Shown here one piece after another: positions 1 to 44,266 of a stretch of 44,266 nucleotides of DNA (positions within the stretch are counted from its first letter, which is position 1; each line of letters begins with the position of its first letter). The stretch covers positions 1 to 44,266 of the forward strand of contig JAUYAO010000011.1 in NCBI GenBank assembly GCA_030692565.1, in the 5' to 3' direction. This stretch comes from Nitrospira sp. (lineage in GTDB: Bacteria; Nitrospirota; Nitrospiria; Nitrospirales; Nitrospiraceae). The notes under the pieces were generated by a model. The model saw only the letters and a program-made list of their open reading frames with translations, searched no databases and was not told where the DNA came from. The translations under genes and the position numbers were made by a program.

Positions 1-80
1 GTGATCGGCGACAGACAGCCCGACAGCGTCAGGCTACAGATCTGTAGCCTGACGCTGTCGGGCTGTCTGTCGCCGATCAC
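1..80. repeat. Perfect 80-bp palindrome at window start
   Basis: Bases 1-40 and 41-80 are exact reverse complements with no spacer; the centre reads ACAGATCTGT. Perfect spacerless palindromes this long are unstable in bacteria, and this one starts exactly at base 1. I infer a fold-back assembly artefact at a contig end rather than a genuine element. Confidence 0.9.
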
Positions 81-160
81 ACTGAATCGCGCCGTGACGC
101 CGGCCGATTAGTGCTGAGTCCTGGGTTCTGAGTGCTGGGGCGGGTGTCTTCGCTGGCGGG

Positions 161-313
161 TTATCGGCGGAATGCGTCCTTCCCCTTAATCACTTCCGAG
201 AGCATCTGGTCCGCCAGCTTGGCGGCAATCCGCCGACGGTACCACCGGCGTACCAGTCCGATCACAACCATGCCTACTGCAGCGGCTACCAGCGCCCAAC
301 CTGACTCTTCCAT
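161..313 (-). CDS. Single-span membrane microprotein, 50 aa
   Basis: I read this short frame directly from the sequence. It starts at an ATG (313), has an in-frame TAA four codons upstream and ends at a TAA (161). It encodes a hydrophobic segment (about residues 6-20, rich in Ala, Val, Gly and Ile), then a very basic stretch WYRRR and a charged amphipathic tail. This is the pattern of a small inner-membrane protein with a cytoplasmic C-terminus. The ribosome-binding site is weak (GCCTCT region). Codon use matches the neighbours, with mostly G or C at third positions. No family is recognised. It is divergent from the serine hydrolase at 492. Confidence 0.5.
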   Translation of the reverse strand: MEESGWALVAAAVGMVVIGLVRRWYRRRIAAKLADQMLSEVIKGKDAFRR

Positions 314-491
314 AGAGGCAGCTTAATTCAGTCCGCTGCCCCAGACAAGATGGGGAAGAAACCAGTGTCATTTCCATCGTCCTGCCTGCTACAATTCCGC
401 TCTCGTCGGCCCCCTTACTCCCGACAAAGTGGCGCCAGGCTTAGATTCACAGCAGGTCAACGGATCTTCGGGTTCCGCGTTACACACTCAC

Positions 492-1613
492 ATGCGACAC
501 ACCTTCTTCCCGACCATTGGCCTTTCGTTTGCCCTCAGTCTCCTTGCCGGCTGCAGTAGCGGCGGATCGGATACTCCTCTTGCTACGCCCCCGGCAACCG
601 GCCCGTCCTGTTCGGTGGCACAGCTTGAGAGCGACATGGACTCGACCTTGGCCGCTGTTCCGCTGGCCCCAGGGGATACGCCGAACTTTTCGTTCTCGGT
701 CGAACGGCAGGATGGCCGCCGCTACACCTACAACCGGGGCGTCTCCACGCTACAGATCTCCTATGAATCCGCCTCGACCTCGAAACTGGTCTCAGCAGTC
801 ATCATTCTGCGGCAGGTGGAGCGGGGATCTTTGCGACTGACTGACAAGCCTCAGGAACGCATTCCAGGATGGCCCATTACCAGTAACAGCAATTCACTCT
901 ACAACATGACCTTGGAACACTTGCTCAGTTTCACCTCGGGCCTGACCGATGAGCCGCCGTTTCTTGCGTCGTGTCTCAATCGCCCCAACGACGACTTTGA
1001 AACCTGTGTCATCAGTCTCGCGACCTTCAACGCCAACAATGGTCACATCCCCGGACAGGAATTTTTCTACGCCAGCCCCCACCTGCAAGTGGCGGGGCTC
1101 ATGGCGATCAAGGCGCGGGGCGTGGCCACCTGGCAGGATGTCTTCACGGAATTCAAAACCCAAACCGGCCTCTTCCCCACTTCGACTTATGATCTCCCCT
1201 CAGCCACGAATCCCCGTCTGGCCGGCGGCATGCACTGGACCGGCGAGGAATACATGGCCTTTCTCAAGGCGCTGAAGAATGGCTCGCTGTTGAACAGCAC
1301 CTCCATGGGTCAGCTGTTGGCAGATCACACCGCCTCCGTCGTGATCGCCTATTCACCGGCCCTGGTCGGCGCAGGCGAAGACTGGCACTACGGATTCGGG
1401 CTCTGGCATGAATGCCAGAGCCCTACGTTCAATTGCACGGCCGGCACCAGAGTCTCCAGCCCCGGCGCCTACGGAGCCTATCCGTTCTGGGATCGCAGCA
1501 AAGACTATTTCGGTCTCGTCGCCCGCCAGGGCGCGCTCGGAACCTTTCCAAACGGCGTCGCCATCGAACGATCCGTCAGTCCCGACGTCGAACAGTGGCT
1601 GGCCTGCCCCTAA
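492..1613 (+). CDS. Beta-lactamase-fold serine hydrolase lipoprotein
   Basis: This 373-residue protein is predicted to be exported and lipid-anchored. Residues 1-21 form a signal peptide ending in a lipobox LLAGC with Cys21 as the lipidation site. The mature part has the three hallmarks of the class C beta-lactamase/DD-peptidase clan. These are a nucleophile motif S-T-S-K (Ser95-Lys98), a Tyr-Ala-Ser motif in the middle (FFYASPHLQ), and a late H-Y-G motif (WHYGFGLW) in the place of the KTG box. Such proteins include esterases, peptidases and lactamase-like hydrolases, so the substrate cannot be stated. I chose the ATG at 492 because it places the signal peptide at the N-terminus; an upstream GTG at 429 would add 21 unlikely residues. 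It appears monocistronic and converges on the gene ending at 1652. Confidence 0.8.
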   Translation: MRHTFFPTIGLSFALSLLAGCSSGGSDTPLATPPATGPSCSVAQLESDMDSTLAAVPLAPGDTPNFSFSVERQDGRRYTYNRGVSTLQISYESASTSKLVSAVIILRQVERGSLRLTDKPQERIPGWPITSNSNSLYNMTLEHLLSFTSGLTDEPPFLASCLNRPNDDFETCVISLATFNANNGHIPGQEFFYASPHLQVAGLMAIKARGVATWQDVFTEFKTQTGLFPTSTYDLPSATNPRLAGGMHWTGEEYMAFLKALKNGSLLNSTSMGQLLADHTASVVIAYSPALVGAGEDWHYGFGLWHECQSPTFNCTAGTRVSSPGAYGAYPFWDRSKDYFGLVARQGALGTFPNGVAIERSVSPDVEQWLACP

Positions 1614-1651
1614 GAACTCGTTGGATCAAGGAGAGAGGAGATGCGCCCGAA

Positions 1652-2569
1652 TCAAGCGGCCATCTGCTTCACGGCAGGCTTGATTCGCTTGCGCACATGC
1701 AGATGGAGCCGATCTTCCATCGCATCGATCAGTCGGTGCAGCTGCGCCTGCTGTAACCCGGTCCGCTTCAGCCAGGGATCACTGAACATCCCCGCCAACA
1801 GGCTCATGCAGGTGACAAAGAGGCCTACACACAGCGTGGCCCACACCACCTGCCACACCGACGGCTTGGGCGGGAACACGGAGTAAAACGCGGACCCGAG
1901 GCCCGCGCCCAGCACGAAGTGCGAGGCCGCCCGATCGCGAGCCGCCTTTCTGGCGATCTGATCGCCGATTCCGGCAATGCCGAGGGAGTGATCGCCGAAC
2001 AACATCCATCCCATCATCAGCGTCAAAACCGTCGCCGCCATATCGCACACCAGCCCGCGGCTGGATGAATGGGATTCGAGCACTTTCGTGATGTCGGGCA
2101 GGTCCTCCAGTGCCGCCTCGATACTCGCCTGCGACGCTAACAGCGGGACGACGGATTGATCCCGCTTCAGCATCTCCCCCAGTCCATGGGGGACCGTCAC
2201 ACCGGTGCCGCCCTCGCATGGCCACGCCGGCAACTCGGTGGCGATCATGCGTTCGACTTCTTTCTGATACCGCGTCTTGATGCCAGAGGGGAGCAGCCCG
2301 ACCAGATCGGCCCCGGCATGCCAGCCTAATTTCTCCGGCACCTCGACGACTTTCTTCAGCAACAGATAGGGAATCGCCCAGAGGGTATTGACGGGATGGC
2401 AGAGCAGATCGCTGACAAACGACTGCTTCTGCAGCGTGATGGTTTCTTGCAGTGAAAAATGCCGCTCGACAAACCCGTCGACCCGGGCATGACACTCGCC
2501 AATATCCCGGTCGATGCAGTCTTCAATCGCCGCCACTGCCATTGCCGCATATTGAGCCGTCACGGGCAC
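1652..2569 (-). CDS. DUF6635-like membrane protein
   Basis: This 305-residue protein starts at GTG 2569, with a strong ribosome-binding site GGAGGAG six bases upstream. Its N-terminal half contains a segment of the type FVERHFSLQ...LLKKV that I associate with the DUF6635 family. The second half has at least two hydrophobic helices, around residues 195-215 and 245-268, followed by a basic C-terminal tail (HVRKRIKP). It has no catalytic motif that I recognise, and its role is unknown. The family call is from recalled sequence pattern only. It is transcribed alone, divergently from the outer-membrane protein at 2771. Confidence 0.6.
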   Translation of the reverse strand: MPVTAQYAAMAVAAIEDCIDRDIGECHARVDGFVERHFSLQETITLQKQSFVSDLLCHPVNTLWAIPYLLLKKVVEVPEKLGWHAGADLVGLLPSGIKTRYQKEVERMIATELPAWPCEGGTGVTVPHGLGEMLKRDQSVVPLLASQASIEAALEDLPDITKVLESHSSSRGLVCDMAATVLTLMMGWMLFGDHSLGIAGIGDQIARKAARDRAASHFVLGAGLGSAFYSVFPPKPSVWQVVWATLCVGLFVTCMSLLAGMFSDPWLKRTGLQQAQLHRLIDAMEDRLHLHVRKRIKPAVKQMAA

Positions 2570-2678
2570 CTCTCCTCCGGAAGATGTCTTACGATACAGA
2601 ACTCTCGTTCACGCTCAAGCAAATCGCCCCTTCGCAGAAGCGTGAGGCCATTCCACACACCTTCGCTCTCACTGGTTT

Positions 2679-2706
2679 TTGACAACCAGGCGATTCTTGC
2701 TATCCT
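2679..2706 (+). promoter_or_regulatory. Sigma70-type promoter for the barrel gene
   Basis: A consensus -35 TTGACA (2679-2684) is followed after 16 bases by TATCCT (2701-2706), four of six matching the -10 consensus. It lies 65 bases upstream of the ATG at 2771. Confidence 0.5.
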
Positions 2707-2770
2707 TATCTTTCAATTCTTCTCACCGCCGGCCCGTAGCCGGCGTATCGGCACGAAAGGAGTCTCCCTG

Positions 2771-3304
2771 ATGCGCATCGTTCACGGTCTTCGAAGGGTC
2801 CTCGCACTCGCCTGCCTGAGCGGCGCCTTGCTCACTGTGACGCCGACCGCATCACTTGCGTCGGAATTGCGCCAAGGCACATGGACCGGTGGCGCGGGCA
2901 TCGGCTTTCTGGGTAATACCCCGGATAGCATAGCCTTGGCCTTGAATTTCAACGCGGACTACTTCCTCATGCCGCAACTCTCGATCGGTCCACTGGTGCA
3001 ATTCGCCTTTACCGGCGACTTGTTTCAAATGGGCGCCTCCGGCCAGGTCAAGTACTGGTTCCACCTTCCGGGCGTCGACAATCGCTTAAAACTGAACATC
3101 CAAGGCGGTGTCGGGCTGCTCTATGCCGACCGCTTTAAATCAGACACCTCCTGGCTCATCCCCATCGGCGTCGGCTTGGACTATGCCCTCAATAATAACC
3201 TCGCACTGACCGCCACATTCCTGCTCAACTTTACGGACGTGAATACAGGACGTGGGTCAGACGCATCCGTGATGCCGGGCCTCACTTTCGGCGTTCGTTT
3301 CTAG
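2771..3304 (+). CDS. Small outer-membrane beta-barrel protein
   Basis: This 177-residue protein has a signal peptide (MRIVHGLRRVLALACL..., cleavage predicted after SLAS near residue 31). The mature part consists of alternating amphipathic strands rich in Gly, Asn and aromatic residues and ends in Phe, the usual C-terminal signal for outer-membrane insertion. This resembles OmpA/opacity-type eight-stranded barrels, though I cannot assign a ligand or pore function. The start is fixed by AAAGGAG eight bases before ATG 2771. A longer upstream extension in the same frame lacks a signal peptide and is rejected. A promoter lies at 2679-2706 and a hairpin follows the stop codon at 3322, so it is probably a single-gene transcript. 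Confidence 0.72.
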   Translation: MRIVHGLRRVLALACLSGALLTVTPTASLASELRQGTWTGGAGIGFLGNTPDSIALALNFNADYFLMPQLSIGPLVQFAFTGDLFQMGASGQVKYWFHLPGVDNRLKLNIQGGVGLLYADRFKSDTSWLIPIGVGLDYALNNNLALTATFLLNFTDVNTGRGSDASVMPGLTFGVRF

Positions 3305-3321
3305 CCTCATGCCATCGAGAC

Positions 3322-3350
3322 GGGCGCCCACGAGACTCTCGTGAGCGCCC
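3322..3350 (+). terminator. Hairpin after the barrel gene
   Basis: A 14-bp stem (GGGCGCCCACGAGA against TCTCGTGAGCGCCC, one mismatch) begins 18 bases after the stop codon. It has almost no loop and no U-tract, so it is either a weak intrinsic terminator or an RNA-stabilising end. Confidence 0.45.
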
Positions 3351-3403
3351 GCACGCTCTACAGCGCAACACCTCCTCAAACTTTTCTGCTACTCTCCTCC
3401 CCC

Positions 3404-4309
3404 ATGCCTCCAGCCCTGCAAGCCTTTCTGATCCTCTTCGTTGTCGGCGCTACGCTGCGTCTGTCGGGCCTGCTCGGAAAACCGCACGCGGAACGACTGG
3501 GGCTGTTCGTCTTTTCTGTTACGCTGCCGGCGACGATTCTCGTCTCGCTCGATCGCGTGGCCTTTGCCCCGACGGCCTGGAAGCTGCCGCTGGCTGCCTG
3601 TCTGGTCTCGCTGCCATTGGTGTTGGCCTCCTGGACGATTGCACGATGGCTGCATCTCGCCCGCCCGACACAGGGCGGATTCCTCCTCGCCATCGGCTGC
3701 ATCAACTCCGTGTACTTCGCCTATCCCGTCGCCCTGGCGACGTTCGGCGACGAGGGCCTCGCCCAGGCAATCCTCTTCGACCTCGGCCAAACCGCACTCA
3801 CTCTCACCGCGCTCTATGCCCTGGCCGTGTGGCATGGCACCGCGGCGCGCTCGGCGCTCACGCGCCTGCTCACGTCGCCTCCCTTCTGGGCCGTAACGAT
3901 CATGCTGGCGATGAAAGCGGCCGGGCTTCATCTGCCTTCCTGGCTCCATACCATTTTGACGCCGGCGCATCTCATGACCACGCCGCTCGCGAGTCTCGTC
4001 CTCGGCCTCTCGATCAGGTTCGCGGCGCTGCGACGGACCTGGCGGCTCACTTGCCTGGGTGTGGCAATGCGGATGCTCGGTGGATTGTTGCTGGGATGGT
4101 TCGCTGCCTGGCTGCTGAATCTGACGGGAATGGAACGGGCGGTGGTGATTCTGATTGCCGCGATGCCCTCGGCGGTGACGGCCGTGATCTTCGCGACGGA
4201 AACCGGATTGGACGAAGATCTCGTCGCCTCGATCGTGGCGCTCTCGATCTGTCTCGGCGTGGCCCTGCTTCCCTGGCTCCCGGCGCTTGCCGCCGCGCTA
4301 CTGGGCTAG
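3404..4309 (+). CDS. AEC-family (auxin efflux carrier-like) permease
   Basis: This 301-residue hydrophobic protein has about ten predicted membrane helices arranged as two five-helix halves separated by a basic cytoplasmic region. It resembles the bacterial AEC/BASS-fold carriers in length and layout. The polar break in the first half (GCINSVYFAYPVALATFGDEG) matches the N/G-rich unwound helix typical of AEC proteins. Known bacterial members export malate, malonate or other organic acids, but the substrate here is unknown. I prefer ATG 3404; the upstream GTG at 3341 lies inside the hairpin at 3322-3350. It ends three bases before the convergent antitoxin gene. Confidence 0.75.
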   Translation: MPPALQAFLILFVVGATLRLSGLLGKPHAERLGLFVFSVTLPATILVSLDRVAFAPTAWKLPLAACLVSLPLVLASWTIARWLHLARPTQGGFLLAIGCINSVYFAYPVALATFGDEGLAQAILFDLGQTALTLTALYALAVWHGTAARSALTRLLTSPPFWAVTIMLAMKAAGLHLPSWLHTILTPAHLMTTPLASLVLGLSIRFAALRRTWRLTCLGVAMRMLGGLLLGWFAAWLLNLTGMERAVVILIAAMPSAVTAVIFATETGLDEDLVASIVALSICLGVALLPWLPALAAALLG

Positions 4310-4312
4310 ACC

Positions 4313-4666
4313 CTACGCTGTAATCTTTCCGACCCTGGCTACTCTTGCCCGAACAGTTCCCCGTCGCCGTCCACGCGCCGCCTTCTGAACCGTTACTTCT
4401 ACGTCCTGGCCCAGAAGTGAGAGAAAGTGAACGAGGCGCTCAATAGAAAATCCCGCCATCTGACCAGCTAAGAGTTTTGATATCTTGGCCTGGTCGATGC
4501 CCAACTGCGCCGCCGCTTCGATCTGCTTCCACCCCTGTCCCTTGATTGTCTCCTGCAATGCTTGCAGCAGACCACTTTTCAGAATCAGCTCGGCGGACTT
4601 CTCTTGGGAAAACCCCAAATCCAGAAACACATTCCCGCTACCTTTTGTCACTGTGGCACGCGTCAT
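4313..4666 (-). CDS. HigA-type XRE-family antitoxin
   Basis: This 117-residue protein contains a helix-turn-helix (about residues 45-70, KQIEAAAQLGIDQAKISKLL) of the XRE/HTH_37 type found in HigA2-like antitoxins, preceded by the conserved GNVFLDLGF segment. It would bind and neutralise the toxin encoded just upstream and repress the shared promoter at 5031-5059. I chose ATG 4666 because it overlaps the toxin stop codon as ATGA (translational coupling) and has GGGGGAAG upstream; an ATG at 4687 lacks a ribosome-binding site. The basic tail (ARGRRRGTVRARVAR) is longer than in the second antitoxin of this window. Confidence 0.82.
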   Translation of the reverse strand: MTRATVTKGSGNVFLDLGFSQEKSAELILKSGLLQALQETIKGQGWKQIEAAAQLGIDQAKISKLLAGQMAGFSIERLVHFLSLLGQDVEVTVQKAARGRRRGTVRARVARVGKITA

Positions 4667-5001
4667 AAATCTTCCCCCTTTCGCCATCTCAGCAAATCGG
4701 CATATCGACCTTTAGCAAGCCGGATATCACTATTCAGCGTCTTCTGGGACCGTTTCTCAAAGACGTGGAGCACATACACGGCCTCCTCGAACTTCGCCAA
4801 GTAGAGCACTCGATAGCCTCCGCTCTCATCCCGCACCCGGATTTCATTGACGCCGAGGCCTACCGCCGGCATCGGCGTCCAATCGTCCGGCTCTTTCCCC
4901 TGCTGCACCTTGAAGAGTTGATGCCCTACCGTCTCCCTGACATCATCGGGCAAATCCCGCAGGCGTTCCCGCGACGATCCCACAAAATGAACCGGCTTCA
5001 T
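4663..5001 (-). CDS. HigB/RelE-superfamily toxin (Gp49-like)
   Basis: This 112-residue protein matches the phage-derived Gp49-like HigB toxins of the RelE fold in size and pattern. It has an N-terminal helix (SSRERLRDLPDDVRETVG), then strands with the family motifs EIRVRDESGGYRVLYLAKF and YVLHVFEKRSQKT. In characterised members the conserved Arg/Lys residues in these strands cleave ribosome-bound mRNA. All expected elements are present, so it is probably functional. CAGGAG lies four bases before ATG 5001. The toxin precedes its antitoxin, which is the HigBA order. A promoter with a perfect operator palindrome lies immediately upstream. Confidence 0.85.
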   Translation of the reverse strand: MKPVHFVGSSRERLRDLPDDVRETVGHQLFKVQQGKEPDDWTPMPAVGLGVNEIRVRDESGGYRVLYLAKFEEAVYVLHVFEKRSQKTLNSDIRLAKGRYADLLRWRKGEDL

Positions 5002-5030
5002 CTCGCTCCTGCCTTACTGTGCCCTACTGC

Positions 5031-5059
5031 ATCATATGCCACAAGTGGCATATCTGCAA
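5031..5059 (-). promoter_or_regulatory. Promoter with operator palindrome for the first toxin-antitoxin pair
   Basis: On the minus strand TTGCAG (5059-5054) is separated by 17 bases from TATGAT (5036-5031), a good sigma70-type promoter. A perfect palindrome with 9-bp arms (ATATGCCAC and GTGGCATAT, spacer AA) covers 5034-5053. It fills the spacer and overlaps the -10 element. This is where a HigA-type repressor would be expected to bind. Confidence 0.65.
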
Positions 5060-5134
5060 GGCCCCTCCTTGACTTGCTCCGACGAGCCAGATACAAGCCT
5101 CTCAGGATTTCACCTTCACCAGGACGTTCTGCCC

Positions 5135-6019
5135 ATGATCGCATCGCCAAATACTACACCGTTCCGCACGTTCGCCTTCATCGTGACGCTCGCCGGTCTC
5201 GTCGCTGCTTCCGCAGGCTGTTCCAAGAGCGCCCTGCCGAAACCAACGCCTTCACAACCGCCTGCGCCCATCGATTTCGCGCTCGCGGTACAGTATGCGC
5301 AACGGGCGGCCCTGGTCTATGAGAGCGATGCGTCGATCAAGCAGAAGGCGCCGGCCGGCACAATGGTCTCCTTCATGGTGGAAACGCCCAGAGGGGTGAA
5401 GGCCTACATCGAAACGGACGATGCGAAAAAGATTCAGTGGGTGGCCGTGCGGGGAACCGCGACCCTGGAGAACGTGAAACTTGATGTGGACTACAACAAG
5501 GTGGTGGACGGACGGTTACAGATCCCGCTGCACAAGGGTTTCGCCGACACGGCGCTGCAGGTCTATGCCTTTGCGAAGCCGCTGTTGCGGCCGGGCTATG
5601 AAGTGCGCGTGACGGGGCACAGCCTAGGCGGCGCGGCGGCGTCGATCGTCTTGATGCTCTTTAAGGAAGACGGGGTGAAGCTCGGTCAGGCGATGACGTT
5701 CGGCCAGCCGAAGGTGACGAACCGCGCGGGCGTCGAGAGGTATCGGGGGCTGCCGCTGCTGCGTTTCGTGAACGACAAGGATCCGGTGCCGCTCCTCCCG
5801 CCGCTGGATATCTCCACGATCCTCGACGAAGGCCCGTACAAGCATATCGGCCCCGAAGTCGTGCTGAAGGACGGGGCCAACTACGCCTATTTCAGCGACG
5901 CCCAGGCGGAGCGCTTCTCTGTGATCTCGTTCTGGAACTCGCTCGGCAGGCAAGAGGTCCCGGACCATTCCATCGCGAATTACCTGCAGAGCCTCCAGGC
6001 GAAGACGGGCGTACGGTAG
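5135..6019 (+). CDS. Class 3 lipase-type lipoprotein
   Basis: This 294-residue predicted lipoprotein has an N-terminal signal with lipobox ASAGC (Cys29). The nucleophile elbow G-H-S-L-G-G places the catalytic Ser at residue 163. The acid is probably the Asp in NDKDPVPLLPP, and a C-terminal His (VPDHSIANYLQ) completes an alpha/beta-hydrolase triad. The pattern, including NDKDPVP after a GQPKVTN segment, is that of the class 3 lipases (PF01764), so acylglycerol or phospholipid hydrolysis at the cell envelope is likely. The ATG at 5135 was chosen because it puts the signal peptide first; an upstream frame from 5036 begins inside the operator palindrome. It lies between two paralogous toxin-antitoxin pairs and is transcribed in the opposite direction. 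Confidence 0.83.
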   Translation: MIASPNTTPFRTFAFIVTLAGLVAASAGCSKSALPKPTPSQPPAPIDFALAVQYAQRAALVYESDASIKQKAPAGTMVSFMVETPRGVKAYIETDDAKKIQWVAVRGTATLENVKLDVDYNKVVDGRLQIPLHKGFADTALQVYAFAKPLLRPGYEVRVTGHSLGGAAASIVLMLFKEDGVKLGQAMTFGQPKVTNRAGVERYRGLPLLRFVNDKDPVPLLPPLDISTILDEGPYKHIGPEVVLKDGANYAYFSDAQAERFSVISFWNSLGRQEVPDHSIANYLQSLQAKTGVR

Positions 6020-6079
6020 CGCGCGGGGCTCGTGAATCGAAGAGTCATCCGGTCAACAGATCTGGGGGATCGTTCCGGT

Positions 6080-6376
6080 CTAAGCCGCAGGACGAACTTT
6101 CACCGTCAGACGCACCTGCGCGCCAAGCCTCGCCAGTATATCGATTAAGGCGTCCGTACTGAATAAGTCGATGCGCCCACGAAGGAGATCGCTGACGCGG
6201 GGCTGTGTCACGCCAAGTATCTTGGCTGCGGATTTCTGTTTGAGGCCGCGTGCCGCGATGATCTTCTGCACCTGAATCATCAGATCCGACCGGACCAGCA
6301 AATGCTCGGCCTCCTCGCGCCCAAACCCAAGATCACGAAAGACATTTCCGCTGGACGGTGTGATTTTAGCTTTCAT
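6080..6376 (-). CDS. HigA-type antitoxin, second pair
   Basis: This 98-residue protein has a helix-turn-helix at about residues 45-68 (LKQKSAAKILGVTQPRVSDLL) and the same SSGNVFRDLGFG lead-in seen in the antitoxin at 4313. The two antitoxins are therefore paralogues. It is expected to bind its toxin and repress the operon. GGGAG precedes ATG 6376. It is separated from the toxin by a 28-base gap rather than the overlap seen in the first pair, and it lacks the basic tail. Confidence 0.82.
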   Translation of the reverse strand: MKAKITPSSGNVFRDLGFGREEAEHLLVRSDLMIQVQKIIAARGLKQKSAAKILGVTQPRVSDLLRGRIDLFSTDALIDILARLGAQVRLTVKVRPAA

Positions 6377-6404
6377 GTGCAGCTCCCTCTCGGCCCTGTT
6401 GTAT

Positions 6405-6749
6405 TCAGCGTTGTGTTATGAGCGCCTGATAGCGTTGCCTGACGAGCTCGATGTCGCGTTGCGCTGTTTTCCTCGTCCGCTTCTCAAAGGCATGAAACAC
6501 ATAAGTCGCTTCCGCAAACTTGGCGACATAGCAGACACGATGTTCGACGGCCGTATGGATTCTCAGCTCACAGACGCCAATTCCGATCGTCGGCATCGAT
6601 TTCCAATCCATCGGGTCCAGGCCCTTCTGAACCTGACGAAGCTGAAAGCCCGCTAGACGCCGAGCGTCTGACGGAAAGGCCTGAAGATCCCGCCGCGAGG
6701 GCCCGATCCACTTGATCGTTTTTTTTCGACCACGGCCATAAATATGCAA
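6405..6749 (-). CDS. HigB/RelE-superfamily toxin, second pair; N-terminus uncertain
   Basis: This is a Gp49-like HigB toxin of about 105-114 residues. The core (KWIGPSRRDLQAFP, ELRIHTAVEHRVCYVAKF, YVFHAFEKRTRKT) aligns with the toxin at 4663 throughout. The only in-frame start before the core is TTG 6749, which has no ribosome-binding site. A better-looking ATG at 6739 (MAVVEKK...) is out of frame. The two frames meet at a run of eight A (plus-strand T at 6719-6726), and one extra A would join the ATG to the toxin frame. This may be a sequencing or assembly error, a slippage site or a genuine inactivating change. Confidence 0.72.
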   Translation of the reverse strand: MHIYGRGRKKTIKWIGPSRRDLQAFPSDARRLAGFQLRQVQKGLDPMDWKSMPTIGIGVCELRIHTAVEHRVCYVAKFAEATYVFHAFEKRTRKTAQRDIELVRQRYQALITQR

Positions 6750-6892
6750 GTTTCAGTATATGAGTGTCAAGCAACTGGCTCACTGCACGGGGTGCCAGGC
6801 GATCAACGCTTCAAGCACTCGTACGTATGAAGGCTCTTCCACCAGACGAAACGCCCCTAGCGGCGAGACCAGCGCAGGTCCCCGACGACCGC

Positions 6893-7906
6893 CTACTTAT
6901 AGCCGATCACCATGCCGTCCGGTCCGGCCAGCCGCTCCACCTTGGTCTTCTTGAAGCCGGCTTCTTTCATCCACTTGCGGCAGTCGGCGCCGGTGAAGTC
7001 GAAGCCTCCGGGGGTTTCGATCAGCATGTTGAGGCTCATCAGCAGGCCGAACGCGTTCTCCTTGCGCGCATCATCGATGAGGGCTTCATGGACGATCACC
7101 GCGCCGTTCGGCGGAAGCGCCTCGTAGGCCTTGCGCAGGAGCATCAGTTTTTCGTCGAGGTTCCAGTCGTGGAGGATGTGGCCCATGATGATGACGTCGA
7201 CCTGCGGCAGCGGCTCGTTGAAGAAATTGCCGGGACGGAACTGCAGCCGCTTTGCCAGGCCCTTACTCCGGGCATAGGCCTCGAACACCGGGTGCACGAC
7301 CGGCAGATCCATGCCGAGCCCGGTGAGGTGCTTGTGCGCGAGCGCGATTTCGACGGCGACACCGCCCTGCGCGCAGCCGACATCGGCAAAGGTCTTGTAT
7401 TTCTTCCAGGCAAATTTCTTGGCAATTCCGCGGCCGGACCCGATGCTGAGGCCCGTCATGGCCTTTAAAAATCCTTCCAGCCGCTGCGGATCGCTATAGA
7501 GCGTGCCGAAGAAATCGCCGCCGGTCTTCACTTCATTCTGCGGCTGGCCGGTGCGAAGCCCGTCGGTCAGCGAGCCCCAAAAGTGATACAGCCGCGCATT
7601 GCACATTTCGAAGATGCCGCCGATATAGGACGGCTTGGCCCGATCGAGAAACAGCGCGGTTTCCGGCGTATTCGCGTAGCGTGTGCCGGTACGCTTCAGC
7701 ATCCCCAAGGCGACCAGCGCATCGCAAAAGTCCCGCGCGCTGCGCGGATGCAGACTCAGCCGCGCGGTCAACTCGTCCAGCGTGCGCGCCCCTTTCGCCA
7801 ACTCGGTGAAGAGCCCAAGCTCGATCGCACTCAGCAGGGTCTTCGACCCGAAAAATCCGGAGCCCAACTCCATGACCTTCGCCGGTGTCAGAGGCTTCTT
7901 TGCCAC
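6893..7906 (-). CDS. SAM-dependent O-methyltransferase (acetylserotonin/hydroxyneurosporene type)
   Basis: This 337-residue protein has the two-part layout of plant/bacterial class II O-methyltransferases. An N-terminal winged-helix dimerisation region (about residues 8-95, [19 protein letters not shown]) precedes a Rossmann-fold domain. The SAM-binding motif I is [16 protein letters not shown] near residues 172-187. The motif [11 protein letters not shown] carries the His-Asp pair used as catalytic base in this family, and [11 protein letters not shown] follows. The acceptor is unknown; relatives act on quinones, carotenoids and polyketide phenols. The start is GTG 7906, with AAAGGAT upstream. 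It lies 47 bases downstream of the flavoprotein reductase and may be cotranscribed with it. Confidence 0.82.
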
Positions 7907-7953
7907 GGTGCGATCCTTTCGTCAGGGAGTTATGCCGATCGTTGCGCGTCCGT

Positions 7954-8688
7954 TTAGTCTTTCGCGGCGGCGGCTGCATCGTAATACTTTTCGCGATAGA
8001 TGGGGCACAGGCCCTTCTGCTGCAGAGCCTTCGTCACGTCGGCAATCATGCCGCCGCTTCCGCAGAGATAGACGGCGAGATGCGCCACCGATGTGACGCG
8101 CTCTTCCACCAGTTGCTGCACACGCCCGGTCGCTCCGGACCAGCCCGGCTCGGGACGAGAGAGCGTGAGGACCGTCGTCAGGTTCGGCATGTGACGCGCA
8201 AGTGCGATCAAGTCTTCCTGATAGTACAGATCGCGCTGGCTCCGCAGTCCCCAGAACAGAGTGGCTGGTCGGGGATCGGGCCGCTCCGCGTTCGCCAGGA
8301 GCATCGACCAGATGGGCGTGATGCCGGTGCCGGTGGCGACAAAGAGCAGGTCACGCCCAGGATCCTCGCGCAGCGTGAAATGGCCGGCCGGTCCTTTGAA
8401 TCGCGTCGTATCGCCTTCTTTGAATCCATAGAGCAACGTGGAGCCAGGCCCGCCCGACACGCGATTGAACAAGAGCGTGACAACGCCGGGACGGCTGGGT
8501 GATGAGGCGATGGAATAGGCCCGCGTGACGAGACGGCCGGTCTCGGGATGCGGGAGTTCGAATGAAATGAACTGGCCCGGTTTGAACTCGATCGTCGCCG
8601 GCTCGACGAGCCGCAAATCGAGCTGCCGCACATCGTGCGTCAGATCTTTGATCGACTCAATCTGTGCCGTCACTGTGTGGATACTCAC
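7954..8688 (-). CDS. FAD-dependent ferredoxin-NAD(P)+ reductase-like oxidoreductase
   Basis: This 244-residue flavoprotein has the FNR fold without a 2Fe-2S domain. The FAD-binding motif R-A-Y-S (residues 56-59) is followed by the NAD(P)-ribose motif ATGTGITP (118-125) and a C-terminal CGSGGMI segment that contacts nicotinamide. It would move electrons between NAD(P)H and a small carrier such as ferredoxin, or supply a separate oxygenase or reductase partner; no partner gene is adjacent. The GTG at 8688 is the start, with GGAG about ten bases upstream. The C-terminus is an alanine-rich tail. It is followed by the methyltransferase gene, so the two may form an operon. Confidence 0.85.
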   Translation of the reverse strand: MSIHTVTAQIESIKDLTHDVRQLDLRLVEPATIEFKPGQFISFELPHPETGRLVTRAYSIASSPSRPGVVTLLFNRVSGGPGSTLLYGFKEGDTTRFKGPAGHFTLREDPGRDLLFVATGTGITPIWSMLLANAERPDPRPATLFWGLRSQRDLYYQEDLIALARHMPNLTTVLTLSRPEPGWSGATGRVQQLVEERVTSVAHLAVYLCGSGGMIADVTKALQQKGLCPIYREKYYDAAAAAKD

Positions 8689-8699
8689 CGTGAACCAGC

Positions 8700-8816
8700 T
8701 CCAACGTCTGTCAAACCGGTGTCGTAGTTGGTGCGCCGGTGGCCGAGTACGCGTCGGTACATTGAGCCTGTAAGTGATGCGAGGACGCTGCCGGCCGACT
8801 GTTCCAGCATCCTGCC
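8700..8816. repeat. Degenerate copy of the dispersed inverted-repeat element
   Basis: The right half (about 8748-8816) aligns with the copies at 14932-15057 and 30409-30535: the GTAC...GTAC core, ATTGAGCC, GATGCGAGGACGCTG and the end CAGCATCCTGCC are all recognisable. The left arm is largely decayed. It fills most of the gap between the reductase and zwf. Confidence 0.55.
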
Positions 8817-8919
8817 AGAGACCGGCGCATTATCGGCTAGCTGAGTCCCCAGCGTCAAGAATGGGAGGATGACGAGCGGGTTGAATGACCGACTTGAAGC
8901 AGAATGCCATGGAACTGGC

Positions 8920-10383
8920 TCACCAGCCGAGTTGCCATTGATGGCCCTGTCGCTCTACCAACGCATCCGCCTCGCGCGGTCCCCAGGAGCCGGCCGAATA
9001 CGGATGGACGACTTGCGTGCCGGTCAGGAGCGGATCGTAGAGCCGCCAGGCCTTTTCCGTGAACTCTGCGCTGACAAACAGGGTCTGGTCCCCGATCATC
9101 ACATCGCGCAAGAGCGTCTCGTACGCCTCAGGCAGCTGGCCGAATGCTTTCTGATAATCGAATTGCAGCGCATGGTCGCTCAGCATGAACGGCCGTCCAG
9201 GACTCTTCACGGAAAAGCAGAGGGAGAATCCTTCGCTGGGCTGCAGAGTGATCAACAGCTTGTTGGACGCGATGCTGCCCGGATCGATGGACGGAAAGAC
9301 GTGAGCCGGCGCCTCGCGGAAAATGACGGCGATCTGGGTGAGCTTCCTGGGAAAACGCTTCCCGGTCCGCAGATAGAACGGGACGCCCTTCCAGCGCCAG
9401 TTGTGAATCTCCGCTTTCAACGCGACATAGGTTTCCGTGTTGGAATCCCTCGGCACGCCCGGTTCCTCGCGATACCCGGGGATCGTCTGGTCGCCGATCT
9501 GCCAGGAGGTGTACTGGCCGAACACGACGTCTCGCTCCGCAATCGGCGCAATGGAATGGAGCACTTTCATCTTCTCGCTCTGAATGGCCGCCGCATCGAA
9601 TGAGACCGGGACCTCCATCGCCACGACAGTCAGGAGCTGGGTCAAATGATTCTGCAGCATGTCGCGCAGCGCGCCGGCCTGTTGGTAGTAGGCCCCCCGA
9701 TGTTCGACGCCGAGATCTTCAGCCACGGTAATCTGCACGTTCTCGATGGCGTCGCGCTTCCAGAGCGATTCGAAAATCGGATTGGCGAACCGGAAGGCCA
9801 GCAGATTCTGGACGGTTTCCTTTCCCAGATAGTGATCGATCCGGTAAATCTGCGATTCGTCCACATACCGGTGCAGCGTGGTATTCAGCTGGCGAGCCGA
9901 TTGGAAATCGTGCCCGAAGGGCTTTTCGAAGACGACGCGCACCCACCCGCGCCCCTTGAGCAACCCCGCCCGATCCAGTCCTTCGATGGCATTGGGCGCG
10001 ATGTCCGGCGGCACAGCCAGGTAGAATACGCGATTTCCCGGCATGACGTGTTCCAGTTCAATGCGCCGGATGTAGGAAGCTAACGCGGCATAATCATCAT
10101 CCGTCCCGCGACCGATCGTGTGGTAGTAGAGACAGGCGTCGCACCACTCGCGCAATTCGTGGTCGTTGTGCCAGCCGGCCTTGTGCAACCCTTCATGCGC
10201 CCAGAGCCGAAACCCGTCCTCACCGACTTCAGGCAAGGCCGCACCCACAATCAGTGTGTTGCGGGTTTCCAGGATCCCCTGATCCCGCAAATGATAGAGC
10301 GCGGGCAGCAGTTTGCGGCGGGTGAGATCGCCGGTGGCTCCAATGATGACAAAGACGTGCGGCTCAACCTGCTGTGGCGGCAT
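8920..10383 (-). CDS. zwf: Glucose-6-phosphate 1-dehydrogenase
   Basis: This enzyme oxidises glucose-6-phosphate to 6-phosphogluconolactone with NAD(P)+, the entry step of the oxidative pentose phosphate pathway. The nucleotide-binding motif GATGDLTRRK lies at residues 15-24. The substrate and catalytic motif RIDHYLGKE, with the active-site His, lies near residue 180. The 487-residue length is normal for the family. I prefer ATG 10383 because GGAAGGA lies nine bases upstream. An ATG six codons earlier (10401) is possible but lacks a ribosome-binding site. No gnd or pgl gene is adjacent; the upstream minus-strand neighbour is an aldo/keto reductase. Confidence 0.96.
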   Translation of the reverse strand: MPPQQVEPHVFVIIGATGDLTRRKLLPALYHLRDQGILETRNTLIVGAALPEVGEDGFRLWAHEGLHKAGWHNDHELREWCDACLYYHTIGRGTDDDYAALASYIRRIELEHVMPGNRVFYLAVPPDIAPNAIEGLDRAGLLKGRGWVRVVFEKPFGHDFQSARQLNTTLHRYVDESQIYRIDHYLGKETVQNLLAFRFANPIFESLWKRDAIENVQITVAEDLGVEHRGAYYQQAGALRDMLQNHLTQLLTVVAMEVPVSFDAAAIQSEKMKVLHSIAPIAERDVVFGQYTSWQIGDQTIPGYREEPGVPRDSNTETYVALKAEIHNWRWKGVPFYLRTGKRFPRKLTQIAVIFREAPAHVFPSIDPGSIASNKLLITLQPSEGFSLCFSVKSPGRPFMLSDHALQFDYQKAFGQLPEAYETLLRDVMIGDQTLFVSAEFTEKAWRLYDPLLTGTQVVHPYSAGSWGPREADALVERQGHQWQLGW

Positions 10384-10445
10384 GCGATCCGTTCCTTCCA
10401 TTCCCGATCATATCGACTGCGGTCCCGGCGTCCCGCCACCCAGCG

Positions 10446-11498
10446 CTAGGATAAACCATGCTGCTCCCGCCCGATGCGGCCGTCGTAGCGGTTTGTGGAC
10501 TTGAACAACTCGAATCGCCCGTCCATGGCGTAGCGGGCCACGCGAGTCCGCAGCCCCTGCATCTCGGCGACCGTCATCGGGACGTAACGCCGCATGATAT
10601 CGAGATTCTGCTGTAAGACTTCCCGTGAATCGATGCCGCTGACCAGAGCGGCGATCGGCAGACTCAACACATACCGCAACGCTTCCTCCGGTGTGACGAG
10701 ACCCTGCTTGATCGGCTCGGCATTGCCGCTCAGGCTCTTCATTCCAATCGGAGCGATGCCCCGCTGCGTGAGGACCGGCAGCACCTCCTGCTCGAAACTC
10801 CGATAGGTTCCGTCAAAGACATTGAGCGGCATCTGGCAGGTGTCGAAAGGAAAATCATGGGCGAGCATTTTCAGATGAATCTTCGGATCTTTGTGTCCGG
10901 TGAAACCGATGAACCGCACCTTACCCTGCCGCTTCACTTCGAGCAAGGCCTCGGCCGCCCCGCCCGGCGCAAAGTGCCGATCCGGGTCGTCGAGATAGAC
11001 CACTTCGTGAATCTGCCAGAGATCGAGATAATCCGTCTTCAGGCGGCGGAGCGATTCGTCGAGCTGCTGCAATGCCACCCGCTTATCGCGTCCGTGCGAA
11101 CAGACCTTCGTCATGAGAAAGACCTGCTGCCGCCGGCCTTGCAGGGCCTTCCCCATGAGCTCTTCAGAGCGTCCGCCGTTGTACTCCCAGGCATTGTCCA
11201 GAAAGGTCACGCCTGCGTCGATCGCTTCCTGAAGGATGCGAATCGCCTCGACATCGTCTTCGATTCGGCCCCAATGGGCGCCGCCGAAACAGAGCGCGGA
11301 AACCTGCACGCCGGTTTTCCCCAACAGGCGCTTCGGGATGTCCCCGGTCGTAGACGAGCGCACCGGCTCCAGCGCATCCGCCAGTCCGCGAGTGCCGCCC
11401 AGCGCAACCATCGATCCGAGCGCACCGAGCGCCTTCAACAGCTGCCGACGATTAAGCGACCCTTCCCCGCCATCTCGATCAAGCCTTCGTGATTTCAT
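10446..11498 (-). CDS. Aldo/keto reductase with Tat-like signal
   Basis: This 350-residue aldo/keto reductase has the family catalytic set. These are Asp in FLDNAWEY with Tyr in the same motif, Lys in FLMTKV and His in LWQIHEV, on a TIM-barrel scaffold beginning KRLLGKTGVQVSALCFGG. A leader of about 45 residues precedes it, carrying a twin-arginine-like motif (LNRRQLLKALG) and a hydrophobic stretch, so it may be exported folded with its NADP(H) cofactor. The motif is SLNRRQLLK rather than the ideal SRRxFLK, so export is not certain. GGAGG lies seven bases before ATG 11498. The physiological carbonyl substrate is unknown. Confidence 0.85.
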   Translation of the reverse strand: MKSRRLDRDGGEGSLNRRQLLKALGALGSMVALGGTRGLADALEPVRSSTTGDIPKRLLGKTGVQVSALCFGGAHWGRIEDDVEAIRILQEAIDAGVTFLDNAWEYNGGRSEELMGKALQGRRQQVFLMTKVCSHGRDKRVALQQLDESLRRLKTDYLDLWQIHEVVYLDDPDRHFAPGGAAEALLEVKRQGKVRFIGFTGHKDPKIHLKMLAHDFPFDTCQMPLNVFDGTYRSFEQEVLPVLTQRGIAPIGMKSLSGNAEPIKQGLVTPEEALRYVLSLPIAALVSGIDSREVLQQNLDIMRRYVPMTVAEMQGLRTRVARYAMDGRFELFKSTNRYDGRIGREQHGLS

Positions 11499-11628
11499 AG
11501 TGGAGCCTCCGAGTCCTTTCCTTCCTCACCCCCACCACCACAAGGCGGATGATCGGACGGACTGCTTCGACTGCGACATCGCGCCATTTCCAATGCTCCT
11601 ACAAAGCTTGCTGAAACTTTCTCTTCGG

Positions 11629-11745
11629 AGGGCGGTCTGGTCGGTCTCCCACTGCGCGCATCCAACGAGCACCGCCCGCAACGCGAAGATTCGATCACAT
11701 TTGCGTGCGCGTTGGGCGAGCACAGGAGACCGACCGGACCGCCCT
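11629..11745. repeat. 117-bp element with 21-bp inverted termini
   Basis: The ends AGGGCGGTCTGGTCGGTCTCC (11629-11649) and the reverse complement of 11725-11745 match at 20 of 21 positions. Inside are further partly matching GC-rich segments. It differs from the GTAC-hairpin family. It reaches exactly to the stop codon of the quinone reductase gene and could serve as its terminator or be a small non-autonomous mobile repeat. Confidence 0.6.
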
Positions 11746-12332
11746 CACTTCCCCACATCCCCCAATCCCCGCATCTCATCCAACCAGTCGGCCCTCTGAC
11801 GGTCCGTCAGCCCGTCGATAGATCCGATGATAGTGGATTTCACCGGGCCGATGCCACAGAACCAGAGGGTGTTGCGCTTGAGAGATTTGAGACTGTGGGC
11901 GAAGAAGATCCAGCGGTACACAAACGCCGGCATCCCCATGGTCACGACGATGCGGGCCGACTTTCCCGTGAGCAGCTTTTTCGCCATCCCGCCGGACTTC
12001 TGATACTCGAAGGCAAAGCCCGGACGCAGAAGCTGTTCCAAGAACCCTTTCAGTAATGCCGGCATCGATCCCAGCCAGAGCGGATAGATGATCACCAGGT
12101 GATCGGCCCAGGTCACGACATCCTGCGCCTGCTTGATCGCTTCCGGAGGTTGGCCCTTCTCGAAATCCTGTTTTGTCCGCAAGAGAGGAAAGTCGAGCGC
12201 CGCCACGTCGATACGCATCACATCATGTCCGCCATCCTCTGCCCCCTTGGCATATTCGTCGGCCAGCGCATGGCAGAAATGTCGAACCGTCGAGTCGGGA
12301 TGACCCTGAATGATGGCGATATGCTGTGCCAT
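11745..12332 (-). CDS. Flavodoxin-fold NAD(P)H:quinone reductase (NQO1/KefF-like)
   Basis: This 195-residue protein belongs to the flavodoxin-like NAD(P)H dehydrogenase family (PF02525 type). The N-terminal phosphate-binding region IIQGHPDST (residues 7-15), the central LVIIYPLWLGSMPALLKGFLE segment and TMGMPAF all match FMN/FAD-binding quinone reductases of the NQO1, MdaB and KefF group. Such enzymes perform two-electron reduction of quinones and limit oxidative stress. There is no membrane span. The start is ATG 12332. It lies 24 bases downstream of the NTF2-like gene, so the two are probably cotranscribed. Confidence 0.82.
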   Translation of the reverse strand: MAQHIAIIQGHPDSTVRHFCHALADEYAKGAEDGGHDVMRIDVAALDFPLLRTKQDFEKGQPPEAIKQAQDVVTWADHLVIIYPLWLGSMPALLKGFLEQLLRPGFAFEYQKSGGMAKKLLTGKSARIVVTMGMPAFVYRWIFFAHSLKSLKRNTLWFCGIGPVKSTIIGSIDGLTDRQRADWLDEMRGLGDVGK

Positions 12333-12356
12333 GGGAGCCTTACTCGCTGTGGCTAT

Positions 12357-12908
12357 CTAGAAGAGTGGATGATGCGGCGCACTGCTGGGCGATACGGACT
12401 CCGTAATCCCGCCCTTGTTGCCGAGGAACCGCCAGGCCCCGTCTTCGTAAATCAGATAGTGAACCTCGTTGGCCCAGCTATCGATCGTGATGGTCTTTCC
12501 TGACTCCTTATCGATGCCATAGAGCCCGCCGGTACAGGTGACCGAGGCCTTTTTCACTTTTACGGTCTGCATCAGCTTCACGTCGGTGAACACATGACGG
12601 GAGGAGAGATCGCGATAATGCACAAAGACTTCGGCCCAGATGCGACGGACATCGGCCGGCTTCAGACCATAGTAGTTATAACCTTTTGCATAAAACGGCA
12701 TGAGGGCCTCAATGTCGGCCTGCCGCACCGCCGCATCGGCTTGATCGAACGCCGCCACGACATCCCGCATCAGCGCTTGGTCACGCTCCCCCACCACCCC
12801 CGGCACGACCTCGACATCGGCAGCAACCGGCGCCGGAAAATAAAGAGACATGAGGGCAAGAACGCCCCCCAGCAGCACAACACTCAGGATAAAACTGTTC
12901 CGTTCCAT
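12357..12908 (-). CDS. Exported NTF2/SnoaL-fold protein
   Basis: This 183-residue protein has an N-terminal hydrophobic segment (residues 7-29, cleavage likely after PVAA). The rest has the cone-shaped NTF2-like pattern: a helix (RDVVAAFDQADAAVRQADIEALMPFYAKGYNYYG) followed by strands ending in YLIYEDGAWRFLGNKG. It is therefore a periplasmic protein with a ligand-pocket fold. No catalytic residues can be named. No clear ribosome-binding site precedes ATG 12908. It heads the minus-strand run that continues into the quinone reductase, and it is divergent from the SufC-like gene at 13164. Confidence 0.72.
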   Translation of the reverse strand: MERNSFILSVVLLGGVLALMSLYFPAPVAADVEVVPGVVGERDQALMRDVVAAFDQADAAVRQADIEALMPFYAKGYNYYGLKPADVRRIWAEVFVHYRDLSSRHVFTDVKLMQTVKVKKASVTCTGGLYGIDKESGKTITIDSWANEVHYLIYEDGAWRFLGNKGGITESVSPSSAPHHPLF

Positions 12909-13025
12909 ATCGATTGAAAAAGCAATGATGATGCCAGGCGCTCGACGTCCGCGCGTAGGAACTTCTCTCGCCAGAAAAGACGGTTCTGATGTGATTGCCG
13001 GGGCGCCGACTCCGCGAGTTGGGGC

Positions 13026-13037
13026 CTAACTCCCCAG
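13026..13037 (-). promoter_or_regulatory. CTGGGGAGTTAG motif, copy 1
   Basis: This 12-base word, read on the minus strand, is identical to 19336-19347 and similar to 30325-30336 and 37961-37980. It lies about 120 bases upstream of the NTF2-like gene. It may be a half-palindromic regulator site; this is an inference from recurrence only. Confidence 0.35.
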
Positions 13038-13163
13038 CCTCCACTTTTGCTCTGCTGCACAATGCACCAATAAAAGAGCCGGACAACCGGCAACTGCCAC
13101 GTATCCAAGAGACCGGGCCGGGCATACCGGATGCATTTCCTCTCAACAAGGAGATTTGCGCCG

Positions 13164-13892
13164 ATGCCGGTTCCCCTGCTCGATATTGCTGCGCTCACCT
13201 TCGAGGCGGATCATCATCCCATCCTGGATCGGCTCGACTTGTCGATCCAGCCGGGAGAGATTCATGCCCTGCTCGGCGCCAACGGATCGGGGAAAACCAC
13301 GCTGGCCTATGTGTTGATGGGATGCGAAGGCTATGGGCCGAGCGGAGGCCATATCGTATTCAACGGGATAGACCTGTTACCGCTCAAGATGTATGAACGG
13401 GCCAGATTAGGACTCACGCTCGCCTGGCAGGAGCCGGCGCGATTCGAAGGGGTCACGGTGCGCGAATATCTCAGCCTGGGAAAGCCGGACTTCGATCCGG
13501 CCTCGGCCCTCAGGCAAGTCGGTCTTGACCCGGACCGCTACCTGCATCGCCGGGTAGATAAATCCCTCAGCGGAGGGGAACGCCACCGGATCGAACTCGC
13601 CTCGGTGTTATCCATGAACCCGAAGCTGGCAATCCTCGATGAGCCGTCGGCCGGGATCGATATGCTCTCGATTACACACATTATCGGCATCATTCGCGCC
13701 GTGAAAGCCGGCGGCGGATCCGTCATCTTGATCACCCATCAAGAGGAGGTCGCCCTCATCGCCGATCGCGCGTCACAACTTTGCGCCGGACGCATCATCT
13801 TCTCCGGCAGTCCCCGAGAAGCCGTCGATCATTTCCGCGGGCGGGCCTGCGTCCGTTGCGACGGGGAGGTGTGTACCGATGTCCGACCTTGA
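13164..13892 (+). CDS. SufC-like ABC ATPase of a minimal Fe-S assembly pair
   Basis: This 242-residue ABC ATPase has all nucleotide-binding motifs: Walker A GANGSGKT (residues 38-45), signature LSGGERHR and Walker B LAILDEPSAG with a following H-loop (LITHQEE). The overall pattern (a LAWQEPARFEGVTV Q-loop and an IDMLSI linker) is that of SufC, the soluble ATPase of Fe-S scaffold complexes, not of a transporter. The next gene is a short SufB/D-like protein, overlapped by 14 bases. An unusual C-terminal tail carries three cysteines, C229-x2-C232-x4-C237. I chose ATG 13164, which has AGGAG ten bases upstream; an ATG at 13131 has none. Confidence 0.83.
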   Translation: MPVPLLDIAALTFEADHHPILDRLDLSIQPGEIHALLGANGSGKTTLAYVLMGCEGYGPSGGHIVFNGIDLLPLKMYERARLGLTLAWQEPARFEGVTVREYLSLGKPDFDPASALRQVGLDPDRYLHRRVDKSLSGGERHRIELASVLSMNPKLAILDEPSAGIDMLSITHIIGIIRAVKAGGGSVILITHQEEVALIADRASQLCAGRIIFSGSPREAVDHFRGRACVRCDGEVCTDVRP

Positions 13893-14814
13893 CGACCTCA
13901 GACGCACCCTGCCGATGGTCGGAGCTGAACCCTCGATTCTCGATGATACGAGCATTGCGCATGTCGTGGCGCATGGGCATCACATCCTGAGTCGGCGGAC
14001 GGTGCCCGGAGTCCGCGTGGAGCTGGAAGAAACGCCGGATGCCATTATCGGGAAACTGATCGTCGAAGCGGGTGCGCAGATCGCTCAGCCCATCCACATG
14101 TGTTTCGGACTCGCGCATCCGACCGGAATCCAACAGATCACAATCGACGTCCAGATCTGCGAAGGGGCGCAGGCGCGCGTGCTGTCCCATTGCCTCTTTC
14201 CTCTTGCGCAAGCGGCGGAACATCGCATGCAAGCCATGATGGAGATCGGACCGGGTGCATCGCTGACCTATACCGAAGGCCACTACCACGGCCCCCATGG
14301 AGGCATGCGGGTCTTGCCCCATGCGACAATCAAGATCGGCAAAGGCGCGCGGTATTTTTCGGACTTCTCGCTGCTCTCCGGCTCAGTAGGCACGCTCGAC
14401 ATCGACTATCTCGTGGAAGTGGAAGCCGACGGCCTGGCCGAACTCAGCGCGAAGATCTTCGCGCATAAGACCGATCACATCACGCTCAAAGAAGCGGTGA
14501 TGCTCCGCGGGGAGCGCTCACGCAGTCTCATCAAGACCCGCGTGGTGCTGGAAGATCAGGCGCAGGCCGACATCGTCGGCATTACTGAAGCCTATGCCAA
14601 AGGCGCGCGCGGCCACGTCGATTGCATGGAGATCGTGCAGGGCCGGGCCCATGCCAGCGCCATCCCGATCGTGCGGGTCTTCCACCCGGAAGCAAAGGTC
14701 ACCCACGAAGCCGCCATCGGCAGCGTGGACAAGAAAGAACTCGAAACGCTGATGGCCCGGGGGCTGAGTCCCGAGCAAGCGGTCGAAATGATTGTGAGCG
14801 GGATTCTGCGGTAA
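13879..14814 (+). CDS. Short SufB/SufD-like Fe-S scaffold protein
   Basis: This 311-residue protein has the right-handed beta-helix core of the SufBD family (PF01458). Repeated strands (LIVEAGAQIAQ, IKIGKGARYFSDFS) are followed by the family's end motif with His276 and Glu277 (THEAAIGSVDKKELETLMARGLS). It lacks the long N-terminal domain of E. coli SufB, which has about 495 residues. The Cys of SufB that follows the His motif is absent. With the SufC-like partner it would make a two-component scaffold, as in the minimal systems described for archaea and anaerobes (SMS type, from recall). No sufS, sufU, sufE or sufT lies nearby. It is translationally coupled to the ATPase gene. Confidence 0.82.
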   Translation: MSDLDDLRRTLPMVGAEPSILDDTSIAHVVAHGHHILSRRTVPGVRVELEETPDAIIGKLIVEAGAQIAQPIHMCFGLAHPTGIQQITIDVQICEGAQARVLSHCLFPLAQAAEHRMQAMMEIGPGASLTYTEGHYHGPHGGMRVLPHATIKIGKGARYFSDFSLLSGSVGTLDIDYLVEVEADGLAELSAKIFAHKTDHITLKEAVMLRGERSRSLIKTRVVLEDQAQADIVGITEAYAKGARGHVDCMEIVQGRAHASAIPIVRVFHPEAKVTHEAAIGSVDKKELETLMARGLSPEQAVEMIVSGILR

Positions 14815-14931
14815 GCCGGGAAATCTAGCACTCTCCAACGTCTCTCTCACGCCTGGCAAGCTGCATAAAGACGCTGCTAGAAAAACGGAATGCAGATGAT
14901 CCGAATAAACGGACCAGCGGATCACGATCTT

Positions 14932-15057
14932 GCCGGATACTCAAAAAGTTCGTCCAGCAAGGCCGCAGCGAGTGAAGGGCCGAATCGTACCCTCTGGGGT
15001 ACGTTGAGGGTCTGAACGATGCGAGAACGCTGCTGGCGGACTTTTTCAACATCCGGC
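14932..15057. repeat. Dispersed inverted-repeat element, full copy
   Basis: Imperfect terminal inverted repeats of about 27 bp flank a core. The left end is GCCGGATACTCAAAAAG; the right end reads CTTTTTCAACATCCGGC. In the core is a small hairpin, GTACCC (14987-14992), loop TCTG, GGGTAC (14997-15002). The element fills the gap between the SufB-like gene and the convergent PEBP gene and may act as a bidirectional terminator. Confidence 0.8.
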
Positions 15058-15059
15058 CT

Positions 15060-15521
15060 CTACCGGCCAAACCGGCCCATAAGTTGCGCCTCTGCGAGGA
15101 CATGCCCCTTGCAGGCCTCCAGCACCTGACTCTTGGTTGCGCGCGGCTTCAGATTCAGGACGGCATCCAGCGCATAGAGCTTGAAGTAGTACCGATGAGG
15201 CTTCCCCGGCGGAGGGCAGGGACCTCCGTAGCCGACCCGATTGAAGTCGGTCAGGCCTTGCAGCGCGCCGTCGAGCCAATGGTCTTTGGCAGGAATGCCT
15301 TCGGGAAGCCCGCGCAAATCGAGCGACAGGTTATAGATCACCCAATGGACCCACATGCCGCCCGGCGCATCGGGATCGTCTGCAATCAGAGCAAAACTTT
15401 TCGTCTCGGCTGGTGGCACACTCCAATGGAACGGCGGCGACAGATCGTCTCCTTCGCAAGTATACCGGTCCGGAATCCGCTCACCCTCCTTGAATGCCGA
15501 GCTCGTGAGTTCAAACGCCAT
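15060..15521 (-). CDS. YbhB/YbcL-family PEBP protein
   Basis: This 153-residue protein matches the bacterial phosphatidylethanolamine-binding/Raf-kinase-inhibitor-like family. The ligand-site motifs are present in order: GDDLSPPFHWS, DDPDAPGGMWVHWVIYN (anion-binding Asp and His) and YGGPCPPPGKPHRYYF. The length is typical. The bacterial proteins are cytosolic or periplasmic and bind small anionic ligands, but no bacterial role is firmly established. No signal peptide is present here. AGGAGGT lies eight bases before ATG 15521. The stop codon abuts the repeat at 14932-15057. Confidence 0.92.
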   Translation of the reverse strand: MAFELTSSAFKEGERIPDRYTCEGDDLSPPFHWSVPPAETKSFALIADDPDAPGGMWVHWVIYNLSLDLRGLPEGIPAKDHWLDGALQGLTDFNRVGYGGPCPPPGKPHRYYFKLYALDAVLNLKPRATKSQVLEACKGHVLAEAQLMGRFGR

Positions 15522-15647
15522 GACTTCTACCTCCTATAGACCGAGACAGAACCAGGCGCAGGCTTCACGACCGTGCCGGCCACACTTCCCATACAGTCTT
15601 CGTGAACGCTGCGCCGCTACGGAAGTTCTCGATGACGAAGAGACTCC

Positions 15648-16334
15648 TCATCCCGCACTTCTCCCATTCGGCAAGAGTGCCCTACGCACTTCTTCCAGGC
15701 AGGCCATCACTTCGTCATCCTCCACCTGGGGAAACTCTTCATAGAACTGGCCGATACCGAAGAACCAGTCGGACGTATGCAACACGACCACCTCATCGAC
15801 GAGCGTCTTCAACTCCGCCACGATCCGGGGTGGCGCCACCGGCACCGCCGCGACGATCTTCGCCGCCTCCGCCTTGAGCAATGCGCCGAGGGACGCAAAG
15901 AACGTCGCCCCTGTCGCAATGCCATCGTCCACCAGGATAACCGTCCGGCCTTTCAAGGAAGGAAGGGTGCGTCCGCCACGATATCGATTGAGTCTCCTGC
16001 TGATTTCACTCTTCTGACGTTGCGTCTCCTCCTCCAACTGAGCGCTGCTCACGTGGTATTCGCGGATGACATCTTCATTCATATGCCGATAGCCGGTTTC
16101 AGCCAGCGCCCCCATCGCAAGTTCGGGATTCGAAGGCGCTCCCAGCTTGCGTGTGATGAACACGTCCAACGGGAGTCGCAATGCCAGGCTGATGTCATAA
16201 CCCACTGCCACCCCGCCACGCGGCAAAGCGATGACGATCGCATCCTTCGCACCCTTATAACGGAGCAGCTTCTGAACGAGCCGTTGACCGGCATCATGCC
16301 GATCCTTGAAGAGGCCAAACTCTTGATCCGGCAT
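15648..16334 (-). CDS. Predicted phosphoribosyltransferase (COG1926 type)
   Basis: This 228-residue type I phosphoribosyltransferase carries the PRPP-binding loop VILVDDGIATGAT, with the acidic pair Asp136-Asp137. The upstream segment ALPRGGVAVGYDISLAL and the ITRKLGAPSNPELAMGALAE stretch are characteristic of the COG1926 branch. These proteins often accompany dienelactone hydrolases or stress genes in other genomes; the acceptor base is unknown. I chose ATG 16334, preceded by GGAG at eight bases. The frame stays open upstream to 16790, but that stretch has no family similarity and overlaps the start of the divergent peptidase gene. Confidence 0.82.
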   Translation of the reverse strand: MPDQEFGLFKDRHDAGQRLVQKLLRYKGAKDAIVIALPRGGVAVGYDISLALRLPLDVFITRKLGAPSNPELAMGALAETGYRHMNEDVIREYHVSSAQLEEETQRQKSEISRRLNRYRGGRTLPSLKGRTVILVDDGIATGATFFASLGALLKAEAAKIVAAVPVAPPRIVAELKTLVDEVVVLHTSDWFFGIGQFYEEFPQVEDDEVMACLEEVRRALLPNGRSAG

Positions 16335-16656
16335 TATGTGATCTCCACTGGCCAGGTGATTAAAATCGTCACCGCATCGAGAACGTGTTGCGGAACAAGG
16401 GGGAACGTCCTCCGGCACCGGGGAACGGCCACGGGTCCGCCTTAGAAAGCCACCCAAAGAACGATGAGCAAAACGAGTGCCCGGCACACGATCAACTGTG
16501 TACACAGAACCTGCTGTGCCTTCAGAAGAAGTTGGAGATAAGACCGGGGCTGCAACCTGCCGGTAGAAGATACTGGGGGAGATTGCCACAGCGTCCCCGG
16601 AATACTGCGGCACGGAGGGGCAATCCCGCAGGCGCCGGCTGCCAGACTGTGCGATA
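16335..16656. other. Intergenic region without a recognised gene
   Basis: This 322-base divergent gap separates the phosphoribosyltransferase from the M28 peptidase. I see no convincing gene, RNA or consensus promoter. The only notable word is ACTGGGGGAGATTG near 16572, which weakly resembles the CTGGGGAGTT motif found elsewhere in the window. Confidence 0.5.
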
Positions 16657-17595
16657 ATGACACGTATGATCCGTATGCCGGGCGACAGCTTTCGAGGATC
16701 TCTCCCTCCACTAACAGACGAACAACGCAGGCTGGAGGATGACCTGCGCGCCTCCGTGCAACAGCTCGCGGGCACGATCGGAGAGCGCAATCTGTTCCAC
16801 TATAAGCAACTTGTTGCGGCGGCAGAATATATCCACGCGACGCTCGCTGGTTTCGGCTATGAAGTCCGTCGACAGAACTACCTCGTGTCCGGCCAGACCT
16901 GTGTCAATCTGGCAGCGGAGGTGCGAGGGACGGACAAACCAGAAGACATTCTCTTGATCGGCGCCCACTACGACTCCGCCCAAGGCAGTCCGGGGGCCAA
17001 CGACAACGCCACCGGCGTGGCCGCCCTCCTCGCTTTGGCACGCGCCTTCGCCAGGACGAAACCATCGCACACCCTGCGATTCGTCGCCTTCACCAATGAA
17101 GAGCCGCCGTTCTTTCAGAGTCGCCACATGGGAAGCCGCGTCTATGCGCAACAGAGCCGTGCACGGGGTGAGAAGATCCTGCTGATGCTGAGTTTGGAGA
17201 CGATCGGCTATTACTCCGAAGAGCCGGCTAGCCAGGGATACCCTTTTCCCTTCAGCCTGTTCTATCCCCCCACGGCGAACTTCATTGCCTTCGTGAGCAA
17301 TATGGACAACGCGTCATGGGTCCGGCAATTGTTGACGGCCTTTCGCCGCCACGCGCAATTTCCCGCCGAAGGAGGAGCCCTGTGGGAATGGATTCCCGGC
17401 GTGGCCTGGTCAGACCACTGGTCGTTCTGGAAGGAAGGCTATCCCGCGGTGATGGTGACGGACACCGCACCGAATCGCTATCCGCACTATCATACGGCCA
17501 CCGACACGCCGGACAAGATTGACTATGCCCGCATGGCCCGCGTTGTCTCCGGTCTGCTTCGGGTAATTGAGGACGTGGCAGGAGGATCACGGTGA
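16657..17595 (+). CDS. M28-family metallopeptidase
   Basis: This 312-residue protein has the two-zinc aminopeptidase signature of family M28. The motifs are IGAHYDSAQG (His and neighbouring Asp), GANDNATG (bridging Asp), FTNEEPPF (catalytic Glu plus ligand Glu), LSLETIGYYS and a final PHYHTATDTPDK (last His ligand). All expected metal ligands are present. There is no signal peptide or lipobox, so it is probably cytoplasmic, unlike many secreted M28 enzymes. Three ATGs lie close together (16657, 16666, 16675) and none has a good ribosome-binding site, so the exact start is unsure. It appears monocistronic. Confidence 0.85.
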   Translation: MTRMIRMPGDSFRGSLPPLTDEQRRLEDDLRASVQQLAGTIGERNLFHYKQLVAAAEYIHATLAGFGYEVRRQNYLVSGQTCVNLAAEVRGTDKPEDILLIGAHYDSAQGSPGANDNATGVAALLALARAFARTKPSHTLRFVAFTNEEPPFFQSRHMGSRVYAQQSRARGEKILLMLSLETIGYYSEEPASQGYPFPFSLFYPPTANFIAFVSNMDNASWVRQLLTAFRRHAQFPAEGGALWEWIPGVAWSDHWSFWKEGYPAVMVTDTAPNRYPHYHTATDTPDKIDYARMARVVSGLLRVIEDVAGGSR

Positions 17596-17616
17596 ATGAG
17601 CGGCCCGTACAGCGGC

Positions 17617-17653
17617 GCGAGAACGCCGCTGGCGGACCTTCTCAATAACCTGC
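17617..17653. repeat. Right-half remnant of the dispersed inverted-repeat element
   Basis: GCGAGAACGCCGCTGGCGGA followed by CCTTCTCAATAACCTGC aligns with the right arm of the copies at 14932-15057 and 30409-30535. No left arm is visible. It ends at the stop codon of the microprotein gene at 17653. Confidence 0.6.
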
Positions 17654-17769
17654 TAGTCTGAATTTCCTTTCTTCCAGAAAATCCACACGAGCACCGTCAC
17701 CACGACGACCGCGAGGATCATTTCAAAGACTTCAGCAGACATAGCGTCAAACAAAAAGATCGGAACCAT
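17653..17769 (-). CDS. Single-span membrane microprotein, 38 aa
   Basis: I read this short frame directly: it runs from ATG 17769 to TAG 17653. It has a short acidic N-terminus (FDAMSAEVFE), then an almost uninterrupted hydrophobic helix MILAVVVVTVLVWIFW (about residues 17-32), then KKGNSD. This is a textbook small transmembrane protein with a positively charged cytoplasmic flank. A second in-frame ATG at 17742 would give 29 residues. Neither start has a strong ribosome-binding site. It lies downstream of Hsp20 and BON stress genes on the same strand, 94 bases from hsp20. No family is recognised. Confidence 0.5.
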   Translation of the reverse strand: MVPIFLFDAMSAEVFEMILAVVVVTVLVWIFWKKGNSD

Positions 17770-17863
17770 GGTGAGTCATCCGAACCACGCCGGCGCGAGA
17801 TGAGGCGCAGCATGCCCCGCGCCTCACCCAATGCAGCCCATCGGCCGGTTTCGCTCAGCCCCG

Positions 17864-18376
17864 CTACTCGATCTTGACCGACACGGCTTGCTTCTTGGCT
17901 TCTTCCGTCTTCGGCATCCGGACTTCCAGCACGCCGTCTTTGAACGAGGCTTTGATGTCACCGCTCTTCACTTCGCACGGCAGAGCGACCGTCCGTAAGA
18001 ACGACCCGTAAGATCGCTCCCGGCGATAATAGTCGTCTTCTTTGACTTCCTTGTCCTCTTTCTTCTCGCCCTTGATCGTCAGATTCTCCCCTGTGAGATT
18101 TACCTCAATGTCTTCTTTGTTCATGCCGGGCAGTTCGGCCTTGACCACCACGCTGTCCTTCTCCTCATAGACATCGAGCGACGGCATCCGGATGCCCAGC
18201 GGACGAATGGGCAACCAGCGATCTCGCCCGAACAGACTGGGAAACGGACGACGCCACATATCATCCATCACGCGCTCCAGCCAATGTTCGAATTCTTCTC
18301 CGCGCGACACGACCTCACCGGACTTCTTCGTGGCGACGGCCTTTTCTTCTTTTTCCTCGGTAGCTGCTTTGGACAT
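17864..18376 (-). CDS. Hsp20/alpha-crystallin small heat-shock protein
   Basis: This 170-residue protein contains an alpha-crystallin domain (about residues 63-160). Recognisable parts are MPSLDVYEEKDSVVVKAELPGMNKEDIEV, the RRERSYGSFLRTVALP strand and the closing GVLEVRMPKTEE. It is an ATP-independent holdase that binds unfolding proteins and forms oligomers. The I-x-I/V-type tail motif appears as VSVKIE. A charged N-terminal arm (TEEKEEKAVATKKSG) precedes a WLERVMDDMWRRPFPS segment typical of this class. AAGGAGGAG lies seven bases before ATG 18376. It follows the BON-domain gene by 80 bases and is probably in the same stress operon. Confidence 0.95.
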   Translation of the reverse strand: MSKAATEEKEEKAVATKKSGEVVSRGEEFEHWLERVMDDMWRRPFPSLFGRDRWLPIRPLGIRMPSLDVYEEKDSVVVKAELPGMNKEDIEVNLTGENLTIKGEKKEDKEVKEDDYYRRERSYGSFLRTVALPCEVKSGDIKASFKDGVLEVRMPKTEEAKKQAVSVKIE

Positions 18377-18456
18377 GATCACTCCTCCTTGTTGGTGTGA
18401 TGGAACACTTTGCGCGCGACCGCCGACGAACAACGATCACACGGCTTGGTTCCCGT

Positions 18457-19182
18457 TTATGGACGGACTTCCAAACGATTGATGACTTTATCGACGCCGA
18501 ACACGCACCAGGCGTCGAATTCCGCCATCTCCTTCTGCGGTGCGGACGGCGCATCGCCTTCGAGGGTCACCACCGATTGCCGGGCGGCCACGCGGATACG
18601 TTCACCGTTTACGAATGGGTCTTTTTTTAAGACGATTCGCACGGCTTTCGCCATCTCCTCATCCGAGTCCGGTTGATCCGGGATCACTTCCATTCCGTTG
18701 ATGACATCGCGGCTGCCGGGCACCCACCAGGCCAGCACCCCGGCCAGGCGTTTCTGCGTGAGCCCGGTCACATGATCGTCGAGCAACACCACGCCCTCGT
18801 TCACGGACAGGCGAATAGCCCCGCGAGGTTCGCGGGTGACCTCCCGAACGGTTTCAAGCTGCTCTTTGCGAATCACCTGGATCGAACAATTCAGGAGGGA
18901 GGATTCCTGGAGCAATGCATCACGCACCGCATCCAGAATAGCCCCGTCCCCCATGCGAGTGGCGGGCGTCACGTGGAGACGATCCACGATTCCGGTCACT
19001 CCCGATACGGCGATCGCCAGTTCCATCGCCAGTTTCTTGGCGGCGATATGCTCCGCCTCGCCTTCCAGGGTGAGCACGCCGTCGGCAAATTCCATTGTCA
19101 CGGAATACTTGTGCAAATTGATGCGCGGCTCACGCTCCAAGGCCGCACGAACCTCTTTGAGGACTCTCTCCCGCTCCGACAT
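18457..19182 (-). CDS. Triple BON-domain protein
   Basis: This 241-residue protein consists of three BON-like repeats (about residues 5-70, 78-165 and 172-240). Each shows the pattern of a helix, a strand with a GVLTLEGEA-type turn and a V-x-G-V-x-x-V-x-N-x-L/I ending (e.g. GVTGIVDRLHV, GVDKVINRLEV). No signal peptide is seen, so it is probably cytoplasmic, unlike OsmY. BON domains bind membranes or ligands and occur in osmotic or general stress proteins. Start ATG 19182 has AAAGGAA seven bases upstream. It lies upstream of hsp20, which supports a stress-related role. Confidence 0.83.
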   Translation of the reverse strand: MSERERVLKEVRAALEREPRINLHKYSVTMEFADGVLTLEGEAEHIAAKKLAMELAIAVSGVTGIVDRLHVTPATRMGDGAILDAVRDALLQESSLLNCSIQVIRKEQLETVREVTREPRGAIRLSVNEGVVLLDDHVTGLTQKRLAGVLAWWVPGSRDVINGMEVIPDQPDSDEEMAKAVRIVLKKDPFVNGERIRVAARQSVVTLEGDAPSAPQKEMAEFDAWCVFGVDKVINRLEVRP

Positions 19183-19335
19183 CAACGATTCCTTTCATGG
19201 ACGTCACGCACTGGTCACTCCTCCGTAAAGCAACGGGAGTGCCATACCTAAGCTTCTCGCGAAACCGTTGATGATTCAGGTGATGCTGCGAGCGTGGCTG
19301 TATCACTCACGCTGAGAGCTCACGCGCCCTGTGGA

Positions 19336-19347
19336 CTAACTCCCCAG
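19336..19347 (-). promoter_or_regulatory. CTGGGGAGTTAG motif, copy 2
   Basis: This word is identical over 12 bases to the site at 13026-13037 and has the same orientation relative to the downstream gene. It lies about 155 bases upstream of the BON/Hsp20 genes. Confidence 0.35.
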
Positions 19348-19446
19348 TGACAGCGTTTCCATGCCGCAGAATGCGACGGTGAGGATAGGCCTATCGCCGG
19401 ATCGGGAACGCGGCGGCAGCGGATCAAAGCGATGAGTGTGCTCTTA

Positions 19447-20523
19447 TCAGAAACGGTTCAAGAGGATGGGCACCCGTCTGGATCCCCAGTGCCCCGGCTG
19501 TGCTTCGAACACACCGGCGCAAGGCGTCTGACAGAAACGACATGCCCCATCTTCCGTCACATTCCACGCACTCAGCTCATACCAATCCCGGACAATGAGC
19601 TGCTCGTAACAATGGTGGCAATAGGTGCTGCCGCCCTCTCCGTCCCGCACATTGCCTGTATAGGCGTACCGGATGCCGTTCTTCATGGCAATCCTGCGGG
19701 CCATGGTCAGCGTGCTCGCCGGCGTGGCTGGAATGTTGAGCATCTTATAGTCCGGATGAAAGCCGCTGAAATGGATCGGCACGTCTGGGCCAAGATGCTC
19801 CACCACCCACTGGGTCAGCCGTTCGATCTCGGCCTCGGAGTCGTTTTCACCCGGGATGACCAGGGTGGTGATTTCCAGCCACACCTTCGTGTGATGTTTG
19901 ATGTAGATCAGCGTGTCCAGGACCGGTTGCAGGCTCCCGCCACAGACCTGCTGGTAGAAGCGCTCGGTAAATCCCTTCAGGTCGACATTCGCCGCATCCA
20001 TGTAGCGGTAGAATTCTTCCCGCGGCTCATCGCAGACGTACCCGGCCGTCACGGCCACCGACTTGATGCCATGCTCGCGACAGGCCTGCGCCACGTCAAT
20101 CGCATATTCGTGGAAGATGATCGGATCATTGTAGGTATAGGCCACGGACCGGCACCCGAGTTTCGCTGCGGCGCGCGCGATCGTTTCCGGCGAAGCCTCA
20201 TCCGCCAAAGTATCCATCTCGCGGGATTTGCTCATGTCCCAGTTCTGACAGAACTTGCACGAGAGATTGCACCCGGCGGTTCCAAACGAAAGCACCGAGG
20301 TGCCGGGAAGAAAATGATGCAGCGGTTTCTTTTCAATCGGATCGACGCAAAACCCGCTGGATCGCCCATAGGTCGTGAGGACGATCTGATCCTGCTGCCG
20401 CGCCCGGACAAAACAAAGCCCTTGTTGTCCTTCTTGAAGGGTGCAATAGCGCGGACAGAGGTCGCACTGGATGCGCCCATCCTTCAGTTGATGCCAATAT
20501 TTCCTAGACACCACGGAGGTCAT
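19447..20523 (-). CDS. amrS: AmrS-type radical SAM protein (AmmeMemoRadiSam system)
   Basis: This 358-residue radical SAM protein matches the AmrS family, related to pyruvate formate-lyase activating enzymes. The SAM-cluster motif is Cys85-x3-Cys89-x2-Cys92 (GTAGCNLSCKFCQNW). An N-terminal cysteine set (C20, C23, C27, C37) and a C-terminal set (YCHHCYE, CRFCQTPC) suggest extra metal sites, and the SGFHPDYKM motif is typical. The usual partners AmrA (AMMECR1) and AmrB (Memo) are not in this window, and the reaction remains unknown. I chose ATG 20523; a GTG at 20538 adds five residues. Neither has a strong ribosome-binding site. Confidence 0.86.
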   Translation of the reverse strand: MTSVVSRKYWHQLKDGRIQCDLCPRYCTLQEGQQGLCFVRARQQDQIVLTTYGRSSGFCVDPIEKKPLHHFLPGTSVLSFGTAGCNLSCKFCQNWDMSKSREMDTLADEASPETIARAAAKLGCRSVAYTYNDPIIFHEYAIDVAQACREHGIKSVAVTAGYVCDEPREEFYRYMDAANVDLKGFTERFYQQVCGGSLQPVLDTLIYIKHHTKVWLEITTLVIPGENDSEAEIERLTQWVVEHLGPDVPIHFSGFHPDYKMLNIPATPASTLTMARRIAMKNGIRYAYTGNVRDGEGGSTYCHHCYEQLIVRDWYELSAWNVTEDGACRFCQTPCAGVFEAQPGHWGSRRVPILLNRF

Positions 20524-20675
20524 GACAACCAGTAGCACTCGTCGGTCACCCCAAGTTCCATGCCGGCATTATACCAGCGACACAGGCACACCAGTAGGTT
20601 GTTAAGACACCTTTTGAGCGCTCTAAGAAGTCACACCGGCAAGCAATCGATGAATGCGATGCAGCAAAACGTCAA

Positions 20676-20704
20676 TTGACACAGGATGAGGCTCAGTCTA
20701 TAAA
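20676..20704 (+). promoter_or_regulatory. Strong sigma70-type promoter of the arsR/exporter operon
   Basis: A perfect -35 TTGACA (20676-20681) is followed after 17 bases by TATAAA (20699-20704). The predicted transcription start is near 20711, about 30 bases before the arsR ATG. This is the best consensus promoter in the window, as expected for a gene whose expression is held down by a repressor. Confidence 0.75.
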
Positions 20705-20715
20705 GATTCCATTCT

Positions 20716-20727
20716 TTGCAACTTTGC
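20716..20727 (+). promoter_or_regulatory. Putative ArsR operator, copy 1
   Basis: TTGCAACTTTGC lies at the predicted transcription start of arsR. A near-copy (10 of 12 bases) occurs at 21102-21113, just upstream of the exporter gene. TTGCAA is itself palindromic. The operator role is inferred from position and recurrence. Confidence 0.45.
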
Positions 20728-20742
20728 ACCAAGTGGTCTTGT

Positions 20743-21084
20743 ATGTCTCACTTCAGATCGGACACGACACTGTTCGAGCACCACGCCGAAGTGTGCAAGA
20801 TTTTTTCGCATCCCAAGCGCCTTCAAATCATCGAGGCCCTCCGGCATAAAGAATTGACTGTCGGCGAGGTCGTTGATCATCTCAGCCTTCCCAAAGCCAA
20901 TGTCTCTCAGCACTTAGCGGTCCTGCGCCAGAAAAAGGTTGTCCTGACTCGCCGGGAAGGATTGAGCATTTTTTACCGAATCGCTAATCCCAAGATTATC
21001 CAGGCCTGCGACCTGATGCGGCAGGTGCTCGTCGAACAACTTGAAGAAGGGGAACGGCTCGCGAAGCGCCTGAAAAGGCGGTGA
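20743..21084 (+). CDS. ArsR/SmtB-family winged-helix repressor
   Basis: This 113-residue DNA-binding regulator has the ArsR fold: SHPKRLQIIEAL, the recognition helix region LPKANVSQHLAVLRQ (about residues 49-63) and the wing LTRREGLSIFYRI. The classical ELCVC metal box in the recognition helix is missing. Instead there is one cysteine near the first helix (Cys18, AEVCKIFSHP) and one in the C-terminal dimer helix (Cys89, IIQACDLMRQV). That suggests a thiol-based or non-classical sensor (inference). ATG 20743 is preferred over a TTG at 20716, which lies at the predicted transcription start. It is the first gene of an operon reaching at least to the outer-membrane barrel gene. Confidence 0.85.
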   Translation: MSHFRSDTTLFEHHAEVCKIFSHPKRLQIIEALRHKELTVGEVVDHLSLPKANVSQHLAVLRQKKVVLTRREGLSIFYRIANPKIIQACDLMRQVLVEQLEEGERLAKRLKRR

Positions 21085-21101
21085 CTTTTTTTGACTCATA
21101 G

Positions 21102-21113
21102 TTGCAAGATTGC
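21102..21113 (+). promoter_or_regulatory. Putative ArsR operator, copy 2
   Basis: TTGCAAGATTGC differs from 20716-20727 at two central positions. It lies 18 bases after the arsR stop codon and about 43 bases before the exporter start codon. Confidence 0.4.
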
Positions 21114-21155
21114 GCGTCCAGTTGACTAGCCGGACATGATGAGGGAGGGCCATCG

Positions 21156-23480
21156 ATGAACAGGTCTGAAACGCCGGCTCCCACGTGGTCGGCGCGCGTG
21201 GTGGACGCGACCCTCCGGCTGTGCGTGGACTTCCCGCGGCTGACGATCAGCGTAATCCTGCTTCTCACCGTCTGGGCCATCCTCCAACTGCCCAAGATCA
21301 CCACCGACACGGACCCTGAAAACATGCTGGAGCCGGACTCGCCCGTGCGGGTGTCCCACGAAGCCACGAAGCGAACCTTCGGGATTCATGAGCTCATCGT
21401 CGTGGGTTTCGAGAGCGAGCGGGATCTTTTCAACGTCGACGATCTCACCAAGCTCTTCCGGATCAACCGCGAGATCCTGAATATTCCAGGAGTCATCATC
21501 CCCGACGTCTTAAGCCTCGTGACCACCGACACGATGCGGAAGAGCGGGGACACCCTGGAGATCAGAAAACTCTTGGAACGCCCACCGCAGACGCAAGAGG
21601 ACGCTCGGCAGCTCAAGGACACCCTGCTTGGCAATCCACTGTTCCGGGAAAAACTCATCTCCCAGGATGGGCAGCGGGTGGCCTTCTACATCCCGATTGA
21701 GCGGAAAGAGATCGCGGCGCGGGTCACCAGGGAGATTCAGGCGCTGGTCGATACAGAGCCTGGAATCACGGCCAAGATCGCCGGCCTTCCCATGGCAGAG
21801 ATGGTGTTCGGGGAGCAGATGTTTCTGCTGATGGGCGTGCTGTCTCCACTGGTGATGCTGGTCATCACCGTCGGTCTGTGGATATTCTTCAAGGACTGGC
21901 GGCTCATCGTGGCCCCGTTACTCGTCTCGATGCTGAGCGTGCTCTGGACCATGGGGCTGTTGATCGGCCTCGGCTATCCGGTCCACATCATGAGCTCCAT
22001 GATCCCGATCTTTCTGATGGTCACCGGCCTAGCCGACGGGATTCACATTCTCAGCCAGTTCTACGACGTCTATCCCCGCTATGGAGACAAACGCACGGCC
22101 ATCCTCGAAACGATGAAAGAACTATATTCGCCGGTGCTGTACACCTCCTATACCGTGATGGCCGGGTTTGGGTCGCTGATGCTCGTCAACATTCCGCCGG
22201 TCCGGATTTTCGGCCTGTTTGTGGCCATCGGGGTCTTTGCCGCCTGGATCCTGACCGTGACGTTCCTGCCGGCGTTCATGATGCTGCTCAATGAGGAGAC
22301 ACTCAAGCGGCATTGGAAGGGTGAGGTGGCCACTGGCGGCCTGCTTGTCAGAGTGGCTAATTGGCTGGGGCGCCTGGGGATGGCCAGGAGTTGGGGGGTG
22401 CTTCTCGCCGGCATCGCGGTGCTGGCGCTGGCAGGCTACGGAATGGAGCAAAACCGGGTGAATGACGATCCGGTGAAGTGGTTCAAAGCCTCAAGTCCGA
22501 TCCGGCAAGCCAGCCGGCTCATGAACCAGCAATTCGGCGGCACCTACATGGCCTACCTCGTGGCGGAGGCGGATGCGCCAGACGCCGCGACGAGACCGGA
22601 GGTACTCCGTTATCTCGACGAGCTTCAACGGGAGATCGGCCAGGACCCCAGGGTCGGCAAAACCACCTCACTCGCCGACATCCTCCGGTGGATCAACCGA
22701 GTCCTGACCGGCAATGATGAGCTTCCGCGTAGCCAGGAGCTGGCCGCGCAGTATCTCTTTCTCTATCTCTCCTCCGGCGGCTCGCCGGACACCTTGGACA
22801 ATTTCGTGGACTACGGATACCAGCGGCTCAATATCTGGCTGCAACTGAAGACCGGGGACAACCAGGACATGATCGAAGTCATGGAGCGAGTCACGCGCTA
22901 TGTGACGGCGCACCCGCTCCCGGGGGTCCGTGTCGAGATGACCGGCCCGACGTACGTCAACGTGGTGTGGCAGCAGGTGATGGTCACCGGCATGCTGGGC
23001 TCCTTTGCGGGCTCAGTCGTGACGGTCCTGCTGATCATGGCGATCGAGTTCCGCTCGCTGCTCTGGGCGCTGATCGGAGTGGTCCCGCTGTTGATCACCA
23101 TCTTCGTCTCATACGGTCTGCTGTTTTTCATCGGCAAAGAGATCGATATGCCCATCGCGGTGTGCTCCTCGCTGGCCCTCGGGATCGGTGTGGACTTTGC
23201 CATCCACTTTATCTTCCGATTCCGGGAACGCTACCGCCAGGAACGGGATCTCCAGAAAAGCTTGCAGTGGACCTTCGGCGAACCGGCGGTGGGGATTCTC
23301 CGGAACGCGCTCCTTCTTTTCCTGGGGTTTGCCGTGATGCTCGCAGCACCGCTGGGTCCCTACGTGACGGTGGGCGCCTTCGCCGCCATTGACATGTTGG
23401 TGGGCGCTCTTGCCACATTGCTGCTGCTGCCGGCCCTGATCGTGCTGCTCCAACGAGTGATTCTGAAGAAGGAGGTGTGA
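21156..23480 (+). CDS. MMPL/RND-superfamily exporter (HAE3-like)
   Basis: This 774-residue membrane protein has the duplicated RND layout. TM1 (about residues 33-47) is followed by a periplasmic domain and a five-helix block (about 220-385), and the arrangement is then repeated (second block about 610-770). Each block carries an acidic residue in its fourth helix, Asp294 (LADGIHI) and Asp680 (GVDFAIHF), in the place of the proton-relay residues of MmpL/RND pumps. The size fits the HAE3/MMPL branch, which moves lipids and other hydrophobic molecules. It is followed one base later by a LolA-like gene and then an outer-membrane barrel, suggesting a transport path across the envelope. It is presumably controlled by the ArsR protein encoded upstream. 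Confidence 0.9.
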   Translation: MNRSETPAPTWSARVVDATLRLCVDFPRLTISVILLLTVWAILQLPKITTDTDPENMLEPDSPVRVSHEATKRTFGIHELIVVGFESERDLFNVDDLTKLFRINREILNIPGVIIPDVLSLVTTDTMRKSGDTLEIRKLLERPPQTQEDARQLKDTLLGNPLFREKLISQDGQRVAFYIPIERKEIAARVTREIQALVDTEPGITAKIAGLPMAEMVFGEQMFLLMGVLSPLVMLVITVGLWIFFKDWRLIVAPLLVSMLSVLWTMGLLIGLGYPVHIMSSMIPIFLMVTGLADGIHILSQFYDVYPRYGDKRTAILETMKELYSPVLYTSYTVMAGFGSLMLVNIPPVRIFGLFVAIGVFAAWILTVTFLPAFMMLLNEETLKRHWKGEVATGGLLVRVANWLGRLGMARSWGVLLAGIAVLALAGYGMEQNRVNDDPVKWFKASSPIRQASRLMNQQFGGTYMAYLVAEADAPDAATRPEVLRYLDELQREIGQDPRVGKTTSLADILRWINRVLTGNDELPRSQELAAQYLFLYLSSGGSPDTLDNFVDYGYQRLNIWLQLKTGDNQDMIEVMERVTRYVTAHPLPGVRVEMTGPTYVNVVWQQVMVTGMLGSFAGSVVTVLLIMAIEFRSLLWALIGVVPLLITIFVSYGLLFFIGKEIDMPIAVCSSLALGIGVDFAIHFIFRFRERYRQERDLQKSLQWTFGEPAVGILRNALLLFLGFAVMLAAPLGPYVTVGAFAAIDMLVGALATLLLLPALIVLLQRVILKKEV

Positions 23481-23481
23481 C

Positions 23482-24279
23482 GTGAATGGGAAGCTTCTGA
23501 TGGCGAGATGGGCAATGGCGCTGTTCCTGAGTCTCATCCCGGGCGCCGCGTTGGCCGAGGATCCGGCCTCGCTTGTTCGGCAATCCCAAGCAGCCTTCCA
23601 CTATGCCGGCATAGACCTCAAGGCCCGCGTGAAGATGACATTGCTCACAAAAGAGGGCCAGCAGCGTCTCCGGGACCTGATGATGCTCCGGAAGAACGAG
23701 GCAGGGGGCAACCAGCGGTACTTTCTGTACTTTCACGGTCCGGCGGATGTGCGAGGCACCGTATTTATGGTCTATAAGTACCCCGACCGGGAGGATGACC
23801 GCTGGCTGTTCATTCCAGCGCTCAACCTGGTCCAGCGCGTCGCCGCACGTGACAGCCGATCCAGCTTCGTGGGCTCCGACTTCTCCTATGAGGATATTTC
23901 GGGGCGTGATGTAGAAGCCGATACCCACAAGGTGCTTCGAGTTGAGGCCCTTGGAAGCCAGCAGACCGTAGTGATTGAGAGCGTGCCGGCGCGGGAGGCC
24001 GACTATGCCCGGAAACTCACCTGGATTGACCAGCCCTCCCATCTACCGCTGAAGGAAGAGTACTACGACGTGCAAGGCGCTCTGTATAAGGTTTTCACGG
24101 CCGATGAGATCCGGGACGTGCAGGGAGTGCCCACGATCATGAAGCGCACGATGACCAACGTGAAGACAGGGCATAAGACCGAGGTGGTGTTTGAGAGCGT
24201 GGCCTACAACGTCGGCCTGGGTGACGACATCTTTACCGAGCGAACGCTGCGACGGCCTCCCGAGAAATGGCTCCGGTGA
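23482..24279 (+). CDS. LolA-like outer-membrane lipoprotein-sorting family protein
   Basis: This 265-residue periplasmic protein has a signal peptide (residues 1-25, cleavage after AALA). The mature part matches the LolA-like family that accompanies MMPL exporters (PF17131 type, from recall). Features are the repeated beta-strands KARVKMTLLTKEG, YFLYFHGPADVRGTVFMVYKY, RWLFIPALNLVQRVAARD and SFVGSDFSYEDISGRD. The fold is a half-barrel that shields lipid chains, so it may carry the exporter's cargo. It starts at GTG 23482, one base after the MMPL stop codon, with AGGAGG just upstream inside the MMPL coding end. Tight coupling to the MMPL and barrel genes supports a shared function. Confidence 0.83.
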   Translation: MNGKLLMARWAMALFLSLIPGAALAEDPASLVRQSQAAFHYAGIDLKARVKMTLLTKEGQQRLRDLMMLRKNEAGGNQRYFLYFHGPADVRGTVFMVYKYPDREDDRWLFIPALNLVQRVAARDSRSSFVGSDFSYEDISGRDVEADTHKVLRVEALGSQQTVVIESVPAREADYARKLTWIDQPSHLPLKEEYYDVQGALYKVFTADEIRDVQGVPTIMKRTMTNVKTGHKTEVVFESVAYNVGLGDDIFTERTLRRPPEKWLR

Positions 24280-24292
24280 GAGGGAGTGAGGC

Positions 24293-25555
24293 ATGGCGAT
24301 GCGTGGTGTGTTCCTGGGTGTGGCGCTGCTCAGTATGGGCGTTGGTATCCTCCCGCTCCGTGTGCAGGCCGAGGAACTCCTCATCCAGGGATTTCTCCAG
24401 GCCAACTACTCGGCGCGCCTCACAGGGCTGCAACCTCCAACCTCTGAAGGCGGCGACTTCCTGTTTGGGGAGGAACGGCTCCAACTGCGGCTGGATAAAT
24501 CCGGCGAGAAAGGGCGGCTGTTTATTCGAACCGATTTCTTCCACGATGCCGTCGCCAATCGACCTGATCTCGAAGTGCGGGAAGCGTACGTGGATACCAG
24601 CGTGGGGGGATCTGATCTGCGGATCGGACGCCAGCTCCTGATCTGGGGCACCGGCGACTACCTGTTCATCAATGATGTCTTTGCCAAGAACTGGGGCGCG
24701 TTCTTTTCCGGAAGACCCGTCGAGTATCTCCGCGTGCCACAGGACGCGGCGAAGCTGGATCTGAGTGCGGGAGGGATATCCGCCGAAATCGTCGCGATGC
24801 CGTTCTTTCAAGCCGACCAGCTCCCCTCACGCGACCGGTTTTATCAGTTTGATCCATTTCCGGGTGCGGCGAGGACCACGCAAGAGCCTGGGATGAGGTA
24901 CGGGAATACGGAGTGGGCCGCCAGGATTTATGGGAGCGCGGGGGGATTTGATACGGCACTGTATCTCTATCACGGCTTTTTTCGCATGCCGGCGCTCCAG
25001 CCAAACAGCATGACGACCCCGACTCTCGTGAACGAGATATTCCCCCGGTTGGCCGTCTATGGGGCGAGCGCCAGAGGGAACGCGTTGGGAGGTGTCGTGA
25101 GCGCAGAGATCGGCTACTACGACTCGCTCAATGATCAATCCGGCCACAATCCGTCCATTCCAAACAGTTCGTTCCGCTATCTCGTGGGGTATCAACGGCA
25201 ACCCTGGGAGGATTTCACGGTCGGGCTGCAATACTATGGCGAACTGATGTCCCACTATGATGCGTACCGGGCCACGCTGCCATCCGGGTTTCCGGTTCAG
25301 GACCAGCACCGGCAGCTCATGACGCTCCGGCTCACGCAACTCTTCTGGCATCAGACCCTGCGGGTGGGCCTCTTCGCCTTCTACAGCCCTACGGATCAGG
25401 ACTACTACTTGATTCCCGAAATCCGGTATAGCATCAGCGATAATCTGTGGGTGTCAGCGACCGGGAATATTTTCGGAGGACGCCGCCCCACGACGTTCTT
25501 TGGCCAGTTGGACGCGAACGACAATCTGGCGGTGACGATGCGGTATGAATTCTGA
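24293..25555 (+). CDS. Outer-membrane beta-barrel protein (DUF1302-like)
   Basis: This 420-residue protein has a signal peptide (cleavage after VQA near residue 25) and a long series of alternating amphipathic strands. It begins LLIQGFLQANYSARL and ends VTMRYEF with a terminal Phe. The segment GSDLRIGRQLLIWGTGDYLFINDVF resembles DUF1302/porin-like proteins found beside RND exporters. I infer that it is the outer-membrane part of the export path. There is no plug or TonB box. GGGAG precedes ATG 24293, and the gap from the LolA-like gene is 13 bases, so they form one operon. Confidence 0.75.
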   Translation: MAMRGVFLGVALLSMGVGILPLRVQAEELLIQGFLQANYSARLTGLQPPTSEGGDFLFGEERLQLRLDKSGEKGRLFIRTDFFHDAVANRPDLEVREAYVDTSVGGSDLRIGRQLLIWGTGDYLFINDVFAKNWGAFFSGRPVEYLRVPQDAAKLDLSAGGISAEIVAMPFFQADQLPSRDRFYQFDPFPGAARTTQEPGMRYGNTEWAARIYGSAGGFDTALYLYHGFFRMPALQPNSMTTPTLVNEIFPRLAVYGASARGNALGGVVSAEIGYYDSLNDQSGHNPSIPNSSFRYLVGYQRQPWEDFTVGLQYYGELMSHYDAYRATLPSGFPVQDQHRQLMTLRLTQLFWHQTLRVGLFAFYSPTDQDYYLIPEIRYSISDNLWVSATGNIFGGRRPTTFFGQLDANDNLAVTMRYEF

Positions 25556-25582
25556 CGCAGATCGTGTGGGAGGCAGCCGCAG

Positions 25583-26242
25583 ATGCCCGTCGTGACGGTC
25601 TTTGACCAGCAGACGCAGCAATATGACGACTGGTTCGATGGGCACGAGCCGGTCTATCAGGCCGAACTCGCAGCACTCCGGAAGTTTGTTCCTGCCACTG
25701 GCATGGGCATCGACGTCGGGGTGGGGACCGGGCGCTTTGCCCTGCCGCTCGGCGTCCAGTTTGGGCTTGACCCGAGCCGCGCGATGCTCCAAGTCGCCCG
25801 AAGGCGTGGCATCCAAGTCTGCCAGGCCATAGGCGAGCGGATGCCCTTCCGCGATCGGCAATTTGATCTGGTCCTGCTCGTCACCGTCATCTGTTTCGTG
25901 GACGATGTCCCGGCCTTGTTCCGGGAACTCAGGCGGGTATTGAAGACAGACGGACAACTCATCATCGGGTTCATCAACCGGGAGAGTGAGCGTGGCAGGT
26001 TGTACGAAGCGCGCAAGGACACGAGCACGTTTTACCGAGATGCGCGGTTCTATTCGGTCGCGGACGTGGCTGACCGGGTGGAAGAAGCTGGCTTCGGTTC
26101 GCTGCGATTCTGTCAGACCCTGTTAGGTGATCCCAGTGAGAGTGCAACAAAGAACCTGGAGGTTCGCGACGGCTCCCGCGATGGTGCGTTTGTCGTCCTC
26201 AGTGCCAGGAAAGTTGAACAGGCTAGGGGCGAGGGGCAATAG
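25583..26242 (+). CDS. Class I SAM-dependent methyltransferase
   Basis: This 219-residue Rossmann-fold methyltransferase has motif I GIDVGVGTGRFALPLG (about residues 42-57), an acidic loop after strand 2 (FGLDPSRAML), motif FDLVLLVTVICFVDD and VLKTDGQLIIGFI. This is the UbiE/Methyltransf_11 type. The substrate is unknown; in this operon it could modify the exported compound or detoxify the inducer. It has no arsenite-methyltransferase cysteine set. GGGAGG lies upstream of ATG 25583, 27 bases after the barrel gene. Its last codons (QARGEGQ) lie inside a low-complexity intergenic repeat, so the C-terminal tail is probably not conserved. Confidence 0.83.
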   Translation: MPVVTVFDQQTQQYDDWFDGHEPVYQAELAALRKFVPATGMGIDVGVGTGRFALPLGVQFGLDPSRAMLQVARRRGIQVCQAIGERMPFRDRQFDLVLLVTVICFVDDVPALFRELRRVLKTDGQLIIGFINRESERGRLYEARKDTSTFYRDARFYSVADVADRVEEAGFGSLRFCQTLLGDPSESATKNLEVRDGSRDGAFVVLSARKVEQARGEGQ

Positions 26243-26317
26243 GCTATGGGCACGGGAGCACAGCTTCAACCACTTGCCTCTAGCCTCGGGCCTCTCGCCT
26301 TCTTCAAGGAAGTGAGG
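26221..26317. repeat. GC-rich imperfect inverted repeat of short GGCTAG/GGCGAG words
   Basis: Purine-rich words (AGGCTAGGGGCGAGGGGC) are answered downstream by pyrimidine-rich complements (GCCTCTAGCCTCGGGCCTCT). Together they make an imperfect hairpin between the methyltransferase and DsrE genes. The methyltransferase stop codon falls inside it. Confidence 0.5.
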
Positions 26318-26323
26318 TGAACT

Positions 26324-26677
26324 ATGAAGATTCTCTTTATTCTGAACGAGGCTCCGTATGGGTCCGAGAACGTATACAACGCACTCCGGCTGGCCATGAA
26401 GTTGCAACAGGAGCATGCTGAGGCGGAGGTGCGGGTGTTTCTGATGGCAGATGCTGTGAACGCAGCCCTGCCTGGCCAAACCACGCCGCAGGGTTACTAC
26501 AACATCGAACGGATGCTTAAAGCGATCATCCATAAGCAAGGGCAAATCAAGGCGTGCGGAACCTGCGTGGAGGCGCGGGGACTGGACAAACTGGCCCTGA
26601 TCGAAGGCATCGCGGCCAGCACGATGAGCCAGCTGGCCCAATGGGTCATGGACTCGGACAAAGTGCTGACATTCTGA
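26324..26677 (+). CDS. DsrE/YchN-family protein
   Basis: This 117-residue protein has the DsrE-like fold. The first strand KILFILNEAPYGSENVYNALRLAMKLQQE is followed by VRVFLMADAVNAAL and KACGTCVEARGLD. The Cys-Gly-Thr-Cys pair at about residues 78-81 corresponds to the reactive cysteine region of DsrE/YchN-type persulfide carriers. Many relatives occur in sulfur-handling operons, but others have no proven role. The start is ATG 26324, with GGAAGTGAGG upstream. It follows the methyltransferase on the same strand after the hairpin at 26221-26317, so it may be the last gene of the ArsR-controlled operon or have separate expression. Confidence 0.85.
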   Translation: MKILFILNEAPYGSENVYNALRLAMKLQQEHAEAEVRVFLMADAVNAALPGQTTPQGYYNIERMLKAIIHKQGQIKACGTCVEARGLDKLALIEGIAASTMSQLAQWVMDSDKVLTF

Positions 26678-26765
26678 GTCTCTACTGCGCCGGCAAACCA
26701 GCTTCAATAGGCGAAGTCTACCTTGAGACATCAGACAGGTGAGCTATTTACCGACTGGTCGAGCC

Positions 26766-27827
26766 ATGTTAACGATTGACGGGTCCCGCTATTCCGGCAG
26801 TGGTTCGATCGTCAGGCAGGCAGTCGCCTTCGCCGCCCTGACTGGCCGGGCCATCCATGTGGTCCAGGCCCGCGCAAAGCGGGAGAAGCCAGGATTACGG
26901 CCGCAACATATCCGGGTTGTGGAAGCCATCGCCGAACTCGTCAACGGTCACACGGAGGGGCTGACGCAAGGCTCGCAGGAATTCACGTTCCATCCCGGCC
27001 CTCTCAAAACCGGACGACATTATCATTGGGACATCGGCTCAGCCGGCTCGACGACCATGCTTGCCCTCGGCATCCTCCCGGTCCTGGCCTTCGCGGCTTC
27101 ACCGATCACCGTCGAACTGCGCGGCGGCCTCTTCCAGGATTTTGCCCCGTCCTTCTTTCATCTCCAACACGTGCTCCTCCCGATCCTGCGCCAGATGGGA
27201 CTTCATGCCGAAGTTGAGATAGGCCGTCCCGGCTACCTGCCCCGCGGCGACGGCATACTCAGACTCGTAGTCACACCCCTCAGCAAGCCCTTGCAGGCCA
27301 TCGCCAGAGAGGATGCAGGCCCGGTGATACGCTTGTGGGGGATCGCGCTCTCTTCGCATCTGGAAGAACGGCACGTGAGCCGCCGGATGGCGGACGCGGC
27401 ACAAGATACTCTCGCCGAGGCTGGCCATCGGGCCGATATCGACATTCTGAACGACACAGAGTCATTGCAGCGCGGCGCCGCGCTGGCGCTCTTTGCCGAT
27501 GAAGAAGGCGCGGTGCGGCTCGGGGCGGACCGGGCGGGCGCCTTGCGAAGAACCGCAGAGTCCATCGGCAAGCGCGCCGCCGGACAGTTGCTTGAAGATC
27601 TCACCTCCGGCGCGACGCTGGACCGGTTCGCCGCGGATCAGATCATCCCCTTTGCGGCCTTGGCAGAAGGCGACAGCCGGTTCATCATACCCAGCGTGAC
27701 CGATCACGTCCTGACCAGCGCCTGGCTGGCAGAGACATTTCTCGGGGCCCGCGTCACCATCGACGGACAGCGGATGGCAATCCACGGAGTGGGATTCTGG
27801 CCGAATCATAATCGCACGCGAAGTTAG
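26766..27827 (+). CDS. rtcA: RNA 3'-terminal phosphate cyclase
   Basis: RtcA converts RNA 3'-phosphate ends to 2',3'-cyclic phosphates through an adenylated histidine. This 353-residue protein shows the expected order: MLTIDGSRYSGSGSIVRQAV at the N-terminus, EKPGLRPQH, IGSAGSTTMLALGILPVLAF, GGLFQDFAPSFFHLQH and the C-terminal SVTDHVLTSAWLAETFL. In the last, His314 aligns with the adenylated His of E. coli RtcA. I chose ATG 26766 because family members begin close to this motif. No rtcB or rtcR is nearby. The next gene encodes a Mut7-C RNase, 17 bases away, so this is probably an RNA end-processing pair. Confidence 0.93.
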   Translation: MLTIDGSRYSGSGSIVRQAVAFAALTGRAIHVVQARAKREKPGLRPQHIRVVEAIAELVNGHTEGLTQGSQEFTFHPGPLKTGRHYHWDIGSAGSTTMLALGILPVLAFAASPITVELRGGLFQDFAPSFFHLQHVLLPILRQMGLHAEVEIGRPGYLPRGDGILRLVVTPLSKPLQAIAREDAGPVIRLWGIALSSHLEERHVSRRMADAAQDTLAEAGHRADIDILNDTESLQRGAALALFADEEGAVRLGADRAGALRRTAESIGKRAAGQLLEDLTSGATLDRFAADQIIPFAALAEGDSRFIIPSVTDHVLTSAWLAETFLGARVTIDGQRMAIHGVGFWPNHNRTRS

Positions 27828-27844
27828 GCAGGGCACTCCTCCCT

Positions 27845-28357
27845 ATGGACATGCGACAGCCCAATCAGCCGGTCATACGTTTCATGGCCGATGCCATGCT
27901 CGGCCGCCTGGCTCGCTGGCTGCGCATACTCGGCTATGACACGGCCTACGACAAGGCGATCACGGACGAGGCCTTAGTCGAACGGGCCCTACGCGAGAAC
28001 CGATGGCTGCTCACCCGCGATCGTCGCCTGGTCCTACGGAAGCTTCTCCGCGGCCGTCATACGCTCCTTGCCGCTGATGACGTCGACGGCCAGTTGCGCC
28101 AACTCCACCGGGACCTCGCGATAGACCTTCACCTGACTCACCAACGAGCGTATCGCTGTGCGGACTGCAATGTCGCCATCACCGCCATCTCGCATGACGA
28201 AGCTGCTTCTCTCGTTCCTCCCTTTGTCGCGGAGCAGTATCGAGCATTTCTCCAATGCCCTCAGTGCCGCCGCGTGTTTTGGCCCGGCACCCACTGGCAA
28301 GATCTCGATTGTCGCCTCACGGCCATCAAAACGCACAGCGTGGACAAGCGGCCATGA
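27845..28357 (+). CDS. Mut7-C domain RNase with zinc ribbon (DUF82)
   Basis: This 170-residue protein matches the Mut7-C family (PF01927). The PIN-like core is FMADAMLGRLARWLRILGYD (with Asp16), ITDEALVERAL and LLTRDRRLV (Asp in TRDR). It is followed by a zinc ribbon, Cys105-x2-Cys108 and Cys138-x2-Cys141 (CPQCRRVFWPGTHW). Family members are predicted RNases; the acidic residues needed for metal binding are present. It directly follows rtcA and its stop codon overlaps the next start as ATGA. A role in trimming or cleaving RNA whose ends RtcA modifies is a reasonable inference. Confidence 0.88.
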   Translation: MDMRQPNQPVIRFMADAMLGRLARWLRILGYDTAYDKAITDEALVERALRENRWLLTRDRRLVLRKLLRGRHTLLAADDVDGQLRQLHRDLAIDLHLTHQRAYRCADCNVAITAISHDEAASLVPPFVAEQYRAFLQCPQCRRVFWPGTHWQDLDCRLTAIKTHSVDKRP

Positions 28358-28719
28358 ATAACGACAAGCCACCGCTGAGCATCCCGATCCTGCTGCCGCT
28401 GCTGCTCTTTCTGCTGTTGCTGGCGATGCTCCCGTTTGTGTTCGGGCCACTATTCACCGTGGCCTTGATCAAGCTCAACCTCGATTCGACGACCGCGCTG
28501 CTCATTGTGATCGGGATGTTCCTCGGCAGTCCGGTCAATATCCCGGTGAAACGGATTCCCCGGACGGAGTCGATGGCGGCAGACCCGCTGGCCGTGTTCG
28601 GATTGGCCGGTCGATGGCCTTCGACCATGCGTGTCCGCCGGGAAACGATCATCGCCGTCAATGTCGGAGGCTGCGTGATTCCGGTCGCACTGGCGGTGTA
28701 TGAAATATTCCATGTATGA
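28354..28719 (+). CDS. DUF1614 membrane protein, N-terminal part (split gene)
   Basis: These 121 residues correspond to the first half of a DUF1614 protein. The sequence opens with a hydrophobic helix (PILLPLLLFLLLLAMLPFVFG), then a second helix leading to GSPVNIPVKRIPR, then VNVGGCVIPVALAVYEIF. The frame ends early at TGA 28717 because a 16-bp tandem duplication (28697-28728) shifts it. Removing one unit joins it without a break to the gene part at 28700, giving about 232 residues, the normal family size. It overlaps the RNase stop codon as ATGA. Confidence 0.75.
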   Translation: MNNDKPPLSIPILLPLLLFLLLLAMLPFVFGPLFTVALIKLNLDSTTALLIVIGMFLGSPVNIPVKRIPRTESMAADPLAVFGLAGRWPSTMRVRRETIIAVNVGGCVIPVALAVYEIFHV

Positions 28720-28728
28720 GATATTCCA
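28697..28728 (+). repeat. 16-bp tandem duplication inside the DUF1614 gene
   Basis: TGTATGAAATATTCCA (28697-28712) is followed immediately by TGTATGAGATATTCCA (28713-28728), with one difference. Sixteen is not a multiple of three, so the second unit causes the frameshift that divides the gene. Confidence 0.92.
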
Positions 28729-29068
28729 CCTGGTGGCGGCAGGCCTGCAACCGCTCTCCGGATTGCTCCTGGCGATCTTCGTGAACACCATGGTCTGCTA
28801 CTGGATGGCGCAACCGATCGAAGGGATCGACATCGCGATGCCGGGGCTCTTTCCTCCCCTGATCGCCGCGATGAGCGCCTTGCTCCTGGTGCCGGACCAG
28901 GCCCCACCTGTCGCCTTCGCCGCCGGCCTGCTGGGCCCGCTCATCGGCGCGGATCTGCTCCACCTTCGCGACGTGTCCAAAATCTCCACCGGCATCGCCA
29001 GCATCGGCGAAGCCGGCACGTTCGACGGGATCGTGTTGTCGGGAATTGTGGCGGCGTATCTGGCGTAG
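28700..29068 (+). CDS. DUF1614 membrane protein, C-terminal part (split gene)
   Basis: These 122 residues are the second half of the DUF1614 protein: FVNTMVCYWMAQPIEG, MPGLFPPLIAAMSALLLVP, GLLGPLIGADLLHL and a final GIASIGEAGTFDGIVLSGIVAAYLA. All are hallmarks of the conserved end of the family. The reading frame begins at ATG 28700, within the duplicated 16-bp unit, and overlaps the first part by 20 bases, so translational re-initiation could still yield two fragments. No ribosome-binding site precedes this ATG or the one at 28712. The protein would be an inner-membrane protein of unknown role. Confidence 0.72.
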   Translation: MKYSMYEIFHLVAAGLQPLSGLLLAIFVNTMVCYWMAQPIEGIDIAMPGLFPPLIAAMSALLLVPDQAPPVAFAAGLLGPLIGADLLHLRDVSKISTGIASIGEAGTFDGIVLSGIVAAYLA

Positions 29069-29165
29069 GACGGGATGACTCGATCCATGCCCCTTCGATC
29101 ACGTTGACAGCGGCGGAGGGTTGGAGGGTCGGCCCGGATGACACCGTCGGCGGCCGAAAGTCCCT

Positions 29166-29366
29166 TTACTTCAATCCCCTGTAGGGATCATCGAACCTGG
29201 CACCGCACTCGCGGCACTCGACTTTACCCGTCCACTTGCCGGCTCTGGTCATGACGTTGTCGATCAGCCGGCTATGGGTGCAGGCGGCCGCACTCGTCGC
29301 TTCGCGGCTCAGCTGAGTGGCCGCGCTGTCCATACTCACCTCCGGACTTCCTGAAGCCTCTTTCAT
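29166..29366 (-). CDS. Small zinc-ribbon-like protein, 66 aa
   Basis: This short protein has a hydrophilic N-terminus rich in Ser, Ala and Glu. A C-terminal half follows with a Cys-x-His pair (ACTHSRLI) and a CxxC pair (VECRECGARFDDPYRGLK), a plausible zinc-binding site. GGAGGGG lies five bases upstream of ATG 29366. The frame stays open further upstream, but that part is low-complexity. No named family is recognised. It lies downstream of a small winged-helix-like gene on the same strand, at the edge of a signalling gene cluster, and converges with the DUF1614 gene. Confidence 0.6.
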   Translation of the reverse strand: MKEASGSPEVSMDSAATQLSREATSAAACTHSRLIDNVMTRAGKWTGKVECRECGARFDDPYRGLK

Positions 29367-29511
29367 TTTTTCCCCTCCGTATCGCCGCCTCGACGCAGGT
29401 CCCCCTGTCCACTCACCGCCCCCCCCGCCAGCCGTCGCTTGAACGAAGGCCCTGGATCGACAAAGGCCGCCACTCTCCTCGCTCGACTTCCCGCCGGCCT
29501 GATGGACCATG

Positions 29512-29733
29512 TCACACCTGCACCACCGGGGCGTGAATGGCCTGGACCCTATACGTCCTGCCGTCGTCCAGGGTCATGCGAATCTGCCCGCTCCGGCTGA
29601 GATAGTCGACCGCAAGAAAGACCTCGTTCCAGCTGAGATGCGGACACAGCGCACCGACCTCTTCGAGCGGACAATCGGTGCCGCGCTGCTCCAGTGCGTC
29701 ATAGACCTGCTGGATCATCGTCTCGATCCTCAT
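29512..29733 (-). CDS. Small winged-helix-like protein, 73 aa (paralogue of 37519)
   Basis: This 73-residue protein has the pattern of a compact winged helix. A first helix (MIQQVYDALEQRG) is followed by C-P-L-E-E-V, then LSWNEVFLAVDYLSRSGQIRM as the recognition helix and start of the wing, and then YRVQAI. The protein at 37519 shares C-x-LEE, SWN-x-VF and the D-x-L spacing, so the two are paralogues. I recall many such small proteins in Nitrospira genomes, but no function. GGAG lies seven bases before ATG 29733. It sits between the zinc-ribbon gene and the receiver-only gene on the same strand. Confidence 0.72.
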   Translation of the reverse strand: MRIETMIQQVYDALEQRGTDCPLEEVGALCPHLSWNEVFLAVDYLSRSGQIRMTLDDGRTYRVQAIHAPVVQV

Positions 29734-29811
29734 CGCACATCTCCCTCCCGCACGTGCATCGCACCGTCACCAATTCAACCCGCGAGAAACCCTCAGCGCA
29801 TCGGCGGCCGT

Positions 29812-30258
29812 TCAGACCGGAACAGACCCCGAGGTTAACGCGCCGCCCCCAAGCTCCTGCTCCCCTCCCACCCCCAGCCCGACATACCGATCACCCGCGA
29901 GCACATGCAGCAGGGCTTGAGCCAGTTCCGCGTGAAGCGCCGTTTTCTTGAGAACGTAGCCGCGAGCCCCCGCAGCGAATGCCACGGTCACAAATGCCGG
30001 CTCCTGATGGCTCGTTAAGATAATGACCCGGCTCTGCGGCAGGCACGCCTGGAGCGCCCGCGTGGCCTCGAGGCCATTCATCCTGGGCATCGAGATGTCG
30101 GTGAAAATAATGTCCGGCTTCAACCGTTGCGCGGCTTGCACGAGCGACTGCCCATCCGTCACCGCTCCGACCACCTCGCCCAATTCGCCTACGAGGTCCC
30201 GCAAGGCCATCAGCAGATCCGGGTGATCATCGGCAAGTAAGATGCGAGGTCTAGCCAT
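29812..30258 (-). CDS. Receiver-only response regulator
   Basis: This 148-residue protein is a single phosphoacceptor (REC) domain. The acidic pocket is Asp10-Asp11, the phosphorylated residue Asp54 (FTDISMPRMNG), the switch Thr lies in ILTSHQ and the Lys in YVLKKT. It is closely similar to the receiver of the NarL-type regulator at 30539 (VVGAV-x-DG, AAQRL-x-PD, DISMP, AGA-x-GY-x-LK). It lacks the DNA-binding domain and ends in a Gly-rich tail. It may therefore act by protein contact or as a phosphate sink for the kinase at 31183. GGAGGG lies nine bases before ATG 30258. Confidence 0.88.
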   Translation of the reverse strand: MARPRILLADDHPDLLMALRDLVGELGEVVGAVTDGQSLVQAAQRLKPDIIFTDISMPRMNGLEATRALQACLPQSRVIILTSHQEPAFVTVAFAAGARGYVLKKTALHAELAQALLHVLAGDRYVGLGVGGEQELGGGALTSGSVPV

Positions 30259-30324
30259 GGATCAATACCCTCCAGCCCACAGAACACGAGGATATCGTAG
30301 GCTCCATAGAGGGGGGCTGGAACT

Positions 30325-30336
30325 AGGGAATTCCCT
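30325..30336. promoter_or_regulatory. Perfect palindrome AGGGAATTCCCT upstream of the receiver gene
   Basis: The 12-bp perfect palindrome lies about 70 bases upstream of ATG 30258. In its extended form it reads CTAGGGAATTCCCTGG. It resembles the CTGGGGAGTT sites at 13026, 19336 and 37961. GGGA...TCCC symmetry is common in NarL/FixJ-type regulator boxes, so it may be bound by the regulator encoded at 30539 (inference). Confidence 0.4.
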
Positions 30337-30408
30337 GGCGGCGAGGAGCAATCCTACCAGAGCTTCATGGTCATGAGGGATGGAGGAAGGTGGAGGAACT
30401 GAGGGTAA

Positions 30409-30535
30409 GCAGGATGCTCAAAAAGCCCGCCAGCAAGGCCGCAACCGATGAAAATACCGGAGGCGTAGCCTCTGGGCTACGTTGAGGATGTTTTCAAGGC
30501 GAGAACGAAGCTGGCGGGCTTTTTCAGCATCCTGC
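30409..30535. repeat. Dispersed inverted-repeat element, best-preserved copy
   Basis: Terminal arms 30409-30434 and 30510-30535 match at 25 of 26 positions (GCAGGATGCT...CCGCCAGC). The inner hairpin is GTAGCC (30465-30470), TCTG, GGCTAC (30475-30480). Compared with 14987-15002, both sides of one stem pair have changed together. The element ends three bases from the stop codon of the NarL-type regulator and may terminate its transcript. Confidence 0.88.
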
Positions 30536-30538
30536 CTG

Positions 30539-31186
30539 TTAGAGGCCGGTGATGCCGTGGGTGATGGCATACTTGGTCAAATCGGCGGTGGTATGAAGGT
30601 CCAGCTGCTGCATGACGCGGGACTTATGGAACTCCACCGTTTTCACCGAGACATTGAGGATCGTGGCAATCGCCTTCGTGCCGTGGCCTTCAGCGACGAG
30701 CTGCAATACCTCCCGCTGGCGGTCGGTGAGCGCGGCGGATGCAACCTTGGCTGCCTCGCCGGTGGATGGCTTCAGGACCGATTCCAGCACATCCTTCGTC
30801 AGCGAGGGCGTGAGATAATGTTGGCCTTGGAGGACGGCCTTGATCGCCAGACCAAGCTCCGACGCGGCGGAACGTTTGAGGAGATATCCGGAGGCTCCGG
30901 CCTGAAAGGCCTCGGTCGCATAGGTCGGACTGGCATGCATGGTCAGAAAGATGACTTTGCTTTCAGGAACGAGCTTCCTGAGCTGGCGGGCCGCGTCAAA
31001 CCCGTTCAAGAGCGGCATCGAGATGTCCAGAAGGATCAGGTCCGGCCGCAGTCTCTGCGCCGCCTCCACCAGCGCCCGGCCGTCCTCCACGGCGCCGACC
31101 ACATCACACTCAGCCTCCACCAGCTTCCGCAAGCCGGCCAGGATCAGCGAGTGGTCGTCGGCCATGAGGACGCGCGGCTTCTTCAT
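30539..31186 (-). CDS. NarL/LuxR-family response regulator
   Basis: This 215-residue two-component regulator has a receiver domain (residues 4-120; Asp10, Asp11, phosphorylated Asp54 in LLDISMP, a Thr in FLTMHA and Lys in YLLKRS). It is followed by a GerE-type helix-turn-helix (about 150-212: LTDRQREVLQLVAEGHGTKAIATIL, SVKTVEFHKSRVMQQL). Its start codon overlaps the stop codon of the kinase gene as ATGA, so the kinase at 31183 is its cognate partner. It would activate or repress target promoters as a phosphorylated dimer. The inverted-repeat element downstream may be its terminator. Confidence 0.94.
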   Translation of the reverse strand: MKKPRVLMADDHSLILAGLRKLVEAECDVVGAVEDGRALVEAAQRLRPDLILLDISMPLLNGFDAARQLRKLVPESKVIFLTMHASPTYATEAFQAGASGYLLKRSAASELGLAIKAVLQGQHYLTPSLTKDVLESVLKPSTGEAAKVASAALTDRQREVLQLVAEGHGTKAIATILNVSVKTVEFHKSRVMQQLDLHTTADLTKYAITHGITGL

Positions 31187-34158
31187 GCGCCCTCCTGAGA
31201 GCGGGGAACCCAGACACAGACCTTCGTCCCATCCGCCGGAAGGGAGTGGACGCGGAGAAACCCGCCCAAGAGACGCGCGCGTTCCTGCATGCTCACCAAA
31301 CCGAGTCCTTTCTTGCGAGCGTCCTTGCCCTCAAGGTCGAACCCCTTGCCGTTATCGCGCACCGACACGCCGACCCCCTTGGACGATCCGCTCAGTCTGA
31401 CCGTCACATGGTTCGCCTGGGCATGTTTGAACACATTCTGGAGACTCTCCTGCATGACGCGGAATAGATTGGTTTTCACGTCCGGTGAAAGCGCCTTCGG
31501 CGCCTCGCGGGCTGTAAACGTCACCGGCACCCCTGTCCGTTTCGTAAATTCGGCGATATGGTCTCGCATGGCCACCTCCAAGCCGACGTGATCGAGCAAC
31601 GAGGGATGTAGATTGTACGCCAGATCGTGCAGATCGTCGGACAGCCGCCCGATGCCGGCATGAATTCTCGCGAGCTGCCGGAGAATCGGCTCAGGAAGAT
31701 GGACGATTGAGCTACGCTCAATCGTCTCCAGTTCGACCGCCAGCGCCGCTAGCCGCTGATTGAAGTCGTCGTGCAGGTCGCGCGCGATCCGCTTACGCTC
31801 CTGCTCCTGCGCCGTCAACAATTTTTCCGTGAGCGCTTGGAGCTCTTCTCGATTTTCCCGGAGTACGGACTGGCTCTGCTGAAGCGCCAGCTCGGCCTGT
31901 TTCTGGGCCGTCACATCGGTGGACAAGGCCAAAATCCCTCTGACCAGGCCGGCGTCGTCGCCATCAGGCATATACTGCGTGCTCATCCAGCGAGCATTGC
32001 CATTCGGTAAAACCATCGGATACATAAACGACACCGCCTGACCTGCTAAGGCCTCCCGGAGGTACGGTTCGAACTCGTCGAAATTGATCTCACCCACCAC
32101 GTCCTTGACAAGCTTCCCTACCATGTCCGAGACGGGTCGTCCGAAAAACTCTTCATGCCGCTTATTCATAAAGCCATACCGTAATTCAGTATCGATATAC
32201 GCATAGAACGCCGGGACGTTGTCCGCTAAGAGATGGAATTCGCGCTCTTGATCCCGCAAGGAATTTTCAGCCCGCTTGCGTGCAATGGCCGTCGCCAACC
32301 CGTGGCAGACGGATTCGAGGGCTTGCAGCGTCAGAGGGGATGACGCGTGAGTCCCGAACAGTGCGAGCACACCGAACACACGGCCTTCGACGACGAGCGG
32401 ATACCCGGCAAACGATTGCAAGCCGTTCTCGCGCATCCACTGCTTGTTCGGCAGGCGGTCGTCCTGAAGGATGTCGTTCGAGATTATTGCACCGGCGCCC
32501 TGAGCAATTTGTCCGATCTTCAGGGCCCCCAAGGGGACGCGGCGGAATTCACCGTTACGATTCACCGAAAGCCCGGCGCTGGCTGTAAGATGAAGGCACT
32601 CGGTCCGGTCCTGGCACCATTCTACCTTGTGACAGTGCTCACAGAGGTCTCCAGGCCCCATCGTCCAGATTCTTGCAAAGGCGTATCCCAAACGCGTGAC
32701 GATGGTGTCGGTCAATTGCTGGAGCAGGACATTGAGAGGCTTGTCTCGATTCAACGCGAGGCTCGCCTCGGCGACAAAGCCCGACAAGCGCGCGCGTTCA
32801 ACCAATTCATCCTCTGTCCGCTTCCGGTCGGTAATGTCATGCCCCAGATAGATCAGGCAGGGAATGGACCCGAGTTGGATCGGCTCGACAGAGACCATGA
32901 TCGTCCGAATCTCTCCGGACTTGGTCCGGAGCAACCCTTCCCGATTGTGGAGACGGCCCCGTTCCTGAATTTCCTGGAGCACAGACGCGCGCTTCGATGG
33001 ATTGGCCCAGAGCCCCAACTCCAGAGTCGTGCGACCTATTACTTCCTCTCGCGTGTACCCAGTCAACCGGCTAAATCCCTCATTCACATCGCAAAACCGG
33101 CCTTCTGGCAGGGTACTGATCCCGACAGCGGAGGGAGTCCAGTTGAAAAGAGCTTGAAAGTGTTGTTGCGACTGAGTCAGATCCTCAATGAGCCGGTGTT
33201 GCTCTTGCTCCGCCCGCTTCCGCTCCGTGACATCGCGCAGAATCACGGTGAAGAGCGTCTTGCCGGCGACCAGAACCCGGGAGATTGAGGCCTCGAGGGG
33301 AAACTCCTCTCCGTTCGCTCGCAGACCGAACAAGGTGCCTTCTCTCTGCATCGCACGGGAGGGCGCACCGCTCTTGGCAAAGCGGCTCATATGACCGTGA
33401 TGCGCCTCTCTGTACCGTTCCGGAATGAACCGGTCGAGCGGCTGTCCGATCGCCTCGGCGGCCCGGCAGCCGAACATAGACTCTGCCGCGCGATTGAAAA
33501 GCACCACATGCTCCTGCTCATCAACCGTAATGATGGCGTCCATCGCCGACCCGATAATCGCCTCAAGTTGCGTCCGTTGTGTTTCGAGCTCCTGCTCAGC
33601 CCGTTTGCGATCACTGATGTCCAGGAGCGACGTCCGCCAATGCGTGATGCGTCCCGGCTCTTCGTGGACCGCGAGGCTCTCCAGATAGACGCAATCGGCG
33701 GCGCCGGCCTTTTTCCGGATATGCATCTCACAGTTCTGTCGGGTACCGGTCTTCAGAACCTCCTGAACATGCCGATAGAGCCGGTCCTGATCCTCCGCTG
33801 CCACGAAGCGCGTGAGCGGTTGTTCGATCAGCTCATTCCGGTTGAGGCCAAGCAGCATCCCGGCCCTCAGACTGGCCTCCACGATTGTGCCGTCCCGATC
33901 CAGCGTGAGATGGCCGGCGGGGGAAAAATCGTAGAGAGCCACATAACGGTCGCGCGCCACTTCGAGTGCCACCTGGGTCCGGCGCAGCTCGTCGTTCTGC
34001 ATCTCCAGCTCGATCTGATGGACTTGCAGCTCGTGCACCAGCTGTTGCACATCCTTGACCGGCATGGCCACCACGTCACGGTTCGTGACGTGCAGCCGTT
34101 CTTCCGCCTGCAGGCGAAGCGCTGTGTCCTTCGTGGATCCGTCTGGTTTCTTGGCCAT
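31183..34158 (-). CDS. Multi-PAS/GAF NarX-type sensor histidine kinase
   Basis: This 991-residue kinase is probably cytoplasmic, with no membrane helix. The domain order is an N-terminal coiled coil (20-75), PAS (75-190), PAS (195-315), PAS (325-445), GAF (455-640), PAS (650-770), HisKA_3 with phosphoacceptor His796 (RKRIARDLHDDFNQ) and HATPase_c (880-985; QESLQNVFKHA N-box, DNGKGFD and GLGLVSMQERA G-boxes). The GAF domain has a cysteine cluster (CEHC, EWCQDRTEC) that could bind a metal or sense redox state. All catalytic motifs are intact. It is cotranscribed with the NarL-type regulator, and the CheB/CheR-PAS gene lies 86 bases upstream. Confidence 0.93.
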   Translation of the reverse strand: MAKKPDGSTKDTALRLQAEERLHVTNRDVVAMPVKDVQQLVHELQVHQIELEMQNDELRRTQVALEVARDRYVALYDFSPAGHLTLDRDGTIVEASLRAGMLLGLNRNELIEQPLTRFVAAEDQDRLYRHVQEVLKTGTRQNCEMHIRKKAGAADCVYLESLAVHEEPGRITHWRTSLLDISDRKRAEQELETQRTQLEAIIGSAMDAIITVDEQEHVVLFNRAAESMFGCRAAEAIGQPLDRFIPERYREAHHGHMSRFAKSGAPSRAMQREGTLFGLRANGEEFPLEASISRVLVAGKTLFTVILRDVTERKRAEQEQHRLIEDLTQSQQHFQALFNWTPSAVGISTLPEGRFCDVNEGFSRLTGYTREEVIGRTTLELGLWANPSKRASVLQEIQERGRLHNREGLLRTKSGEIRTIMVSVEPIQLGSIPCLIYLGHDITDRKRTEDELVERARLSGFVAEASLALNRDKPLNVLLQQLTDTIVTRLGYAFARIWTMGPGDLCEHCHKVEWCQDRTECLHLTASAGLSVNRNGEFRRVPLGALKIGQIAQGAGAIISNDILQDDRLPNKQWMRENGLQSFAGYPLVVEGRVFGVLALFGTHASSPLTLQALESVCHGLATAIARKRAENSLRDQEREFHLLADNVPAFYAYIDTELRYGFMNKRHEEFFGRPVSDMVGKLVKDVVGEINFDEFEPYLREALAGQAVSFMYPMVLPNGNARWMSTQYMPDGDDAGLVRGILALSTDVTAQKQAELALQQSQSVLRENREELQALTEKLLTAQEQERKRIARDLHDDFNQRLAALAVELETIERSSIVHLPEPILRQLARIHAGIGRLSDDLHDLAYNLHPSLLDHVGLEVAMRDHIAEFTKRTGVPVTFTAREAPKALSPDVKTNLFRVMQESLQNVFKHAQANHVTVRLSGSSKGVGVSVRDNGKGFDLEGKDARKKGLGLVSMQERARLLGGFLRVHSLPADGTKVCVWVPRSQEGA

Positions 34159-34189
34159 CTGAACACCCTTCTTAAGACAGGCGGTCTCA

Positions 34190-34246
34190 AGGCTGAAGGG
34201 GGAAAGGCCGAAGTATTCGGGACTCCGACCTTCCCCCCTTCAGCCT
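34190..34246. repeat. Intergenic GGCTGAAGGGGG hairpin
   Basis: AGGCTGAAGGGGGAAAGG is matched downstream by its near reverse complement CCTTCCCCCCTTCAGCCT. The hairpin separates the CheB/CheR gene from the kinase gene and reaches the CheB/CheR stop codon. It may attenuate read-through into the kinase gene. Confidence 0.6.
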
Positions 34247-37200
34247 ACTCCTCGGCCTTCCCGCCAGGCCCCCTCACCTCTTCCATGGCTAACAAAATTC
34301 GGCCCGGTTGCGCCGCCTCCTGCTCGACTCGACGGCCATTGAGTGCCAATACCCGACGTCCGATCTGGGGGAACGTCTGGTCCACGATAAAGTCCTGGAA
34401 CGAGCGGTTCTTCGGCAGAATCTCTTCCAGCAGATGGCGTAAGTCTGGCAGGTTCCAGGCCCCGTTGCAGAGGTGGTAGATGAGCTGCTGCTCGACCTCG
34501 CGCGGCGTTACCTGAAACATCCGGTAGAAGGCCTGGTTGGCCGAGACCACGCGAAGCTGGTCGTCCATCACAAGCAGAGGTTCGCGTATCGTCTCAACGA
34601 TGCTGACGGCCAAGCTGCGCGCGGCCTGGACGACCTGCTCGGATTTCTTCAACCGGGTGATGTCCTGAAACGTCAGCACGAGCCCCTCAATAGTGTTCTT
34701 GGTGGTCCGATAGGGCAGAATCCGCATGACAAACCAGCTCCCGTCGGTCGCCCGGACTTGCCGCTCCTTGACGGTGAGCGTCTGGAGCACGTCCCGCGCA
34801 TCCTCCGACAGCCGGTCATAGCTCAGCTTCGAGACGATGTCCGACAGGGGGCGCCCGACATCGACGGCCATCAGGCAGCTTACCCGCTTCGCCTCCGACG
34901 TGAACCGTTTGATGCGCAGCTCATTGTCCAGAAAAATGGTGGCGACCTCCGTGCTGTTCAAGAGATTCTGCAGATCGTCGTGCGCGTCCGAGAGGTCGTC
35001 GAGCTTGCCCTGGAGCTCGGAATTGACGGTCACCAGTTCTTCATTGAGGGATTGCATCTCTTCCTTCGCCGTCTCCAGTTCCTCGTTGGTACTTTGCAGC
35101 TCTTCGTTGGTGGACTGCAATTCCTCGTTGGCGGACTTCAGCTCCTCATTGGAGGTTTGCTGTTCCTCGATCGTGTGTTGCAACCGTTGCTTCGTGAACT
35201 CCAGTTCCTGCAAGAGCCGGGACTCCCCTTTCTTCATTGGTGCGGCCGTTCGCGCCGGTGCGCCCTTCCCTACGGCGGGCTTCTCCTCCCGCACCTGGTC
35301 AAACGTTACGAGAAATAGACCCTGGAGGGCCTCCGGCTCGACAATTCTCTTGACGGCCAGGTTGACCAGGATGGCGCCGTCGCTAGTCTTCACCTGCACG
35401 TTGCGGCGCAGAATTTCGTCCTTCTGGCTGGCCGCCCGATGGAGCGCGGTCGCCAGTTCGTGTCGCAATCCTTCCCGCGCCATCTCCACCACGCGGTGTG
35501 TCGCCGGGCCGGGCGCCGGCTCAAGATAGGAACCGGTGTGGCCGTGGGTGTAGACGACCTCACCCCGACCGTTCACGAGGACCGCCGACGGCGCGTAGCG
35601 CGAGACCAACAGCTGCTGGATGAGATCGGCAATCGGGGCGGGGCGCGTGGTGGGAAGAGGCACCTCGGCCTCCGCGCGGGTCTCGGTGCCCCCTTGCATC
35701 AATCCATGAGGAAACCGTTCCAGGTGAGGAAACGTCGCTGGTTCCGCCGTCCGCCTGAACAGCTTCCATTTCCGGTCGATGACGGTAAAGAGCGAGTCGA
35801 ACTCCCCGACCGCTTCGGACGTACCGAGAAACAGGATGCCGTTCGGCTTCAAGGCGTAGTGGAACAACGGCAGGATTTTGTGTTGCGCCTGGGCGTCCAG
35901 ATAGATCAGGAGATTGCGACAGGACAGGAGGTCCAGTTTCGTAAAGGGGGCATCGGTCAGGATGTTATGCGTGGCAAACACGACCAGATCACGAATCTCC
36001 GTCTTGACTCGGTACCCGCTGTCTTCCTTGGTAAAGAACCGCTGTAGGCGCACCGGGGTGAGGTCCCCGGCGATGCCGACCGGATAGAGGCCGGCGCGGG
36101 CCTGGTCAATGGCCCGGCTGTCGAGATCGGAGGCGAAAATCTGGACGGTGAGCCGGAGCTTCTTCTCCGTCAGGTACTCACGAAGCAGGATGGCGAGCGA
36201 ATAGGCCTCTTCTCCGGTCGAGCAGCCGGCGACCCACAGGCGCAGGGTCGTGCCCTCCGGCTTGCCCTCCACCAGAGCAGGCAACACTTTCTGTTCAAGG
36301 ACCTCGAAGGCCTGGGGATCGCGAAAGAAGCTGGTAACCCCGATGAGCAGTTCCTGAAACAGGGCATCGAGCTCATGCGGATTCGACAGCACAAACCGGA
36401 GATACGACTTCAGATTTTCGATCTGGTGCACGTTCATCCGGCGTTCGAGGCGCCGCTGAATCGTGTTCTCTTTGTAGAGGGAGAAATCGTTCCCGGTCCG
36501 ATCGCGCAAGAGGATGAAGAGCTTGCGCAGCGTCTGAGAGCCGTCTCCTTCAGGGAGCGGCAGCGCCGGTTTCGTTGAGCTGCGCGCATAGGCGCGCAAC
36601 GGCTCCGCCATCTGCCCCGGCGGCTGGACCACATCGATCACCTCGGAGCTGATGGCGCTGCGCGGCATGTTCTGATACTTGGCAGACTGCGGCTCCTGCG
36701 CGATCGTCATGCCGGACTCGGCCTTGATCGCGCGCAACCCCACGGTGCCGTCGCTGCCGGTCCCGGACAGAACGATCCCGACGGCTCTGTGCTTCTGGTC
36801 TTCCGCCAGCGAACGGAAGAAGTAGTCGATGGGCAGGGGCACGCGATCCTGTGAGGGCGGCCCCATGAGGTGCAGGATGCCGTGCAGGATCGCCAGGTTG
36901 GTGCCCCCCGGCGCCATATAGACGCCATTGGGCTCCACCGCCATCCCGTCCTTGATCTCCACCACCGGCATTGCGGTGCATTTACTGAGCAGGCTCGGCA
37001 GGAGACTGACATGGCCCGCATGCTGGTGCGACACCACCACGAAGGCCATCCCGCTGGCGGGAGGCATGTGGCGGAAGAACTCTTCCATGGCTTCCAACCC
37101 GCCGGCGGAGGCCCCGATCCCGACGATCAGGAACCCGAGCGGTTCTGGTGGCAGGCCAGCCGATGGAGCTGGTTGCACGGAAGGAAGGGGCAGGGCACCG

Positions 37201-37280
37201 CGTTTCTTCTTGGCACCCTTGGGCTTGGCGCCGATCTTTGCAGGGGTCTTCTTGCTCGTCTGCTTTCGTACCTTGGCCAC
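34245..37280 (-). CDS. CheB-CheR-PAS fusion protein
   Basis: This 1011-residue fusion begins with a basic Lys-rich leader (1-45). A CheB-type methylesterase domain follows (about 48-235; Ser in GIGASAGG, His in VVSHQHAGH, Asp in GTGSDGTVGL). Next is a CheR-type methyltransferase (about 255-525; TSFFRDP, VAGCSTGEEAYSLAILL SAM motif, CRNLLIYLD). After a linker comes a heptad coiled coil (about 690-770, repeated STNEEL units), then two PAS domains (about 790-905, 920-1005). There is no receiver domain, and no chemoreceptor, CheA or CheW gene is nearby. It therefore probably acts in a non-chemotactic signalling pathway with the adjacent kinase and regulator. The start is GTG 37280, with GGGGAG upstream. 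Confidence 0.95.
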   Translation of the reverse strand: MAKVRKQTSKKTPAKIGAKPKGAKKKRGALPLPSVQPAPSAGLPPEPLGFLIVGIGASAGGLEAMEEFFRHMPPASGMAFVVVSHQHAGHVSLLPSLLSKCTAMPVVEIKDGMAVEPNGVYMAPGGTNLAILHGILHLMGPPSQDRVPLPIDYFFRSLAEDQKHRAVGIVLSGTGSDGTVGLRAIKAESGMTIAQEPQSAKYQNMPRSAISSEVIDVVQPPGQMAEPLRAYARSSTKPALPLPEGDGSQTLRKLFILLRDRTGNDFSLYKENTIQRRLERRMNVHQIENLKSYLRFVLSNPHELDALFQELLIGVTSFFRDPQAFEVLEQKVLPALVEGKPEGTTLRLWVAGCSTGEEAYSLAILLREYLTEKKLRLTVQIFASDLDSRAIDQARAGLYPVGIAGDLTPVRLQRFFTKEDSGYRVKTEIRDLVVFATHNILTDAPFTKLDLLSCRNLLIYLDAQAQHKILPLFHYALKPNGILFLGTSEAVGEFDSLFTVIDRKWKLFRRTAEPATFPHLERFPHGLMQGGTETRAEAEVPLPTTRPAPIADLIQQLLVSRYAPSAVLVNGRGEVVYTHGHTGSYLEPAPGPATHRVVEMAREGLRHELATALHRAASQKDEILRRNVQVKTSDGAILVNLAVKRIVEPEALQGLFLVTFDQVREEKPAVGKGAPARTAAPMKKGESRLLQELEFTKQRLQHTIEEQQTSNEELKSANEELQSTNEELQSTNEELETAKEEMQSLNEELVTVNSELQGKLDDLSDAHDDLQNLLNSTEVATIFLDNELRIKRFTSEAKRVSCLMAVDVGRPLSDIVSKLSYDRLSEDARDVLQTLTVKERQVRATDGSWFVMRILPYRTTKNTIEGLVLTFQDITRLKKSEQVVQAARSLAVSIVETIREPLLVMDDQLRVVSANQAFYRMFQVTPREVEQQLIYHLCNGAWNLPDLRHLLEEILPKNRSFQDFIVDQTFPQIGRRVLALNGRRVEQEAAQPGRILLAMEEVRGPGGKAEE

Positions 37281-37518
37281 AGAATCTTCTCCCCGAAGCG
37301 GACGGAGAACCCGGCATCGTACACACGTGTCGATGAAAAGCCGGTCAGAAATCGGAGTCTAGGCTCTTTCCCCCTTTCCAGCAAGCGAGACAACCGCGGC
37401 CGGACCGGCACTAGTAAGGTCTCAATCCAGAACCAGGGTTTCTCCGAGTGTGCCCGGTCCGGCGCCTGTCGTACAAGGTGAGCGAGAATACATCCTGTTA
37501 TATCGCGCGGGAGATCCT

Positions 37519-37779
37519 ATGCTTCAGACAGACTCTCTTGAGTCGGCCATCCGCCGGGAACTTGGACGGGGCGGCCCTTGCACACTGGAGGAACTCAACG
37601 AACGTTTACCCTACTATTCTTGGAACCAGGTGTTTGCCGCCATCGATCGGCTCAATCGTGAAGGCATCGTGACCGTCCAGCGACCGGACTCGTTAGACTA
37701 CACCCTCTCGCTCGCTCCCACTCCCCCTTCGAAGCACAGCAAAACATATCGGTCTGAATCCGGGACGCACCTACACTGA
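37519..37779 (+). CDS. Small winged-helix-like protein, 86 aa (paralogue of 29512)
   Basis: This 86-residue protein shares with the protein at 29512 the sequence pattern P-C-x-LEE-L, YSWNQVFAAIDRLNREGIVTV and a following short strand. It is probably a compact winged-helix fold. It adds a Ser/Thr/Pro-rich C-terminal tail. GGGAG lies five bases before ATG 37519; an upstream GTG at 37450 would add 23 residues and is less likely. It is divergent from the CheB/CheR gene. A DNA- or protein-binding role in the same signalling system is possible, but nothing in the sequence proves it. Confidence 0.7.
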   Translation: MLQTDSLESAIRRELGRGGPCTLEELNERLPYYSWNQVFAAIDRLNREGIVTVQRPDSLDYTLSLAPTPPSKHSKTYRSESGTHLH

Positions 37780-38089
37780 GCACGCGCCCAGCCGCCGGCA
37801 GGCTATCCCGGTCATTCCTCTTGCGATGCCTTCACCTCATTCCACTTATTCCAGTCGTGCAGGCGTGACACCGGACGCATGTCCGGCTCTCCGGCGATCG
37901 CCCCAGATCCTCTCTCATCCTCACTCCAGCGATTGTGGCACTAGTACATTGCTCTGGAGGAACTGGTGAGTTCCCCAGTTTCACAAACGGCTACGAATCG
38001 CCATGATCTCCCCATCAGATCCGCGATCGGTTCCGCCATATGACCACATATCTGTTTCCTGCTGGCCGGGTGAATGAAGGAGGTGGCAC
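37780..38089. other. Intergenic region with one regulatory-like palindrome
   Basis: No gene is recognised in these 310 bases. At 37961-37980 there is a 20-base near-palindrome with AACTGG and CCAGTT ends (16 of 20 positions symmetric) whose core CTGGTGAGTT matches the motif at 13026, 19336 and 30325. It lies about 110 bases upstream of the gene at 38090. Confidence 0.5.
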
Positions 38090-38383
38090 ATGTCTCGCGA
38101 AGGACTGTCCATGCAGAATGCTCCTCGCGCGCCTTCCGCTTCGATGAGCACTCTGTACATCGCACCGCAGCTGCTCCCTGTCTGTTGCATCTGCGGATTC
38201 ATTCGAGACGAAGCGGGAGGTCGTCCTCAGCACGGGCGCTGGGTCGCGCAACGGGCCTATCAAAAGATACATGGAGGGAATCTGGCGGATTTCTCTCTGA
38301 CGCACACTTACTGTCCGAAATGTTTGGTAAAGGTCCAGAAGACTGTTCGGCAGTACCTGCGTGAGGGAGGAACAATGCGATGA
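38090..38383 (+). CDS. Small zinc-ribbon-like protein, 97 aa
   Basis: This 97-residue protein has two cysteine pairs, CCIC (LLPVCCICGFIRDE) and CPKC (THTYCPKCLVKVQ), separated by about 45 residues. The spacing and surrounding words (CxxCxxIRD ... W ... FSxTHxYCPxC) resemble a motif I recall at the C-terminal end of many PAS and receiver proteins (LPICSSCKKIRDD ... SHGICPEC). This looks like a free-standing version of that module. AAGGAGGT lies five bases before ATG 38090. It sits next to signalling genes, but no function is known. Confidence 0.7.
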   Translation: MSREGLSMQNAPRAPSASMSTLYIAPQLLPVCCICGFIRDEAGGRPQHGRWVAQRAYQKIHGGNLADFSLTHTYCPKCLVKVQKTVRQYLREGGTMR

Positions 38384-38504
38384 CATCGCGCGCCGGCGCG
38401 CAAGACCGCCGGCCGGGCCTCCACGCACAGGTCGGCCGCACGGAGCGGAAACCGGCATCACTCGGTGAAACATTCTTGACCGTGACGATCAGGAGGGCGA
38501 CATC

Positions 38505-39509
38505 GTGAGTCCGCACAACACATCGGATCAGCTCTGGTCGATTATCCTGGCAGGCGGGGAAGGCTCGCGGATGAGCGCCTTCGTGCATCGGTGGCTGGGC
38601 CGGCCCACACCCAAGCAGTATTGCGCCTTCGTCGGCACACGCTCCATGTTTCAACACACGCTGGATCGGGCAAGCCGGCTCACACCGGCGGACCGCATGG
38701 TCGCCGTCGTCGCGCGCAGCCATCGGCATGATGCGCTCGCACAATGGGGAGACCGGCGGGGCGGCACCATCCTCTTTCAACCCGCCAATCGCGATACGGC
38801 GGCCGGCGTGTTCCTGCCGCTGACCTATATCCGCGCCAGGGCCCCGGAGGCCACCGTCGTGCTCTACCCGTCGGATCATTTCGTCTATCCCGAAGACCGG
38901 TTCCTCGACGCGGTCCGGCGCGCGGTCCGGGTCGCCGAGTCGCGCACGGATCGGGTAGTGATGCTGGGCGTCGCCCCTGATCGCCTGGAACTGGACTACG
39001 GATGGATCCAGCCCGGCCGCCCCCTCGAGAGCCGGGACGGCGAACCGGTGCAGACCGTTCGCTCGTTTCTGGAAAAACCCAATGCCGCCCAGGCCGATGC
39101 CGCGTTGCGGGCAGGCGCGCTCTGGAACACGCTGGTGTTGGCCGCAAAAGTTGATGCGCTGTGGAAGCTCGGCTGGCAATGCCTGCCGGATATGATGCGG
39201 CGCTTTGAGCAATTGGGACAGGCCATCGGAGGGCCGGAAGAAACGCGGCTCCTGAACGCCATGTATCACGATCTGCCGATGCACAATCTCTCGTCCGACC
39301 TGCTGCAACGCGTCCCGGACCACCTTGCGGTGATCGAACTCACCGGCGTGCTCTGGAGCGACTGGGGCAAGCCGGAACGCATTGCCGAAACGCTGCGGCG
39401 GATCGACCGGCGGCCGGCGTTCCCCTTGACCTGTCTCGACCATCCATTCGTTCCCTTCCCGGGGACCGCCCCGGAAGCAGGGCTGTCTCCGGGTGTGTCA
39501 TTCCTATAA
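38505..39509 (+). CDS. Mannose-1-phosphate guanylyltransferase-like nucleotidyltransferase
   Basis: This 334-residue sugar nucleotidyltransferase has the Rossmann-like N-terminal motif IILAGGEGSRM (nucleotide binding), PKQYCAFVG, FQPANRDTAAGV, VLYPSDHFV (metal-binding Asp) and FLEKPN (substrate Lys). These match mannose-1-phosphate guanylyltransferases, although residue choice in the first motif (GGEGSRM in place of GGxGxRL) is slightly unusual. It would make GDP-mannose or a related NDP-sugar. There is no phosphomannose isomerase domain. The start is GTG 38505, with AGGAGG eight bases upstream. It is probably cotranscribed with the DUF2934 gene 18 bases downstream. Confidence 0.83.
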   Translation: MSPHNTSDQLWSIILAGGEGSRMSAFVHRWLGRPTPKQYCAFVGTRSMFQHTLDRASRLTPADRMVAVVARSHRHDALAQWGDRRGGTILFQPANRDTAAGVFLPLTYIRARAPEATVVLYPSDHFVYPEDRFLDAVRRAVRVAESRTDRVVMLGVAPDRLELDYGWIQPGRPLESRDGEPVQTVRSFLEKPNAAQADAALRAGALWNTLVLAAKVDALWKLGWQCLPDMMRRFEQLGQAIGGPEETRLLNAMYHDLPMHNLSSDLLQRVPDHLAVIELTGVLWSDWGKPERIAETLRRIDRRPAFPLTCLDHPFVPFPGTAPEAGLSPGVSFL

Positions 39510-39527
39510 TCCAAGGAGGAAACAGCC

Positions 39528-39779
39528 ATGAAGTCCGTCACCATCAGCACGACCAAGCAGGAGCGCAAAGCACCGGTTCCCCAGCAACAGCAGCCGTCTA
39601 AAAAGACGGCGACGCAGAAGTTTCACGTGCTACCGCAGGCGCCCTGTGGTGACCTGAACATCCTCATCGCGAAGCGGGCCTATGAGCTCTACAGCGAGCG
39701 GGGTTATCGGCATGGCAATGCAATGGAGGACTGGCTCGACGCAGAGCGGGAGATTCTGAGCCAGATCCCGCCGGTCTAA
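39528..39779 (+). CDS. DUF2934 protein
   Basis: This 83-residue protein has a basic, Gln/Lys-rich N-terminal arm followed by the DUF2934 motif IAKRAYELYSERGYRHGNAMEDWLDAEREI at about residues 47-76. Proteins of this family are small and common in Nitrospira and some proteobacteria, often near signalling or stress genes. No biochemical role is known. AAGGAGG precedes ATG 39528. It lies 29 bases before the large activase gene on the same strand. Confidence 0.88.
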   Translation: MKSVTISTTKQERKAPVPQQQQPSKKTATQKFHVLPQAPCGDLNILIAKRAYELYSERGYRHGNAMEDWLDAEREILSQIPPV

Positions 39780-39808
39780 GAGGATCGCACAATTCCGGAG
39801 GGTCTCGC

Positions 39809-42800
39809 ATGTCCTACGTCGGCGTAAATATCGGCGCACTCACGGTGAAGGTCGCAGCCCTTCGTGGTGAGGTCAGGACCGCCACGGTGCTGGCCCATCA
39901 AGGCCGCCCGCTGGAGATCCTCGCCGAGGTGCTCGCCCGCCCGGAGTTTGCCGACGCGGAGTACTTCGGTGTGTCCGGCCAGCTCGGGCATGTATCCGAA
40001 GTCGCGGCAGTTCAGCGGGCGCTCCGCGAGGTCGGCGGGACGTTTGACGCGGTGGCCTCGCTCGGCGGCGAATCCTTCCTCGTCTATCTCCTCATGGACG
40101 GCAGAATCACCAATGTCGTGTCCCACAATAAATGCGCGGCGGGCAGCGGGGAGTTTTTCGTGCAACAGATCGGCCGGATGGGACTGGGCATGGAGGAAGC
40201 GATCCAGCGGTCCTTCAGCGGCAAGGTCGTGCCGCTGGCCTCACGCTGCTCGGTCCATTGCAAATCGGACATCACCCACAAGCTGAACCGCAACGAGGCC
40301 ACGCCCGAGGATATTCTCCACACGCTGCACGACAGCATGTCCAACAAAGTGATTGCGTTGCTGGAGAAAGGCCCGCGCGACCTGAAACGGGTCCTCTTGA
40401 TCGGCGGTGTCACGCGCAACGAGGCCATGCTGGCGTCGTTGCGGGCCAAACTGCCGTCCACGGAATTTGTGGTACCGCCGGAAAGTGCCTGGTTCGAAGC
40501 CTGGGGCACCGCCCTGCTCGTGCGGGACTCACCCAGCGAGATGGCCCCGAAGATTGCGGCGCAGCCTGGCCTCGGCCGTCTCCCGCCGCTTCATCTCTAT
40601 GGCGAACAGGTGCAAGTGATCGCCACCCCGCCCCGACAAGCCCCTCCCGATGGGCCGCTGGTCCTGGGAGTCGACGCGGGCTCGACGACCACCAAAGCCA
40701 TCCTGCTCGACCCTTCGACACATGCGGTGGTGGCCTCCTATTACGGACGCACGAAGGGAAATCCCGTGGCGGCCACCCGCGAATGTCTCCAGGCGCTCAT
40801 CGAACAGGTGGGCAATCGCCCGATCGGATTGATCGGCACGACAGGCTCGGCCAGGGAACTGGCCGGCGCCTACCTCGGCACAGAATACGTCTACAACGAG
40901 ATTTCGGCCCATGCAGCCGGCGCCACACACTTCGATCCTGACGTGGATACGATCTTCGAAATCGGCGGGCAGGACTCCAAGTACATCTATCTGCGCAACG
41001 GCGTGCCTATCGACTATGCCATGAATAACGCCTGCTCGGCAGGCACCGGCTCCTTCCTGGAAGAAAGCGCCCACAGCGATCTCGGCATCAGCGTCTCGGA
41101 CATCGCCGACCTGGCGCTGGCCGCTCCCTCCCCGGTGCACTTCAAAGCGACCTGCGCGGCCTTCATCAATTCCGACATTCGCCTCGCCCAGCAACAGGGC
41201 CATCCCCGCGACAACATCATCGCCGGACTGGTGTATGCCATTGCCGACAATTATCTGAATCGAGTCAAGGGACCGCGTTACGTGGGAAAGAAAATATTTC
41301 TGCAAGGCGGCGTCGCGCTGAACCGCGCGGTCGGCTATGCCTTCGCCCACAGCGTCGGCCGCCAGGTCGTGATTCCGCCCAGCCCGGAATTGCTCGGCGC
41401 GCTGGGGGTCGGGCTCCTCGCATTGAAACGAGCCGATGCGATGCCGGGTCATACCGTCGATCTGCTCACCCTCGGCGCACCGGAGATGAAACTCGTCGGC
41501 CGATTCACATGTGGCGCCTGCAAGATGTACTGCAGCATCGACCGGTTCGAAGTCGCAGGACGCCGGTTTCCCTTCGGGGGCCGCTGCAGTCTCTATGAAA
41601 ATGTGTGGAAACGAAAGGCCAGGACCGCCGCGGCTCAAGATCTGGTCGAGAAACGCGCCGAGGTGCTCTTTCAGGTCACCCCCGCTTCGCCCGCAGCCAT
41701 CCCGAAGCACGAGCGGGTGGAACGTACCTCCTGGGGCGTGGGGCCGGCCTATGAAAGCGCGAAGGCCTTTGTGCGTGAGTCCCTGGGCCATTCCAACGGC
41801 AACGCGGTGGCGAGCGGCACCCGCATCGGTATTCCCAGAGCCCTGACGACTCACTCGCTGTTTCCGCTCTACTCCACGTTCTTTTCTCGTCTGGGCATGG
41901 AGGTCGTGCTGTCCGACGTGGACCCGCGGGGGGACCTCAGTTCGCAATCGGGATTTTGCTTCCCTGCGCAGATTGCGCACGGCGCCGTCTTGGACCTGGT
42001 CAAGAAAGATGTGGGCCTGATCTTCATCCCGCATGTCGTACGCATGCCTCACCCGAACCAGTGCAAAGATTCATATCTCTGCCCGATCACGCAAGCCGGA
42101 CCCTATTTCCTGGCCAAGGCCTTTCCTGATCGCCGCTTACTCTCGCCCGTCTTGGAATTCATCAACGGTTACGAGACCTGCACCGCCATGGTCGACATGG
42201 CTGTGGCAGAACTGGGAATCCAGCGCGAGGCTGCCACCGGCGCCTGGTCAGCCGCGGTGCAGGCCCAGACAGGCGCAGAGCGTACGCTCCGTGACCTCGG
42301 GAAACAGGCGCTCGATGACGCGATCGCGGCTGGCAAGCCGGCCATTTTACTTGCCGGCCACAGCTACAACGCCTTCACCCCGGAAGCCTCGCAATCCGTC
42401 GGAAAAAAACTCTCCAGCATGGGGATCTCCGTCATTCCGGCTGATTGCCTGCTGTCATCGGGAGAGGGACCCACCTCCTGGCACTTTGCGAACATGATCT
42501 TAAATGCCGTCGGCATCGCGAAGCAGCATCCCAACTTATTTCTCTTGAGCGTCAGCAATTTCAGCTGCACCATCGACGCGTTCACCCACTCCATGCTCGC
42601 GTCTGAATTGGGATCGAAACCCTACCTGGTTCTCGAAATCGACGCGCACACTGCCGATGCCGGAGTTCAAACCAGGCTGGAGGCCTTCCTGGACATCATC
42701 CACAACTACCGGGACGTGCAATCTGTCGGCGCCAGCCCTTTCATTCCCTGTCGGCTTGTTGCGGGCGGCCGCGTCATCCGATCGAACGGCGAGTCCGTGC

Positions 42801-44062
42801 CGCTCACGGACCCCCGGGTAAAGATCTACTATCCGAACTTCTCCCCCTACCACACCAGATCGCTGGCCCTGGCGACCGGCTGGCTCGGGCTCCACCCTGG
42901 CCAGGTCGTTCCGCTGGACCGGGCCCAACTCGATAAGGGGCTGCAGCACACCTCCGGCCGTGAATGCCTGCCCTTGCCGATCTGCATCGGCCAACTGCTC
43001 CAGATCCATGAGCAACGCCAGCCCGGAGAAATCGCGGGATTCCACATGGTGCAGGGCGGCGCGCCCTGCGTCACCGATGCCTACATGGGCTACTTTGAGC
43101 GGTTCATCGCCGAACAACGGCTGACCGACCTCTTCCTGTTCAGTCCCCAGCCGGAGAACGACTACCTCGGCTTCGGTAAAATCGTCCTGGCGCAGCATCT
43201 GTCGCTGGCGGTCATCCTCGCAGACATTTTAGTCGAGATCGAGCATGTGCTCAGGGTTGTGGGACAGCAGGGCTCCCTCGATCGGCTGAGGGAGGAATGG
43301 GAGCGCTTCGCCCAGGGAGCTCGCTCACGCGACGAATTCCATGCCACGCTGCCCTCGTTCGTCGAGCGCCTGGCGCAGCTGCCGCGCAACAAAGATCCGC
43401 ACACCTGCCCGCGCGTGGTCGTGGCCGGCGACTTCTTTACCCGCTTCAGTTCATTTTTCATGGATGGAGTGCGCGACCTCTATGCCGAGCGGGGGATCAT
43501 CCTCAAACCGGTCGATCTGAGCGAACTGTTTCTCTATATCGCCTATCATCCCATGGCGGAAACGGCCGGCACCTGGGGCATGAAGCCGGGCGGCATGGCC
43601 CTGGCCAAAGCCTGCACGAGGATGTTTGAGCCGGAAGGGAAAGAATATATTCAGCAGTGGATGGCCTACCAGACCTTGCAGCGCGAGGAGGAACATTACC
43701 GCACGCTCTTCCGCGAGACCGGTCTGCTGGTAGCCGCTCCCAACGCGGTCGCCTCCATTTTCGAGAGAGGCGCCGAGCATGTCTCGCCCGCCATTTATGG
43801 CGAACTCCTCCCGATTGTGGGCAAGGGACTCGAAGCGGCCCATGAGGGGTACGACGGCATGCTCGTCATCGGGCCGTTCAATTGCCTCCCCTACCGGATT
43901 TCAGAGGCTATTCTCAAACCGCTCAGTATCCAGCAAGGCATGCCCATTCTCACCTACGAGAGCGACGGCTATGCCGTGTCCCCGTCAGTACTCAGGCAGG
44001 TAGACGTCCATATCCAACAGGTGCTGGAACATGCGGCTAGAAACCATGTAACACCTGCATGA
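39809..44062 (+). CDS. Giant acyl-CoA dehydratase activase-type protein (double BadF/BcrD ATPase plus DUF2229)
   Basis: This 1417-residue protein has two ASKHA ATPase domains of the 2-hydroxyacyl-CoA dehydratase activator type (about 3-255 and 284-545). The rest is a DUF2229-like region (about 670-900) and a long C-terminal part of HgdB/DUF2229 type. In both ATPase domains the cluster-ligand cysteines of the activators are conserved: Cys109 with Cys147/Cys151 (KCAAGSGEF, SRCSVHCKSD), and Cys409 with Cys449 (ACSAGTGSF, ATCAAF). A 4Fe-4S cluster shared between the domains is therefore likely. The first phosphate loop is degenerate (VNIGALTVK); the second is canonical (VDAGSTTTK, 288-296). A GGAGGGT ribosome-binding site precedes ATG 39809. 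The substrate is unknown. Confidence 0.88.
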   Translation: MSYVGVNIGALTVKVAALRGEVRTATVLAHQGRPLEILAEVLARPEFADAEYFGVSGQLGHVSEVAAVQRALREVGGTFDAVASLGGESFLVYLLMDGRITNVVSHNKCAAGSGEFFVQQIGRMGLGMEEAIQRSFSGKVVPLASRCSVHCKSDITHKLNRNEATPEDILHTLHDSMSNKVIALLEKGPRDLKRVLLIGGVTRNEAMLASLRAKLPSTEFVVPPESAWFEAWGTALLVRDSPSEMAPKIAAQPGLGRLPPLHLYGEQVQVIATPPRQAPPDGPLVLGVDAGSTTTKAILLDPSTHAVVASYYGRTKGNPVAATRECLQALIEQVGNRPIGLIGTTGSARELAGAYLGTEYVYNEISAHAAGATHFDPDVDTIFEIGGQDSKYIYLRNGVPIDYAMNNACSAGTGSFLEESAHSDLGISVSDIADLALAAPSPVHFKATCAAFINSDIRLAQQQGHPRDNIIAGLVYAIADNYLNRVKGPRYVGKKIFLQGGVALNRAVGYAFAHSVGRQVVIPPSPELLGALGVGLLALKRADAMPGHTVDLLTLGAPEMKLVGRFTCGACKMYCSIDRFEVAGRRFPFGGRCSLYENVWKRKARTAAAQDLVEKRAEVLFQVTPASPAAIPKHERVERTSWGVGPAYESAKAFVRESLGHSNGNAVASGTRIGIPRALTTHSLFPLYSTFFSRLGMEVVLSDVDPRGDLSSQSGFCFPAQIAHGAVLDLVKKDVGLIFIPHVVRMPHPNQCKDSYLCPITQAGPYFLAKAFPDRRLLSPVLEFINGYETCTAMVDMAVAELGIQREAATGAWSAAVQAQTGAERTLRDLGKQALDDAIAAGKPAILLAGHSYNAFTPEASQSVGKKLSSMGISVIPADCLLSSGEGPTSWHFANMILNAVGIAKQHPNLFLLSVSNFSCTIDAFTHSMLASELGSKPYLVLEIDAHTADAGVQTRLEAFLDIIHNYRDVQSVGASPFIPCRLVAGGRVIRSNGESVPLTDPRVKIYYPNFSPYHTRSLALATGWLGLHPGQVVPLDRAQLDKGLQHTSGRECLPLPICIGQLLQIHEQRQPGEIAGFHMVQGGAPCVTDAYMGYFERFIAEQRLTDLFLFSPQPENDYLGFGKIVLAQHLSLAVILADILVEIEHVLRVVGQQGSLDRLREEWERFAQGARSRDEFHATLPSFVERLAQLPRNKDPHTCPRVVVAGDFFTRFSSFFMDGVRDLYAERGIILKPVDLSELFLYIAYHPMAETAGTWGMKPGGMALAKACTRMFEPEGKEYIQQWMAYQTLQREEEHYRTLFRETGLLVAAPNAVASIFERGAEHVSPAIYGELLPIVGKGLEAAHEGYDGMLVIGPFNCLPYRISEAILKPLSIQQGMPILTYESDGYAVSPSVLRQVDVHIQQVLEHAARNHVTPA

Positions 44063-44099
44063 TATGCAGCTCGGTTCATTTCACCGAAGGACTCTTCCT

Positions 44100-44266
44100 A
44101 TGATCACCTCGATCGCCTTCACCGTCTATCCGGTCTCGAACATGGAACGGGCGCGGGCCTTCTACGAACATGTGCTTGGGCTTCACAAGAGCTATGACTA
44201 TCAAGACATCTGGGTGGAATATGACCTTGCAGGTTCGACCTTCGCCATCACGACGACGGAGATGGG
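44100..44266 (+). CDS. VOC (glyoxalase/dioxygenase-fold) protein, 5' part only
   Basis: The last 167 bases open a gene with ATG 44100 and AAGGA eight bases upstream. The 55 visible residues (ITSIAFTVYPVSNMERARAF, YEHVLGLH, WVEYDLAGSTFAI) show the first beta-alpha-beta unit of the vicinal oxygen chelate fold. The motif FYEHVLGL is typical of glyoxalase/bleomycin-resistance proteins. The frame is open at the window end. The specific activity cannot be inferred from this part. Confidence 0.8.
   Translation, partial: MITSIAFTVYPVSNMERARAFYEHVLGLHKSYDYQDIWVEYDLAGSTFAITTTEM

Follow-up and report, generated by a model that had tools for sequence, protein, structure and literature searches.

Here, we describe a six-gene operon of a Nitrospira sp. 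that very probably encodes a sulfur-linked envelope transporter. The genes lie in one row on the forward strand of a 44,266-nucleotide stretch of DNA (the window) and encode an ArsR regulator, an MMPL/HAE3-like pump, a LolA-like carrier, a DUF1302-type outer-membrane barrel, a SAM-dependent methyltransferase and a YchN-like DsrE protein. The machine probably exports a hydrophobic sulfur compound, a reading that we favor because the genes of its relatives sit among genes for the sensing and handling of reactive sulfur. Zero-valent sulfur is a product of sulfide-oxidising cells and almost insoluble in water, and we know of no settled route by which it crosses the cell envelope.

Profile matches confirmed all six genes of the initial annotation with their coordinates, strand and order. 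The gaps between them are 71, 1, 13, 27 and 81 nt. The strong promoter that had been proposed fared less uniformly. A near-consensus pair (TTGACA-17-TATAAA, 20676-20704, forward strand) was the single match of a direct pattern search within the window, against none in 100 shuffles, but the four closest loci that were aligned (L009, L010, L011 and L132) do not keep it in front of arsR. A generic scan of positions 19000-29500 returned one promoter-like and eight terminator-like sites, no clear excess over shuffles, and overlooked this site because it demands a T at the last -10 position. Five upstream regions were compared and align only over a short stretch near the start codon, so that the arsR operator could not be fixed. 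The 81-nt gap in front of dsrE holds a strong hairpin (approximately 26226-26301, forward strand; the stretch 26195-26323 folds at -55.2 kcal/mol, z -2.74), and co-transcription of dsrE is thus not assured. RtcA (26739) and Mut7-C (27845) were excluded as operon parts because in Nitrospira RCA (L011) the window's six genes are followed by an SQR-like gene and not by these two. RNA families and tRNAs were searched for and gave no match in the window.

The three central genes encode one protein for each layer of the envelope. The pump (21156-23480, forward strand, 774 aa) scores above the cut-off for MMPL (PF03176, 152.8 bits); its best NCBIfam match is the HAE3 model TIGR00921 (230.3 bits, below the cut-off of 351.9). 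Its structure model (pLDDT 86.5) matches the RND folds of AcrD, CmeB, MmpL4/5, Dispatched and NCR1 at Z 41-43. The carrier (23482-24279, forward strand, 265 aa) is above cut-off for both PF17131 (193.7 bits) and PF07044/DUF1329 (35.9 bits), with 9tp6, 3bk5, 4z48 and 3buu as solved relatives. The barrel (24293-25555, forward strand, 420 aa) passes PF06980 narrowly (25.1 bits, cut-off 23.2), and its AlphaFold model (pLDDT 79.5) matches the MOMP, OprD/OccK and AlgE barrels at Z about 20-22. Judged by these families, the proposal of an export set spanning the envelope is supported, as is its likeness to MMPL/DUF1329/DUF1302 sets, and we infer that the trio acts in export. HpnN and BstA are likewise MMPL/HAE3-type RND proteins for hydrophobic cargo, hopanoids in the one case and, going by the name of the BstA model, presumably sterols in the other. 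The window's pump falls below the cut-offs of both (103.8 and 71.0 bits against 751.85 and 1100 for HpnN; 22.1 against 1400 bits for BstA), and neither identity was retained.

The link to sulfur comes from the neighborhoods of related pumps. A full or nearly full relative was present in 45 of 245 genomes, including the window's own, G087 and G004; 42 relatives outside the window's family (38-48% identity) were counted in Nitrospirota, while eight genomes with fragmentary or split matches at 37-49% (G393, G394, G400, G412, G468, G480, G491, G500) were left out and two loci (L134, L135) stand outside all counts. Within 7 kb of these pumps, as counted with HMMs built from the relatives' own neighbors, LolA was found at 41 loci and the barrel at 40, the DsrE family at 35, ArsR at 34, an SQR-like flavoprotein gene at 31, DsrH at 28, TauE at 11 and YedE-type genes at 8. 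At least one sulfur gene accompanies 37 of the 42, and many loci carry three adjacent dsr-type genes. The label SQR is loose, with one Nitrospirota representative reaching 100.7 bits where the cut-off demands 525. The pump strand carries 33/33 SQR, 28/28 dsrH and 47/48 ArsR matches. In contrast, none of 33 paralogous MMPL loci (21-32% identity; chosen places, of which G403 and G497 supply two each; 27 loci have more than 3.5 kb on both sides) has DsrE, ArsR, SQR, DsrH, TauE or YedE-type genes, and a search of these controls at E up to 5 added one weak flavoprotein and nothing else. Fisher tests gave p < 1e-11 each for ArsR, DsrE and SQR, values that are merely indicative because the loci are related. 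The initial annotation had proposed a comparison of gene neighborhoods in Nitrospirota and other phyla and would have been refuted by a gene order kept nowhere else; the order recurs across many genomes. The company of ArsR and DsrE, which it had called unusual, is frequent in this pump subfamily, and the sulfur-containing cargo that it had named as one option gains weight from the genes around the relatives (37/42 versus 0/33).

The same counts bear on a broader role, in which an Ame-like system would expel hydrophobic organic toxicants or lipids and the sulfur genes would be stress genes under a common sulfide or electrophile signal. The trio has the architecture of AmeA/AmeB/AmeD of Castellaniella defragrans, where an ameABCD deletion reduced tolerance to monoterpenes and increased Nile Red accumulation, a phenotype in support of hydrophobic efflux (PMC6394551). 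LolA and barrel partners also occur beside paralogues that have no sulfur genes (25/33 and 16/33), and a fatty-acid-hydroxylase-type gene adjoins ArsR in one of the four closest loci (L010). However, the paralogues are free of DsrE, SQR and ArsR, and the sulfur link recurs across several phyla with differing kinds of regulator. We therefore regard general efflux as unlikely, though it is the strongest of the alternatives. What the sulfur neighbors share with the pump could nevertheless be a regulon and not a cargo.

A quick tree points in the same direction as the neighborhoods. One clade (support 100) unites 68 pumps, and ArsR or a sulfur gene accompanies 62 of these, compared to 1/43 outside it; this FastTree tree used 111 of 113 rows (L016 and L021 were too short) and has local support values only and long-branch warnings. 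Two of the six clade members that have neither gene (L091, L098) come with less than 400 bp of upstream DNA. The sulfur link is strong for the pump family and thinner in the window itself, where DsrE is the only sulfur-type gene. Among the seven loci of the window's family, several of them cut by contig ends, ArsR occurs in six, DsrE in three and SQR in one. The SQR-like gene of Nitrospira RCA has type III SQR as its best NCBIfam match (253.8 bits, below the cut-off of 525); within the window's genome, the nearest such gene (31% identical) lies on another contig. One further search matched 11 of 246 genomes, of which only two at 40% identity or more (G111, G350) were taken further, and another matched 53 of 398, from which we took the best and the split loci, 20 in all. 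In Poribacteria (L013) and Acidimicrobiia (L022), the pump has an SQR-like gene and an ArsR-rhodanese fusion nearby. Over the 11 loci from other phyla a sulfur gene was found in only three, LolA in seven and the barrel in five.

The regulator (20743-21084, forward strand, 113 aa) is an ArsR/SmtB-type winged-helix protein (PF01022, 46.4 bits; NF033788, 85.3 bits; both above cut-off) that matches BigR (3pqj, E 1.7e-10), and we infer that it controls the operon. It shares this fold with SqrR, BigR and sHdrR, repressors that respond to sulfane sulfur. According to the authors of sHdrR, its Cys50/Cys116 pair is common to SqrR, BigR, YgaV and HlyU (PMC12423496). This spacing of 66 residues (31/97 in the canonical pair) is absent from the window's ArsR, which has Cys18 and Cys89 instead, and the BigR model NF040642 gives 62.3 bits, under its cut-off of 155. 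The assignment as a canonical SqrR-type sensor was dropped since the cysteine test failed. Across 68 aligned rows, the window's among them, Cys18 is kept in 22/22 and Cys89 in 16/22 window-type regulators (one ArsR-rhodanese fusion set aside), with F or Y at the latter position in the other six. Two cysteines exactly 66 residues apart do occur in seven regulators beside pump relatives of Pseudomonadota (L018, L020, L178, L180, L193-L195). Culturable relatives with the trio include Sessilibacter corallicola C21, whose ArsR shows this spacing, and Ilyobacter polytropus DSM 2926. ArsR-rhodanese fusions, with the rhodanese label assigned by eye, are found among the regulators that adjoin pump relatives.

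The last two genes encode enzymes. The methyltransferase (25583-26242, forward strand, 219 aa) belongs to class I (PF08241, 70.8 bits; closest solved structure 1vlm). DsrE (26324-26677, forward strand, 117 aa; PF02635, 82.8 bits) matches E. coli YchN (1jx7, E 3.4e-31), with both cysteines of the CxTC motif (CGTC here) in common, and the C-terminal half of YedF is likewise a DsrE-type sequence with a two-cysteine motif. To our knowledge, neither YchN nor YedF has an export role. A methylated cargo had been suggested in outline; it could be, for instance, a methyl polysulfane that the methyltransferase makes from a persulfide delivered by DsrE. The methyltransferase gene is present in 12/42 relatives versus 0/33 controls, in several loci between LolA and the barrel, and in 5/7 loci of the window's family. 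However, it was not found in 30/42 relatives, and no Pfam, NCBIfam or structure match names its substrate. We consider this cargo improbable, and our evidence does not support it.

Least probable is a main role in metalloid or selenium handling, with ArsR and the methyltransferase, or selD and yedF, as marks of arsenic or selenium efflux. Although selD lies in 6/42 relative loci and the Ilyobacter trio adjoins selD-yedF, a selenium set, selD above cut-off was found in 3/13 genomes examined and not in that of the window, G087, G004, G076 or G098; this lack in the window's genome weakens the selenium role. Arsenite methyltransferase was rejected as an identity of the operon's enzyme (26.6 bits, cut-off 263), and ArsR reaches 40.3 bits against 150 for the metal sensor CmtR. 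As a side observation on six of the genomes, amoA is present in G087, G098 and G076 and was not found in the window's genome, G004 and G105.

The trio might also work inwards, with the barrel as a specific porin for elemental sulfur or polysulfide and the carrier as a shuttle to the inner membrane that supplies S0 to an SQR/DsrEFH/Dsr pathway. OprD/OccK-type channels have an uptake role, and the barrel model resembles these and MOMP, tied with AlgE, which is an export channel. YedE-type genes occur in 8/42 loci, and dsrA above cut-off is found in 36/42 genomes with a relative compared to 105/245 overall. However, dsrA above cut-off is absent from the window's genome and from five f18 genomes, though the trio is kept there, the pump model resembles RND exporters including the sterol protein NCR1, and the Ame precedent would by analogy favor efflux. 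Uptake therefore appears rather improbable, a little less so than a methylated cargo.

For export of zero-valent sulfur we can sketch a mechanism, which in its full form we rate at slightly less than an even chance. The operon would encode a trans-envelope exporter that is built like Ame, from an HAE3/MMPL pump, a LolA-superfamily carrier and a DUF1302 barrel, and is adapted to sulfur. A persulfide or polysulfide derived from sulfide would modify the ArsR cysteines and lift repression. The proton-driven pump may then draw hydrophobic zero-valent sulfur, possibly a polysulfane or S8 and its oligomers, perhaps on an organic group, out of the periplasm or the inner membrane. The LolA-like protein would shield this cargo on its way through the periplasm to the barrel, which would release it, while DsrE would handle sulfane sulfur in the cytoplasm. 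More doubtful is the generalization to a dedicated and widely distributed machine with sulfur-sensing repressors of its own that passes S8 or polysulfanes through both membranes, serving Nitrospirota that oxidise sulfide or reduce sulfate and kept for detoxification in Nitrospira. If this family does export sulfur, it would provide testable genes for that step in organisms that reduce sulfate, oxidise sulfide or disproportionate sulfur. It might then also be a partner of DsrEFH type II, which was described only recently, and nitrifying Nitrospira would gain a marker of reactive-sulfur stress.

Among the open-licence papers listed by a literature search, none ties an MMPL-type pump to sulfur. 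The DsrEFH type II/YTD cluster has SQR, DsrE/DsrH-type proteins and YedE/YeeE-type neighbors in common with the loci described here, and Nitrospirota are among its hosts; its main text does not mention MMPL, RND, LolA, exporter, ArsR or outer membrane (PMC13293266). Unlike that cluster, the operon described here has only one DsrE, of the YchN type, and a dsrE, dsrF and dsrH set was not found in it. The closest architectural precedent is AmeABCD, in which an HAE3 pump, a LolA-superfamily (DUF1329) periplasmic protein and a DUF1302 outer-membrane protein are also encoded together (PMC6394551). Ame sits in a monoterpene island and includes a fourth protein, AmeC (COG4447), whereas Pfam and NCBIfam gave no AmeC-like second periplasmic protein among the six genes here. 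The window's set differs further in its shorter LolA-like protein, in its ArsR and DsrE, and in the sulfur genes that surround its relatives.

The operon is real, its gene order is conserved, and it belongs to a pump subfamily that is tied to the handling of sulfane sulfur. Its six genes lie on the forward strand of the window, which is contig 11 of a 4.17 Mb genome. The gene for an ArsR regulator (20743-21084) comes first, and after it come those for the MMPL pump (21156-23480), the LolA-like protein (23482-24279) and a barrel of the DUF1302 type (24293-25555); genes for a SAM methyltransferase (25583-26242) and then a DsrE protein (26324-26677) complete the row. The five intergenic gaps measure 71, 1, 13, 27 and 81 nt. 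Nitrospira MAGs hold the nearest relatives of the operon. The initial annotation had proposed a three-layer envelope set, and this proposal is sound: the pump model (pLDDT 86.5) matches, at Z 41-43, the RND proteins AcrD, CmeB, MmpL4/5, Dispatched and NCR1, solved structures related to the LolA-like protein are named just lipoprotein-sorting or uncharacterised, and the barrel model (pLDDT 79.5) matches the outer-membrane barrels MOMP, OprD/OccK and AlgE, nearly tied at Z of about 20-22. The closest solved structure to the methyltransferase, 1vlm, is named just a SAM-dependent methyltransferase, and the DsrE protein resembles YchN and has retained the two cysteines of the CxTC motif. Upstream of arsR lies a divergent AmmeMemoRadiSam radical SAM gene (19447-20538), which adjoins arsR in Nitrospira RCA (L011) too, but not at the related locus L010; genes for RtcA and a Mut7-C protein lie downstream of the operon. 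The sequence TTGACA-17-TATAAA at 20676 is the single match in the window (0 in 100 shuffles) and was not found 5' of arsR in L009, L010, L011 and L132. Between the methyltransferase and DsrE genes there is a strong GC-rich hairpin (26226-26301; z -2.74) with no evident U-tract, whose 5' arm has no second copy within the window; it could be a transcript splitter or a repeat element.

Of 245 Nitrospirota genomes, 45 encode a complete or almost complete relative of the pump (at least 38% identity): the genome of the window, two that are close to it and 42 from beyond its family, with eight fragmentary cases set aside. Flanks of up to 8 kb per side were fetched for the 42 relatives and for 33 paralogous MMPL loci (21-32% identity) as controls, and neighbours within 7 kb of the pump were counted with HMMs built on the genes that recur there (E no greater than 1e-4). 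Over these loci, which are non-independent through kinship, and with HMMs that derive from the same pump family, we found DsrE family genes at 35 relatives, ArsR at 34, SQR-like flavoproteins at 31, DsrH at 28, the methyltransferase at 12, TauE at 11, YedE-type genes at 8, SelD at 6 and rhodanese at 5, each against none of the 33 controls. The controls and the sampling of several phyla are our answer to kinship and HMM origin. At a relaxed E of 5 the controls yielded one weak flavoprotein and nothing more. LolA (41/42 versus 25/33) and the barrel (40/42 versus 16/33) accompany both groups. Where more than 3.5 kb is available on each side of the pump (32 loci), ArsR or a sulfur gene occurs at 31. 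The neighbours are almost all on the strand of the pump, typically in the order arsR-dsrE-dsrE-dsrH-sqr-dsrE2-MMPL-LolA-barrel. With one or two representatives each, Pfam backs DsrE, DsrH, DrsE_2, Pyr_redox_2, TauE, Sulf_transp and a YgaP-like membrane domain; the NCBIfam scores of representatives for SQR (100.7, cut-off 525), TusC/DsrF, TusB/DsrH and DsrE2 are below cut-off, and thus the subunit names are approximate.

In a FastTree phylogeny of 111 pumps one clade (support 100) holds 68, and ArsR or a sulfur gene accompanies 62 of these versus 1 of the 43 outside. Eleven loci sampled from Poribacteria, Bipolaricaulota, actinobacterial lineages, Alteromonadales, Sessilibacter, Sedimentisphaerales and Chloroflexi comprise 8 with ArsR, 3 with a sulfur gene (9 with either), 7 with LolA and 5 with the barrel. 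The actinobacterial loci (L017, L022, L133) have ArsR and neither LolA nor barrel, which would fit cells without an outer membrane. At three Pseudomonadota loci of 41-43% identity, ArsR occurs at 2 and rhodanese at 1; among 17 more distant ones, ArsR or a sulfur gene occurs at 6 and a YgaP-like membrane gene at 10. This small gene (PF11127 for the cluster representative) stands beside the trio of pump, LolA-like protein and barrel at L182, L183, L185, L186, L191-L195 and L197, also outside the sulfur-linked clade. In cultured Ilyobacter polytropus the trio adjoins selD and yedF; on its plasmid (L200, 3158-11556) selD, yedF and DUF3343 genes precede LolA, barrel and pump, and the C-terminal half of YedF shares the CGTC motif of the window's DsrE.

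Several ArsR kinds neighbour the pump. In seven of the regulators, located beside the Pseudomonadota relatives, a cysteine pair has a spacing of exactly 66 residues, like Cys50 and Cys116 of Hyphomicrobium sHdrR (PMC12423496). According to the sHdrR authors the pair is common to SqrR, BigR, YgaV and HlyU, and in characterised members sulfane sulfur donors give rise to a tetrasulfide bridge, while many sHdrR-like proteins of sulfur oxidisers are without it (PMC12423496). ArsR-rhodanese fusions with the loop YCRGPYC occur near the pump at four loci (L012, L013, L022, L127), three of which have an SQR-like gene close by, and another kind with four cysteines occurs at 26 loci. The kind found in the window has C18 (22/22) and C89 (16/22), and the window's own protein thus differs from SqrR, BigR and sHdrR in missing the canonical pair. 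We propose that C18 and C89 sense sulfur.

Within the window's own family (seven loci, with L009 and L016 interrupted by contig ends) ArsR is found at 6, the methyltransferase at 5, DsrE at 3 and SQR at 1. Nitrospira RCA has all six genes followed by an SQR-like flavoprotein gene (best NCBIfam model type III SQR, 253.8 bits, below the cut-off of 525), and at L010 the contig breaks off after the first five. Compared with 20743-26677 of the window, locus L132 (G076:C138) of the same family shows 85% identity for ArsR, 79% for LolA, 80% for the barrel, 73% for the methyltransferase and 63% for DsrE, but just 40% for the pump, and the two pumps are placed in different parts of one clade. From these sequence comparisons, the pump gene alone seems to have been exchanged in place while its partners were retained, and hence we infer that both pump types may serve the same partners. 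A membrane protein of the fatty-acid-hydroxylase type adjoins ArsR and pump at L010 (7632-8450) and at L026 (210-899); the L010 protein matches the ornithine lipid hydroxylase OlsE (83.1 bits, below cut-off). Ammonia monooxygenase is present in three genomes with the operon's pump (G087, G098, G076) and was not found in the window's genome.

When the two genome lists were matched, dsrA was over cut-off in 36 of the 42 genomes with a pump relative, and in 105 of all 245. The others are G366 and five genomes of one Nitrospirota family (f18), whose loci (L094, L096-L099) are reduced to the trio, somewhat like the window, with ArsR at 3/5, the methyltransferase at 1/5 and DsrE at 1/5. The trio thus outlasts the Dsr pathway, and export or detoxification fits better than supplying that pathway, though this is no proof. 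Our best guess is that hydrophobic sulfur species are exported.

A 2026 study groups DsrEFH type II genes with tusA and yeeE (PMC13293266); a term search of its main text returned none of MMPL, RND, LolA, exporter, ArsR and outer membrane, and the first five terms were likewise absent from the main texts of PMC13047784 and PMC12998232. In the open-licence literature we found nothing joining MMPL with SQR and elemental sulfur, or an MMPL family transporter with DsrE; for DUF1302 and sulfur, what was found concerned the MetJ regulon. The nearest characterised system found is AmeABCD, in which AmeA is a DUF1302 protein, AmeB belongs to the DUF1329/LolA superfamily and AmeD is HAE3, and whose deletion lowers monoterpene tolerance and raises Nile Red accumulation (PMC6394551). 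The architecture is already known; the sulfur link and the regulators set this variant apart.
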